46,559 nucleotides of DNA, from positions 1-46,559 of the forward strand of contig JAEURK010000096.1 in the NCBI GenBank assembly GCA_016789175.1, read 5' to 3'. The position numbers were made by a program, and so were the translations under genes. How positions within the stretch are numbered: position 1 is the stretch's first letter; every line of letters starts with the position of its first letter. Below are positions 1-46,559 of the stretch, in pieces. Below the pieces are notes generated by a model that was not told the origin of the DNA, did no database searches, and was given only the letters and a program-made list of their open reading frames with translations. This stretch comes from Anaerolineales bacterium (lineage in GTDB: Bacteria > Chloroflexota > Anaerolineae > Anaerolineales > UBA6663).

Positions 1-217
1 CCAACGGCACAAAGACCAACACGGTCGTCAACGGGTTCGAGGCCATCCCGTGGGTTGAGCAGCGATAGGGATCCTGGCCGGCCAACAGCCGGCCGGCCGC
101 ACAATGTGGGATCTCGATGTCATTGGCGACCGGATAGCTGACGTGAATGAGGTAGTTCACCAGCGCGACGGCAATCCCGACCACGATCGACATGAACAAG
201 CGGCGTCGATAAAACAT
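1..217 (-). CDS. GT87/DUF2029-like membrane glycosyltransferase, N-terminal part (runs off window)
   Basis: An open minus-strand frame starts at an ATG (215-217) and stays open to the window edge, giving 72 residues. It begins with three arginines (MFYRRRLF), then a hydrophobic helix (about residues 9-27), then the segment GRLLAGQDPYRC and later NPLTTVLVFVPL. The 'aGqDPY ... PltxxlfxPL' spacing after a first transmembrane helix is typical of GT87 (DUF2029) polyprenyl-phosphate mannosyltransferase-like membrane proteins. Only the first extracytoplasmic loop is seen, so the sugar and acceptor cannot be named. The next gene upstream on this strand is the formate-THF ligase, from which it is separated by a hairpin terminator, so it is probably its own unit. 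The family call is an inference from a short fragment. Confidence 0.55.
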   Translation of the reverse strand, partial: MFYRRRLFMSIVVGIAVALVNYLIHVSYPVANDIEIPHCAAGRLLAGQDPYRCSTHGMASNPLTTVLVFVPL

Positions 218-311
218 CCTGGCCAGCGTTCAAGGCAAGCGGTTGGCACCCTGGCGGTTGGCTCTGCCCGTGCCGGCACGAGGCGCTCCACCTGCACCTA
301 CACAAAAGTAA

Positions 312-338
312 AGGGTCCGGGGCTGATCCCCGGACCCT
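312..338 (-). terminator. Rho-independent-type terminator after fhs
   Basis: An 11-bp perfect stem (312-322 with 328-338) with loop CTGAT lies 22 bases beyond the fhs stop codon. In the minus direction it is followed by a T-rich stretch (TTTACTTTTG). It closes the long one-carbon gene run. Confidence 0.75.
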
Positions 339-359
339 GAAGTGTTCGTTGGTTGCGAC

Positions 360-2345
360 CTAGAACAGGCCTTTAACCTTGCCAGACACGAGATCGAGAT
401 CGACATCGAAGAACGACGGCCGGGTCGACAGGCCCGGCATGGTGCGCATCGAGCCCACCAACGGGTACAGGAACCCGGATCCGATCGAGGCGCGGATATC
501 GCGGATCGGGATACGGAAGCCGGTCGGCGCGTTCTTGAGGTTCGGATCGGCCGAGAAGCTCAGGTGCGTCTTGGCCATGCAAATCGGCAGGTTGGTATAG
601 CCCGCCTGGGTGAAGCGCTCGATCTTGGCCTCGGCCTCGGGCTCGTAATCCACGCCATCAGCGCCGTAAAACTTCGCGATCGCCTCGATCTTGTCCTTGA
701 TCGGCGCATCCAGCGGATACAGGAACTTGAAATCCTTGGGTTTGTGGGTCGCCTTGATGACGGCCTCGCCCAGGGCCTTGGTGCCCTTGCCGCCGTCGGC
801 CCAGTGCGAACACTTGACCGCATCCTCGGCGCCGGCCGCGAGCGCGGCCTCACGGATCAGATTGATCTCGGCCTCGGTGTCGGTCGAGAACGAGTTGACG
901 GCCACCACTACCGGCACGCCGTAACCGCGCGCGTTCTGAATGTGGCGCAGCAGGTTCGGCAGGCCGGCCTGCAGCAGGTCGAGGTTCTCGTCGGTGTAGG
1001 CCTTGTCAAGCGGCTTGCCGGGCGTCACCTTCGGCCCGCCGCCGTGCATCTTCAGCGCACGCACCGTGGCCACCAGCACCACGCAGTCGGGCGTCAGGCC
1101 CGAGTAGCGGCACTTGATGTCCATGAATTTCTCCATGCCGATGTCCGCGCCGAAGCCCGACTCGGTGATGACATAGCCGTCAGGCCCGACCAGCTTGAGC
1201 GCGATCTGGTCGGCCAGGATCGACGACTGCCCGTGGGCGATGTTGGCGAACGGCCCGGCGTGGACAAAAGCCGGAGTGCCCTCGAGGGTCTGCATCAGAT
1301 TCGGCATGATCGCGTCCTTCATCAGGACCGTGATCGCGCCGGCCACTCCAAGGTCATCGGCCGTGAGCGGCTCGCCCGACTTCGAGGTCGCAAAAACCAT
1401 GCGTCCGAAGCGCTCGCGCATGTCCTCGAGCGAGGTCGTCAGGGCCAGGATCGCCATGATCTCGCTGGCGACTGTGATGTCATAACCCGTCGTGCGCGTG
1501 CGGCCCTTCTCCTCGGGCCCCTGCCCAACCGTGATCTGGCGCAGCATGCGGTCATTGATATCGACCACGCGATTCCACTGGATCGTAGCCGGGTCGATGT
1601 CGAGCCGGAAGAGCTTGCGCTTCTCGTCGGTTGTCAGGTCGTCGGGCGTGGCGGCCGTGATGCCGAGCTTCTTCATGCGGCGAATGTGGCATTCGGCGAA
1701 ACGACGTGAGCCATCCTTGGCCTTCGGGCAGAAGGCGTTCAACAGCTTCTCGTCGTCGGGCTGATCGGTCTCGTGGAACATGCGCGCGTCGATCGCGGCG
1801 GCCATCAGGTTGTGGCTGGCCGTGATGGCGTGGATGTCGCCGGTCAGGTGGAGGTTGAACTCCTCCATCGGGATGACCTGCGAGTAACCGCCGCCGGCCG
1901 CGCCGCCCTTGATGCCGAAGGTCGGGCCCATGCTGGGCTGGCGAATGCAGGTGAAGACCTTCTTGCCCAGATGTGCGCCGAGCGCCTGCGACAGGCCGAC
2001 CGTTGTGGTGGTCTTGCCCTCGCCAAGCGGGGTTGGTGTGATAGCCGTCACGTCGACGTACTTGCCGTTCTTGGCGCGCGCCAGGCGCTTGAGCACCGTC
2101 AGACGGACCTTGGCCTTGTCGGTGCCATAGGACACGAGCTCGTTGGGCTTCAAGCCGGCTTCCTCAGCAACCAGGGCGATCGGCTTGAGCTTGGCCGCCT
2201 GCGCGATGTCGATATCGCTGGGCACCGGCCGGACCAACTTGAGCTTGGTCGGCTGGAAGGCAGGGGCCGCGGGCTTCGCGGGCTTCTTCGCCGCCGGGCG
2301 CCTGGCGGCTTTGCGTACGGCTAGTTTTTTTTGAGCGGATGCCAT
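360..2345 (-). CDS. fhs: Formate--tetrahydrofolate ligase
   Basis: ATP-dependent ligation of formate to tetrahydrofolate, giving 10-formyl-THF. This is the one-carbon entry step of the Wood-Ljungdahl methyl branch and is reversible when methyl groups are oxidised. The P-loop-like motif [13 protein letters not shown] is at residues 103-115, followed by the family segments [19 protein letters not shown] and [18 protein letters not shown] start at the ATG at 2345 because GGGGAGGA lies just upstream; an ATG six codons earlier has no such site. The protein is 661 residues, longer than the usual ~560 of bacterial enzymes. Residues 1-35 form a Lys/Ala/Pro-rich extension ([19 protein letters not shown]) absent from classic enzymes, and the central region is of the longer type. 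Last gene of the minus-strand cluster, about 100 bases after csaA. Confidence 0.95.
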
Positions 2346-2447
2346 GAAAGATCCTCCCCACACACAACCGCGATGCGTGTCATCGCGGCGGATTGCCTGT
2401 TTCGTAACCGCCGGGCGCCCGTGCCCTCCGCGCGGCGGCCCATCGCA

Positions 2448-2777
2448 TCAGGCGATGCGGCTGCCCAGCTCAGCGCCCGGGTCGGGCGTCAAAAGGATCA
2501 CACTGTCGTCGGGCTGAATGGCGCCCAATACCAATACTTCAGAGACAAACGGCCCGATCCGCTTGGGCGGGAAATTCACAACCGCCACGATCAGGCGACC
2601 CGCCAGCTCTTCGAGCCGATAGTTTGTGATCTGCGCGGACGAACGCTTGAGACCGTAAGGGCCGAAGTCGATCGTCAGCTTGTAGGCCGGCTTGCGCGCC
2701 TCCGGGAACGTCTCGACCTCGACGATCCGGCCGACCCGCATATCCACCCGTTCGAAGTCCGACCAGGCCAGCGCCAT
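2448..2777 (-). CDS. csaA: CsaA-like tRNA-binding-domain protein
   Basis: A 109-residue protein made of a single EMAP-II/Trbp111-type OB fold: FERVDMRVGRIVEVETFPEA at the start, YKLTIDFG in the middle, then AGRLIVAVVNFPPKRIGPFVSEVLVLGA. This matches the CsaA family (about 110 residues, dimeric), which binds tRNA or unfolded proteins and is described as a secretion-related chaperone. Only 5 bases separate it from the end of the upstream methyltransferase gene, so they are co-transcribed. Why a CsaA protein sits within a one-carbon cluster is not evident; housekeeping co-expression is the simplest reading. Confidence 0.88.
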   Translation of the reverse strand: MALAWSDFERVDMRVGRIVEVETFPEARKPAYKLTIDFGPYGLKRSSAQITNYRLEELAGRLIVAVVNFPPKRIGPFVSEVLVLGAIQPDDSVILLTPDPGAELGSRIA

Positions 2778-2782
2778 GCCGT

Positions 2783-3754
2783 TCAGTTCTCCCCGCCACT
2801 GCGCCTGGCTGCGCGGCGCGCCTCACGGGCCGCGCGCTCAGCTGAGACGTCGCGCCCGCTTTCGGGCTGGGCCGGAGCCGCCGCGGCGGGGGCGCCCGCC
2901 GGGGCCGCTGACGGCAACGAGCGGGCGTATTTCAACCAGTTCGCGCAGTTCTCGTCGTGGCCCATCATCACGTCGCCGGCCAGGATCATGGTCTTGATGT
3001 CGGCCTCGAGCGGATTGGTGATCGCGCACGACATGCCGGCCGCCATCGCCATCGCCAGGAAGGCGCCGTTCAGGTGCTGGCGCCCGGGCAATCCGAACGA
3101 AATGTTCGACGCGCCGCAACAGGTGTTGACGCCCAGTTCCTCGCGACAGCGTCGCACGAGCGTGAACAACGATTGCCCGGCCATCCGCACGGCCCCGATC
3201 GGCATCGCCAGCGGATCGATCAAGACGTCATCACGCGGAATGCCGTACGACTCGGCCCGTTCGACGATCTTCTTGGCGATCGTGAAACGTACAGCCGGGT
3301 CCTCGGAGATCCCGGTCTCGTCGTTCGAGATCCCGATCACCGCGCACTTGTACTTCGCCACCAGTGGCAACACGACTTCGAGCCGCTCCTCTTCGCCGGT
3401 GACCGAGTTCAGCAATGGTTTGCCCTGATAAGCCGCCAGCCCGCTCTCCAGAGCCTTGATCACGGACGAGTCGATGCACAACGGCACATCGGTCAGCGCC
3501 TGCACGATGCGAATCGCCTCGGCCAGGATCGCGGGCTCATCGGCCATCGGTATGCCCGCATTGACGTCGAGCATGTGCGCACCGGCCGTCACCTGCGCCA
3601 GCGCGTCCTTTCGGACGCGGTCGTAGTTGCCGGCGGCCATCTCCGCTGCCAGCAGTTTCCGGCCGGTGGGATTGATGCGCTCGCCGATGATCACAAACGG
3701 GTGATCCGGACCAATTCGAACTGATTTGGTCGGGGAAGTCAGAACAGTTTCCAT
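2783..3754 (-). CDS. Methyl-corrinoid:tetrahydrofolate methyltransferase (MtgA/AcsE-like, pterin-binding)
   Basis: A DHPS-like TIM barrel of the pterin-binding family. It opens with HPFVIIGERINPTGRK, then MLDVNAGIP, LCIDSS, LLNSVTGEEER and CGASNISFGLPGRQHLN, all hallmarks of AcsE/MtgA/MtvA-type enzymes that move a methyl group between a corrinoid protein and tetrahydrofolate. With the corrinoid protein, the ASKHA reactivator and the MttB-family enzyme nearby, the likely role is transfer of substrate-derived methyl groups to THF. The core ends near residue 280. Residues ~283-323 are an Ala/Pro linker and a basic tail (AERAAREARRAARRSGGEN) that resembles tails on neighbouring proteins. The ATG at 3754 is the only good start. 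Confidence 0.92.
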   Translation of the reverse strand: METVLTSPTKSVRIGPDHPFVIIGERINPTGRKLLAAEMAAGNYDRVRKDALAQVTAGAHMLDVNAGIPMADEPAILAEAIRIVQALTDVPLCIDSSVIKALESGLAAYQGKPLLNSVTGEEERLEVVLPLVAKYKCAVIGISNDETGISEDPAVRFTIAKKIVERAESYGIPRDDVLIDPLAMPIGAVRMAGQSLFTLVRRCREELGVNTCCGASNISFGLPGRQHLNGAFLAMAMAAGMSCAITNPLEADIKTMILAGDVMMGHDENCANWLKYARSLPSAAPAGAPAAAAPAQPESGRDVSAERAAREARRAARRSGGEN

Positions 3755-3827
3755 ATCAGACAGTTTCCCTAGGGAAGATGATAAGCAAAGCAGGTGGGGT
3801 GTCAGGTGACAGGTGTCACCCCTTCGG

Positions 3828-3859
3828 GTAGTCTGGTAGTCCAGTAGTCCGGTAGTCGA
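3828..3859. repeat. Four tandem 8-bp units (GTAGTCNN)
   Basis: Four consecutive 8-base units, GTAGTCTG, GTAGTCCA, GTAGTCCG and GTAGTCGA, lie in the 151-base gap between metF and the methyltransferase gene. Just before them (3801-3822) is an imperfect GGTGACA/TGTCACC inverted repeat. No function is evident. Confidence 0.8.
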
Positions 3860-3905
3860 CCGGCCGGTCCCCAGAGTCGCACTGGTGGATCAACCGGCTG
3901 AACGA

Positions 3906-4844
3906 CTAACTGACCAGCCGACTACTCAACAAACCCGATTCTTCGACGATTTCGGCCACAAGTTCCTCCTGGCGATAGGCCATGACGTGCACGCCCGAGA
4001 CCCCCGGAATCTCGCGTACTTGCTGGATGAGCTCGATACACAATCGTTTCCCCTCCCGGCCAGGTTTTTCGGCCTTGCGCAAACGCTCGACGACGGCATC
4101 CGGCACATGCACGCCCGGGACGTTGGCGCGCATCCACTCCGCCACCTTGGCGGAACGCAACGGCCCCACGCCGACCAGGATGAACAGCTTTTCGTGCAGG
4201 CCCAGGTCCCGGACCTGGGTCATGAAGGCCTGTAAACGCGGGATGTCAAAGCAATACTGAGTCTGGATAAACTCCGCCCCGGCCTGCCATTTCTTGAGCA
4301 ATCGCTTCGGGCGAAAGTCGAACGGCGGCGCGAACGGGTTCTCGGCCGCCCCGACGAACAGGCGCGGTGGGATGTCCAGCTTGCGCCCGCTCAGAAAGCG
4401 CCCCTCGTCGCGCATGATCCGCACCGTGCGCAGAAGGGTGAGCGAGTCGAGGTCGAAGACGGGCTTGGCTTCGGGCTGGTCACCGGCCTGCACGCCGTCT
4501 CCGGTCAGGCAGAGTACATTGCGCACACCCATCGCCGCCGCACCCAGCACATCGCCCTGAATCGCGATGCGGTTGCGGTCCCGGCACGAGATCTGATAAA
4601 CCGGCTCGTACCCGGCCCGTGTCAGTAGCGCGCAGATGCCGACGCTGCTCATGTGGCAGTTCGCGCCGGAGGCGTCGGTAGCGTTGATGCCGTCGCAGAC
4701 CGAGGCCAGCACCAACGCGCGCTCATAGACGGCCTGCGGATCGGCGCTGTCGGGCGCGTTCAGCTCGGCCGTCACCGCAAAGCGGCCCGACCGCAACACC
4801 CGCTCCAGCCGGGAACCCGAACTGAAAGCCGTTTGCGCCGTCAT
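3906..4844 (-). CDS. metF: Methylenetetrahydrofolate reductase, MetF-type
   Basis: Interconverts 5,10-methylene-THF and 5-methyl-THF; FAD-dependent TIM barrel. Family features are FAVTAELNAPDSADP near the start, the segment DGINATDASGANCHMSS, the YQISCRDRNRIAIQGDVLGAAAMG block, NVLCLTGDG, and FIQTQYCFDIPRLQAFM. The 312-residue length fits MetF. I start at the ATG at 4844, which overlaps the metV stop as ATGA, rather than at the ORF start nine codons upstream. The MetV-MetF coupling is typical of acetogens and methylotrophic anaerobes, where MetV is required for activity. In this cluster it could run in the oxidative direction on methyl groups removed from an amine, or reductively. Confidence 0.93.
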   Translation of the reverse strand: MTAQTAFSSGSRLERVLRSGRFAVTAELNAPDSADPQAVYERALVLASVCDGINATDASGANCHMSSVGICALLTRAGYEPVYQISCRDRNRIAIQGDVLGAAAMGVRNVLCLTGDGVQAGDQPEAKPVFDLDSLTLLRTVRIMRDEGRFLSGRKLDIPPRLFVGAAENPFAPPFDFRPKRLLKKWQAGAEFIQTQYCFDIPRLQAFMTQVRDLGLHEKLFILVGVGPLRSAKVAEWMRANVPGVHVPDAVVERLRKAEKPGREGKRLCIELIQQVREIPGVSGVHVMAYRQEELVAEIVEESGLLSSRLVS

Positions 4845-5314
4845 CCGGACACCTCCGGGGCATCCACCCACCCCGCCGGGTTCTTCAGCCCGACCCCGGT
4901 CGACTCGTTGATCCAGGCGGCCGTGCCCTGCAGGCTGCGGTTCACGGGCGGGAGCACGTTCAACAACTCATGGCCGTAGCGCGGCATAGCCTGCGAGCGC
5001 TCCCAGGCCTGGACCCAGACGCAGGGCATCTCGGGCTTCACCTCGCAATGCCCGTTCGCGCGCACACCACCGCATGGACCGTTGCGCAGGTTCTTGGGAC
5101 AGTTCATCGGGCAGGTCATGCCGGTGCTGTGCAGCACGCACTGGCCGCACATCTGGCAATTGAAGATTGCGCCCTTGGAGACGCGCTCCAGCGGGATGAC
5201 GAGTCGCTCGACCAAACCGCCCGGCTTGAGCCAGCGCCGGCCCAAAGGCAGGAGCCGGACGACGACCGCATAGGCCTCTTCGAGGAAACGGGGATGGCTC
5301 TGGAGAAAACGCAC
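4841..5314 (-). CDS. metV: MetV, zinc/Fe-S partner of methylene-THF reductase
   Basis: A 157-residue protein of the methylene-THF-reductase C-terminal (MetV, PF12225-like) family. It is cysteine-rich: CQMCGQC, then MTCPMNCPKNLRNGPCGG, and a further conserved CEV. In acetogens MetV forms a complex with MetF. Starts at GTG (5314) behind GGGGGAG. Its TGA stop overlaps the metF ATG by 4 bases, indicating translational coupling and equimolar synthesis. There is no separate RnfC2- or HdrA-type electron-transfer gene next to it, so the redox partner of this MetVF is not encoded in the window. Confidence 0.9.
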   Translation of the reverse strand: MRFLQSHPRFLEEAYAVVVRLLPLGRRWLKPGGLVERLVIPLERVSKGAIFNCQMCGQCVLHSTGMTCPMNCPKNLRNGPCGGVRANGHCEVKPEMPCVWVQAWERSQAMPRYGHELLNVLPPVNRSLQGTAAWINESTGVGLKNPAGWVDAPEVSG

Positions 5315-5412
5315 GGCTCCCCCTCACCCGTGCCGCCCAGCGGTCGCGGGCCTTGACGTCGAACGCGAACCTGTCCGCCCAGGCATCACCTTAAGCGTGG
5401 GCCGAGCGCTGC

Positions 5413-5715
5413 CTAGCTGGCCTCACGGCCGCCGTTGGCGATCAACGCGCGCAGCCGTTCGTCGGAGTAGGCGGCTTCGAGTTCGGCGGCGGCCGTCTGC
5501 GCCACCGCGTCCGGTGCACCCTCGCGCTCGAGGCCGTCGCCGGTGCGCCACTCGGCCAGGTAATCGTCGGTGCCGATCAGGCCCGCCCGCATCGCGGCGG
5601 CGTCAATGGCATCCTGAAAGCGCTGGCTGCATTGCGCGGCGCCGCGTTCACGCCCCGCCCTCACCTTGACCTGCGCCGGGATGTCGCGCCAGTACACGAT
5701 CTGCAGGGTAGCCAT
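5413..5715 (-). CDS. 'Virulence factor' family small protein (PF13769-like)
   Basis: A 100-residue soluble protein: MATLQIVYWRDIPAQVKVRAGR at the start, then a helical part (FQDAIDAAAMRAGLIGTDDYLAEWR). The N-terminal 'VYWRDIPAQV' signature is that of a small family annotated only as 'virulence factor', often seen next to corrinoid methyltransferase and DUF1638 genes. A good ribosome site (GAGAGGGA) precedes the ATG at 5715. The molecular role is unknown; conserved neighbourhood suggests an accessory function in methyl transfer. The family name should not be taken as evidence of virulence. Confidence 0.72.
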   Translation of the reverse strand: MATLQIVYWRDIPAQVKVRAGRERGAAQCSQRFQDAIDAAAMRAGLIGTDDYLAEWRTGDGLEREGAPDAVAQTAAAELEAAYSDERLRALIANGGREAS

Positions 5716-5727
5716 GATCCCTCTCTA

Positions 5728-5762
5728 GATTCCTGATTGTCGATTGCTGATTGCTGATTGCA
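5728..5762. repeat. Five tandem 7-bp units (GATTNNN)
   Basis: Five consecutive heptamers, GATTCCT, GATTGTC, GATTGCT, GATTGCT and GATTGCA, occupy the 53-base gap between DUF1638 and the 'virulence factor' gene. The repeat count may vary between strains. Confidence 0.8.
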
Positions 5763-5768
5763 AACCCA

Positions 5769-6359
5769 TCAGCACTCAACAACCAACAGTGCTTCGATTC
5801 GTCTCTCAAGCTCCCCATAGCCGGTCTGACGGATCTCGAGCGGAAGACCGATCTGCGCCGCACACCAGATTGCCTTCTCGCGCAGCACATCAGACTCGGT
5901 CTGGGCCAGATAGACGCAGCGCCTGTAGTTGCCGAAGTAGTCGCCGCGCAGCTCGGGATGACGATCGAGCCCCAGCCCTTCAATGACCAGATGCTCGAAC
6001 GACCGCACCATGTAATCGGTGAGAAAGAAGGTGCCGAGCTCCGCGGCCATGAGTGTTGCGAAACTGTCGGCGCCGGCATACATTTCGTAGCAATGCGGGC
6101 CGCTGATACGCTCAACGCCCTCGGCGGCCAGCAAGCGGTCGAGCTCGCCGCCTGTGCCGCAATCGCCGTACACGACCACGACCCGCGCGTAGCGGTCCCG
6201 AGCTTCGCGGATGCGCTTGTGGACCGCATCCGGGATGCGCCCGGGCGTATTGTGCAGCAGAGCGGGCACGCCCAATACGTCCGCGTCCCAGCCGTGGCGT
6301 TCGCGCAGGGCGAGCACCTCGCGCGCCAGGGCGCCGCAGACGATCAGGGCTGTGGTCAT
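5769..6359 (-). CDS. DUF1638 family protein
   Basis: A 196-residue protein. It begins [18 protein letters not shown] and contains the family segments [45 protein letters not shown] and [37 protein letters not shown]. These are diagnostic of DUF1638, a family of unknown biochemistry found next to methyltransferase/corrinoid genes. Conserved Cys and His residues ([16 protein letters not shown]) could bind metal. I start at the ATG at 6359, which overlaps the stop of the homocysteine-methyltransferase gene (ATGA); the longer ORF upstream is an out-of-family shadow of that gene. Coupled translation supports a joint role with the upstream enzyme. Confidence 0.88.
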
Positions 6360-7381
6360 CGCGCCGATGACGACTCCCGTGCTTGGCGAGCCGCTCGGCG
6401 AGCGGCTCGTTCGTCGGTGGCCGCCGTTGCGGCGTGGGCAGTTTCCGCGGGCGCCGGTTCGGACCTGGGTTTTGCCGCGAGACCGGCCGGGTTTGCGCGC
6501 AAGGCTTCGGCCATCGCCGCGATATGCGCCGGCGAACTGCCACAGCACGCCCCGATGATGCTGGCGCCTTCGGCCCGCACGCTCAAGGCGTACTCGGCCA
6601 TCTCCGCCGGCGTGGCATCGTAGTGCGCCTTACCCGCGACGAGACGCGGCATGCCGGCGTTGGACTTCGCCACGATCGGCACACTCGGGCCGGTCGCCAG
6701 CATGCGCTGGACGGCCGCGAACAGCTCGTCAGTGCCGTTGCCGCAGTTGGCGCCGACCCCGGCCGCGCCCAACTCGGTCATGGCCTGCAGCGCCTGCTCG
6801 GGCGTGACGCCCATCATCGTCCGGCCATGCGTGTCAAACGAAAGCGTGGTGATGATCGGGATGTCGGCCGAAGCCCGGCGCGCGCCGGCAAAGGCCGCGC
6901 GCACCTCGTCGAGCGACGACATCGTCTCGATCCAGATCACGTCAGCCCCGGCCGCGACCAGCGCCCGGGCCTGTTCCTCGAAACCGGCCACCGCGTCCTC
7001 GAAGCTCAACTGTCCCAACGGCTGCAGGATCTCACCGCTCGGGCCGATGTCGCCGGCGACCAGCACGTCGTCGCGGCCCGAGGCCTCGACCTCGGCGCGC
7101 AGCAGCGCCACAGCGGCCTGGTTGAACTCGGTTACGCGGCTCTGCAGGTTATGCATCGCCAGCCGGAAACGCGTGCCGCCAAAGGTGTTGGTCAGCACGA
7201 TGTTGGACCCGGCCTGGATGTACTGGCGCTGGATGGTGCGGACCGCATCGGGATGCGTGACGTTCCAGGTCTCCGGGGCATCGCCGTATTGCAGGCCGGC
7301 CTGGAAGAGCATGGTGCCCATCGCGCCATCGGCCAGCAATGGCCCACCTCGCTGGAGTAGATCGTGAAACTTGCTCATCAT
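6356..7381 (-). CDS. Homocysteine S-methyltransferase-domain protein (zinc thiol methyltransferase type)
   Basis: A BHMT/MetH-N-type TIM barrel. It contains [12 protein letters not shown], the segment [24 protein letters not shown], and the zinc ligands Cys213 (GANCGNG) and Cys279-Cys280 (GACCGSS). The family moves a methyl group to homocysteine or to another zinc-bound thiol from betaine, S-methylmethionine or a methyl-corrinoid. Here it is directly upstream of DUF1638 (4-base overlap) and directly downstream of the corrinoid protein gene. The methyl donor is therefore probably the methyl-corrinoid protein, and methionine a possible product; this is inference. Residues ~303-341 are a Pro/Ala linker and a basic tail ([19 protein letters not shown]) outside the barrel. 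Two adjacent ATG codons could serve as start. Confidence 0.88.
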
Positions 7382-7431
7382 GCTGGCGGCAGCCGTCCTC
7401 CCCTCTCTTTCGTCGCTTCCGATCGAACGGC

Positions 7432-8109
<678 letters not shown>

Positions 8110-8231
8110 GCCGCATGTGCTCCCTGATCGTGACGTGACACGCTAGTTTACCGTGTCCACTCGTTGGTGTATAGGATGCCGGGCGGCGGACCGGCGTCTG
8201 TGGCTCTGACGCGCTCTTCGCCCACTCAACC

Positions 8232-8320
8232 TGTCATCCAGAGGGCCCGAGGCATCTCGGGTCCGGCGACTCGGTCTTGGGCCCGAAGGATCTCCCTTCG
8301 GACTCGGCGGCCACTCAGGC
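8232..8320. repeat. REP-like repeat, copy 1 (89 bp)
   Basis: Begins TGTCATCCAGAGGGCCCGAG and ends GGCCACTCAGGC. It contains two short hairpins, CCCGAG-GCAT-CTCGGG and CGAAGG-ATCTC-CCTTCG. It differs from copy 3 (8453-8541) at one base. The 'GTCATCC...GAAGGATCT' wording resembles a short interspersed repeat style common in some high-GC genomes. Confidence 0.85.
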
Positions 8321-8333
8321 GCGCCCCTCGAAC

Positions 8334-8372
8334 TGTCATCCAGAGGGCCCGAAGGATCTCGCTTCGGACTCG
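8334..8372. repeat. REP-like repeat, short variant copy 2
   Basis: Carries the start (TGTCATCCAGAGGGCCCGA) and the second hairpin (CCGAAG-GATCTCG-CTTCGG) of the 89-base unit, but lacks the ~46 central bases that hold the first hairpin. This is consistent with deletion between, or composite origin from, two related half-elements. Confidence 0.8.
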
Positions 8373-8452
8373 CGTGCCACCTCACTATCGCCTCCGCGGC
8401 CGGTGCGCCTGAACGGAGATTCTGCGCGCCCTCACCGCGCCCCCATCGTCCG

Positions 8453-8541
8453 TGTCATCCAGAGGGCCCGAGGCATTTCGGGTCCGGCGACTCGGTCTTG
8501 GGCCCGAAGGATCTCCCTTCGGACTCGGCGGCCACTCAGGC
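8453..8541. repeat. REP-like repeat, copy 3 (89 bp)
   Basis: Same length and sequence as copy 1 apart from C to T in the first hairpin (GGCATTTCGGG instead of GGCATCTCGGG), which shortens that stem by one pair. Direct orientation relative to copy 1, 221 bases apart. Confidence 0.85.
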
Positions 8542-8569
8542 ACATCGCGCCGGATCAATCAGGCGCCCG

Positions 8570-10585
8570 TTACTCGGCGGCCGGCCGCGCACGCCGCCGG
8601 GCACTGCGGCGCTCAATCGGATCCGCTGAAGGCGCCGGCAGGATCCCTTCGAGATGCGGGAACGCATCACCGGCATGCGGGATGGCGATCGCGCCCACGA
8701 ACTCGGTCTGGAAATTCGGGTTCACGGCCGTCTGAACGTGCGTGTTCTCACGCGCGATCTGCCCGGCCTCGAGCCGCGCCAACCGGTTCAGCAACGCGAT
8801 CCGGGCGCCGTCACCGGCGGCGTTGCCGACCGCCACGACCCGGTCCAGCGCACAATCCGGGATCAGACCCAACACCATGGCATGGCGCGGGTCGATGTAA
8901 CTCCCAAAGGCTCCCGCCAACACGATGCGATCGACGGCGGCCACGCCGCGCGCCTGCATCAAAAGCTTGACGCCCGCGTATAGGGCAGCTTTGCCAAGCT
9001 GGATCGCGCGCACATCGGCCTGCGTGACAGTGATCGGCTGGCCGGTGGCCGACTGCTCGGCGTCGGCCAACACGTACACGGCGGTGCGGCCGACATACGC
9101 CACACGCGATGAACGCGCCGCAGCCGCCTCACGGAACAACCCATCGGCAGTGATCACACCGGCCAGGAACAACTCGGCCACCGCCTCGATGATGCCGCTG
9201 CCGCAGATGCCCGTGGCGCGGGCCGACACATCGCCAGGCGCCAGCCAATCCGGGTGGCCGATCACCTTCCAACGCGGTTCGAGCGTGAGCGGATCGATCC
9301 GCACCCGTTCGATCGCGCCCGTTGCGGCGCGCTGGCCGTGCGTGATCTGCGCGCCTTCGAAGGCCGGCCCGGTCGGGCTCGAACAGCACAGCACCCCGCC
9401 CCGGTCGCCCAGCACGATCTCGGCATTGGTACCGACGTCGACGATCAACATCAATTCGGCGCTGTGGTGCGGGGCCTCGGCCAGCTGCACAGCAACATTG
9501 TCGGCGCCGACATGCCCGGCAATACACGGCAGGACGTGGACCCGCGCAGCCGGGTTGAGGCGCAGACCCACTTCGCGCGCCTTGAGATCGATCGAGTCGC
9601 TGACCGCCAGCGCAAATGGCGTCCCGCCCAGTTCGACCGGGCTGAGCCCCAACAGCAGATGGTGCATGACGGTGTTGCCGACCAGCACAACGTCGACGAT
9701 ATCGTCTAGCGTGATCCCGGTCGCCTGCGCCGCCTGCTCGGCCAGCGTCTGCAACGTGGCGATCACGGCGGCATGCATCTTCTCGGTGCCATCCGGGTGC
9801 ATCATGACGTAGCTCACCCGGCTCATCAGGTCCTCGCCGTGCCGCACCTGCGGATTCATCGCCGACTCGGTCGCGCGCACGGCGCCGGTGCGCAAATCGC
9901 AGAGATGGACGACAACCGTGGTCGAGCCGACATCAACCGCCAGGCCGAAGGCGCCTTCGGCGTAGCCCGGTTGCACGCGCAGCACCTCGCGCTCCTGCCA
10001 GACCGTCACGGTTACCGCCTGCTTGCCGGCCGCCAGAGCCGGTTGAAGCCCAAGCAGAGCCAGCGGATCGATGGTCAGCGCGTTCAGGCCCCATTGCGCC
10101 TGCAGAGCCGCCTGCAGCCGCTCCCAATCGCCCCCATGTGACTCGAGCGTGGCCGACTGCACCTCAACGTAGACCTGACGCACCGCCGGCAGCACGTCGA
10201 TTTCCCGATCGGTGGCCGCCTTGGCCACGATTTGTTTGCGGGCCTGGCTCTCCTCCGGCACAACGATCAGCAGGTCGCCCTGCACTTCGCAGGCACAGGC
10301 CAGGCGCCGACCCGCCGCCAGAGGATGCTTGTCGAGATACTTGGCCTCGCGCCCGTCGGGGGTGCTCAGGTGCTCGGGCGCCGACGTCAAAGCGAGCTTC
10401 GGATAATGCCCGGCTTCGACCAGGATCTGACACTTGCCACAGGTCTGTCGGCCGGCGCAGATCGATTCGAGCTCAACTCCCAGCTGCCGCGCCGCCTCCA
10501 GAAGGTTGGTGCCACGCGCGACCTGGCCCTGTCGGCCGGACGGCATCAGCGCGATTGTGCAGGCATCCTCAGAGAAATCGGACAT
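8570..10585 (-). CDS. Corrinoid-activating ASKHA ATPase with N-terminal 2Fe-2S domain (RACo-like)
   Basis: Reductive reactivator of corrinoid proteins: the Co(II) form that arises by accidental oxidation is re-reduced with ATP hydrolysis. An N-terminal ferredoxin-like domain has the 2Fe-2S pattern ICAGRQTCGKC (Cys43, 49, 52) and a later Cys near 97 (LACAC). It is followed by a DUF4445/ASKHA region with FGLAVDVGSTTVVVHL, VLVGNTVMHHLLLG, LMLIVDVGTNAEIVLG, GICGSGIIEAVAEL and IVLAGAFGSYIDPRHA. The 671-residue length fits RACo/RamQ-like proteins. It is first in the cluster, with a TATAAT -10 and AGAGAGGTGA ribosome site upstream; GTG at 10588 is an equally possible start. The C-terminus ends in a basic tail (DPIERRSARRRARPAAE) behind a Pro/Ala linker. 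Confidence 0.94.
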   Translation of the reverse strand: MSDFSEDACTIALMPSGRQGQVARGTNLLEAARQLGVELESICAGRQTCGKCQILVEAGHYPKLALTSAPEHLSTPDGREAKYLDKHPLAAGRRLACACEVQGDLLIVVPEESQARKQIVAKAATDREIDVLPAVRQVYVEVQSATLESHGGDWERLQAALQAQWGLNALTIDPLALLGLQPALAAGKQAVTVTVWQEREVLRVQPGYAEGAFGLAVDVGSTTVVVHLCDLRTGAVRATESAMNPQVRHGEDLMSRVSYVMMHPDGTEKMHAAVIATLQTLAEQAAQATGITLDDIVDVVLVGNTVMHHLLLGLSPVELGGTPFALAVSDSIDLKAREVGLRLNPAARVHVLPCIAGHVGADNVAVQLAEAPHHSAELMLIVDVGTNAEIVLGDRGGVLCCSSPTGPAFEGAQITHGQRAATGAIERVRIDPLTLEPRWKVIGHPDWLAPGDVSARATGICGSGIIEAVAELFLAGVITADGLFREAAAARSSRVAYVGRTAVYVLADAEQSATGQPITVTQADVRAIQLGKAALYAGVKLLMQARGVAAVDRIVLAGAFGSYIDPRHAMVLGLIPDCALDRVVAVGNAAGDGARIALLNRLARLEAGQIARENTHVQTAVNPNFQTEFVGAIAIPHAGDAFPHLEGILPAPSADPIERRSARRRARPAAE

Positions 10586-10610
10586 CACGGATCTATCACC
10601 TCTCTAAGTC

Positions 10611-10616
10611 ATTATA
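10611..10616 (-). promoter_or_regulatory. -10 element (TATAAT) for the corrinoid gene cluster
   Basis: A perfect minus-strand TATAAT about 26 bases upstream of the reactivase start. No good -35 lies 16-18 bases upstream (nearest TGCATT), so an activator may be needed. Confidence 0.5.
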
Positions 10617-11037
10617 TCTAAGCCAAATCCGAAATGCATGTCCCTGTCGAACTCGTGCACACGTTCACAAATTGGGCGCGCAACACAAAGCCGCCGTGCC
10701 CAGCCCGAAGTCGAGGTTTCGAAACTAACGCGGGTTTTATCCGTCATTGTGATCGCGTTTACTGCGTACGACGTCCGTACCCACTACGCTCAGACCGCTC
10801 ACGACAGGTACGTCCAGGGTTTCAGGCTCATGGGATGAGTCGCCGACCGCGACACCGCCATTCCGCGCGGGTTCGCGGAAGCATCCATGAAGCGGCACCC
10901 GTCGAGGTATCAGGCACGCCTAATGCACCGTGGATCATCTGGCCCGACATCGGTGCGACCCGCCCCGGTCGCGCCATGGTTTGGGTCCGAAAGGACGACT
11001 GCCTTTGTTCGTAGCGCACCATCCCGGCTGTCAACTC

Positions 11038-11067
11038 TTGAACGCGGCGCCCTTGGAACCCAATAAC
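11038..11067 (+). promoter_or_regulatory. Possible sigma-70 promoter of the tail-collar island
   Basis: TTGAAC (11038-11043), 18-base spacer, AATAAC (11062-11067), then a GGAG ribosome site and ATG at 11081. The -10 is weak. Confidence 0.3.
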
Positions 11068-11080
11068 GTGGAGTAAGCGG

Positions 11081-12292
11081 ATGTCGATGACGACTGTTCG
11101 AAAGCACATGACTCGCCGGAGATTCCTGATCGGCGCGGGCGCTGTGGCCGGCGCTTCGCTCCTTCCGGCGGCCTGGTCGGCGCTTCGCAGCGCGCCCTTC
11201 TTCACTCGGCCACTTTCGCTGAAGGCCGGCTTGCTCATCCCACAGGCCGGTAGTTACCCGGCTCTGGCCGAGCGGATCAACGCCGGGCTGCAGGCTGCCC
11301 ACCACCCGGCTCTGGAGGCTCTGTCGCTCGTGCCGGCCGCCATCGACGTCGGGTACGGCGCCGCGGCGCAGCAATCCCAGAAACTCTTGACCGAGGGCGA
11401 GGTCGACCTCGTGATCGCCTTCGTGAACTCACAGGTCGCAGATCGCTTGCGCCCGATTTTCGAGTCTCAGCGGCGTCCGCTGATCGTGCTCGACAGCGGC
11501 GCCAACGTGGTCCGCCCCGCTCAGCGCAGCCCCTACGTCTTTTACAACTCGCTCGGCCACTGGCAGGCGGGCTACGCCGCCGCCCATCACCTGGTCGAGC
11601 AACACGGCCCGCGGGTGTTCATCGCCACAGGTCTGTTCGACAGCGGATACGACAGCCTGAATGCCGTCCAGCAGGGCGTACGCGCGGCCGGAGGCGAGGT
11701 CGTCGACACGTTTGTGACTCACATCGATCCGCGGCGACCGGGCGTCGCTGACGCGATCGAGGCCATCCGTTCAGCGCGGCCCGACTCGGTCTACGCCTTG
11801 TACGCGGGCGCGCCGGCTGCCGACTTCGTGCAGGCTTACCTCGACGCCGGTCTCGGAAGCACCCTGCCCCTGGCAGGCAGCGGATTCCTGATCGAAGGCT
11901 CGGCGCAGGATGCGCTGGGTGAGCGTGCGGCCGGCATCGCGACGACCCTGGGTTGGGCCGCGGATCCGACGCACCCGGTCGAAGTCGCGCGCGACGACTC
12001 GTTCGCGACGCTCGGGTATGACACCGTGCAGTTCATCGGCGCGGCCGTGCAGGCCGCCGGCGAGCCGCACCACTGGGGCGAACAGGATCTGGCGCTCACG
12101 GTGACGGGTGCCCGGAATGGTCTCACCTTCGACCCAACCGACCAGTCCTTGACCGGGCCGATCTTCGCGCGTGAAGCGCGGCCGGTGCATGGCACGCTCG
12201 CCAACCTGGCCGTCGAAACGCTCCCGCTCACGCCGGCCCCAACCGTGCCCGAGACCGCGGCCGGTTGGCTCAATCCCTATCTCTGCGGTTGA
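11081..12292 (+). CDS. Tat-exported type-1 periplasmic-binding-fold protein
   Basis: A 403-residue protein with an N-terminal twin-arginine signal (MTRRRFLIGAGAVAGASLLPAAW). The rest follows a two-lobed periplasmic binding fold of the Leu/Ile/Val-receptor type: LKAGLLIPQAGSYPALAERINAGLQAA, then GEVDLVIAFVNSQVADRLRPIFESQRRPLIVLDSGANV, RVFIATGLFDSGYDSLNAVQQGVRAAGGEVV and DSVYALYAGAPAADFVQAY. No permease or ATPase genes follow. Instead the next genes are tail-collar proteins only 12 bases away, so this may be a sensor or receptor rather than a transporter part. The ligand is unknown. Starts at ATG 11081; an internal ATG at codon 10 sits just before the twin arginines and is also possible. Confidence 0.8.
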   Translation: MSMTTVRKHMTRRRFLIGAGAVAGASLLPAAWSALRSAPFFTRPLSLKAGLLIPQAGSYPALAERINAGLQAAHHPALEALSLVPAAIDVGYGAAAQQSQKLLTEGEVDLVIAFVNSQVADRLRPIFESQRRPLIVLDSGANVVRPAQRSPYVFYNSLGHWQAGYAAAHHLVEQHGPRVFIATGLFDSGYDSLNAVQQGVRAAGGEVVDTFVTHIDPRRPGVADAIEAIRSARPDSVYALYAGAPAADFVQAYLDAGLGSTLPLAGSGFLIEGSAQDALGERAAGIATTLGWAADPTHPVEVARDDSFATLGYDTVQFIGAAVQAAGEPHHWGEQDLALTVTGARNGLTFDPTDQSLTGPIFAREARPVHGTLANLAVETLPLTPAPTVPETAAGWLNPYLCG

Positions 12293-12304
12293 TGCGAGGC
12301 AAGC

Positions 12305-12805
12305 ATGGCTGAACCCTTTCTGAGCGAGATCCGGATGATGTCGTTTGTCTTTCCACCCAAGGGCTGGGCCCTGTGCGACGGGCAGCTCCTGCCCATCAAC
12401 CAGAACCAGGCCCTCTTCTCGTTGTTGGGCACGACCTTTGGCGGCGATGGGCGGGTGAATTTCGCCCTGCCCGACCTGCGCGGCCGGGTGCCGATCCATG
12501 TCGGGAGCGCGCACACCCTGGGGGAGCGGGGCGGCGAACAGGCGCATACGCTCTCGATCAGCGAGCTGCCCACGCACACCCACGTCGTTTACGCCAGCGC
12601 TTCGGGCGGCAACCAGACCCTGCCCACGAACAACGTGCTGGCGCGCAGCGAGTCGCCCCGCTTTGCGCCGGCCGACTCGCTCGTAGCCGCCGGCGCGTCG
12701 GCCATCACCAACGTCGGCGGAAGCCAGGCCCACCTCAATATGCAGCCGTTCCTGGTCGTGAGCTTCTGCATCGCGCTGCAGGGCATCTTCCCCTCGGCGA
12801 CCTAA
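12305..12805 (+). CDS. Tail-collar domain protein 1 (MdpB/microcystin-dependent-protein type)
   Basis: A 166-residue protein. It opens MAEPFLSEIRMMSFVFPPKGWALCDGQ and then reads LLPINQNQALFSLLGTTFGGDG and FALPDLRGRVPIHVG, the conserved phage tail-collar domain also found in the bacterial MdpB family. The middle contains HTLSISELPTHTHVVYAS and the C-terminus ends FCIALQGIFPS. No signal peptide is seen. First of three tandem paralogues; such triplets are a recurring bacterial arrangement that does not need a nearby prophage, and no other phage gene is present here. The function is unknown; by analogy with tail fibres it may form trimeric, surface-displayed or secreted fibres. Confidence 0.9.
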   Translation: MAEPFLSEIRMMSFVFPPKGWALCDGQLLPINQNQALFSLLGTTFGGDGRVNFALPDLRGRVPIHVGSAHTLGERGGEQAHTLSISELPTHTHVVYASASGGNQTLPTNNVLARSESPRFAPADSLVAAGASAITNVGGSQAHLNMQPFLVVSFCIALQGIFPSAT

Positions 12806-12815
12806 GGAGGACCGC

Positions 12816-13319
12816 ATGGCACAACCCTACGTCGGCGAGCTGCGCATGTTCGCCGGGAACTTCGCCCCGGCCGGCTGGATGTTTTGCGAGGGTCAACTGC
12901 TGCCGATCTCGGAGTACGAGACGCTGTTTCAATTGATCGGCACGACCTACGGCGGCGACGGCGAGTCGACCTTCAGTCTGCCGGATCTGCGCGGCCGCAT
13001 CCCGATCCACCAGGGCAACGGCTTCATCCTGGCCGAGACCGGCGGCGCCGAGGAGATCACGCTGACGGTCAACCAGATCGCGGCGCACGCACACGCCCTG
13101 CTGGCCAGCAGCCGGGTCGCGGTCGAGCCCAACCCGGGCGGGGGCGTGCTGGCGGATTCGTCCTGGAATGACGCCTATTCGCCGGATTCCGCGACGGTCA
13201 ACCTGGCCGCGACCTCGATCGGCTCCGTCGGCGGCAGCCAACCGCACACGAACTTCCAGCCCTATCTGTGCGTCGATTTCATCATCTCGTTGTTCGGGAT
13301 CTTCCCGTCGCCGACCTGA
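12816..13319 (+). CDS. Tail-collar domain protein 2 (MdpB type)
   Basis: A 167-residue paralogue: MAQPYVGELRMFAGNFAPAGWMFCEGQ, LLPISEYETLFQLIGTTYGGDG and FSLPDLRGRIPIHQG. It shares the HAHALLASS central block and a C-terminus ending LFGIFPSPT. A strong ribosome site (AAGGAGG) overlaps the end of the preceding gene, 10 bases upstream. Its central loop differs most from the other two copies, as expected of the exposed, binding part of a collar domain. Confidence 0.9.
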   Translation: MAQPYVGELRMFAGNFAPAGWMFCEGQLLPISEYETLFQLIGTTYGGDGESTFSLPDLRGRIPIHQGNGFILAETGGAEEITLTVNQIAAHAHALLASSRVAVEPNPGGGVLADSSWNDAYSPDSATVNLAATSIGSVGGSQPHTNFQPYLCVDFIISLFGIFPSPT

Positions 13320-13352
13320 GCCCAACCATGACCACATCTTTGGAGCGTCAAC

Positions 13353-13877
13353 ATGGCTGATCCCTTTGTCGCCGAGATCCGCATCTTTCCCTTCAACTTC
13401 CCGCCGAAGGGCTGGGCCTGGTGCGACGGCCAACTGTTGCCGTTGAGCCAGAACACGGCCCTGTTCTCGTTGCTCGGCACGACCTATGGCGGCAACGGCG
13501 CGAGCAACTTCGCACTGCCCGATCTGCAGGGCCGGGCGCCGATGCATCCGGGCCAGGGCCCCGGCCTGAGCCTGCACGACCTCGGCGAGACCGGCGGGTC
13601 GGAGACCGTGTCGCTGCTCGAGAGCGAGATCCCGTCGCACGCGCATACCATGCGAGCCGACTCCGACCCGGCCACCCGCTCTGCGCCCGGCGGGCACATC
13701 CTGGCGCGATCGATCGGGACCTCGGGCTACCAGAGCACGACCAACGCGAACCTGACCATGCTCTCGGACAATGCCCTGACCCCGGCCGGCGGGGATGCAC
13801 CGCATAACAACCTGCAGCCGTATCTGACGTTCTACTTCTGCATCGCCCTGCAGGGCGTCTTCCCACCGCGCACATGA
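13353..13877 (+). CDS. Tail-collar domain protein 3 (MdpB type)
   Basis: A 174-residue paralogue: MADPFVAEIRIFPFNFPPKGWAWCDGQ, LLPLSQNTALFSLLGTTYGGNG and FALPDLQGRAPMHPG, with a longer middle (SEIPSHAHTMRADS) and C-terminus FCIALQGVFPPRT. It is closer to copy 1 than to copy 2. The stop overlaps the ATG of the acetyltransferase gene (ATGA), so the acetyltransferase is translationally coupled to the third collar protein. Confidence 0.9.
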   Translation: MADPFVAEIRIFPFNFPPKGWAWCDGQLLPLSQNTALFSLLGTTYGGNGASNFALPDLQGRAPMHPGQGPGLSLHDLGETGGSETVSLLESEIPSHAHTMRADSDPATRSAPGGHILARSIGTSGYQSTTNANLTMLSDNALTPAGGDAPHNNLQPYLTFYFCIALQGVFPPRT

Positions 13878-14374
13878 ACCCACCCGACACGCTCACCCTT
13901 CGCCCGGTCAATGCCGACGACCACGCCTTCCTGTATCGCGTGTATGCCAGCACGCGCGTCGACGAGCTGGCGCCGCTCGGCTGGTCGCAGGCGCAGTTCG
14001 ATGCCTTTGTGACTCAACAGTTCGCGGCCCAAAGCGCCCACTACTGGGAGCACTACAACACCGGCCGCTTCTGCGTGATCGAGAACGCCGGCGAGCCGGT
14101 CGGGCGCCTGTATGTCGACCGCTGGGCCGATCAGATCCGCATCGTCGATATCGCCCTGCTGCCCGAGTACCGCAACCGCGGTTGGGGCACGGCGCTGCTG
14201 GCCAAGGTGCTGGCCGAGGGCGAGCGGGATGGGCTGCCGGTGACCATCCACGTCGAAAGCTTCAACCCGGCCCAACGCCTGTATCAGCGCCTCGGTTTTC
14301 GGCGCATCAGCGGCGATGACGTCTACTGGCTGCTCGAGCGAGCGCCTGTCGGGAGCCTGCAACATGCTTGCTGA
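13874..14374 (+). CDS. GNAT-family acetyltransferase
   Basis: A 166-residue GNAT: LTLRPVNADDHAFLYRVYASTR at the start, RFCVIENAGEPVGRLYVDRW (strands 2-3), IVDIALLPEYRNRGWGTALLAKVLAEGE (acetyl-CoA-binding motif A, RNRGWGTAL), and SFNPAQRLYQRLGFRRIS (motif B). Substrate unknown. Its coupling to the third collar gene and an 11-base overlap with the next gene suggest that it modifies a component of this module, for example the N-terminus or lysines of a collar protein. Confidence 0.88.
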   Translation: MNPPDTLTLRPVNADDHAFLYRVYASTRVDELAPLGWSQAQFDAFVTQQFAAQSAHYWEHYNTGRFCVIENAGEPVGRLYVDRWADQIRIVDIALLPEYRNRGWGTALLAKVLAEGERDGLPVTIHVESFNPAQRLYQRLGFRRISGDDVYWLLERAPVGSLQHAC

Positions 14375-14660
14375 ACTGACCCATACCGACTTCGAGTCGC
14401 AGTTGGGCTCGACCTTCAACCTCCAGTTGAACGCCACCGAGCAACTGCCACTCGCGCTGACCCAGGTCCAGGCCGCGGGGCAGGTCACGCCGGTCACCCA
14501 GCGGCGGAGCTTCTCGCTGATCTTTCGCAGCAGCCTGCCCGGCCATCTGCCGCAAGGCACGTATCGGCTGACGCAGGCCGCCTTCGGCGATCTGGAACTG
14601 TTCCTCGTGCCGATCGGCCCTGCGGCCGGCGGGATGCAATACCAGGCGGTTTTTGGTTGA
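14364..14660 (+). CDS. DUF6916-like small protein
   Basis: A 98-residue protein beginning MLAELTHTDFESQLGSTFNLQ, then LPLALTQVQAAG, RRSFSLIFRSSLPGHLPQGTYRLTQA and FGDLELFLVPIG. This all-beta pattern, 'F...lG..f.l......l.L..v......R.pFSL.Frgp....pqgtyrl.h..lg...lfl.Pig', matches the DUF6916 family, regularly found beside tail-collar genes. The start at 14364 overlaps the acetyltransferase gene; the longer frame from 14316 would lie mostly inside it. It may be a capping or chaperone subunit of collar fibres; that is inference. Confidence 0.75.
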   Translation: MLAELTHTDFESQLGSTFNLQLNATEQLPLALTQVQAAGQVTPVTQRRSFSLIFRSSLPGHLPQGTYRLTQAAFGDLELFLVPIGPAAGGMQYQAVFG

Positions 14661-14684
14661 GCTGCTAGCGCACGCCCACTGCCC

Positions 14685-17600
14685 ATGAAAATACTTCTTC
14701 AGACGACGGTACGTTTGACAACGGCAGCGGCCCTGGCCTTCTCGTCGGTGAGCCCGGCCGCCGTTCGCGCACAGGCCGCGACGCCGAACCTGTCGGCAAC
14801 CCAGACGGCGCTGTTGATTGACGACGTCGACCACGACGGGCTAGTCGATCCCGGCGACACCTTGCGCTACACGGTCGTCGTCAGCAACACGGGATCGGGG
14901 TCGGCCGAGGGCGTGTCGTTCGCCGAGACGCTCGACGCCAACACCACGCCCACCGGCTTCCTGGAAGCGACACCGCTCGCACACGCCGATGTCTACACCG
15001 CGACGAACGCCGCGGACCTGGTCGTTACGTCGGGCGGTCTGTTGAGCAACGACTTCGGCCTGCCGAGCCTGGCGGCCACGCCCCGCACCCTGGCGGCGAC
15101 CGCCGAGGGCGGCGCGGTGACCATCGACGCCGCCGGCACGTTCACGTACACGGCCGCCGGCGGATTCACGGGCACCGACGCCTTCACGTATACGGTCAGC
15201 AGTGCGGCCGGAAGCGACTCGGGCCTGGCCACGGTCAACGTGTTCGCTCTGCCGGTCGCGCTGGACGAGGCCTACACCGCCCTGCTCGATACGCCGCTCA
15301 CCGTGGCGGCCGGCAGCGGCGTGCTCACCAACGACACCCTCGCCGCCGGGTCGGGGGCGGCGTTTGCCGCGAGCAGCGCCCAGGGCGGCAACGTGTCGCT
15401 CAACGGCGACGGCAGCTTCGTCTACACACCGCCGACGGGTTTCATCAGCCCGCCGGTCGACACCTTCACCTACACGCTCGAAAACCCGGTCGGATCCAGC
15501 ACCGCCACGGTCTCGATCACGGTCGACGTGCCCGGCCCGCCGGTGGCGGCCTCCGATAGCTACACCACGACCGCCAATACGCCCCTCACGGTCCCGCCGG
15601 CCGGCGTGTTCGCCAACGATACCCGCAACGGCGCCGTCATCGACGCCTTCGCCGCCGTGACGGCTCAAGGCGCCAGCGTGGCGCTGGCTGCCGATGGGGG
15701 CTTCGTCTACACGCCGACCGTGGATTTCGTCAGCCCGCCGACCGACACCTTCACCTACACGCTGCGCAACAGCCTTGGTGCCAGCACGGCGACCGTCTCG
15801 GTCACGGTCCTGCCCGTCGGGGCCCCGGTCGCGGTCGCCGACGCCTTCACGGCCACGGCCAACCTGACCCTGACTGTAACGGCCGGCGGCGGCCTGTTCG
15901 CCAACGACACCCGCCACCTGGCGGACCTGGCGGATTTCGCAGCCACGACCGCCCGCGGCGGCTCGGTCAGCGTCGACGTCGACGGCGGCTTCACCTACGT
16001 GCCGCCGGTCGATACAATCAGCCCGCCGACTGACAGCTTTACCTACACGCTCGCCAACCTGCTTGGCGCCAGCACCGCAACCGTCACCCTGACGATCAAC
16101 CCGCCGGCCGAGCCGGCCACCACCGACGACGCCTACACCGCCACGGCCGACACCGATCGGGTCGTCTCCGCCGGCACCGGTGTGCTCGCCAACGACACCC
16201 TCCATTTCGGATCGATCCTGGATTTCTCGGCCGTGACCACGCGCGGCGGCAGCGTGGTGCTCGCCCCCAGTGGCGCCTTCACCTACACGCCGCCGGCCGG
16301 CACCGTCAGCCCGCCGATCGACACCTTCACCTACACGGTCGGCAACGCCCTCGGCCAGGACACGGCCACGGTGCGGATCACGATCAACCCGCCCGGCACG
16401 CCGCTCACGGTCAGCGACAGCTACACGACCACGGTCAACACCGACCTGGTCGTGACAACCGGCTCGGGCGTGCTCGCCAACGACACGCTGCGGTTCGGCA
16501 CGCTCAGCGCCTACGCCGCCAGCACCGCGCGCGGCGGCAGCGTCGTGCTGGCCGCCAGCGGCGCCTTCACGTACACGCCGCCGGCCGATACCGTCAGCCT
16601 GCCGACCGATAGCTTCACCTACACGGTGAGCAATACGCTCGGCGACAGCACCGCAACCGTCACGCTCACCCTCGCGCCGCCCGGCGCGCCCACCGCCACG
16701 GCCGATGCCTACACGGCCACGGCCAACACGCAACTCATCGTCAACGCCGCGGCCGGCCTGTTCGACAACGACACTGTCCACTATGCCACGCTGAGCGATT
16801 ATGCCGCCGTCACCAGCCGCGGCGGGAGCGTGCTGGTCGCGCCGACCGGGGCCTTCACCTACACGCCGCCGGCCGATACCATCAGCCCGCCGACCGACAG
16901 CTTCACTTACACGCTCGACAACCTGTTGGGCACGAGCACGGCCACCGTCACGCTCACGATCGACCCACCCGCCCCGCCGACGGCGGTCGGCGAAAGCTAC
17001 ACGGCGACGGTCAACGTGCCGCTGCTGATTGCGGCCCCGGGCGTGCTCGCCAACGATACGCTTCACTTCGGAGCGATCACGGCCCACGATTCGGCGACGA
17101 CCCAGGGCGGCACGCTGATCCTGGCCGCGAACGGCGCGTTCACCTACACCTCGGCCTTCAACACGCTTGGGGTCGACACCGCCACCTACACCCTCGGCAA
17201 CGCGTTGGGCACCAGCACCGCGACCCTGACGGTCACCGTCCTGCCTCCGCCCCCGGTCGCGGTTGACGACACCTATACGACCACCGGCAACGTCGACCTG
17301 AGCGTAGCCGCTGACAACGGCGTGCTCGACAACGACACCCTGAACTGGGGCGCCCTGACCGGCTCGGCGACGACCAGCGCCCAGGGCGGGGCCGTGGCGG
17401 TCAACGCCAACGGCAGCTTCACGTACAACCCGCCGACCGGCTTCACGGGCACCGACACGTTCACGTACACGGTCAGCAATGCCCTGACGAGCGATACCGC
17501 GACGGTCTCCATCACCGTCAGCGAGCGGGTCTGGTTCGTGGACAACACGGCCGCGGCCGGCGGCACCGGCCGACATAGCGCGCCGTTCGACACGCTGGCC

Positions 17601-20600
17601 GAGGCCGAGGCGGCTTCGAGCGCCAACGACTACATTTACGTCTACTACGGTGACGGCACCAGCACCGGCCAGAACGCCGGCATCACGCTCAAAGCCGGCC
17701 AGCGGTTGCTCGGTCAGGCCGACGCACTGACCGTCAACTACACTACGATCGAGCCGGGCCTGCCCGGCAATAGGCCGCTGATCGTCGCGGGCAGCGGCAA
17801 CGCCGTCACGGCCCCGACGGCCACCGGCGTCGAGGTGCGCGGCGTGCGGCTGACCAGTGGGCCATCGGGTGACGCGCTTGGCCTGACCACCAGTGGTTCA
17901 GCCAACGTCGGATTGACGCTCAGCAATAACGTCTTCAGCGCGCCGTCCAACTCGGGCGCCGACATCGTCCACAACGGCTCCGGCACGCTGACCCTCAGCC
18001 TGGGCAACAACAGCTTCACCGGCGGCGCGCCGGCGTTGCGCATCACACGGAACGCCGGAACGGTCACCATCACGGGTTTCTCCAACATGGTGGTGGATAG
18101 CACGGCAACCGAGGGCATACAACTCTCGAATGTGATCTTCGATGCGACGCCGGGCGGCTCCTACGATGTCGTCAGCGGCGGCACCACCGTGCTCGGAGCC
18201 TCTGGCAACCCCGTCCACGGCCCCGGCCTGACCCTCACCAACGTCAGCGGGGACGTGGCTTTCACCGATCTTGACATCTATGCCGACGGCGCCGCCCTGA
18301 GCGGTTCAGGCTCTGGCTCGTTTGCCACGACTTCCGGCTTCCGCCTGACAACCGGCGCCGGGGTCTCGACCCTGTCGGCGAGCGGCGGCCCGGCCGTCGC
18401 TCTCTCCGCGGCGACGCTCGACCTGCGGCTGTTAACCCTGACCAGCACCGGAAGCTCGACCACCGGCGTGGCGCTGACGAACACCGACGGCACGTTCACG
18501 GCCGGCGCGGGGAGCACGATCACGGGCGCGGCCGGCACCGACTTCTTCGTGGACGGCGGTTCGGGCACCGTGACCTATAACGGCACAATCACCAATACGG
18601 CCGGGCGGTCGGTGGTGGTGAGCAATCGCACCGGCGGCACGCACGCTTTCACCGGCGCGATCAGCGACACCGGCACCGGGATCCAGCTCACGAACAACAC
18701 CGGCGCCACGATCAACTTCTCGGGTGGCCTGACGCTCAACACCGCGGTCAACGGCGCCTTTTCCGCCACCGGCGGCGGCACCGTCACGGTCACGGGCGCG
18801 ACCAACACGCTCCAGACCACGACCGGCACGGCCCTCAACGTCGTCAACACCACCATCGGCGCAGGCGGCCTGACCTTCCGCAGCGTCAGCAGCAACGGCG
18901 CCGCCAGCGGCATCGTGCTCAACACCACCGGCGCGTCCGGCGGCCTGACCGTCAGCGGCACCGGCAGCGCGGGCAGCGGTGGGACGATCCAGAACACGAC
19001 GGGCGCCGGGATCTCGCTCACCAACGTCACTGGCGTCAGCCTGGCGCACCTGAACATCACAACCGGCGGCGACGACGGCATCTATGGCTCGGGCGTGACC
19101 AACTTCACGCTCACCCAATCGACGCTGACCAACAACGGCAATAGCGTCACCGACGAGGGCCTGGAACTCGACAACGTGGCCGGCACGTTGACTTTGAACA
19201 CCGTGGTCATCACGGGCTCGGCCCACAACAACGTCTGGGTCGATAACGCCAGCGGCACTTTGTCGACGTTCACCGTGACAAACGGGTCATACCAGAACAC
19301 CTCGTCGACCACGGGCGCGCACGGCATCCTGCTGACCGCGCGCGGGACCGCGTCCATCGGGTCGGTCGCGATCACGGGCGCCGCCTTCACGAGCAATTTC
19401 AGCTCCGGCGTCTTTGTGGACGTCTCCGGTACGGCTCAGATCACCGATGCCCTGGTACAAGGCGCGACGTTCACATCCAACGCCAACGCCCTCACGTTCT
19501 CGCAGTCCGGGTCCGCAAGCCAGAACTTCCGCGCCCTCAGCAACACGCTGACCGGCGCACAGAGCCACGCGATCAACGTGTTCTCATCCGGCACCGCGAC
19601 CGGCGGCTCGCTCAACGGCCGGATCGTGGGGAACACGATCGGCACCGCCGGCGTCACAAACTCCGGGTCCGCGACCGGTGACGGCATCCGCGCCCGGATC
19701 CAGGCGCAAACCAACGGCCTGCTGCTGATCGACACGAACGTCATCCGTCAGACGCCGAACGGCCGGGGCATCGAGGTCGTGGGCGGCTCGGATAGCCTGG
19801 ACGTCACGATCACGAACAATGACGTCAACCCGCAGGCCGCGCCGGGCGCGTCGCTGGCCGCGATCCTGGTCAACGCCAGCAACCCGACCGGAGGCCAATT
19901 CGGCTTTGTCCGCAGCGACGTCCGCACCAACACCGTGCCGAGCCAGGCCGACAGCCTCGACGCCCTGAACGGCGAATACCTCGTGCTCGATGAGGACTCG
20001 TCCACGACCCTACAGCTGGTCAACACGTCCGGCGCGGCCAACGCCAGCACGCAGCTCGACAACACCAACACGGGCAGCGCCGCGGCGTACTCCTCCGGCG
20101 CCGTGGATCTGATCGCGGGCCCGATCGGCCTGCCGCCGCTGCAGGCCGCCAACGGCCAGGGGCCCGGCGCCGACGCCACCCCAACCGAGCCGCTCGAGGC
20201 TCTGCTGGCGCACGCGATCGACCTGTGGGCCGCGAACGGTCGGGATGTGGCAGGTCTGGCGGGCACGCGCCTGGCCGTGATCGACCTGCCCGACGGGCAA
20301 CTGGCCGAAGCCGACGCGGGCACGCACCTGATCACGCTCGATACCGATGCGGCCGGCTGGGGCTGGTCGTTTACCGCAACCCCGGCCCCGGGTCGGATCG
20401 ATGCCCTGACCGTGATCGCCCACGAGGTAGGCCACCTGCTGGGCTTCGCGCACGCCGATAGCGGTGTGATGGCCGAGGCGCTGGCGCGCGGCCAACGCGC
20501 CCTGCCGGCACCGGTGCTCGACGGCAGCGCGGGCGGGTCATTGACGATCCCGATCGGCAACGTGCCGGCCGGGCGCTCGGTCACGCTCACCTTCGACGCG

Positions 20601-21284
20601 ATCGTCAGCAACCCGGTAGCCGGCGGCGCCTACGTCGTCAGCAATCAGGGCACGCTCACGGGAGCCAATGTCGCAGCGGTCGTCACAGACGACCCGGCCA
20701 CCCCGGCCCTGAACGATGCAACCGTCTCGTCTTTGGATGTCGTCCGCGCCCTCTTCCTGCCGGCGCTCATGCGCGGCTACATGGCTCGGGCGGATCTGAC
20801 GGTCAGCGTCAGCCTCAGCCCGAATGTATCCAGTTTCGCTTCTGAGGAGCCAGTGCTGATCACGGTCGTGGTCACCAACATCGGCAATGCGCCGGCCGAC
20901 GACTTCTGGGTGGACGCCTATCTCAACCCGAACGCCCCGCCCACGGTCGGCAACCAGGTCTGGAACGAGCGCTGCGGCCTGCAGCCCTGTTACGGATTGG
21001 CCTGGTACGTGACGGAGCCGCTCCTGCCAGGCGCCAGTGTCACGTTGACCTCTGGCCCGGGCGGCCCGTACGCCGACAACACCATCTGGCCCGGACACTT
21101 CGCACCGGGCACGACCGACCTGTACATCTACGTCGATAGCTACAGTGACGACGGTGGCCCGGAGGCTTTGATCCACGAACACAACGAAACCAACAACCGG
21201 GCCGAGTTGCACGGTCTGGTGGTTGCCGGGATCACAGCTCAGGACGACCTGACGCTACCGGCCGAGGCCCTGCCGGCCCGCTAA
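14685..21284 (+). CDS. Giant secreted surface protein: split DUF11, nine Ig-like repeats, beta-helix, metzincin-like motif, CARDB
   Basis: 2199 residues. A signal peptide (1-31, ending VRAQA) is followed by the first half of a DUF11-type domain (about 35-98). Then come nine cadherin/Ig-like repeats of ~95 residues (to ~945), each with a 'DxYTxTxNTxL...GVLANDT...GGSVxLxxxGxFTYTPPxxxxxPTDxFTYT' pattern. A right-handed beta-helix region starts with WFVDNTAAAGGTGRHSAPF (949 to ~1820). A protease-like segment has HEVGHLLGFAH (His1913, Glu1914, His1917, His1923) and GVM shortly after. The second DUF11 half (NVPAGRSVTLTFDAIVSNP, ~1950-2020), FLPALMRG and a CARDB domain (~2035-2180) follow. It is probably an adhesin or sheath protein at the cell surface. 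No sortase motif or clear C-terminal anchor is seen. Whether the zinc motif is active is not known. Confidence 0.88.
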   Translation: MKILLQTTVRLTTAAALAFSSVSPAAVRAQAATPNLSATQTALLIDDVDHDGLVDPGDTLRYTVVVSNTGSGSAEGVSFAETLDANTTPTGFLEATPLAHADVYTATNAADLVVTSGGLLSNDFGLPSLAATPRTLAATAEGGAVTIDAAGTFTYTAAGGFTGTDAFTYTVSSAAGSDSGLATVNVFALPVALDEAYTALLDTPLTVAAGSGVLTNDTLAAGSGAAFAASSAQGGNVSLNGDGSFVYTPPTGFISPPVDTFTYTLENPVGSSTATVSITVDVPGPPVAASDSYTTTANTPLTVPPAGVFANDTRNGAVIDAFAAVTAQGASVALAADGGFVYTPTVDFVSPPTDTFTYTLRNSLGASTATVSVTVLPVGAPVAVADAFTATANLTLTVTAGGGLFANDTRHLADLADFAATTARGGSVSVDVDGGFTYVPPVDTISPPTDSFTYTLANLLGASTATVTLTINPPAEPATTDDAYTATADTDRVVSAGTGVLANDTLHFGSILDFSAVTTRGGSVVLAPSGAFTYTPPAGTVSPPIDTFTYTVGNALGQDTATVRITINPPGTPLTVSDSYTTTVNTDLVVTTGSGVLANDTLRFGTLSAYAASTARGGSVVLAASGAFTYTPPADTVSLPTDSFTYTVSNTLGDSTATVTLTLAPPGAPTATADAYTATANTQLIVNAAAGLFDNDTVHYATLSDYAAVTSRGGSVLVAPTGAFTYTPPADTISPPTDSFTYTLDNLLGTSTATVTLTIDPPAPPTAVGESYTATVNVPLLIAAPGVLANDTLHFGAITAHDSATTQGGTLILAANGAFTYTSAFNTLGVDTATYTLGNALGTSTATLTVTVLPPPPVAVDDTYTTTGNVDLSVAADNGVLDNDTLNWGALTGSATTSAQGGAVAVNANGSFTYNPPTGFTGTDTFTYTVSNALTSDTATVSITVSERVWFVDNTAAAGGTGRHSAPFDTLAEAEAASSANDYIYVYYGDGTSTGQNAGITLKAGQRLLGQADALTVNYTTIEPGLPGNRPLIVAGSGNAVTAPTATGVEVRGVRLTSGPSGDALGLTTSGSANVGLTLSNNVFSAPSNSGADIVHNGSGTLTLSLGNNSFTGGAPALRITRNAGTVTITGFSNMVVDSTATEGIQLSNVIFDATPGGSYDVVSGGTTVLGASGNPVHGPGLTLTNVSGDVAFTDLDIYADGAALSGSGSGSFATTSGFRLTTGAGVSTLSASGGPAVALSAATLDLRLLTLTSTGSSTTGVALTNTDGTFTAGAGSTITGAAGTDFFVDGGSGTVTYNGTITNTAGRSVVVSNRTGGTHAFTGAISDTGTGIQLTNNTGATINFSGGLTLNTAVNGAFSATGGGTVTVTGATNTLQTTTGTALNVVNTTIGAGGLTFRSVSSNGAASGIVLNTTGASGGLTVSGTGSAGSGGTIQNTTGAGISLTNVTGVSLAHLNITTGGDDGIYGSGVTNFTLTQSTLTNNGNSVTDEGLELDNVAGTLTLNTVVITGSAHNNVWVDNASGTLSTFTVTNGSYQNTSSTTGAHGILLTARGTASIGSVAITGAAFTSNFSSGVFVDVSGTAQITDALVQGATFTSNANALTFSQSGSASQNFRALSNTLTGAQSHAINVFSSGTATGGSLNGRIVGNTIGTAGVTNSGSATGDGIRARIQAQTNGLLLIDTNVIRQTPNGRGIEVVGGSDSLDVTITNNDVNPQAAPGASLAAILVNASNPTGGQFGFVRSDVRTNTVPSQADSLDALNGEYLVLDEDSSTTLQLVNTSGAANASTQLDNTNTGSAAAYSSGAVDLIAGPIGLPPLQAANGQGPGADATPTEPLEALLAHAIDLWAANGRDVAGLAGTRLAVIDLPDGQLAEADAGTHLITLDTDAAGWGWSFTATPAPGRIDALTVIAHEVGHLLGFAHADSGVMAEALARGQRALPAPVLDGSAGGSLTIPIGNVPAGRSVTLTFDAIVSNPVAGGAYVVSNQGTLTGANVAAVVTDDPATPALNDATVSSLDVVRALFLPALMRGYMARADLTVSVSLSPNVSSFASEEPVLITVVVTNIGNAPADDFWVDAYLNPNAPPTVGNQVWNERCGLQPCYGLAWYVTEPLLPGASVTLTSGPGGPYADNTIWPGHFAPGTTDLYIYVDSYSDDGGPEALIHEHNETNNRAELHGLVVAGITAQDDLTLPAEALPAR
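14979..17523 (+). repeat. Nine tandem ~286-bp coding repeats in the surface-protein gene
   Basis: Repeat units spaced about 286 bases apart encode the ~95-residue Ig/cadherin-like modules, with units 4 to 8 most alike (recurring GGCGGCAGCG..., TTCACCTACACGCCGCCGGCCG...). The number of copies is likely to change by recombination and may be mis-assembled from short reads. Confidence 0.85.
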
Positions 21285-21343
21285 CGCCCATGGACGAGCC
21301 GGTCGATCCAAGATCGGCCGGCTCGCCGCACTGGAGAACACGC

Positions 21344-21784
21344 ATGAAACGACCCTACTCGCCCTGGAGCCTGCTGGTGATCGCGGTCCTCGTCGTCGGC
21401 GTGGCAGCCGGCTGGGTGACCGCCGCACAGGCGCAAACCGACTTCCCGGCCGGGCGTCCGCCCGTGTTCACCGCGACCCCGGAGCCCACCCGCGTCTCCC
21501 TGTCGGCCATCCGCCTCTCCGGCGCCGGTGCGCCGGCCACGGCCTGGACCGTGATGCAGTGGCAGGACGGCCTTGGCGGCTGGCACGACGTCGAGGGCTG
21601 GCGCGGGGAGTTCGATCCGGATGGGTTCAAGACCTGGCGCTTCCCGGAGCAGCACTTCGGCACCGGGCCGTTCCGTTGGCAGGTCTTTGACCGCCGTGAT
21701 GGGGCCCTGTGGGGTGTCAGCCAGCCGTTCAGACTGCCCGACGGGCGCGATCAGATGCTCGACCTCACCATCACGCCCCCTTGA
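21344..21784 (+). CDS. Small secreted protein of unknown function
   Basis: 146 residues starting at ATG 21344 behind TGGAG; the longer frame from 21290 has no ribosome site. A Lys/Arg start (MKRPYSPWS) and a hydrophobic core (LLVIAVLVVGVAAGWV) are followed by AAQAQ, a probable signal-peptidase cleavage site. The mature part has a Pro/Thr stretch (FTATPEPTRVSLSAIRL), then a compact Trp-rich domain (WTVMQWQDGLGGWHDVEGW, TWRFPEQHFGTGPFRWQVFDRRDG). I do not recognise the family. It begins 59 bases after the giant surface protein and is probably co-transcribed, so it may be secreted with it. Confidence 0.75.
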   Translation: MKRPYSPWSLLVIAVLVVGVAAGWVTAAQAQTDFPAGRPPVFTATPEPTRVSLSAIRLSGAGAPATAWTVMQWQDGLGGWHDVEGWRGEFDPDGFKTWRFPEQHFGTGPFRWQVFDRRDGALWGVSQPFRLPDGRDQMLDLTITPP

Positions 21785-21810
21785 CCGGCTTGACAGGGTC
21801 GTGGGAGAAA

Positions 21811-21863
21811 CGCGCGGACGACGCATAGCGAGGGCAGAGCCCTGGCCCTGCGTCGTCCGCGCG
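21811..21863. terminator. Hairpin between converging genes
   Basis: A 15-bp perfect stem (21811-21825 with 21849-21863) encloses a second small hairpin (AGGGC-AGA-GCCCT). It lies between the plus-strand island and the minus-strand regulator. No T-run follows on either side, so it may act bidirectionally or be a repeat element. Confidence 0.5.
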
Positions 21864-21914
21864 GTTCAGTCAGGCACACAGGGGGCAGCTCAGGCCCGGC
21901 TCTGCGGAATGATC

Positions 21915-23573
21915 TTAGGAACCGGGCAGGCTCCGCTTGAGGTGGAAGGCTTTGACGGCGGCGTGCAGGTTCAGGCGCGTCAGCGCATCCTTCAGGTCGA
22001 CGCTCAGGGCCTGCTCGATCTTGTCGACCCGATAGAGCAGCGTGTTGCGGTGCACGCCCAACAGGTCCGACGCCTGCCCCAACGCGCCGCCGTGATCGAG
22101 ATAGGCCTCGAGCGTAGCCACCAGCTCGCCGTGACCGCGCTGATCCAGCCGATCGAGGGCGGCGACGTGCTCGAAGAATGGATTGGCGCTCACGACCGAC
22201 TCGGGCAGGTGATCGAGCCAGTGCAACAGGCCGAGGCCCCAAAACGGCTCGACATGGGGCGAGGCCTTCAGCCGCAGCCCGATCGCTGCAGCATCGCGCG
22301 CCTCGGCATAGGCATGGCCCAACTGGCCGTCATCGGTGACACCGCGCCCCACGCCGATCACCAGTAACTGACCCGGCGGATTGAGGGCCTCGAGCAGCTT
22401 GGCCGCCACGTCGGTGCCCACGCCGTCTTCGTCCGACTCCAGCAGCACCGCCAGACCTGTATCGCGGATCGTGACCAGGCCGGTCAAGCCCTCCCGCTTC
22501 AGCCAGGCATCCACACGGCCGGCCAGATAAGTCCAACCGCCCTCCTCGCCGGCCCGCCCCAGCAGATACAGAAATTGGTGGCGCTCCCCGAACCGATAGC
22601 CGAGGCGGTGGCCGAGCTCGCTCAAGGCACTGTCACGCAGGCCGCCGGGCTCGGCGCCCGCACGCAGAAGCTGCGCCAGGAAATCGCCGCGTAAGGTCTG
22701 TTGGGTCTCCTGCACGGCGCGCTCTTTGAGCAGCGCCAACGCTGCAACAGTCGCGGCCGTCTCGATCGCGCGCTCATCCAGCCGGGTCAACGGGCGGTTG
22801 CCCGAGAGGATCCAGATGTAGCCGTACACCTCGCGCCCGACGATGATCGGAGCGACCACGCGTTCCATGGTCATCCCGATCTCGGGGATCGGCTCGAGAT
22901 GCAGCGGGCGCATCCCCGAGCGCAACTCAGCGTACACACCGCGGTCAATCAGGGCCGTGATTGTCTGACGCGGCGTGCGTCCGGCCCCTTCCGCATCCTC
23001 GCGCATCGCATCGACCGGGCCGCGCCGGGCGGCGGCCAGGACCGTGTTGCTCGCGTCCTCCACCAGCACCGAGCGCTCGAGGATATCGGCTAGCGTTCCG
23101 GCGAGCGCGTCGAGCCCGCGCCCCTCGAGCACCAGCCGGGTCAGTTTGCCATGGACCTCGTCGACGCGTTTGTCGAGCGCGAACTGATCATTGAGCAGAT
23201 CGACGTACAGGCGCTCCAGGACGGCGATGAAGCTGGTCTGGGGCGGCACTGCGATGACCGGCAGGTTTTGCTCATCGGCCGCCTGACGGATCACGTCCGG
23301 CACCTCGTCGAAGTACCAGCCGGTGGCGAAGACCACGCCGGCCACGCCCTGACGCACCAGCGAGGGCACGAACTCGGCCTGCAGCGTGCGGTTGTGGCGC
23401 ATGCCGTAACCGGCGGTGAGCAACAGCAAACCGCTGGCCCAATCCCCGAAGTCGGTGCCGGGCATATCGACCACGTGAGCGCGTTGAATGATGCGCTCGA
23501 GCCCGCTGGCCCCGCCCACGACGCGAGCGGTCTCCAGGATCGGCAACTGCAGAGCGGCACGCACGGTCAACAT
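21915..23573 (-). CDS. PucR-family transcriptional regulator
   Basis: A 552-residue regulator. It has an N-terminal PucR ligand-sensing domain (MLTVRAALQLPILETARVVGG, VVDMPGTDFGDWASGLLLLTAGYGM, GVAGVVFATGWYFDEVPDVI), a GAF-like middle (ILERSVLVEDASNTVLAAA, RVVAPIIVGREVYGYIWI), a CdaR/GGDEF-like region and a C-terminal PucR helix-turn-helix (TLEAYLDHGGALGQASDLLGVHRNTLLYRVDKIEQAL). I start at ATG 23573, behind GGAGGGG, five bases after the stop of the MttB-family gene. This family usually regulates catabolism of a nitrogen compound; here it probably controls the adjacent methyltransferase gene, and perhaps the corrinoid cluster, in response to the methylated amine. Confidence 0.9.
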   Translation of the reverse strand: MLTVRAALQLPILETARVVGGASGLERIIQRAHVVDMPGTDFGDWASGLLLLTAGYGMRHNRTLQAEFVPSLVRQGVAGVVFATGWYFDEVPDVIRQAADEQNLPVIAVPPQTSFIAVLERLYVDLLNDQFALDKRVDEVHGKLTRLVLEGRGLDALAGTLADILERSVLVEDASNTVLAAARRGPVDAMREDAEGAGRTPRQTITALIDRGVYAELRSGMRPLHLEPIPEIGMTMERVVAPIIVGREVYGYIWILSGNRPLTRLDERAIETAATVAALALLKERAVQETQQTLRGDFLAQLLRAGAEPGGLRDSALSELGHRLGYRFGERHQFLYLLGRAGEEGGWTYLAGRVDAWLKREGLTGLVTIRDTGLAVLLESDEDGVGTDVAAKLLEALNPPGQLLVIGVGRGVTDDGQLGHAYAEARDAAAIGLRLKASPHVEPFWGLGLLHWLDHLPESVVSANPFFEHVAALDRLDQRGHGELVATLEAYLDHGGALGQASDLLGVHRNTLLYRVDKIEQALSVDLKDALTRLNLHAAVKAFHLKRSLPGS

Positions 23574-23578
23574 GATGG

Positions 23579-25150
23579 TTACCCCTCCCCCCCGGTGGGC
23601 CATGGCGTGCGCGGTAGCCGCGCGCGCAGTTCATGCCGACGATGGGCCACGAAAGCCTCGAGTTGCTCGCGCAACGCGGGATCGATCGGCGGCGCTTCGT
23701 AGGCCTTGAGCATCTCTTTGTAGAGCCCGTTGGCACGGCGATAGGCGTCGACCGAGCCTTCGGCCTCCCATTTCTCGTAATTGTCCATCGTAAAAGCCTT
23801 GTGGTTGAAGAAGGCCGTGTCGTAGTGGCGCAGCGTGTGTTGCGCGCCCAGGAAGTGGCCACCCGGCGGGATCTCGGCGTAGGCGTCCCAGGCGAAGTCT
23901 TCCTCGGTGAGGCTGATGCCCTCGACCTGGCGCGCCATCATCGCGCACATCTCGAGGTCGAGCACGAACTTTTCATAGCCCGCGATCAGCCCGCCCTCGA
24001 GCCATCCCGCCGCGTGCAGCACGAAGTTGACGTTGGCGGCCAGCGTCGCGCCAAAGGTCGCGGCCGACTCGTAACCGGCCTGAGCATCGGGGATACGCGC
24101 TGCGGTGAAGTTGCCGCCGGAGCGGTACGGCAGGTTGTAACGCCGCGCCATCTGCGCGCCGGCGAGCAGGGCCAGGTTGTCTTCGGGCGTGCCGAAGCAC
24201 GGCGCCCCGCTCTTCATGTCAATGTTGGCCAGGAATGAGCCGTAGATCACGGGCGTGCCGGGGTTGAGCATCTGAGCGTAAGCGATGCCGAACAAGGCCT
24301 CGGCGTTCTGCTGGGCGAGCGTCGCCGCCAGCGTGCTCGGCGACATCGCGCCGGCAATGATGAAGGGCGTGACCAGCACCGCCTGGCGGGCCCGCGCGTA
24401 CACCTCCAGCGCGCCGAACATGCGGTCGTCGAACCGTAGCGGGCTCGAGGCGTTGATCAGCGAGAGCACGGCCGGCTGTTCGCGGATGCGCTCGGCGCCG
24501 AAGACCAGCTCGGCCATCGCCACCGTGTCGCGGGCGTTGTCGGCGTGGGTGACCGAACCCATGAAGGCTTTGTCGCTGAGCGTGAGGTGCGCCAGCAGCA
24601 TGTCGAGGTGACGCTCGCGCACGTCGACGTCGTTGGGCTCGACCAGGGTGCCGCCGTTGTGATGCAGGTGCTCGGCCAAATAGGTCAGCTTGGCGAAGTT
24701 GTGGAAATCCTCGAGTGTGGCCTGGCGCCGACCGAAATCCAACCCGCCGACAAAAGGCGGGCCGTACACCGGTGCGAAGATGACGTGTCGACCGCCGATC
24801 TCGAGGTTCTTGGCGGGATCGCGGGCCAATTGAATGAAGGTCGCCGGCGCCTGGCTGATGAAGTGCAGGAGCGTCTCGGCCTCGATGCGCACTAGCTCAC
24901 CCTCAACGGTGGCGCCGTTCCGGCGAAAGGTCTCGAGCGCTGCCGGGTAGTCGAGGACCAGGATGCCGGTGTCGCGCAGCAGACGCATCGAGGCCTGGTG
25001 GATCAGCTCGACGCCTTCCTCGGAGAGCACGGTCGTGATCGGGAGCCGGTTGAGGAGGCCTTGAACGGTGCGGTGGCGATGGGAGGCTCCCGGGCGCTGG
25101 GCCTCGCGGCGTTCCCGGCGTCGGGTGGCGCGGTCCTGTGCCATCGTCAT
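23579..25150 (-). CDS. MttB-family (trimethylamine/glycine betaine-type) corrinoid methyltransferase, no pyrrolysine
   Basis: A 523-residue TIM-barrel methyltransferase of the MttB superfamily: LSEEGVELIHQASMRLLRDTGILVLDYP, FIQLARDPAKNLEIGGRHVIFAPVYGPPFV, the segment MGSVTHADNARDTVAMAELVFGAERI and AGYESAATFGATLAANVNFVLHAAGWLEGG. There is no in-frame amber codon, so it belongs with the non-pyrrolysine members such as MtgB (glycine betaine) rather than trimethylamine MttB. Its predicted job is methyl transfer from a quaternary amine to the corrinoid protein at 7.4-8.1 kb. An Arg-rich N-terminus (TRRRERREAQRPG) precedes the barrel. A strong ribosome site (GGAGGAGGT) and a good promoter lie upstream, and the PucR gene follows. 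Confidence 0.92.
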   Translation of the reverse strand: MTMAQDRATRRRERREAQRPGASHRHRTVQGLLNRLPITTVLSEEGVELIHQASMRLLRDTGILVLDYPAALETFRRNGATVEGELVRIEAETLLHFISQAPATFIQLARDPAKNLEIGGRHVIFAPVYGPPFVGGLDFGRRQATLEDFHNFAKLTYLAEHLHHNGGTLVEPNDVDVRERHLDMLLAHLTLSDKAFMGSVTHADNARDTVAMAELVFGAERIREQPAVLSLINASSPLRFDDRMFGALEVYARARQAVLVTPFIIAGAMSPSTLAATLAQQNAEALFGIAYAQMLNPGTPVIYGSFLANIDMKSGAPCFGTPEDNLALLAGAQMARRYNLPYRSGGNFTAARIPDAQAGYESAATFGATLAANVNFVLHAAGWLEGGLIAGYEKFVLDLEMCAMMARQVEGISLTEEDFAWDAYAEIPPGGHFLGAQHTLRHYDTAFFNHKAFTMDNYEKWEAEGSVDAYRRANGLYKEMLKAYEAPPIDPALREQLEAFVAHRRHELRARLPRTPWPTGGEG

Positions 25151-25212
25151 CGTGACCTCCTCCGTTGGGTGAGAGCCGGCAGAGGCCGACCGGTTTTGGG
25201 CTGGCAGTCCAA

Positions 25213-25242
25213 AGTGTAGCCCCCCGAATAACGGATCGTCAA
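25213..25242 (-). promoter_or_regulatory. Sigma-70 promoter of the MttB-family gene
   Basis: Minus-strand TTGACG (25237-25242), 18-base spacer, TACACT (25213-25218). Just upstream is an AGAATT/AATTCT inverted repeat (25247-25252 and 25266-25271), a possible operator for the PucR regulator. Confidence 0.6.
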
Positions 25243-25358
25243 GGTCAGAATTGGATTCTCGAGGAAATTCTAAGCCTGAATCCCGGAAAGGCTAGTTTTG
25301 CATAACCCGTTGTGTGCAGCGCACAAGACCGATCGAGCCCAGGCACCGGAAAACGATC

Positions 25359-25381
25359 GGGCCGGAGCAAGGCTCCGGCCC
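25359..25381 (-). terminator. Terminator of the ATP-grasp gene at 25413
   Basis: A 10-bp stem, GGGCCGGAGC / GCTCCGGCCC, with loop AAG, followed on the minus strand by CGATCGTTTTCC. It separates the ATP-grasp cluster from the MttB promoter. Confidence 0.75.
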
Positions 25382-25412
25382 GGATATGCTTTCACGTTTG
25401 GAAAGGCCGATG

Positions 25413-26459
25413 TCAGTGGGTGGGCATGCGCTCGGCGGCGTGGCGCAGGATCTTGGCGATCGCCATGCCGTAGTCGTAGCCGGCGGCGCGGCAGGAGCGG
25501 GCGAAGCCGCCCTCCATCGTGATGTCGGGATTGGCGTTGACGTCGAGGACATACGGCACGCCATTGCGGACGCGCATGTCGACCCGGCCGTAGTCGCGCA
25601 TCTTGAGCGCCTTCCAGGTCGCCAGAGCCACACGCTTGATGCGGCGCTCGAGCGTCTTCTCGATCGGGGCCGGGCACTGGACCGCGATCAGACGGTAGGC
25701 GTCCGACTCAGGGTTCCACTTGGCGTCGAATGTGCACAGCCGGTCGTGGTAGTCGGTGAAAATGCCGTACTCCATCATGCTCAGCGGCAGGACCTCGGCA
25801 TCTTCGCCGTTGCCCCAGACCGAGACGTTGAACTCGGCGCCGTCGATGAAGTCTTCGACCAGGGCCGGGCTCTTCCAGGTGTCAACCACGTACTGGATGC
25901 GGTCCTTGAGTTGCTGGGCGTTGTCGACCACCGAGTCGCGCGAAATGCCAAACGAACAGTGCTCGGTCGCGGGCTTGACCAGCGCCGGGTAGCGGCGCCA
26001 GCCGTTGAGCACCGGGCGATCGTAGATCTTGGAGACCGGGGTCGGGATGCCGTGCTCGAGGAGCAGGGTCTTGGTCTGGCCCTTGTCCTGCGACACACCG
26101 AGCGACCAGGCGTCCGCACCGGTGTAGGCGAAGCCGAGTTCTTCCAGCACGGGCGGCACGGCGTCGTACGCGTTTGGCGCGCCGTCGATGCCCTCGCACC
26201 AGTTGAAGATCACGGTCTCGCGCGGGTCGTATTTCTTGAGGGGGCCGGCGATATCACGCTTGATCTGCACGATGTCGGCGTTCAGACCGACCACGCTCAG
26301 GCTGCGCTTCATGCGCGTCAGGCATTCTTCCGAAAGCGCGGTGTCGTCAGGAGTCCAATCGCTGAAGGTGCTGTTCAGGATGACGACTTGGAAGTTTTTG
26401 GCAACGTGAGCGGGGGAAGCAACATCAACGCGGCGGTTAGTTTTGATCTTCAGTGCCAT
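25413..26459 (-). CDS. D-Ala-D-Ala-ligase-like ATP-grasp protein C
   Basis: A 348-residue ATP-grasp enzyme. Family signs: IFNWCEGIDGAPNAYDAVPPVLEELGFAYTGADAWSLGVSQDKGQTKTLL (substrate loop and start of the ATP domain), YPALVKPATEHCSFGI (ATP lysine and glycine loop), ALVEDFIDGAEFNVSVWGN and YGRVDMRVRNGVPYVLDVNANPDI (metal-binding Asp/Asn). The peptidoglycan-type Ddl signatures are replaced, so it probably joins other amino acids or an amine. It has its own promoter with an upstream inverted repeat related to that of kamA. It is third of three ATP-grasp genes next to lysine 2,3-aminomutase, and beta-lysine is a possible substrate. Confidence 0.88.
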   Translation of the reverse strand: MALKIKTNRRVDVASPAHVAKNFQVVILNSTFSDWTPDDTALSEECLTRMKRSLSVVGLNADIVQIKRDIAGPLKKYDPRETVIFNWCEGIDGAPNAYDAVPPVLEELGFAYTGADAWSLGVSQDKGQTKTLLLEHGIPTPVSKIYDRPVLNGWRRYPALVKPATEHCSFGISRDSVVDNAQQLKDRIQYVVDTWKSPALVEDFIDGAEFNVSVWGNGEDAEVLPLSMMEYGIFTDYHDRLCTFDAKWNPESDAYRLIAVQCPAPIEKTLERRIKRVALATWKALKMRDYGRVDMRVRNGVPYVLDVNANPDITMEGGFARSCRAAGYDYGMAIAKILRHAAERMPTH

Positions 26460-26548
26460 CTCCTACCTCATGCCGGCCCTCGCATCGCCGTCCACATCTG
26501 GCAGGTCGCGCGAGTTTCGGTCCCACATTTAGTCGTATAACGTTGTGC

Positions 26549-26576
26549 ATCCTAGCACAATCATTAACAGAGTCAA
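26549..26576 (-). promoter_or_regulatory. Promoter of ATP-grasp C
   Basis: Minus-strand TTGACT (26571-26576), 16-base spacer, TAGGAT (26549-26554). The -10 forms exactly the centre of a TTGTGC-atccta-GCACAA inverted repeat (26543-26560), a possible repressor site. Confidence 0.6.
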
Positions 26577-26590
26577 CTTAAAAGTTAAGT
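26576..26590 (-). promoter_or_regulatory. CTTAA/TTAAG box upstream of ATP-grasp C
   Basis: A perfect 6-bp inverted repeat with 3-base centre (ACTTAA-aag-TTAAGT) abuts the -35. A related box is found at the same place before kamA (31186-31201), and a half-site before ATP-grasp A (29572-29578). Confidence 0.5.
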
Positions 26591-26672
26591 AAAAGTAACT
26601 CATTTGCGATTGGTGACGAGCGATTGCCACATGACGTTGAGGCATTACAAATCGCAAATCACCAATGATCTC

Positions 26673-27155
26673 TCACTCGATCCTCTTGACATAGACGCAC
26701 AGGTCTTCGCCGCGCGCATAGAAGTCCGTGATCTGAGTCTGCAGGGCGCATCCCATCCTCAGATAGAAACGGCGCGCGGGCGCGTACTCGGACCGACTAC
26801 TGGTCCAGATGACGATCAACCAGCGGCCGATCGCGCGCACGGCCTCTTCAACGGCGGCGAAGAGCGCGGCGGCCACGCCCCTGCCCTGCGCACCCTGCGC
26901 CGTGCAAATCCAGTACAGGTCCGTGGCACCCTGCGAGAGCGCGGTCGGCCCCCAGCACGCGAAGCCCAAGAGCGTTGCGCCATCCCTGCAACTCAAGAAG
27001 TTGTAGCCGCTGACGGCAGGATCCTTGAGATAGCCCTGAAAAAGCTCGTCGACGGTGCGCACTTCTTCGTCGTTGAAGACGCCGACCGAGCGCGTCGCCT
27101 CAAGGATCGCGGGCAAATCGTCGGGAAGCGAACGAGCGACCATCAGGGTATTCAT
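26673..27155 (-). CDS. GNAT-family acetyltransferase
   Basis: A 160-residue GNAT: MVARSLPDDLPAILEATRSVGVF, DGATLLGFACWGPTALSQGATDLYWICTAQGAQGRGVAAALFAAVEEAV (acetyl-CoA motif QGRGVAAAL) and PARRFYLRMGCALQTQITDFYARGEDLCVYVKRI. Its ATG overlaps the stop of ATP-grasp B (ATGA), so the two are translationally coupled. The neighbourhood with lysine 2,3-aminomutase recalls AblB, which acetylates beta-lysine, but AblB is a longer protein. Acylation of a beta-lysine-containing product is a reasonable guess only. Confidence 0.88.
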   Translation of the reverse strand: MNTLMVARSLPDDLPAILEATRSVGVFNDEEVRTVDELFQGYLKDPAVSGYNFLSCRDGATLLGFACWGPTALSQGATDLYWICTAQGAQGRGVAAALFAAVEEAVRAIGRWLIVIWTSSRSEYAPARRFYLRMGCALQTQITDFYARGEDLCVYVKRIE

Positions 27156-28294
27156 GCCGGGGTCGGCCCGCCGGCGTACGAAGTGTAGACGCTCGGCCGC
27201 AGATCATGGCGGTCGATGGCGGCGTTGAGGATCATGTTGATCAATTCAGTGTAGCCGATCCCAGCCGCGGCCGCCTCGAGCACCAGGTCGCTCAACCCCG
27301 GCGCCAGGCCGGGCAGCGGGTTGATCTCGAGGATGTACGGGCGATCGTTATCACTCGAATCCAGTCGGAAGTCGATGCGCGAGACGTCGTAACAGCCCAG
27401 CACGCGGAAGACCGCGGCAGTCAGCCAGTTGAGCTCCTGCACCTGCTCGGGCCGCAGCGGCGCCGGGCACAGCAGCTCGACCTTGTCGGCCAGGTCGGTC
27501 TTGAGCGTGTTGGTGTAGACGGCCTCGCTCTCGCGGTACGGCTCGAGGTTGACCTCGAGCGGCGGAAGAAACGTGATGCCGCCCGCCCGGATCGCGGCCA
27601 ACCCGGCCTCTGAGTAATCCCGGGTACGTTCGCCGAAGTAGTAACGCGCCGGCAATCGGCGGCTGGCCGGGCCGGAGAAGTTGCCGACCAGGCCGACCGT
27701 GACCTCCCGGCCCGAGATGTAGCGCTCGACCAGCGCGGTCTGCTTGTACTTGTCAAGCGTGTAGGCGACCCGCTCGCGCAGCTCGGCCTCGTTGTTGACG
27801 ATCGACTGCGCCGTCACGCCCATACCGGTGCCTTCACGGGCCGGCTTTACGAACAGCGGGAAGAGCATGTCGTCGTCCAGCGGCTCATCGGCGCGCTCGA
27901 AGGTCTGAAAGGCCGGGGTCGGCAAGGTGTGCCAGTTGAGCACGCGCTTGGTCATCGGCTTGTCGAGGGCCAGGGCGAGGCTCATGACGCGCGAGCCGGT
28001 GTAGGGGATCCGCAGCATCTCGAGCAAGGCCGGCACCTGGGCCTCGCGCCCGTCGCCGAAGTGCCCCTCGCAGATGTTGAAACAGATGTCGGGCTTGTAG
28101 TCGATCAGCTTGGCCTGCAGCCCGACATCGCCCTCGAAGAAGGCGGCCTCATGACCGCCGGCCCGGATGGCTTCCTGCAGGGCGTTGACGGTCTTCTCGG
28201 AGTCCAGGTCGTCCCAGTAATCCTCGGTCATCCCGGGCAGGATCGGCGCGTTCTTCTTGAGGTTGGCGAGCACCGCGACTTTATGCCTGGTCAT
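27152..28294 (-). CDS. D-Ala-D-Ala-ligase-like ATP-grasp protein B
   Basis: 380 residues starting at ATG 28294 behind AGGAGCGACC; the longer frame upstream is Arg-rich shadow. Features: VAVLANLKKNAPILPGM, ICFNICEGHFGDGREAQVPALLEMLRIPYTGS (Ddl-like 'QG-LLE-LGIPYTGS' block), LDKPMTKRVL, PLFVKPAREGTGMGV, ALVERYISGREVTVGLVGN and YILEINPLPGLAPGLS (metal-binding Glu/Asn). It is clearly a paralogue of ATP-grasp A, starting 19 bases after that gene ends, with ATP-grasp C a more distant relative. A role in amide-bond formation with an amino acid is well supported by fold; the substrates are not known. Confidence 0.9.
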   Translation of the reverse strand: MTRHKVAVLANLKKNAPILPGMTEDYWDDLDSEKTVNALQEAIRAGGHEAAFFEGDVGLQAKLIDYKPDICFNICEGHFGDGREAQVPALLEMLRIPYTGSRVMSLALALDKPMTKRVLNWHTLPTPAFQTFERADEPLDDDMLFPLFVKPAREGTGMGVTAQSIVNNEAELRERVAYTLDKYKQTALVERYISGREVTVGLVGNFSGPASRRLPARYYFGERTRDYSEAGLAAIRAGGITFLPPLEVNLEPYRESEAVYTNTLKTDLADKVELLCPAPLRPEQVQELNWLTAAVFRVLGCYDVSRIDFRLDSSDNDRPYILEINPLPGLAPGLSDLVLEAAAAGIGYTELINMILNAAIDRHDLRPSVYTSYAGGPTPA

Positions 28295-28313
28295 GGTCGC
28301 TCCTGGGCGGCGT

Positions 28314-29522
28314 CTAGGCCGCGGAATGCGCCGCCTGCGGCTGGCCCGCCGCCGAATGCGCGGCGACCAGGCCCAGACGTTTGACGGCGGCGTTGAAGAT
28401 CGCCTGCAACATCTGCCGATGCGTCCAGCCCTCACCCTCGGCGCACAACGTCAGGTCGCTGATCGAGGTCATGCCCGGGAGCGCGTTGATCTCCAGGATC
28501 ATGGGCTGCAGGTTGTTGTGGACATCGAGCCGGAAGTCGACCCGCGAGACGTCCAGACCGGCGCACACCCGGAAGGTCTCGATCGACAAACGGCGCACTT
28601 CGGCGGCCACGGCCTCGTCGAGCGGGGCCGGGCAGAAGTACCGATAGTCGTCGGCCAGGTCGACCTTCAGCTTGTGCGAGTAAAACGGCTCGGTGCCCGG
28701 CGGGTAATGGGTGTAGTCGATCTCGGAAATCGGGAAGAAGTGGATGTCGTCGGCCGAGCCGTCGGGCCGCAGGTTGCCGACCAGGCCGCAGGTGACGTCG
28801 CGGCCCTCGATGTATTCCTCGACCAGCACGCTTTCGCCGTAGGCCTGCAGCAGATACGCGATCTTCGCGCGCAGGCGGCGCTCGTCGCGCAACATGGCGT
28901 CGCTGCCGATGCCGATGCCCGTGCCCTGGCGGTTGGGCTTGGCGAAGAGCGCCCGCCCCCGCTCCAGGCATTCGCGCAACGGCGCCTCGAGCGGCGCATC
29001 CGCCGCGAAGAACTCCTGGAAGGCCGGCGTCGGCAGGCCGTGATAACGCAGGATGCGCTTGGTCATGGCCTTGTCCAGCGTCAGGGCCAGGCCCATCACC
29101 CGGGCCGCCGTGTACGGGATGCCCAGCATCTCGAGCAGGGCCGGCACCTGAGCCTCGCGCGAGTCGCCGCGAAAGCCCTCGCAGGTGTTGAAGCAGATGT
29201 CGACCGGGTTCTCGCGCAACCGGGCGACCAGGTCGGGATTGCCCTCGTAGGCCACCACCTCGTGCCCCAGCGCCCGGATGGCCTCGCAGTAGTCGTTGAC
29301 GTTCTTGGGGGAATCCAGCTCGTCGAGCACGTCGGCGGGGACGCCGTCGATATGCGGCGCGTTCTCCTTGAGGTTGTAGAGGACGGCCACCTTGAGAGGT
29401 CGATGATAGCCGTTGGTGGAGAAGCGCTGCCAGGTAGATGAAGGTTCAGAAGACGACACGACAACGATGTCCTGACTGATGCCCAGGTGATGGTGTGACT
29501 GGGCCTGATCAGGCGCGATCAT
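28314..29522 (-). CDS. D-Ala-D-Ala-ligase-like ATP-grasp protein A
   Basis: 402 residues with LKVAVLYNLKENAPHIDGVPADVLDELDS, ICFNTCEGFRGDSREAQVPALLEMLGIPYTA, LDKAMTKRIL, ALFAKPNRQGTGIGIGS, VLVEEYIEGRDVTCGLVGN, FRLDVHNNLQPMILEINALPGMTSIS (Glu/Asn metal site, close to Ddl EINTLPG). The first 42 residues precede the fold. The ATG at 29522 has no clear ribosome site, but a promoter-like TTGCGC-16-TATAGG lies 20 bases upstream, which favours it; a later non-ATG start cannot be excluded. The C-terminus ends in two AAHSAA segments. First of the A-B-GNAT run, probably one transcript. Confidence 0.88.
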   Translation of the reverse strand: MIAPDQAQSHHHLGISQDIVVVSSSEPSSTWQRFSTNGYHRPLKVAVLYNLKENAPHIDGVPADVLDELDSPKNVNDYCEAIRALGHEVVAYEGNPDLVARLRENPVDICFNTCEGFRGDSREAQVPALLEMLGIPYTAARVMGLALTLDKAMTKRILRYHGLPTPAFQEFFAADAPLEAPLRECLERGRALFAKPNRQGTGIGIGSDAMLRDERRLRAKIAYLLQAYGESVLVEEYIEGRDVTCGLVGNLRPDGSADDIHFFPISEIDYTHYPPGTEPFYSHKLKVDLADDYRYFCPAPLDEAVAAEVRRLSIETFRVCAGLDVSRVDFRLDVHNNLQPMILEINALPGMTSISDLTLCAEGEGWTHRQMLQAIFNAAVKRLGLVAAHSAAGQPQAAHSAA

Positions 29523-29542
29523 ACAACGCTTTGCGCCACATG

Positions 29543-29578
29543 CCTATAGCAAAGTGAACGAAGCGCGCAAACCTTAAG
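29543..29578 (-). promoter_or_regulatory. Promoter and CTTAAGG half-box of ATP-grasp A
   Basis: Minus-strand TTGCGC (29565-29570), 16-base spacer, TATAGG (29543-29548). CTTAAGG (29572-29578) lies right above the -35, at the position of the boxes before ATP-grasp C and kamA. Confidence 0.45.
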
Positions 29579-29580
29579 CA

Positions 29581-29611
29581 GAGAGGACCGGGGTGCCGCC
29601 CCGGTCCTCTC
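29581..29611 (-). terminator. Terminator after kamA
   Basis: A 13-bp perfect stem (GAGAGGACCGGGG / CCCCGGTCCTCTC) with loop TGCCG, 13 bases beyond the kamA stop codon. The T-run is weak, so read-through into ATP-grasp A is possible. Confidence 0.75.
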
Positions 29612-29624
29612 CAGGTGTGGAACG

Positions 29625-31019
29625 CTACGCCTCGTCTCCAGAGGCGAGCTGCGCGGGCGGCGCGCTGCTCTCGCCCTCGATCAGGTCCGGCGCCGAGCCG
29701 ATGCCAAGCGGTCGCCACTTGGTCTCGTCGGCGCGCAGTCGATGCATGCCACCGCCGCGGTTATGGACCTCGTCGAAGTTGGTCGGCTTGATGAACATGT
29801 CCTGGCCCTGCAACAGCCCATGCACGCCCGACTGGCCGGGCTCGGGCCGCTTCTCGATCTGGGCCTCGAGTGCCGCGACCGCGTGCGGGTTGTAGTCGTC
29901 GGGCTCGGTGTAGGTCGTGATATAGCCCTCGTAGTTGCGCAGCACGGTCTTGCCCGGCGCCATCGAGATCAGGTAGTTGGGCATGACCGGGATCTTGCCG
30001 CCCCCGCCCGGCCCGTCGATGATGTAGGTCGGCACGGCGTAACCCGACGTGTGGCCGCGCAGCCCCTCGATGATCTCGATGCCCTTGGCCACCGAGGTCC
30101 GGAAGTGACCCGAGCCCTCGACCAGGTCGCACTGATACAGGTAGTACGGGCGCACGCGCATCCGCACCAGATCCTGCACCAGCTTGCGCTGGATGTGGAC
30201 CGAGTCGTTCACACCGGCCAGCAGCACGCTCTGGTTGCCGAGCGGCACCCCGGCCCGCGAGAGCTTGTCGCAGGCCTGGGCCAGCTCCTCGGTGATCTCG
30301 TTCGAGTGATTGACGTGGATGTTCATCCAGATCGGATGGTACTTGGCCAGCGTCTCGCACAGCTCGTCGGTGACACGCATCGGCAGGAAGACCGGCACGC
30401 GCGAGCCGATCCGCACGATCTCGATGTGCTCGATCGCGCGCAGCCGGCTGATGATCTCCTCGAACAACTTGGGCGCCAGCGTGAGCGGGTCGCCGCCGGA
30501 GAGCAACACGTCGCGCACCTGCGGCGTGCGCTCGAGGTACGCGATCTGGGCCTCGAACTCCTTGCGCGAGAAGGTCTGGCTCGGGTCGCCGACGATGCGC
30601 GAGCGCGTGCAGTAACGGCAGTACGACGCGCACTGGGTGGTAACCAGCATCAACACCCGGTCGGGATAGCGATGCACCAGCCCGGGCACCGGCGAGTGCC
30701 GGTCCTCGGCCAGCGAGTCCTCCATCATCGACTGGAACGGCACCATCTCGCGGTCGGTCGGCACGACCTGGGCTCGAATCGGGTCGTGCGGGTCGCGCGG
30801 GTCGATCAGCGAGGCGAAATACGGCGTGACATCGACCCGAAACAGGCTCTTGGCGCCCAGGGCTTTCTTCTCGGACTCGGTCAGCTCGAGCACGTCGGCC
30901 AGTTCGCCGAGCGTGTTCAGGCGGTGCGACATCTGCCAGCGCCAGTCGAACCACTTCTCGTCGGGCACATCCTTAAAGAAGGGCGAGCGGCGGCCGGGAG
31001 CGAACTTAAGTTTGGACAT
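29625..31019 (-). CDS. kamA: Lysine 2,3-aminomutase (radical SAM, PLP)
   Basis: Converts L-lysine to L-beta-lysine. 464 residues. The radical-SAM cluster motif is QCASYCRYCTR (Cys130, 134, 137), and the SAM-binding SGGDPLTLAP follows. The lysine-binding aspartates are Asp298 (QCDLVEGSGHFRT) and Asp335 (YIIDGPGGGGK), and Lys342 in GGGGKIPVMPNY is the PLP lysine. The conserved KGIEIIEGLRGHTSGYAVPT block and the C-terminal multimerisation region are present. It is therefore a full-length aminomutase for free lysine rather than the short EpmB that modifies EF-P. A ribosome site (GGAGG) precedes the ATG. An inverted repeat and a TACAAT -10 lie upstream. It heads a cluster of ATP-grasp ligases and an acetyltransferase. 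Confidence 0.95.
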   Translation of the reverse strand: MSKLKFAPGRRSPFFKDVPDEKWFDWRWQMSHRLNTLGELADVLELTESEKKALGAKSLFRVDVTPYFASLIDPRDPHDPIRAQVVPTDREMVPFQSMMEDSLAEDRHSPVPGLVHRYPDRVLMLVTTQCASYCRYCTRSRIVGDPSQTFSRKEFEAQIAYLERTPQVRDVLLSGGDPLTLAPKLFEEIISRLRAIEHIEIVRIGSRVPVFLPMRVTDELCETLAKYHPIWMNIHVNHSNEITEELAQACDKLSRAGVPLGNQSVLLAGVNDSVHIQRKLVQDLVRMRVRPYYLYQCDLVEGSGHFRTSVAKGIEIIEGLRGHTSGYAVPTYIIDGPGGGGKIPVMPNYLISMAPGKTVLRNYEGYITTYTEPDDYNPHAVAALEAQIEKRPEPGQSGVHGLLQGQDMFIKPTNFDEVHNRGGGMHRLRADETKWRPLGIGSAPDLIEGESSAPPAQLASGDEA

Positions 31020-31157
31020 AACGACACCTCCAACGGCAGTGACGGCGGGGATGAAGACAGGCGCGGCTCAGGCACGAGCCGGAGGGTCGTGATCCTGCCG
31101 GTAGAAACCGGCGATGCCGAGCGTGCGGGCTGCGAAAAACATGCTCACAGTGGAGAA

Positions 31158-31201
31158 ATTGTAGCGAGAAACGCGGCCTGGTTGACCTTAAAAGGTTAAG
31201 G
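31158..31201 (-). promoter_or_regulatory. Promoter and CTTAA/TTAAG box of kamA
   Basis: Minus-strand TACAAT (31158-31163); a weak GTCAAC stands at the -35 place. Directly upstream is the inverted repeat CCTTAA-aagg-TTAAGG (31186-31201). A weak -35 with a neighbouring box suggests an activator. Confidence 0.5.
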
Positions 31202-31242
31202 GCGAGGGCGGGGCTGGGCGGTCACCGCGCCCCCGACCCTCA

Positions 31243-32322
31243 TTACCCTAAAGTCCCCCATACCTCGATCTTGGTCCGGACGCGACGGATGACGTCGTTG
31301 GTGAACTCACTGGTGGTCGCGTGCCCGCCCAGGTCGGGCGTCTTCATACCCTCGAAGACGGCCTCGAAGACCGACTCGTAGATCGCACGCGAAGCCCGGT
31401 CGGCCGCTGGCAGCTCGAAGTAGGTCAACAGCGCCGCGCCGGCCAGGATCATGGCCATCGGGTTGGCAATGTTCTTGCCCTGCAGACTGGGCGCAGTGCC
31501 GTGCGGGGCTTCGGCCATGACGGCCCGCACCTTGAGCGTAGCCGGGTCCATGCCCAGCACCAGCGACTCGGAACCCGCGATCGTGCCGAACATCTGCAAC
31601 ACCAGGTCGCTGAGCAGGTCACCGTCGCGGTTGAGCGACGGGATGACCAGGGCCTCGCCCGAGGTCGTCAACAACAGCGCCATGGTGGCATCGATCAGCT
31701 GCGGCTCGTAGGGCACGCCCGGATGCCGGTGATGGGCGGCATCCATTTCTTCCTTGAACATGCCCTCGTACACCGGGCTGACCGTGTACTTCGGACCACC
31801 AAAGACCTTGGCCCCGATCTTCTGCGCATATTGAAAGGCGAACTCAGCCACCGTGCGGCAGGTCGCGCGCGAGATCTTCTCGGTGCGATAGGCCCACTCG
31901 TCGTCGCCGACCTGCTCGCGCCATTCCTTGGCGCCGTACGCATCGTCCACGGCCATGCGCACGACCGCGATCGGCGCGTGCACGCCGCCGACCGGGCGGA
32001 TATTGGGGATGCGCCGGCCCGTGCGCAGGATCACCTTGCCGTCGATCTCTTCGCGCAGGATGGCATTCGGCGAGCCCACGTCACCCTTGGTCTCGGGTGT
32101 GATGGTCGCGGCTTTGAGGCCGAGCCCGGTGGTCGCCATCGCCGCCGCAGCGTCCCGCACGACGGCGTTCTGGGTCGCACGCCGATTGGCGAGCGACAGG
32201 TCGAAGTGTTTGAACTCCGTCGGAACCCGGGTGACATTCGGGTCGAGCACACGCAAGGCCTCGACCAGCAACTCCTGGCCCGTCTGATCGCCCTCCAACA
32301 CCACCACCGTTCGTGTCGTCAT
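31243..32322 (-). CDS. Isocitrate/isopropylmalate dehydrogenase family protein
   Basis: 359 residues of the NAD(P)-dependent beta-decarboxylating dehydrogenase family: VVVLEGDQTGQELLVEALRVL, KAATITPETKGDVGSPNAILREEIDGKVILRTGR (substrate loop), YTVSPVYEGMFKEEM, NRDGDLLSDLVLQMFGTIAGSESLVLG (metal-binding aspartates) and AEAPHGTAPSLQGKNIANPMAMILAGA (NAD-binding HGTAP). Substrate cannot be decided between isocitrate, isopropylmalate, homoisocitrate and tartrate-like acids; the second segment (RRATQNAVVRDAAAAM) is unlike typical LeuB. A homoisocitrate role would link it to lysine supply for the aminomutase, but that is only a guess. It has its own promoter with a palindrome. Confidence 0.85.
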   Translation of the reverse strand: MTTRTVVVLEGDQTGQELLVEALRVLDPNVTRVPTEFKHFDLSLANRRATQNAVVRDAAAAMATTGLGLKAATITPETKGDVGSPNAILREEIDGKVILRTGRRIPNIRPVGGVHAPIAVVRMAVDDAYGAKEWREQVGDDEWAYRTEKISRATCRTVAEFAFQYAQKIGAKVFGGPKYTVSPVYEGMFKEEMDAAHHRHPGVPYEPQLIDATMALLLTTSGEALVIPSLNRDGDLLSDLVLQMFGTIAGSESLVLGMDPATLKVRAVMAEAPHGTAPSLQGKNIANPMAMILAGAALLTYFELPAADRASRAIYESVFEAVFEGMKTPDLGGHATTSEFTNDVIRRVRTKIEVWGTLG

Positions 32323-32369
32323 GGTTACTCCTGCTCGCCGTCTGCCAGACCGCAGCCCCGGCGCGTTGT

Positions 32370-32406
32370 ATGGTACTGCCGGCGCCGATCACGGTCAACT
32401 TGACCG
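32370..32406 (-). promoter_or_regulatory. Promoter with overlapping palindrome before the dehydrogenase gene
   Basis: Minus-strand TTGACC (32393-32398), 17-base spacer, TACCAT (32370-32375). The -35 lies inside the 15-base palindrome CGGTCAA-c-TTGACCG (32392-32406), a good candidate for a dimeric repressor site. Confidence 0.6.
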
Positions 32407-32417
32407 GTTTGGTCTCC

Positions 32418-34016
32418 TCAGCGCCCCACGAAGTCAAAAGTGTTCAACATGTATTGGAACGCCTCGAGATCCCGCTGGCTGAGCAGGTTGACGGCCACGA
32501 TCACCAGCGCGCCCAGCTCACGGTCGCGCGAGGCGGCCACCATCAGCACCAGCACGTTCGGGGCGCCGGCGCAATTCTGATAGGCCACATAGCGCCCGAT
32601 GTACTTCGCGTCCTCGTACGCCTGTTGGGCGGCCTTCGAGCCGCACAGCTCCTGGAACTGCGGCTCGACGCCCTCCAGGGCCGTCTCCAGACGGTCCAGC
32701 GCTTCAGGCACGCCGCTCGTCCCGGCGAACCACAGCCCCGGCACGTCGGCGCGATCGAAGAAGCCCGCCAGATCGGGGGCCGCCAGGATCGAGGCATAGA
32801 CCCCGGTGCCCAGGTCCTGAGGCGTTATATCGCGTTCGGACCATTCAATCGGCACCGCGATCCGCAGCACGCCGGTCTCGTCGACGACCGCCTCGTAGCC
32901 GCTATATGGCGGCGTGTTGTCCGAGATGGGCAGGCTGCCAACCTGGGCGCTCAGAGCATTGGCAAACGAATAGGTGGCTTCGAGCTGGCGCCCGTTCACC
33001 TGCCCCACCAGCAGCTCCTGTTCCGCGAGCCGCAGCACCTCGATCCCGAGGACGTCGTCGGCGTGGTGGCTGCGCAGCACGTCGCAGTACTCCTCGAGCG
33101 TGCCGTTGCGAGCGAGCGTGATCCCTTCGAGCCGCGTGATCAAATCGCCGGGCACCAGGCCGGCTCGATCGGCCGGCGAACCCGACTTGACCGACGAGAC
33201 CCAGACACCCGCCAGGGTGCCGTCTTCCGAAAGCAAGGCCTGGCCGTTGATGCCGATCGAGTCGACGTCCTCGCCCTGGCGTAGCGTCTCGATGATCTCG
33301 GCCGCTTCGGCGATGCGGATGGCGAAGTTCTGATCGGTCTGGGCGTTGACGGCATAGTTGACCGCCACGACCTCGCCCCGCTCGTTGAGGAGCGGCCCGC
33401 CCGAGTTGCCGGGGTTGATGCGGGCGTCATGCTGCACGACCGAGTCGACCGAAGCCCACGAGGTGTTGGCCCGGGTGTCGGCCTTTGAGATGATGCCCGA
33501 CGTCAGCGTGAACTCGGGCTCGCCAAGGGGGAAGCCGGCCGCCCAGACCTCCGTGCCGGTCGGCAGTTCGCCGTCGTACAACGCGAGGAAGGGCAACGGC
33601 TCGTCTTTGGCATCGATCTGGACCACGGCCAGATCCCAACACTCCGAAGCGCCCAACAGGCGCGCGCCATAGCCGACACCGTCCAGCCAGACCTCGAGCC
33701 GCGCGGCGCCAGTGACGACGTGGTTGTTGGTCACCACGACGCCGTCCGGTGAGATCACAAACCCGGACCCGGCGCCGACCTGATCGGCCAGGAAGCCCTG
33801 GCTGGGGTCGACAAAGGTGCCCTCGGCCAGGATCTGCACGGTGGCCGCGCGCGCGTCGGCCGGCGTCCGCACGTCGGTGCCCGGCTCGGGCGAGGCTGAC
33901 TCGGTCGGCGCAGGTGACGTTGGCGAGGCCGGCGCCGGGCCGGCCAGGCTGCAGGCCAGGCTGCCGCTCGCCAACAACGTCGCCAATCCGATGTGGTGAA
34001 GAGTCGCTTGCGCCAT
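32418..34016 (-). CDS. HtrA-like (S1C) serine protease lipoprotein with PDZ domain, copy 1
   Basis: 532 residues. A signal peptide ends in a lipobox (LASGSLAC, Cys22), then a Pro/Thr/Ser linker to ~50. The trypsin-like domain has the triad His99 (VTNNHVV), Asp128 (SECWDLAVVQ) and Ser205 (NPGNSGGPL). A PDZ domain follows at ~265-340 (GVWVSSVKSGSPADRAGLVPGDLITRLEG). The last ~190 residues form a C-terminal domain with two cysteines (ELCGSK and YQNCAG), shared with copy 2 and not part of normal HtrA/DegP. It probably acts outside the membrane in protein quality control or processing. The neighbouring copy at 34099 aligns over the full length, so this is a tandem duplication with diverged C-terminal parts. 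Confidence 0.9.
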   Translation of the reverse strand: MAQATLHHIGLATLLASGSLACSLAGPAPASPTSPAPTESASPEPGTDVRTPADARAATVQILAEGTFVDPSQGFLADQVGAGSGFVISPDGVVVTNNHVVTGAARLEVWLDGVGYGARLLGASECWDLAVVQIDAKDEPLPFLALYDGELPTGTEVWAAGFPLGEPEFTLTSGIISKADTRANTSWASVDSVVQHDARINPGNSGGPLLNERGEVVAVNYAVNAQTDQNFAIRIAEAAEIIETLRQGEDVDSIGINGQALLSEDGTLAGVWVSSVKSGSPADRAGLVPGDLITRLEGITLARNGTLEEYCDVLRSHHADDVLGIEVLRLAEQELLVGQVNGRQLEATYSFANALSAQVGSLPISDNTPPYSGYEAVVDETGVLRIAVPIEWSERDITPQDLGTGVYASILAAPDLAGFFDRADVPGLWFAGTSGVPEALDRLETALEGVEPQFQELCGSKAAQQAYEDAKYIGRYVAYQNCAGAPNVLVLMVAASRDRELGALVIVAVNLLSQRDLEAFQYMLNTFDFVGR

Positions 34017-34044
34017 GTCTGGCCTCCGGGTCGCGGCCTAAACG

Positions 34045-34074
34045 CGGACGGCGGCGCCGGGGCGCCGCCGTCCG
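34045..34074 (-). terminator. Hairpin terminator after protease copy 2
   Basis: A 13-bp stem (CGGACGGCGGCGC / GCGCCGCCGTCCG) with loop CGGG, 25 bases beyond the stop of the gene at 34099, followed by GTTTAGG. It separates the two protease genes into different units. Confidence 0.7.
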
Positions 34075-34098
34075 TTGAAAACCGATCCGGTCTCCCGA

Positions 34099-35697
34099 TT
34101 ACGGCAGGTTGCCGCCGGTGATGACCATCGACGAGATAGCCGAGTCGAGCAGATCGAAGTCGCCGTCGGTGTACACATAGCCGATCACGTAGATCAGATA
34201 GGCCGTTTGATCCGAAGCCGGCCGCATCGAGAGCACGACGACCTGCGGGCCGTCGTCGCAGCCCGAGAACAGGTCGTACTGACCCTCGAAGTCACCGTAA
34301 GTGATGACGTCCGAACGGCCTTCGTAGGTGCTGCACTGCGGGTTGTAGACCTCGTCGCGGTACAGATCCAGGAACTGCACGTACCCGCCCAACTGCGCCA
34401 GGTCCGACGAGACACCGAACTCCACGCCGGCCTCGAAGCCGCCGTCCAGCGCCTGAATGCGGGCCACGTCGTACTCGCCGGCGAGTTGATACGTGCTGGT
34501 GTCAACTTCCGACCAGATATTGGGCAGATCCACCTGCAGCGATCCGGTGTCGTCCGAGATGGTGTAGAAGCCGCCGGGATCGACCTCGGTGCTGCCGGTG
34601 GTGTTCTCGTCGACCTGACCACCGAACGAGAACGATTGCGTCAGTTCGCGACCGTTGAGTTGGCCTTCGAGCACTTCGCTGGTGGCGAAGCGCAGCACGC
34701 TGATGCTCAGGGTCGAGCCGGCGTCATGGCTGCGCAGGATGTCGCAATAGTCGGTCATCGCGCCGCCACGCCCGACCGAGACGCCTTCCATCTCGATGAT
34801 GATGTCGCCGCCCGAAATCCCGGTGCGATCCGCGGCCGAACCCGACTTGACCGACGAGACCCAGATGCCCTGGATGCTGCCGTCCTCCGACATCACGGCC
34901 TGGCCGTTGATGCCGATCGAGTCGACGTCGATGCCGTCGGTCAGCTGCTCGATCACGTCCTGCGCGTCCTGAAGCATGATCGCGAAGTTCTGGTCGGTGC
35001 TGGCATTGCCGGCGTAGTTGACACCGACGACCTGCCCGTCCTCATTGATGAGCGGGCCGCCCGAGTTGCCGGGGTTGATGCGGGCGTCATGCTGCACGAC
35101 CGAGTCGACCGAGGCCCAGTTCGACTCGCCGTCCGCGTTCTCCTTCGAGATGATGCCACGCGTCAGCGTGAATTCGGGGTCGCCGAGCGGGAAGCCGGCC
35201 GAGTACACCTCGGTGCCGACCGAGATACCGCCCTCGTAAGGCTCCATGAACGGCAGGTCCTCGCCGTCGATCTGGATGACGGCCAGATCCCAGCACTCGG
35301 AAGCGCCGAGCACCTTGGCGCGGTACTCTTCGCCGTTCAGATAAACCTTGAGGCGGGCCGAGCCGGTCACGACGTGGTTGTTGGTCACGGCCAGGCCGTC
35401 CGACGAAATCAGGAACCCGGAGCCCGCGCCGACGGCGTTGGCCTGGAAGCCCTCGGCCGGATCGACGAAGCTGCCTTCGGCCAGGATCTGGATGGTCGCG
35501 TTCTCGGCGTCCTCCCAGCTGTTGATGGCGCCGCCCGAGCTTTGCGGCTCGGCGGTCGGCTGCTCCGAGCTCTCGGTCGGCTTGGGCGCCTCGGTGGGAT
35601 CGTCGCCGCCCGTGTTTCCGCCGATGCCGCAGGCCATACTGGCCAGCGTCAGTGCGGTCAGGGCCGACAAGATCCGGAACGTCGGTTTTTTGATCAT
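34099..35697 (-). CDS. HtrA-like (S1C) serine protease lipoprotein with PDZ domain, copy 2
   Basis: 532 residues, the same length and architecture as copy 1. Lipobox LTLASMAC (Cys23), then an acidic Thr/Pro/Ser linker. The triad is His108 (VTNNHVV), Asp138 (SECWDLAVIQ) and Ser212 (NPGNSGGPL), the PDZ has GIWVSSVKSGSAADRTGISGGDIIIEMEG, and the C-terminal domain carries the two cysteines (NPQCST, FSGCDDG). Ribosome site AGGAG before ATG 35697. The protease and PDZ parts are very similar between copies, while the signal, linker and C-terminal domain have diverged. This suggests different partners or substrates rather than simple dosage. Confidence 0.9.
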   Translation of the reverse strand: MIKKPTFRILSALTALTLASMACGIGGNTGGDDPTEAPKPTESSEQPTAEPQSSGGAINSWEDAENATIQILAEGSFVDPAEGFQANAVGAGSGFLISSDGLAVTNNHVVTGSARLKVYLNGEEYRAKVLGASECWDLAVIQIDGEDLPFMEPYEGGISVGTEVYSAGFPLGDPEFTLTRGIISKENADGESNWASVDSVVQHDARINPGNSGGPLINEDGQVVGVNYAGNASTDQNFAIMLQDAQDVIEQLTDGIDVDSIGINGQAVMSEDGSIQGIWVSSVKSGSAADRTGISGGDIIIEMEGVSVGRGGAMTDYCDILRSHDAGSTLSISVLRFATSEVLEGQLNGRELTQSFSFGGQVDENTTGSTEVDPGGFYTISDDTGSLQVDLPNIWSEVDTSTYQLAGEYDVARIQALDGGFEAGVEFGVSSDLAQLGGYVQFLDLYRDEVYNPQCSTYEGRSDVITYGDFEGQYDLFSGCDDGPQVVVLSMRPASDQTAYLIYVIGYVYTDGDFDLLDSAISSMVITGGNLP

Positions 35698-35763
35698 GGC
35701 GTTACTCCTGTGTGTCGAAACAAAGCGTCTGCGATGTTGGACGTCAATTGAAATGGGTGTGGG

Positions 35764-36147
35764 TCACAAACCGGGTAACATGACCAGGGCCGTTTCGGTC
35801 GCCCGGAGGGCGATGCCGGCCAGAAATATGCTCATGGCAAAGTAGTACAGGGCTTCCAGACGCGAATCGCGTCCGCGTGTGATGGCGTACAGCCCGGGCA
35901 GGCTGATGATGTTGACAACGCCGTAGAGGTAATGCACCCATCCCCGCGCCGGTTCTCCACCCTGTAAGGACAAGATCACGCCCACGATCGTCTGAGCCAG
36001 GAAGAGCAGCTCCGCGATCACCAAAGCCCCGAAGAAACCAGGGGTCAAGGATTGGTTTCGGATGAAGATCAGTAAACTGTAACCGGCGATAAGCAGGCTG
36101 AAGATCAAGCACGCATTGGCCAGACCATTGTGGACCTGGATGAGCAT
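35764..36147 (-). CDS. Small integral membrane protein, four helices
   Basis: 127 residues with four predicted transmembrane stretches: ANACLIFSLLIAGYSLLIFI, GALVIAELLFLAQTIVGVIL, WVHYLYGVVNIISLPGLYAI and LYYFAMSIFLAGIALRATETALVML. The N-terminal HNGLAN and loop GGEPARGWVHYLYG give histidines near the membrane face; heme or metal binding is possible but unproven. I do not recognise a characterised family. It lies 66 bases upstream of the protease copy 2 gene on the same strand and might be co-transcribed. Confidence 0.75.
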   Translation of the reverse strand: MLIQVHNGLANACLIFSLLIAGYSLLIFIRNQSLTPGFFGALVIAELLFLAQTIVGVILSLQGGEPARGWVHYLYGVVNIISLPGLYAITRGRDSRLEALYYFAMSIFLAGIALRATETALVMLPGL

Positions 36148-36389
36148 GGGCTCCGGAGGGCGGCTGAAAACGCGACGTCCCTGTCGCTGCCGATTGTACC
36201 ATTCTGACCCCTCCCTTCCCGCGTTGTCGCTTGATCCAGACCGATGCGTCTTAACGCGCGGTGCTCCTCATTTATAACCTTCCCGGCGTCCCGGGTGCAC
36301 GGGATATCGCGCCCAACTTGGCGGGATTTAGGTCCCGTTTAGGCCGCCCACCGCAAGCGAGCGCAGCGCCTGGCTGGAGGGACGACCCA

Positions 36390-37343
36390 CTAGCGCTGAT
36401 GGCGTAGCCGCCACACCAAGCCGACCGGGTAGCCCAGCATCTTGGCGACATCGCCCGTGAAAAGGATCACAGGTAGCCAGGCCAGAAGTGCCAGACGCTC
36501 GAACATCGAGTTCCGCTGCCAGATCCGTTGCAGCCGCCGGACAGCCCGACTGACGTAGAGCGCGCCTGCGACCACGCCTAGCACCGCCACCCCCGGGCCG
36601 AACCAGGCTGTGCCCACGACCAGCGCGGGCAGGCCCAAAAGGTAGGTGGCATACCGGATGAGGTGTCGGCGCAGAAACAGCCCGGCCTTGCCGTCACCCC
36701 GCGCATAGCGGAAATACTGGTGGTAGAACGACTCCAGGCTCTGCCGTGGTCGAAACGAGACGCAGGCTCGGGGCGCAAAGGTAAACGGTCCGCGAGCTGC
36801 GCAGACCCGCAGGTCGAAGATCAGATCCTCGCAGTAGTCCAACCACTCGGGATAGCCGCCAGCCTGTTCCCACACCGCCTTGCGGAAGGCTACGCTGCGA
36901 CTGGAGGGTAGGAAGGTTCTCGGCCGGATCTCGTCGACGTCGGGCAAGGTCGCAGCGCCCAGGGCGGTCTCGAACACGGTCCGTGGATCGGACACAAAGA
37001 AGCCGGCCACATGCATGACCGCAGCGTCGGCGAACGGCGCGACCAGGTGCTCGAGCCAATCCGGCGGGAGGCGCACACCGGCGTCGGTCACGGCGATGAC
37101 GTCCCCGGTAGCGGCCCCGATCGCGGCGTTGCGTCCCTGTGAGATGTTGGCGCCCGGTCGAACCACGATGCGCAACGGCAAATACGCTTCACTCGCGCGC
37201 AGCAATTCAACACTGCCGTCGCGAGAGCCGCCGTCCACGATGACGATCTCGTCGGCCGGTCGGGTCTGGGCCATCAAGGTCTCGAGCACAGCCGGCAGGC
37301 TGGCGGCCTCGTTCAGAACGGTCATCACCAGGGAAACGCGCAT
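36390..37343 (-). CDS. Family 2 glycosyltransferase, membrane-associated
   Basis: 317 residues: MRVSLVMTVLNEAASLPAVLETLMAQTRPADEIVIVDGGSRDGS (GT-A nucleotide site, DGGSRDGS), NAAIGAATGDVIAVTDAGVRLPPDWLEHL (the metal-binding DxD position is TDAG), SRSVAFRKAVWEQAGGYPEWLDYCEDLIFDLRV (ED acid pair) and SFYHQYFRYARGDG. Two C-terminal hydrophobic segments (PALVVGTAWFGPGVAVLGVVAGAL and LALLAWLPVILFTG) would hold it at the membrane. I start at ATG 37343, not at the earlier ATG codons, because an extended -10 (TGC-TATGAT) ends 8 bases upstream. The 240 bases beyond its stop contain only weak hairpins and no gene. Confidence 0.88.
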   Translation of the reverse strand: MRVSLVMTVLNEAASLPAVLETLMAQTRPADEIVIVDGGSRDGSVELLRASEAYLPLRIVVRPGANISQGRNAAIGAATGDVIAVTDAGVRLPPDWLEHLVAPFADAAVMHVAGFFVSDPRTVFETALGAATLPDVDEIRPRTFLPSSRSVAFRKAVWEQAGGYPEWLDYCEDLIFDLRVCAARGPFTFAPRACVSFRPRQSLESFYHQYFRYARGDGKAGLFLRRHLIRYATYLLGLPALVVGTAWFGPGVAVLGVVAGALYVSRAVRRLQRIWQRNSMFERLALLAWLPVILFTGDVAKMLGYPVGLVWRLRHQR

Positions 37344-37350
37344 GGGGGCG

Positions 37351-37373
37351 ATCATAGCACCGGCTGGTATCAT
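37351..37373. promoter_or_regulatory. Back-to-back extended -10 promoters for GT2 (-) and rlmD-like (+) genes
   Basis: Plus strand: TGG-TATCAT (-10 at 37368-37373), start codon at 37380. Minus strand: TGC-TATGAT (-10 at 37351-37356), start codon at 37343. Both start codons lie 6-7 bases beyond the -10, so both transcripts would be leaderless or nearly so. Confidence 0.55.
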
Positions 37374-37379
37374 CACCGC

Positions 37380-38594
37380 ATGCTCAACCTCACAATCACG
37401 GCCCTCTCACACTCCGGCGACGGCATCGCCCACGCCGAGGGCCGCACCGTGTTCGTGCCCGGCGCGCTGCCCGGCGAGACCGTGTCCGTGGAGATCACGC
37501 AGACCAAAAAGGAAGTCGCCCGGGCCCGCCTGGTGGAGGTGGTCGACCCGGCCCTGGAGCGGATCCAGCCGCCCTGCCCGGTCTTCAACGTCTGCGGCGG
37601 CTGCCAGTTGCAGCACCTCGGCTACCTCGACCAATTGCGGTTCAAAGAGAATCAGGTCCGGGTCCAGCTGCGCCGCCTGGCGCGCCTGGACGACCCGCCG
37701 GTGCGCCCGATCGTGCCGGCGCCGGAGCCCTTCGGTTATCGCAACCAGATCCAGTGGTCGCTGACCGCGGACGGCGGGCTCGGCCTGCGCGGCCAGGGCA
37801 CACACGATGTCGTGCCGGTGGAGGCCTGCCTGATCGCCCACCCGGCCATCAACGCCGCACGCGCGCGCCTGGTGCTTGAGCCGGATGCCGGCCTGGAGCG
37901 CCTCACCATCCGCGTCGATGAGACCGGCGATCCGCTCCTGGTGCTCGAGCCCGAGGAGGAGACGCCCGAGGTCAGCCTGGATCTGGCGCTGGCTGCAGCG
38001 GTGTTCCGACCGGATGGGACCACGTTCGCGCTGGCCGAACGCGACTGGCTCGAGATCGAGGTCCTGGGCCGACCCTTCCGCGTTTCGGCCGGCAGCTTCT
38101 TTCAGGTCAATCTGGCTCAGGCCGAGCGCCTGATCGCGCTTGTGCTCGAGGCACTCGATCCGCACCCGGACGATGTGGTGCTCGACCTGTTCTGCGGCGT
38201 CGGCTTGTTCACAGCGTTTGTGGCGCCGCATGTCTCAGCCGTGGTTGGGGTCGAGTCCTATGCCCCGGCCGTCGACGATGCCGCAATCAACCTGGACGCC
38301 AGCGACAACGTGTCGCTGTATCTGGGCGCTGTCGAAGAGATCCTGCCCGCGCTCGCGGCCCGCCCCACGGCCGTGGTGCTCGACCCGCCCCGCGCCGGCC
38401 TGGCCGCCGAGGCCGCCGAGGCGCTGGCCGCCACGGGCGCCACCCGCATCGCCTACGTTTCCTGCGATCCGGCCACCCTGGCCCGCGACGTTGCCCGTCT
38501 GGCCCGCCACGGCTACCGGCTGGCCTGGGCTCAACCGGTCGACATGTTCCCGCAGACCTTTCACATCGAGACCGTGGCGTTGTTGGTCAAGTGA
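37380..38594 (+). CDS. rlmD: 23S rRNA (uracil-5-)-methyltransferase, RlmD/RumA-type
   Basis: 404 residues. An N-terminal TRAM domain (NLTITALSHSGDGIAHAEGRTVFVPGALPGE) is followed by an Fe-S cluster set Cys66, Cys72, Cys75 (CPVFNVCGGC) and Cys150 (VEAC). Next comes the SAM-binding Rossmann domain with SAGSFFQVN, VVLDLFCGVGLFTA and DPPRAGL, and the catalytic cysteine in YVSCDPATLARD. It methylates a uridine C5 in rRNA (U1939-type) or possibly tRNA; TrmA/RlmC/RlmD cannot be told apart with certainty, though the Fe-S motif favours RlmD. Transcribed from the 36-base divergent promoter region shared with the GT2 gene. Confidence 0.88.
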   Translation: MLNLTITALSHSGDGIAHAEGRTVFVPGALPGETVSVEITQTKKEVARARLVEVVDPALERIQPPCPVFNVCGGCQLQHLGYLDQLRFKENQVRVQLRRLARLDDPPVRPIVPAPEPFGYRNQIQWSLTADGGLGLRGQGTHDVVPVEACLIAHPAINAARARLVLEPDAGLERLTIRVDETGDPLLVLEPEEETPEVSLDLALAAAVFRPDGTTFALAERDWLEIEVLGRPFRVSAGSFFQVNLAQAERLIALVLEALDPHPDDVVLDLFCGVGLFTAFVAPHVSAVVGVESYAPAVDDAAINLDASDNVSLYLGAVEEILPALAARPTAVVLDPPRAGLAAEAAEALAATGATRIAYVSCDPATLARDVARLARHGYRLAWAQPVDMFPQTFHIETVALLVK

Positions 38595-38608
38595 TCGTGG
38601 GTATAATC
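38581..38608 (+). promoter_or_regulatory. Promoter of the response-regulator gene
   Basis: TTGTTG (38581-38586), 16-base spacer, TATAAT (38603-38608), overlapping the end of the rlmD coding region. The start codon at 38616 is 8 bases after the -10, which implies a leaderless mRNA. Confidence 0.6.
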
Positions 38609-38615
38609 CCTCCTG

Positions 38616-39227
38616 ATGCCCTCCGCGAAAATCCTGGTTGTAGAAGACATCGACAGCGTGCGTGACGTCACCGTGCTCCAGCTCAGGGCCATGGGCTTTG
38701 AGGTGATCGAGGCTCGTGACGGTGCCGAGGCGCTGGACCTGATCGAGCGCGAGTCGCCGGCCGTCATCGTGTCCGACATCCTGATGCCGCGCATGGACGG
38801 CTTCGCGCTGGCTCAGCGGCTGCGCACTACGGCCACGACGGCGGATCTGCCGATCATTTTCCTTTCGGCTACCTACGTGTCGATGGAGGATGAGCACTTC
38901 GCGCTCAACCTCGGCGCCCTGCGTTTCCTGCCCAAGCCGGCCGAGACCGAGGCGTTGTCGCAGGCGGTCCACGAAGCATTGGCCACCCATGCCGCCAAGA
39001 ATCCGCCGCTGACCGACCGTGAGTTCTACGTCGGCTACCGCCAACGGCTCAAGTCGAAACTCCAACAGAAGCAGCAGCAGTTGACGCGCACGCGCCAACA
39101 ACTCGATCTCGTGCCCGAGGCCCAGCGCGAGACCTACCGCCACATGTTGGCCGACATCCAGGTGCAGTACGACGAGCTCCAGCACGAGCTGGACGTGCTC
39201 TCCAAAGCCTTGCAAATCTCAGAATGA
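38616..39227 (+). CDS. Response regulator with coiled-coil C-terminus
   Basis: 203 residues. A receiver domain (KILVVEDIDSVRD, phospho-acceptor Asp54 in VSDILMPRMDG, IIFLSAT, FLPKP) fills residues 1-125. The C-terminal part has no DNA-binding or enzymatic domain: a short linker NPPLTDREFYVGYRQRL, then a Gln/Arg-rich helical stretch (KSKLQQKQQQLTRTRQQLDLV) and a second helix (YRHMLADIQVQYDELQHELDVL), probably a coiled coil. It may act by protein contact. Its stop overlaps the next gene's ATG (ATGA), so signalling and that exported protein are coupled. No kinase is adjacent; the sensor kinase at 41.4 kb is a possible partner but of the NarL type. Confidence 0.85.
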   Translation: MPSAKILVVEDIDSVRDVTVLQLRAMGFEVIEARDGAEALDLIERESPAVIVSDILMPRMDGFALAQRLRTTATTADLPIIFLSATYVSMEDEHFALNLGALRFLPKPAETEALSQAVHEALATHAAKNPPLTDREFYVGYRQRLKSKLQQKQQQLTRTRQQLDLVPEAQRETYRHMLADIQVQYDELQHELDVLSKALQISE

Positions 39228-39970
39228 TCTCGCGCCGCGCGTTCCTGAAGATCGGGGCCGTCGTGGGCGGGGCGATGACGGCTGCCCTGCTCGCGGACCC
39301 GACCGGATGGGCGCGCCTGGCGCCCGAAGACGCGCGCCTGGCCCGAGAGGGCTGGGGCCTGGGCGCCCTTCTGGCCCCGGCCGACCACGTTGCGTGGTTG
39401 ATCCAGACCGGTGCGCTGACGCATTTGGCGGGCACCCCCAACCGACCGCATGACCCCGAAGGCCGCTACTCCGTGCCCTTTCGCCTGCGCGGCCTGACCG
39501 TGCGCCATCTGTCCGGGTCGGAGCGCCCCGCGCTGGCCGACCTGCAGCGCCGATCGGTCATCTGGCCCGATGACGCCCGGGCCGCCATGGCTGCCGCCCT
39601 GCTTGCCCTGGGTCGTTCGCCCAATGCCGTCGAGGCCGCGTCGCTGTCCGCCGGTGAGCGCTGGTTGCGGGCCGCTCGTCCACGCGTCGCGGTCGAAGCC
39701 TGGCTCGCTCACCCGCCCCGCCTCGCCTGGCAGGACTTGCGCCAGGCCGACTTTCGAGCGCCCCGTGAGGGTCTGATCGTGTCCGAGTGGGATTGGGTCA
39801 TCCTGGCGCAGGCGCCGGCTCCCCACCTGGCCGAGGACTTCATTCGCCGCCAGATCAGCACCTGGCAGAAGCCGCCGGCCGACGCGATCGCGTTGGCCGC
39901 CCTGCCCGCTACAGCCTCTTTCGAGATCTGCCGGATCTTCGAGCGTGTCGCCGTCAGGCCAGCGGCCTGA
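39224..39970 (+). CDS. Tat-signal protein, possibly a reduced PotD-like binding protein
   Basis: 248 residues with a clear twin-arginine signal (ISRRAFLKIGAVVGGAMTAALLA). The following segment LLAPADHVAWLIQTGALTHLAGTPNRPHDPEGRYSVPFRL resembles the PotD-type polyamine-binding region 'ix(r)GLLxPLDxxxIPN...DP...YSVPy', but the usual ~350-residue two-lobed protein is not complete. The family is therefore uncertain. The C-terminal half (WQDLRQADFRAPREGLIVSEWDWVILAQAP, FIRRQISTWQKPP) is Trp-rich. Translationally coupled to the response regulator by a 4-base overlap. It could be an exported sensor or ligand-binding protein; no transport genes follow. Confidence 0.6.
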   Translation: MISRRAFLKIGAVVGGAMTAALLADPTGWARLAPEDARLAREGWGLGALLAPADHVAWLIQTGALTHLAGTPNRPHDPEGRYSVPFRLRGLTVRHLSGSERPALADLQRRSVIWPDDARAAMAAALLALGRSPNAVEAASLSAGERWLRAARPRVAVEAWLAHPPRLAWQDLRQADFRAPREGLIVSEWDWVILAQAPAPHLAEDFIRRQISTWQKPPADAIALAALPATASFEICRIFERVAVRPAA

Positions 39971-39999
39971 GGCGATTCTCCCGTTTCAACAGGAATCCT

Positions 40000-40767
40000 A
40001 TGCTGAACATCGTCAGTGACATCGCGCGCGCCGCCGGCGCCGTCGTGCGCGCCGGATATGGCCGCGCCAATCGGATCGAGTTCAAGGGCGAGGTGGACCT
40101 CGTGACCGAGATCGACCAGCGCTCCGAAGCCTTGATCCTCGAGCGCGTGCGCGCGGCGTTCCCGGACCATGCCGTGTACGCGGAAGAGAGCGGACGTTCG
40201 GGCTCGCACGACTTCGAGTGGCTGATCGATCCGCTCGATGGCACTACCAACTACGCCCACGCCATCCCATGTTTTTCGGTTTCGATCGGGCTCGCCCACC
40301 AGGGCCGGATGGTGCTCGGCGTGGTCTACGACCCCTTGCGCGACGAATTGTTTGCGGCCGAGGCCGGCCGGGGCGCCACCCGCAACGGCGAACCGATCCA
40401 GGTCGCGGCTCAGACCGAACTGGGGCGATCGCTGCTGACGACGGGCTTTCCCTACGACGTTCGCACCAGCCCGATCAACAACTTTCGCGAGTGGGAGCTG
40501 TTCTACAAGCGCAGCCAGGGAGTCCGGCGCCCGGGTTCGGCCGCGCTCGACTGCTGCTACGTGGCGTGCGGCCGCTTCGACGGGTACTGGGAGTACAAAG
40601 TGGCGCCCTATGACGTCGCGGCCGGCGTGTTGATCGCGCAGGAAGCCGGGGCCGTGATCACCACAGTCACGGGGGAGCCCTTCACGCTCCCGTCCGCCTC
40701 GATCCTCATGGCGAACCCGGATGTGCATCGCCAGATGTTGGCGGTTCTGGAGGAAGCCCGCCGCTGA
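40000..40767 (+). CDS. suhB: Inositol-1-monophosphatase family protein (SuhB-like)
   Basis: 255 residues: SDIARAAGAVVRAGYG, EFKGEVDLVTEIDQRSEALI, YAEESGRSGSHDFEWLIDPLDGTTNYAH (metal site Glu-Glu and DPLDGT), PCFSVSIGLAHQG, GVVYDPLRDELFAAEAGRGATRNG and YWEYKVAPYDVAAGVLIAQEAGA (second metal site Asp). All Mg-binding residues of the family are present. Substrate may be inositol phosphate, or another small phosphate such as PAP or fructose bisphosphate; not decidable here. I start at ATG 40000 behind AGGA; the longer frame upstream overlaps the preceding gene. Confidence 0.92.
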   Translation: MLNIVSDIARAAGAVVRAGYGRANRIEFKGEVDLVTEIDQRSEALILERVRAAFPDHAVYAEESGRSGSHDFEWLIDPLDGTTNYAHAIPCFSVSIGLAHQGRMVLGVVYDPLRDELFAAEAGRGATRNGEPIQVAAQTELGRSLLTTGFPYDVRTSPINNFREWELFYKRSQGVRRPGSAALDCCYVACGRFDGYWEYKVAPYDVAAGVLIAQEAGAVITTVTGEPFTLPSASILMANPDVHRQMLAVLEEARR

Positions 40768-40842
40768 CCGCCACCGACGACCGGGGCGAAACTTCAGGCG
40801 ACGGGCGCGCAGTTGCCACGCGCAAAAGCGCCAATCAATCGC

Positions 40843-40871
40843 TTGCGCCGGGTCTGCAACTGCGCTATGCT
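40843..40871 (+). promoter_or_regulatory. Sigma-70 promoter of the DUF4177-like gene
   Basis: TTGCGC (40843-40848), 17-base spacer, TATGCT (40866-40871), followed by a CGGAGG ribosome site and ATG at 40908. Confidence 0.55.
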
Positions 40872-40907
40872 GGACGCCGATCCTGCCACATTTCATTCGG
40901 AGGCACC

Positions 40908-41270
40908 ATGGCCACCCGTTGGGAATACTGCATTCTGACCCGCATGAGCACTGCGCTCGACACCAAGTGGTATGCCAACCGCGTTTTCCGCTATCACAGC
41001 GCACACGAAGCGGAAGAGGCAACGTCGGCCTACTTCCGCGGCATCAACGCCAAAATCGACGGCCTGCACGACAAGGCTGAGTTCCCGCTGCTGCCCTCGA
41101 TCCTCAACCTGCTGGGCGGCGAGGGCTGGGAGTTGATCGACGACATGAACACGGGCCTGTCCGGGGGCGAGGGCCTGGTGCTCAAGCGCCCGGCCACCGC
41201 GCGCGCGGCGGCGAAGCCAAAGGCCGCGCCCGCCAAACGGCCGGCAGCACGAGCCGGGCGGCGACGCTAA
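40908..41270 (+). CDS. DUF4177-like small protein with basic C-terminal tail
   Basis: 120 residues. MATRWEYCILTR at the start and LLPSILNLLGGEGWELIDD later form the 'WEY...LN.lG.eGWELv' signature of the DUF4177 family, with a longer insertion between (ANRVFRYHSAHEAEEATSAYFRGINAKIDG). The last ~28 residues are Ala/Pro/Lys/Arg-rich (RAAAKPKAAPAKRPAARAGR), resembling the tails on the one-carbon proteins in composition but not in motif; it could bind nucleic acid. Function is unknown. It has its own promoter. Confidence 0.75.
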   Translation: MATRWEYCILTRMSTALDTKWYANRVFRYHSAHEAEEATSAYFRGINAKIDGLHDKAEFPLLPSILNLLGGEGWELIDDMNTGLSGGEGLVLKRPATARAAAKPKAAPAKRPAARAGRRR

Positions 41271-41402
41271 ACCCCGCCCGTCGAATTTCGACCAATTCTG
41301 CAAGGGGCGACGGCGACGTCGCCCTCTTGTTTTTGAGCCGAGTCCGCAACTGACGCTAACCGACCTCCCCTCTTCCCTACGCAATGCCTTTGGGGATTTC
41401 GG

Positions 41403-41408
41403 TATAGT
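41403..41408 (+). promoter_or_regulatory. Possible -10 (TATAGT) of the sensor kinase gene
   Basis: TATAGT ends 9 bases before the TTG start at 41418, with no ribosome site between, again suggesting a leaderless transcript. No clear -35 is seen. Confidence 0.35.
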
Positions 41409-41417
41409 TACGTCAGG

Positions 41418-43214
41418 TTGACTACGACAACGATCCCACAGCGGACGTCCTCGACGCCCGTGAATCACACCATGCAAGAGGCTTCCGGGCAAAGCCCGAT
41501 CCGAGACCGCGTTAGCCAGCGCACCGACTGGCTGATCTACACCGTGCGCTGGACGCTGCTCGCCGGTATGTTGCTGCGTCTGGAGGTCGACGGCGGCTTT
41601 GCCCACCACGACGCCGTGGCCTTCGTGCTGCTGGCCATCCTGGGCGGCGCCAACGCCATCCAGATGCTCCTGCACTTCCTGCATTACGAGCCGCCTGGTT
41701 TTCGCTATATCACGCTGGTGGTGGACATCGCCGTCGGGTTGGCGCTGTTCCAGTTCACCGGCGGGATCAGCGGCCCCCTCCCCTGGGTGATGCTCTACCC
41801 GGCCCTCACGGCTGCGCTGCGCCACACCTGGCTGCCCGCGCTCCTGGTCGCGGGCTTCGGGCTCGTCGCCCAGGCCCTGCTGATCCTGGGCACCGGCGGC
41901 TCGCTGAACAGCTTCGGCGTCCTGGCCATTCTGGTGATAGTGGCAACCGCCGGCGCAGCCCTGGCCGGCACGCAACTGCGCCAGTTCCTCAAGACCCAGG
42001 AGCGGCGCGAGCTTGAGATCCGAGATCGCAAGGTGCACGAAGCGCGTCAACACGCGCGCGCGATCTACGAGATGGCCTCGATGGTCTCGGCTACGCTGGG
42101 GTACGAGAAGGTGCTTGAGGCCGCCCTCAAGTTCGGGTCCCTTGGCGCCGAAGGCCGGGCGATGAGCGAGTCGTCGATGTGCTGCGCGGTGCTGCTCTTC
42201 GACGATGACCGCAATCACCTGCGCGTCTCAGCATCCTGGCGGCTGCCCCCGGCTGATGGCAAGGTGTTGTGCCCGGCCGAGGAAGGCCTGCTGGCCAACG
42301 TCACCCGCACGGGCGAGTACGTGCTGACTGATGCGCCCGGCGACGACCCCGAGTTGATGCAATTCATCGGGTTCCGGCACTGCCGGTCGTTGATCGCCCT
42401 GCCGCTCCGGGTGGCGTTCGACTCTTTCGGCGTGATCCTGTACGGCCACGTCGAGCCGAACTTCTTCTCGGAAGACACGCGCAACTTCCTCAACGCCATG
42501 GTCAATCAGTCGGTCGTGGCGCTGCAAAACGCCCGTCTGTATCAAACGCTGCGGACCGAGAAGGAACGGATCGTCCAGGTTCAGGAAGAGGCCAACAAGA
42601 AACTCGCCCGCGATCTGCACGACGGCCCGACCCAGGCCGTGGCGGCCCTGGCGATGCGCGCGAACTTCGCGCGCCGGCTGGTCGAGCGCGATCAGCGCGG
42701 CGCCGCCGACGAGCTCTTCAAGATGGAAGAGCTGGCGCGCAAGACCACCAAAGAGATCCGGCACATGCTCTTTACGCTGCGTCCGCTGATCCTCGAAAGC
42801 CAGGGCCTCTCGGCCGCGCTCAAGCAGCTGGGCGAAAAGGTGCGCGAGACACACGCCCAAAACGTGATCGTCGAGATCGACCCCGGCGTTGACGACCTGC
42901 TCGAGAAGAGCCGCCAGGGCGTCCTCTTCTACATCGCCGAGGAAGCGGTCAACAACGCCGTCAAGCACGCCCAGGCCCAACACATCTGGGTCCGGCTCAA
43001 GATCCAGAACGACACCCTCACGCTCGAACTTCAGGATGACGGCGTCGGGTTCAACGTCGGCGCGGTTGACAGCGAGTACGACCGACGCTCGAGCCTCGGC
43101 ATGGTCAATATGCGCGAGCGCGCCGAGATGCTCAACGGCACAGTCCGGATCGACTCGGCCGAAGGCCAGGGCACGCGGATCCTGGTCGTCGTGCCGCTGC
43201 TCGCATCTGATTGA
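41418..43214 (+). CDS. GAF-containing sensor histidine kinase, NarL/DegS type
   Basis: 598 residues. An N-terminal membrane region with about five to six hydrophobic segments (residues ~37-185, e.g. FVLLAILGGANAIQMLLHFL, ITLVVDIAVGLALFQF and ILVIVATAGAALAG) is followed by a helical linker (KTQERRELEIRDRKVHEARQ), a GAF domain (~225-372) and a HisKA_3 dimerisation helix with phospho-acceptor His401 (RDLHDGPTQAVAAL). The HATPase follows with EEAVNNAVKHA, LQDDGVGF and LGMVNMRERAEMLNG. It would signal to a NarL-type response regulator, not seen here. The TTG at 41418 gives the longest protein; ATG 41472 is the alternative. Codon use is as in neighbours. Confidence 0.88.
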   Translation: MTTTTIPQRTSSTPVNHTMQEASGQSPIRDRVSQRTDWLIYTVRWTLLAGMLLRLEVDGGFAHHDAVAFVLLAILGGANAIQMLLHFLHYEPPGFRYITLVVDIAVGLALFQFTGGISGPLPWVMLYPALTAALRHTWLPALLVAGFGLVAQALLILGTGGSLNSFGVLAILVIVATAGAALAGTQLRQFLKTQERRELEIRDRKVHEARQHARAIYEMASMVSATLGYEKVLEAALKFGSLGAEGRAMSESSMCCAVLLFDDDRNHLRVSASWRLPPADGKVLCPAEEGLLANVTRTGEYVLTDAPGDDPELMQFIGFRHCRSLIALPLRVAFDSFGVILYGHVEPNFFSEDTRNFLNAMVNQSVVALQNARLYQTLRTEKERIVQVQEEANKKLARDLHDGPTQAVAALAMRANFARRLVERDQRGAADELFKMEELARKTTKEIRHMLFTLRPLILESQGLSAALKQLGEKVRETHAQNVIVEIDPGVDDLLEKSRQGVLFYIAEEAVNNAVKHAQAQHIWVRLKIQNDTLTLELQDDGVGFNVGAVDSEYDRRSSLGMVNMRERAEMLNGTVRIDSAEGQGTRILVVVPLLASD

Positions 43215-43215
43215 T

Positions 43216-43307
43216 GGAAGAGGGAAGAGGGAAGAGGGAAGAGGGAGGAGTGATCTCCCGCCTCCCTCTTCCCTTCTCCCTCCTCCCTCTTCCTTCCCCT
43301 CTCTTCT
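43216..43307. repeat. Purine/pyrimidine mirror repeat with hairpin
   Basis: A pure purine run (43216-43250, built on GGGAAGA units) faces a pyrimidine run (43261-43307, CCCTCTT units). They can pair through a 13-bp perfect stem (43236-43248 with 43261-43273). It lies right after the sensor kinase stop and may terminate transcription or form triplex-type structure. Confidence 0.7.
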
Positions 43308-43311
43308 GTTT

Positions 43312-43341
43312 TTGTGTTAAAATACCCCCTGGGAGTATACA
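43312..43341 (+). promoter_or_regulatory. Possible promoter of trxB
   Basis: TTGTGT (43312-43317), 18-base spacer, TATACA (43336-43341), then GGAG and ATG at 43354. Confidence 0.4.
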
Positions 43342-43353
43342 GACGGAGCAGCT

Positions 43354-44289
43354 ATGCAAAAAGAACAGGTCATCATCATCGGCTCCGGCCCGGCCGGGCT
43401 GACCGCCGCGATCTACGCGGCGCGCGCCAACCTCAATCCGCTGATCATCGCCGGCAACGCGGTCGGCGGCCAGATCGCCACGACCAGCGAGGTCGAGAAC
43501 TTCCCGGGCTTCGACAGCATCCTCGGGCCCGATCTCGTCCAGCACATGCAGGCCCAGGCCGAGAAGTTCGGCACGCGCTTCGAATACGACGAGGTCACCG
43601 AGGTCGATTTCCGCCCCGGCCAGCCGCTGCGGCTCAAGACCTACAGCAACGACTATGAAGCCGAAAGCGTGATCATCACGACCGGCGCCTCGGCCAAGAA
43701 ACTCGAGATCCCGGGCGAGACGGAGTTCGTCGGGCGCGGCGTGAGCTACTGCGCGACCTGCGACGGCTTTTTCTTCAAGGGCAAGGACGTGCTGGTCATC
43801 GGCGGCGGGGATTCCGCGCTTCAGGAGGCGCTCTTCCTGACCAAGTTCGCCAACCGGGTGCGCGTCGTCCATCGCCGCGATCAGTTCCGGGCCGGGGATT
43901 TTCTACAGCAAAAGGCCACGGAGAACGAGAAGATCCAGCCCGTGTTCGACACGGTGCTCGACCGCATCGACGGCCAGGGCAAGGTGCAGGCGGTGCAGGC
44001 CCGCAACGTCAAGACCGGCGTTGTCGAACGCTGGGACACCGACGGCGTCTTCGTGTTCGTCGGTCACTTCCCCAACAGCGGCCTGTTCAAGGGCCAGCTC
44101 GACATGGACCCGCAGGGCTTCCTGGTCGTCGACAAGCATATGATGACCAATGTGCCCGGCGTGTTCGCGGCCGGCGAGATCATGGACCCGATCTTCAAGC
44201 AGGCGATCTCGTCCGCGGGCCAGGGGTGCATGGCCGCCATCGCGGCCGAACGCTGGATCGAGAGCCGCGAGGAAAAGACTACGGCCTGA
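43354..44289 (+). CDS. trxB: Thioredoxin reductase
   Basis: 311 residues, the usual length. FAD-binding GSGPAGLTAAIYAARA (10-25), redox-active Cys133-Ala-Thr-Cys136 (SYCATCDG), NADPH-binding VIGGGDSALQEA with HRRDQFR, and the C-terminal FAD segment VPGVFAAGEIMDPIFKQAISSAGQGCMAA. In most TrxB the last block reads 'GD..d...rQ...A.g.G', here AGEIMDPIFKQ, a modest variation. It transfers electrons from NADPH to thioredoxin. A ribosome site (GGAG) precedes the ATG and a strong terminator follows. Confidence 0.94.
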   Translation: MQKEQVIIIGSGPAGLTAAIYAARANLNPLIIAGNAVGGQIATTSEVENFPGFDSILGPDLVQHMQAQAEKFGTRFEYDEVTEVDFRPGQPLRLKTYSNDYEAESVIITTGASAKKLEIPGETEFVGRGVSYCATCDGFFFKGKDVLVIGGGDSALQEALFLTKFANRVRVVHRRDQFRAGDFLQQKATENEKIQPVFDTVLDRIDGQGKVQAVQARNVKTGVVERWDTDGVFVFVGHFPNSGLFKGQLDMDPQGFLVVDKHMMTNVPGVFAAGEIMDPIFKQAISSAGQGCMAAIAAERWIESREEKTTA

Positions 44290-44315
44290 GCCCGAGGTCC
44301 TTGGATCCGAAACAA

Positions 44316-44348
44316 AAAGGCGCGGCCTGTTCACCAGGCCGCGCCTTT
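44316..44348. terminator. Bidirectional terminator between trxB and the Asp-box lipoprotein
   Basis: A 14-bp perfect stem (AAAGGCGCGGCCTG / CAGGCCGCGCCTTT) with loop TTCAC. It is followed on the plus strand by CGTTTT and preceded by AAAA, giving a T-run on the minus strand too. It serves both converging genes. Confidence 0.88.
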
Positions 44349-44370
44349 CGTTTTGGATCGGCCGCCGCGC

Positions 44371-45744
44371 TCAAGGCGCCACGATCTGGGGCTCGACCTC
44401 AACCCACTCCTGGCCGCCGTCGGTCGTGCGCAGCAAGATCCCGGCGCCCTGGCTGTCCTGACGCACCGCCCAACCGTCGCGGGCCGAGACGAAGCTCAAC
44501 TCGCCCGACCAGTCGACGGTCTCGATCCGATTGAACGACTGCGCGCCGTCGAAGGTCTGCCAGATATCGAACGGCCCCTCGCCGCCGCCGTCGCCGCCGG
44601 CCACGATCCAGCCCAGCCGCGCGCTGACGAACGAGGCCTGCTCGAACCCGGACGGCAACTGGCGCGAGAACCAGCTGGCGCCCTCGTCGGCCGTGCGATA
44701 GATGTACGCCGCCACGGCGCCCGTGTCGAAGTTCTCGCAACTGACGGTCAGGTAAGCGGTCTGCTGATCCACATACGGCGGATCCTGCAAGGCGCAGGCC
44801 GTGGCCGCGCCGTCAAAGGCGGCCGGCACACCTTGCGGCGCGGGCAACGCGACCGGCTCCCAGGTGGCGCCGCCGTCGGTTGTGCGCTCGAGGTACGGTG
44901 CACCGGGCTGCACGCCCTGACAGTCGCCCGTGATCCAGCCGCTCTCGGTGTCGGTGAAGACGATGCCGGTCTTGCCGCAGCTCTGCGTCAGGGCCTGATT
45001 GGTCGGATCGACCAGCCGCGCCCAGCTCGCGCCGCCGTCGTCGGTGGCGAAAACCATGACATAGTCGTGCATCATGCCGGCATCGACGTGCGCCATCAGC
45101 CAGCCGTGCTGCTCATCGACGAAGACCAACTCGGTCGGGGCGAAGAAGGCGGCATCGGTCAGGTCAAGCGGCGCGCTTTCGAGCCAGCTGGCGCCGCCGT
45201 CAGAAGTCCGCCAAACCGTGATCGGGCCAAGCGCAGCGCCCATGGCGCGATCGTAGAAGATCACCCAGGCCGCGGTGTCGTCCAGCGTGAAGAGCGTCGC
45301 GGCATTGCCGAGTGAGTAATCGGCGCGGACCGGCTGCGGCGGCGTAATGTCCACCCAGGTCTTGCCGCCATCGGCCGTGCGCAGGATATGATCGTCGACG
45401 TCGAAGCCGAAGCTGCCCTCGGCGACGCCCCACCCCGCCTGGGCCGTCAACATGTCGATGCTGCGCAGGCTGACGCGGTCACCTGGGATCAAGTGCTGGA
45501 TCGCATCAGGATCGAGCGCCGGGCTTTCCGGTGTCGCTGTGGTCGCGGCCGGGGCGTCGGCAGCCGTAGTCGGAAGGGCCGTCGCCGTGGCCGCGCCTGG
45601 GGCCGGCGCCGTCGGCTCCGCCAAGGGTGTCGGGCTCGGCATCGCCGTGTAGGTCGGCGGGATCGGTTGGGCCGGCACGGCCGTCGGGGCGCAGGCCGCC
45701 AACGCCGCAGCCACCAGGATCGCGCTCAGACTTCGCTTGAACAT
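44371..45744 (-). CDS. Asp-box (BNR/YCF48-like) beta-propeller lipoprotein
   Basis: 457 residues from ATG 45744 behind GGAGGACCT. Signal peptide with a lipobox ending LAAC (about residue 18), then a Pro/Thr/Ala-rich linker of ~60 residues. The remainder has seven Asp-box-like motifs: RTADGGKTW, RTSDGGASW, ATDDGGASW, RTTDGGATW, RTADEGASW, QTFDGAQSF and RTTDGGQEW. These mark successive blades of a propeller, as in YCF48/HCF136-type and sialidase-like proteins. The recurrent 'GW' after each blade (GWGVAEG, GWLMAH, GWITGD, GWIVAG, GWAVRQ) fits YCF48-like 'photosystem II stability'-named domains. It is probably a surface-bound binding or assembly factor; no catalytic residues are seen. Confidence 0.88.
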   Translation of the reverse strand: MFKRSLSAILVAAALAACAPTAVPAQPIPPTYTAMPSPTPLAEPTAPAPGAATATALPTTAADAPAATTATPESPALDPDAIQHLIPGDRVSLRSIDMLTAQAGWGVAEGSFGFDVDDHILRTADGGKTWVDITPPQPVRADYSLGNAATLFTLDDTAAWVIFYDRAMGAALGPITVWRTSDGGASWLESAPLDLTDAAFFAPTELVFVDEQHGWLMAHVDAGMMHDYVMVFATDDGGASWARLVDPTNQALTQSCGKTGIVFTDTESGWITGDCQGVQPGAPYLERTTDGGATWEPVALPAPQGVPAAFDGAATACALQDPPYVDQQTAYLTVSCENFDTGAVAAYIYRTADEGASWFSRQLPSGFEQASFVSARLGWIVAGGDGGGEGPFDIWQTFDGAQSFNRIETVDWSGELSFVSARDGWAVRQDSQGAGILLRTTDGGQEWVEVEPQIVAP

Positions 45745-45793
45745 AGGTCCTCCACCGTGGCCCGCCGGGCTAAACCACCGGCCGCACGCCACG

Positions 45794-45824
45794 GTTATAC
45801 GTTATCACAGCAATCTCTATGCAA
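45794..45824 (-). promoter_or_regulatory. Possible promoter of the Asp-box lipoprotein
   Basis: Minus-strand TTGCAT (45819-45824), 19-base spacer, TATAAC (45794-45799) in an AT-richer patch about 50 bases before the start codon. Confidence 0.3.
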
Positions 45825-45896
45825 TTAACGTGCGGACCCCGGTGCCGGTTCCGTTAGGCTTTTTTGGGGGCGCCGGTCAGAGACCGTCGGCGGGCG

Positions 45897-46559
45897 TTAC
45901 TCGACGATCACGGCGTCGGTCCGGCCCCAGGTCTGGCCGCCGTCCAGGCTGACATACAGGGCGTCGACGTCGCTCGACAACACGGCCCAGAACTGATTGG
46001 CGCCGGCCGCCTCAATGAACCCCAGCCAACGCACGGCGCGCTGGCGCCGCGTGGTCAGCCCGGCGTCGTCGGTCGCCACCAGATGCAGGTCGCCGGTCCG
46101 ATCCGGGCGGGGATCGACCAGCATTAACGCCTCACCCGGGCCGAAGAACGCGGCATCCAACAACAGGGCCGGGCCCAGGCCGGCCACCACGAAACGCGCG
46201 TCCCCGGGTGAAAACCGCAAAAGGTATTGCGCCAGTGCGTCGGCGTCTTGGGCCCGACAATCCACCCTCAGCGCCAGATCAGCCTGGGTGACCCATTCCG
46301 GCGCAGCCTCGCAGCGCCCGTAAAACGCTTCCGGGAAACCCTCCGGCAAGGGCACGGCCTGCGGCTCCCAGGTCGCGCCGCCGTCACGCGTCATGCGCAG
46401 GACGGGCTGCTTGTCGAACGCGCCGGGGCAGGCCGCGAACAGATACCCGTCGGTTTCGGACACGCGCCGCACGTCCTGGACCTCACACGCCTCGCCCGCG
46501 TTGGCGTCCCACCGAGACACCGTGATCCAATGCAGGCCGCCGTCGCTCGTCGACAACAA
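45897..46559 (-). CDS. Asp-box beta-propeller protein, C-terminal part (runs off window)
   Basis: The minus-strand frame is open to the window edge, so the 220 residues seen are the C-terminal part. Asp-box motifs STSDGGLHW, MTRDGGATW and VSLDGGQTW are present, with GYLFAACPG and FWAVLSSDVDALYVSLDG as intervening blade strands. It is a paralogue in style of the lipoprotein at 44371-45744 and lies on the same strand 150 bases upstream, probably a duplication. Two further cysteine-containing segments (EACEVQDV, YGRCEAAPEW and RVDCRAQD) suggest disulphides in an exported protein. The N-terminus and any signal peptide are outside the window. Confidence 0.8.
   Translation of the reverse strand: MLSTSDGGLHWITVSRWDANAGEACEVQDVRRVSETDGYLFAACPGAFDKQPVLRMTRDGGATWEPQAVPLPEGFPEAFYGRCEAAPEWVTQADLALRVDCRAQDADALAQYLLRFSPGDARFVVAGLGPALLLDAAFFGPGEALMLVDPRPDRTGDLHLVATDDAGLTTRRQRAVRWLGFIEAAGANQFWAVLSSDVDALYVSLDGGQTWGRTDAVIVE

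Follow-up and report, generated by a model that had tools for sequence, protein, structure and literature searches.

Giant surface proteins usually take their names from their repeats, and the one encoded in the window (the whole 46,559-nucleotide stretch of Anaerolineales DNA that was analyzed) carries in addition a histidine motif of the kind found in zinc peptidases. The question is whether this motif marks a real enzyme-like domain and, if so, what such a domain would do in such a protein. The reading that we favor, with reasonable though far from complete confidence, is that this giant secreted surface protein has, close to its C-terminus, a minimal metzincin of ~115 residues that serves as an exchangeable zinc-peptidase cassette.

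The host is an open frame of 2199 residues on the forward strand (14685..21284), as are all the features within it, and is a giant secreted repeat protein of the tandem-95 repeat family (Pfam Big_9, 1.8e-60). Judged by eye from the translation, residues 1-31 (14685..14777) are a likely N-terminal signal peptide. They are followed by residues 33-96 (14781..14972; TIGR01451 at 54-88), the first half of a split DUF11 domain, and by nine Big_9, cadherin-like, or tandem-95 repeats (~residues 95-945, 14967..17519), where PF17963, PF17803, and PF17892 each match nine stretches and NF012211 also matches. The beta-helix-like repeat region after them (~residues 950-1800, 17532..20084) gave no HMM match and was recognized by reading the translation and by homology to two relatives, L071 and L077; the window protein is 31.7% identical to L071 across residues 1235-2194. 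The metzincin module, supported by the family HMM, AlphaFold2, and PDB fold matches, occupies residues 1829-1943 (20169..20513). The second DUF11 half (residues 1953-2025, 20541..20759) and a CARDB-like C-terminal domain (residues 2036-2172, 20790..21200) complete the protein. The CARDB-like domain has a sub-threshold match to Pfam PF07705 (E 0.43) and is conserved in L071, L077, and a third relative, L078.

The preliminary description had read HEVGHLLGFAH at residues 1913-1923 as a metzincin-like zinc motif. The motif HEVGHLLGFAHADSGVM begins at residue 1913 of the window protein, and H1913, E1914, H1917, H1923, and then M1929 (together 20421..20471) lie exactly as placed there. Given the composition of the protein (24 His, 33 Glu), HExxHxxGxxH is expected ~5e-6 times per protein by chance. 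A chance motif within a low-complexity adhesin linker would agree with the whole-protein score against the Pfam matrixin model M10 (PF00413), which is 19.3 bits over residues 1894-1931 and under the curated cut-off of 24; the module alone scores 25.0 bits. However, ~90 homologous copies share a common signature outside HExxHxxGxxH, and since this homologous family rules out a chance origin, we rejected that explanation as having almost no probability.

The family was defined by a profile built from 29 sequences, to which the window module aligns over positions 5-143 of 152 (20169..20513; E 1.2e-26 in its own genome). Since the window copy is itself in the profile, the independent evidence comes from the tblastn and HMM matches to other genomes. 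Two clear homologues were found in the order and phylum of the window, L003 (genome G157) and L011/L071 (G338). The latter has the same layout as the window protein, with a beta-helix, the module, a half DUF11, and CARDB, and its motif is HEQGHLLGLDD. Using these homologues as queries against bacterial genomes, we obtained 43 loci, ~29 of which are the same module, carried by Planctomycetota, Burkholderiales, Bradyrhizobium, Labrenzia, Azotobacter, Methylobacter, Verrucomicrobiales, Sinomonas, and a Chloroflexi MAG. Plasmid records of Nostoc, Calothrix, Anabaena, Rhizobium, Undibacterium, and Rhodococcus also carry it, in proteins of up to ~13,000 residues. When 30 carrier genomes or records were searched, 88 matches were obtained (at most 17 per genome) in frames of up to 12,950 residues. 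Together, the ~90 copies represent Planctomycetota, Verrucomicrobiota, Pseudomonadota, Cyanobacteriota, Actinomycetota, and the phylum of the window. Their hosts, mostly of 1,000-13,000 residues, are giant secreted proteins in at least six bacterial phyla. In many members the module lies near the C-terminus and adjoins linkers; it is N-terminal in cyanobacteria, Sinomonas, and Verrucomicrobiales and central in beta- and gamma-proteobacteria.

Copy number is highest in a Pirellulaceae genome (L051, G502) with 17 module matches; a Gimesia genome (L016, G478) has 12, some of them in tandem neighboring genes. Two proteins of ~11,000 residues, on the Anabaena plasmid pANACY.01 (L060) and on a Calothrix plasmid (L062), carry a module close to the N-terminus and, far downstream, a second that bears an insertion. 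In genome G268 (L012/L073), a 13,036-codon frame ends in the first half of the module, followed by a stop, with no HExxH. This locus, being degenerate or truncated, was set aside as a family member.

In the searches made, this family had no Pfam or NCBIfam model of its own, and Pfam M10 matched 27 of the 29 members weakly. A literature search with the signature sequence returned no match, and LEPR-XLL likewise gave nothing useful. The plasmid-borne hosts are named for their CARDB, tandem-95, Ig-like, or DUF4347 parts, or are unnamed, which would explain how a recurrent enzyme-like part has been left without its own model. Judged by these sequence matches, the module belongs to an unnamed, widespread family of mini-metzincins.

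In the numbering of the window module, the columns L48, D66, G71, G73, W74, H93, E94, G96, H97, and G100 are invariant in the 29 aligned members, including the H, E, H, and G of the motif, and A69, A70, D86, L99, M109, L113, G116, and R118 are nearly so. M109 corresponds to M1929, the putative Met-turn residue of the window copy. Of the 40 modules in one set, 39 keep HExxH, as do 86 of the 88 readable modules in a larger, overlapping set. Because the scan patterns contained HExxH, sampling favors intact copies, but copies with a degenerate motif reached 74-100 bits and would have been detected despite this bias. At least three relatives have lost HExxH: the first copy in L064 (VQQLG), L140 (REMGH), and L153. 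The L064 protein (~12,950 residues, on an Undibacterium plasmid) has two modules, the destroyed one first and an intact one, HELGHVLGLGD, second. The third ligand varies, being Asp in 44 and His in 34 members of the 88-module set, with insertions there in most of the remainder; L071 and many other relatives have Asp where the window copy has His1923.

The preliminary description had also called the spacing from the third His to the Met shorter than in matrixins, and this held as well, with 6 residues in the window compared to 8 in karilysin and MMPs. Nearly all modules have a Met at +5 to +12 after the third ligand; +6 is common among relatives, and one has +5. Because +6 recurs in many relatives, the short spacing is a family trait rather than decay.

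An AlphaFold2 model of the module, made from the 29-sequence alignment, reached a pLDDT of 87.5 for the whole module, 93 or more in the core, and a pTM of 0.81. Its elements in module numbering are helix 17-30, strands 42-46, 54-57, and 62-66, and helix 87-98. This core of three strands and two helices matches the arrangement of sheet, backing helix, and active-site helix in metzincins. A model of a longer member, L023 from Labrenzia (pLDDT 91.1, pTM 0.87), has an extra hairpin. For both models, the best solved matches in Foldseek were MMP catalytic domains (probability up to 1.00; TM 0.51-0.54 for the window module), with TM values of ~0.5, E values no better than 0.0017, and rmsd of 4-6 Å. 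The TM of ~0.5 together with the weak E values suggests a reduced, diverged MMP-type fold. Sequence-profile matches to solved metzincins did not extend beyond the active-site helix and Met-turn (4.8e-8 for karilysin), and a profile-profile match to bacterial matrixins (98%) covered 53 columns of the active-site region. It had been proposed that a predicted structure should bring the three histidines and the glutamate together. This expectation was borne out in part: H1913, E1914, and H1917 are predicted to lie on one confident helix, in a model that matches MMP catalytic domains.

The model also shows what the window copy lacks. No helix of four or more residues was found beyond residue 98 of the window-module model, and other members have a second hairpin and a final helix that are missing here, so the substrate cleft may be incomplete. 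In an alignment with the matrixins L008 and L010, read by inspection, ITLDTDAAGWGW occupies the place of the matrixin segment LHFDDDERW (pattern HFDDDE.W). Based on the known anatomy of MMPs, this segment would lack the His of the structural zinc site.

Matrixins (M10A, including MMPs and karilysin; PF00413) are among the closest known enzymes and give the module's best Foldseek and profile matches. They share with it HExxHxxGxxH, a downstream Met, and an Asp...Trp strand before the active-site helix. In matrixins, however, a Ser or Thr follows the third His, and there are a five-stranded sheet, a structural zinc/calcium loop, and a C-terminal helix, all of which are absent from the module; the window copy has Ala1924 after His1923. 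The family also differs from matrixins in that about half of its members use Asp as third ligand. In contrast to vertebrate MMPs, there is no cysteine-switch propeptide, as the only cysteines of the window protein, Cys2097 and Cys2102, are both C-terminal of the module. Snapalysin (M7, PF02031) is likewise a very small metzincin of ~130 residues, and its HExxHxxGxxD occurs in many relatives of the module. Snapalysin profiles covered most of the module below threshold (PF02031, 18.7 bits with a cut-off of 25; NF033628, 17.8 bits with a cut-off of 300). Unlike the module, snapalysin is secreted as a free enzyme and has a final helix, and the window copy has His as third ligand. The crystallized mini-zincin Acel_2062 has ~110 residues, a three-stranded sheet, little past the third ligand, and no shown function (PMC3890501). 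It differs in being a stand-alone protein with no Met-turn, whereas the window module keeps the Met and is a cassette. The setting within a giant adhesin has parallels. Stieleria varia Pla52n_17500 (6858 residues), a giant cadherin-like planctomycetal adhesion protein, is annotated "Matrixin" (PMC7717043), a likeness that we draw from its annotation line. Desulfovibrio vulgaris DvhA and DVU1545 are described as giant surface adhesins with a metzincin domain, which in their case is serralysin-like and C-terminal (PMC13090378). The window module is a reduced metzincin that lacks several defining features of matrixins and comes from a recurrent cassette family.

The position given earlier for the module, with a beta-helix on one side and the second half of a DUF11 domain on the other, was confirmed, and the first half was located at the N-terminus of the protein. 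When the two halves (33-96 and 1953-2025) were joined, they scored 34.2 bits against PF01345 over profile positions 13-99. The first half alone scored 23.6 bits, and the second half alone had no DUF11 match. As controls, the first half was joined to a Big_9 repeat (22.7 bits) or to a hand-scrambled second half (21.8 bits). Equivalent joins in L077, L078, and L071 gave 49.8, 39.1, and 40.4 bits. From these scores, one DUF11 appears to be split over ~1,850 residues in the window protein, and also in L071, L077, and L078. Since the joined halves outscore the controls, a single DUF11 would hold in its loop all nine repeats, the beta-helix, and the metzincin module, and its halves probably bring together both ends of the protein.

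A complete genome of the same family as the window (G010) encodes two proteins with 52% identical C-termini. In the longer one (2195 residues), the repeats and beta-helix are followed by a ~45-residue linker in place of the module and then by a half DUF11; the other (1344 residues) has neither the beta-helix nor the module. We rejected the idea that the module itself splits a DUF11, as these module-less relatives keep the same half and have the other half N-terminally. The absence of the module from orthologous proteins shows that it is an optional cassette. Vertical inheritance within the phylum of the window is unsupported: five of 201 genomes passed the threshold, two of these five look like ordinary HExxH proteases, and only three have a real family copy. 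An 85-row tree, with few columns, did not place the window copy. We do not argue that the short-hairpin type is tied to particular phyla, since its members are few and the phylum labels, which take the window, L071, and L072 as Chloroflexota, are partly our own assignment. A phage origin was also dropped; phages gave no match, and two matches in viral contigs were unrelated HExxH proteins.

In the cassette reading that we favor, the N-terminal helix (1837-1850) would back the three-stranded sheet (1862-1866, 1874-1877, 1882-1886), and helix 1907-1918 would supply H1913 and H1917 as well as E1914 as the general base. H1923, beyond a turn at G1920, would be the third zinc ligand, with M1929 as the floor of the Met-turn. 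This would be a matrixin-like core from which two strands, the last helix, and the loop for structural zinc and calcium have been removed. Zinc binding, presumably of one ion, is likely because the ligands, the general base, and the methionine of the putative Met-turn are conserved and the predicted fold is consistent with it. Peptidase activity is plausible on the same grounds, but less sure for the window copy because its second hairpin and last helix are lost. Such a peptidase may be weak or specific and would be held at the cell surface by the host protein; its likeliest targets would be the host giant, its flanking linkers, or neighboring matrix proteins.

The module could instead bind zinc for structure only, the metal stabilizing a small domain that spaces or joins others. 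Mini-zincins of similar size without shown activity exist (PMC3890501), the losses of HExxH in L064, L140, and L153 indicate that the fold can persist without catalysis, and the window copy is short of a hairpin and the last helix. However, Glu1914 shows the same invariance as the histidines although its role is catalytic rather than metal-binding, and the Met-turn methionine and an LxxGxR tail are kept, which makes this alternative possible but doubtful. The preliminary description had left open a minimal protease or a degenerate module; the minimal protease is favored, with catalytic residues conserved across phyla and a confident fold model, and degeneracy is not. A peptidase might also be a self-processing device, cutting the giant in cis or between copies at an adjoining linker and thereby maturing or releasing the adhesin. 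The module's place beside linkers near the C-terminus in many members would suit this, the metzincin Mep72 apparently cuts itself loose from its binding domains by autoproteolysis (PMC4334185), and large adhesins of D. vulgaris have a serralysin-like domain (PMC13090378). That the module could release its own giant is a hypothesis. Against this, its position varies among members, and no conserved cleavage site was noticed, although no systematic search was made. In the window protein, the module lies inside the DUF11 loop, so that a single cut would nick the loop and need not free either part. Self-processing is unlikely as the explanation here. The wider idea, that this family of ~110-residue mini-metzincins with a His or Asp third ligand is a general cis-processing cassette that cuts giants at set places after secretion, is quite improbable on present evidence.

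The family offers a testable route by which giants could process themselves. It also forms a natural series of ever smaller metzincins in which the hairpin, the last helix, and the type of third ligand vary, and this series allows one to ask how little of the metzincin fold still binds zinc and cuts peptides.

Elsewhere in the window, on the reverse strand, a gene for a PucR-type regulator lies beside a trimethylamine methyltransferase (MTTB) gene (21915-25150), and a RACo-type corrinoid activator is encoded further upstream (8570-10588). These genes look like a methylamine-type corrinoid methyltransferase neighborhood that is unrelated to the adhesin.
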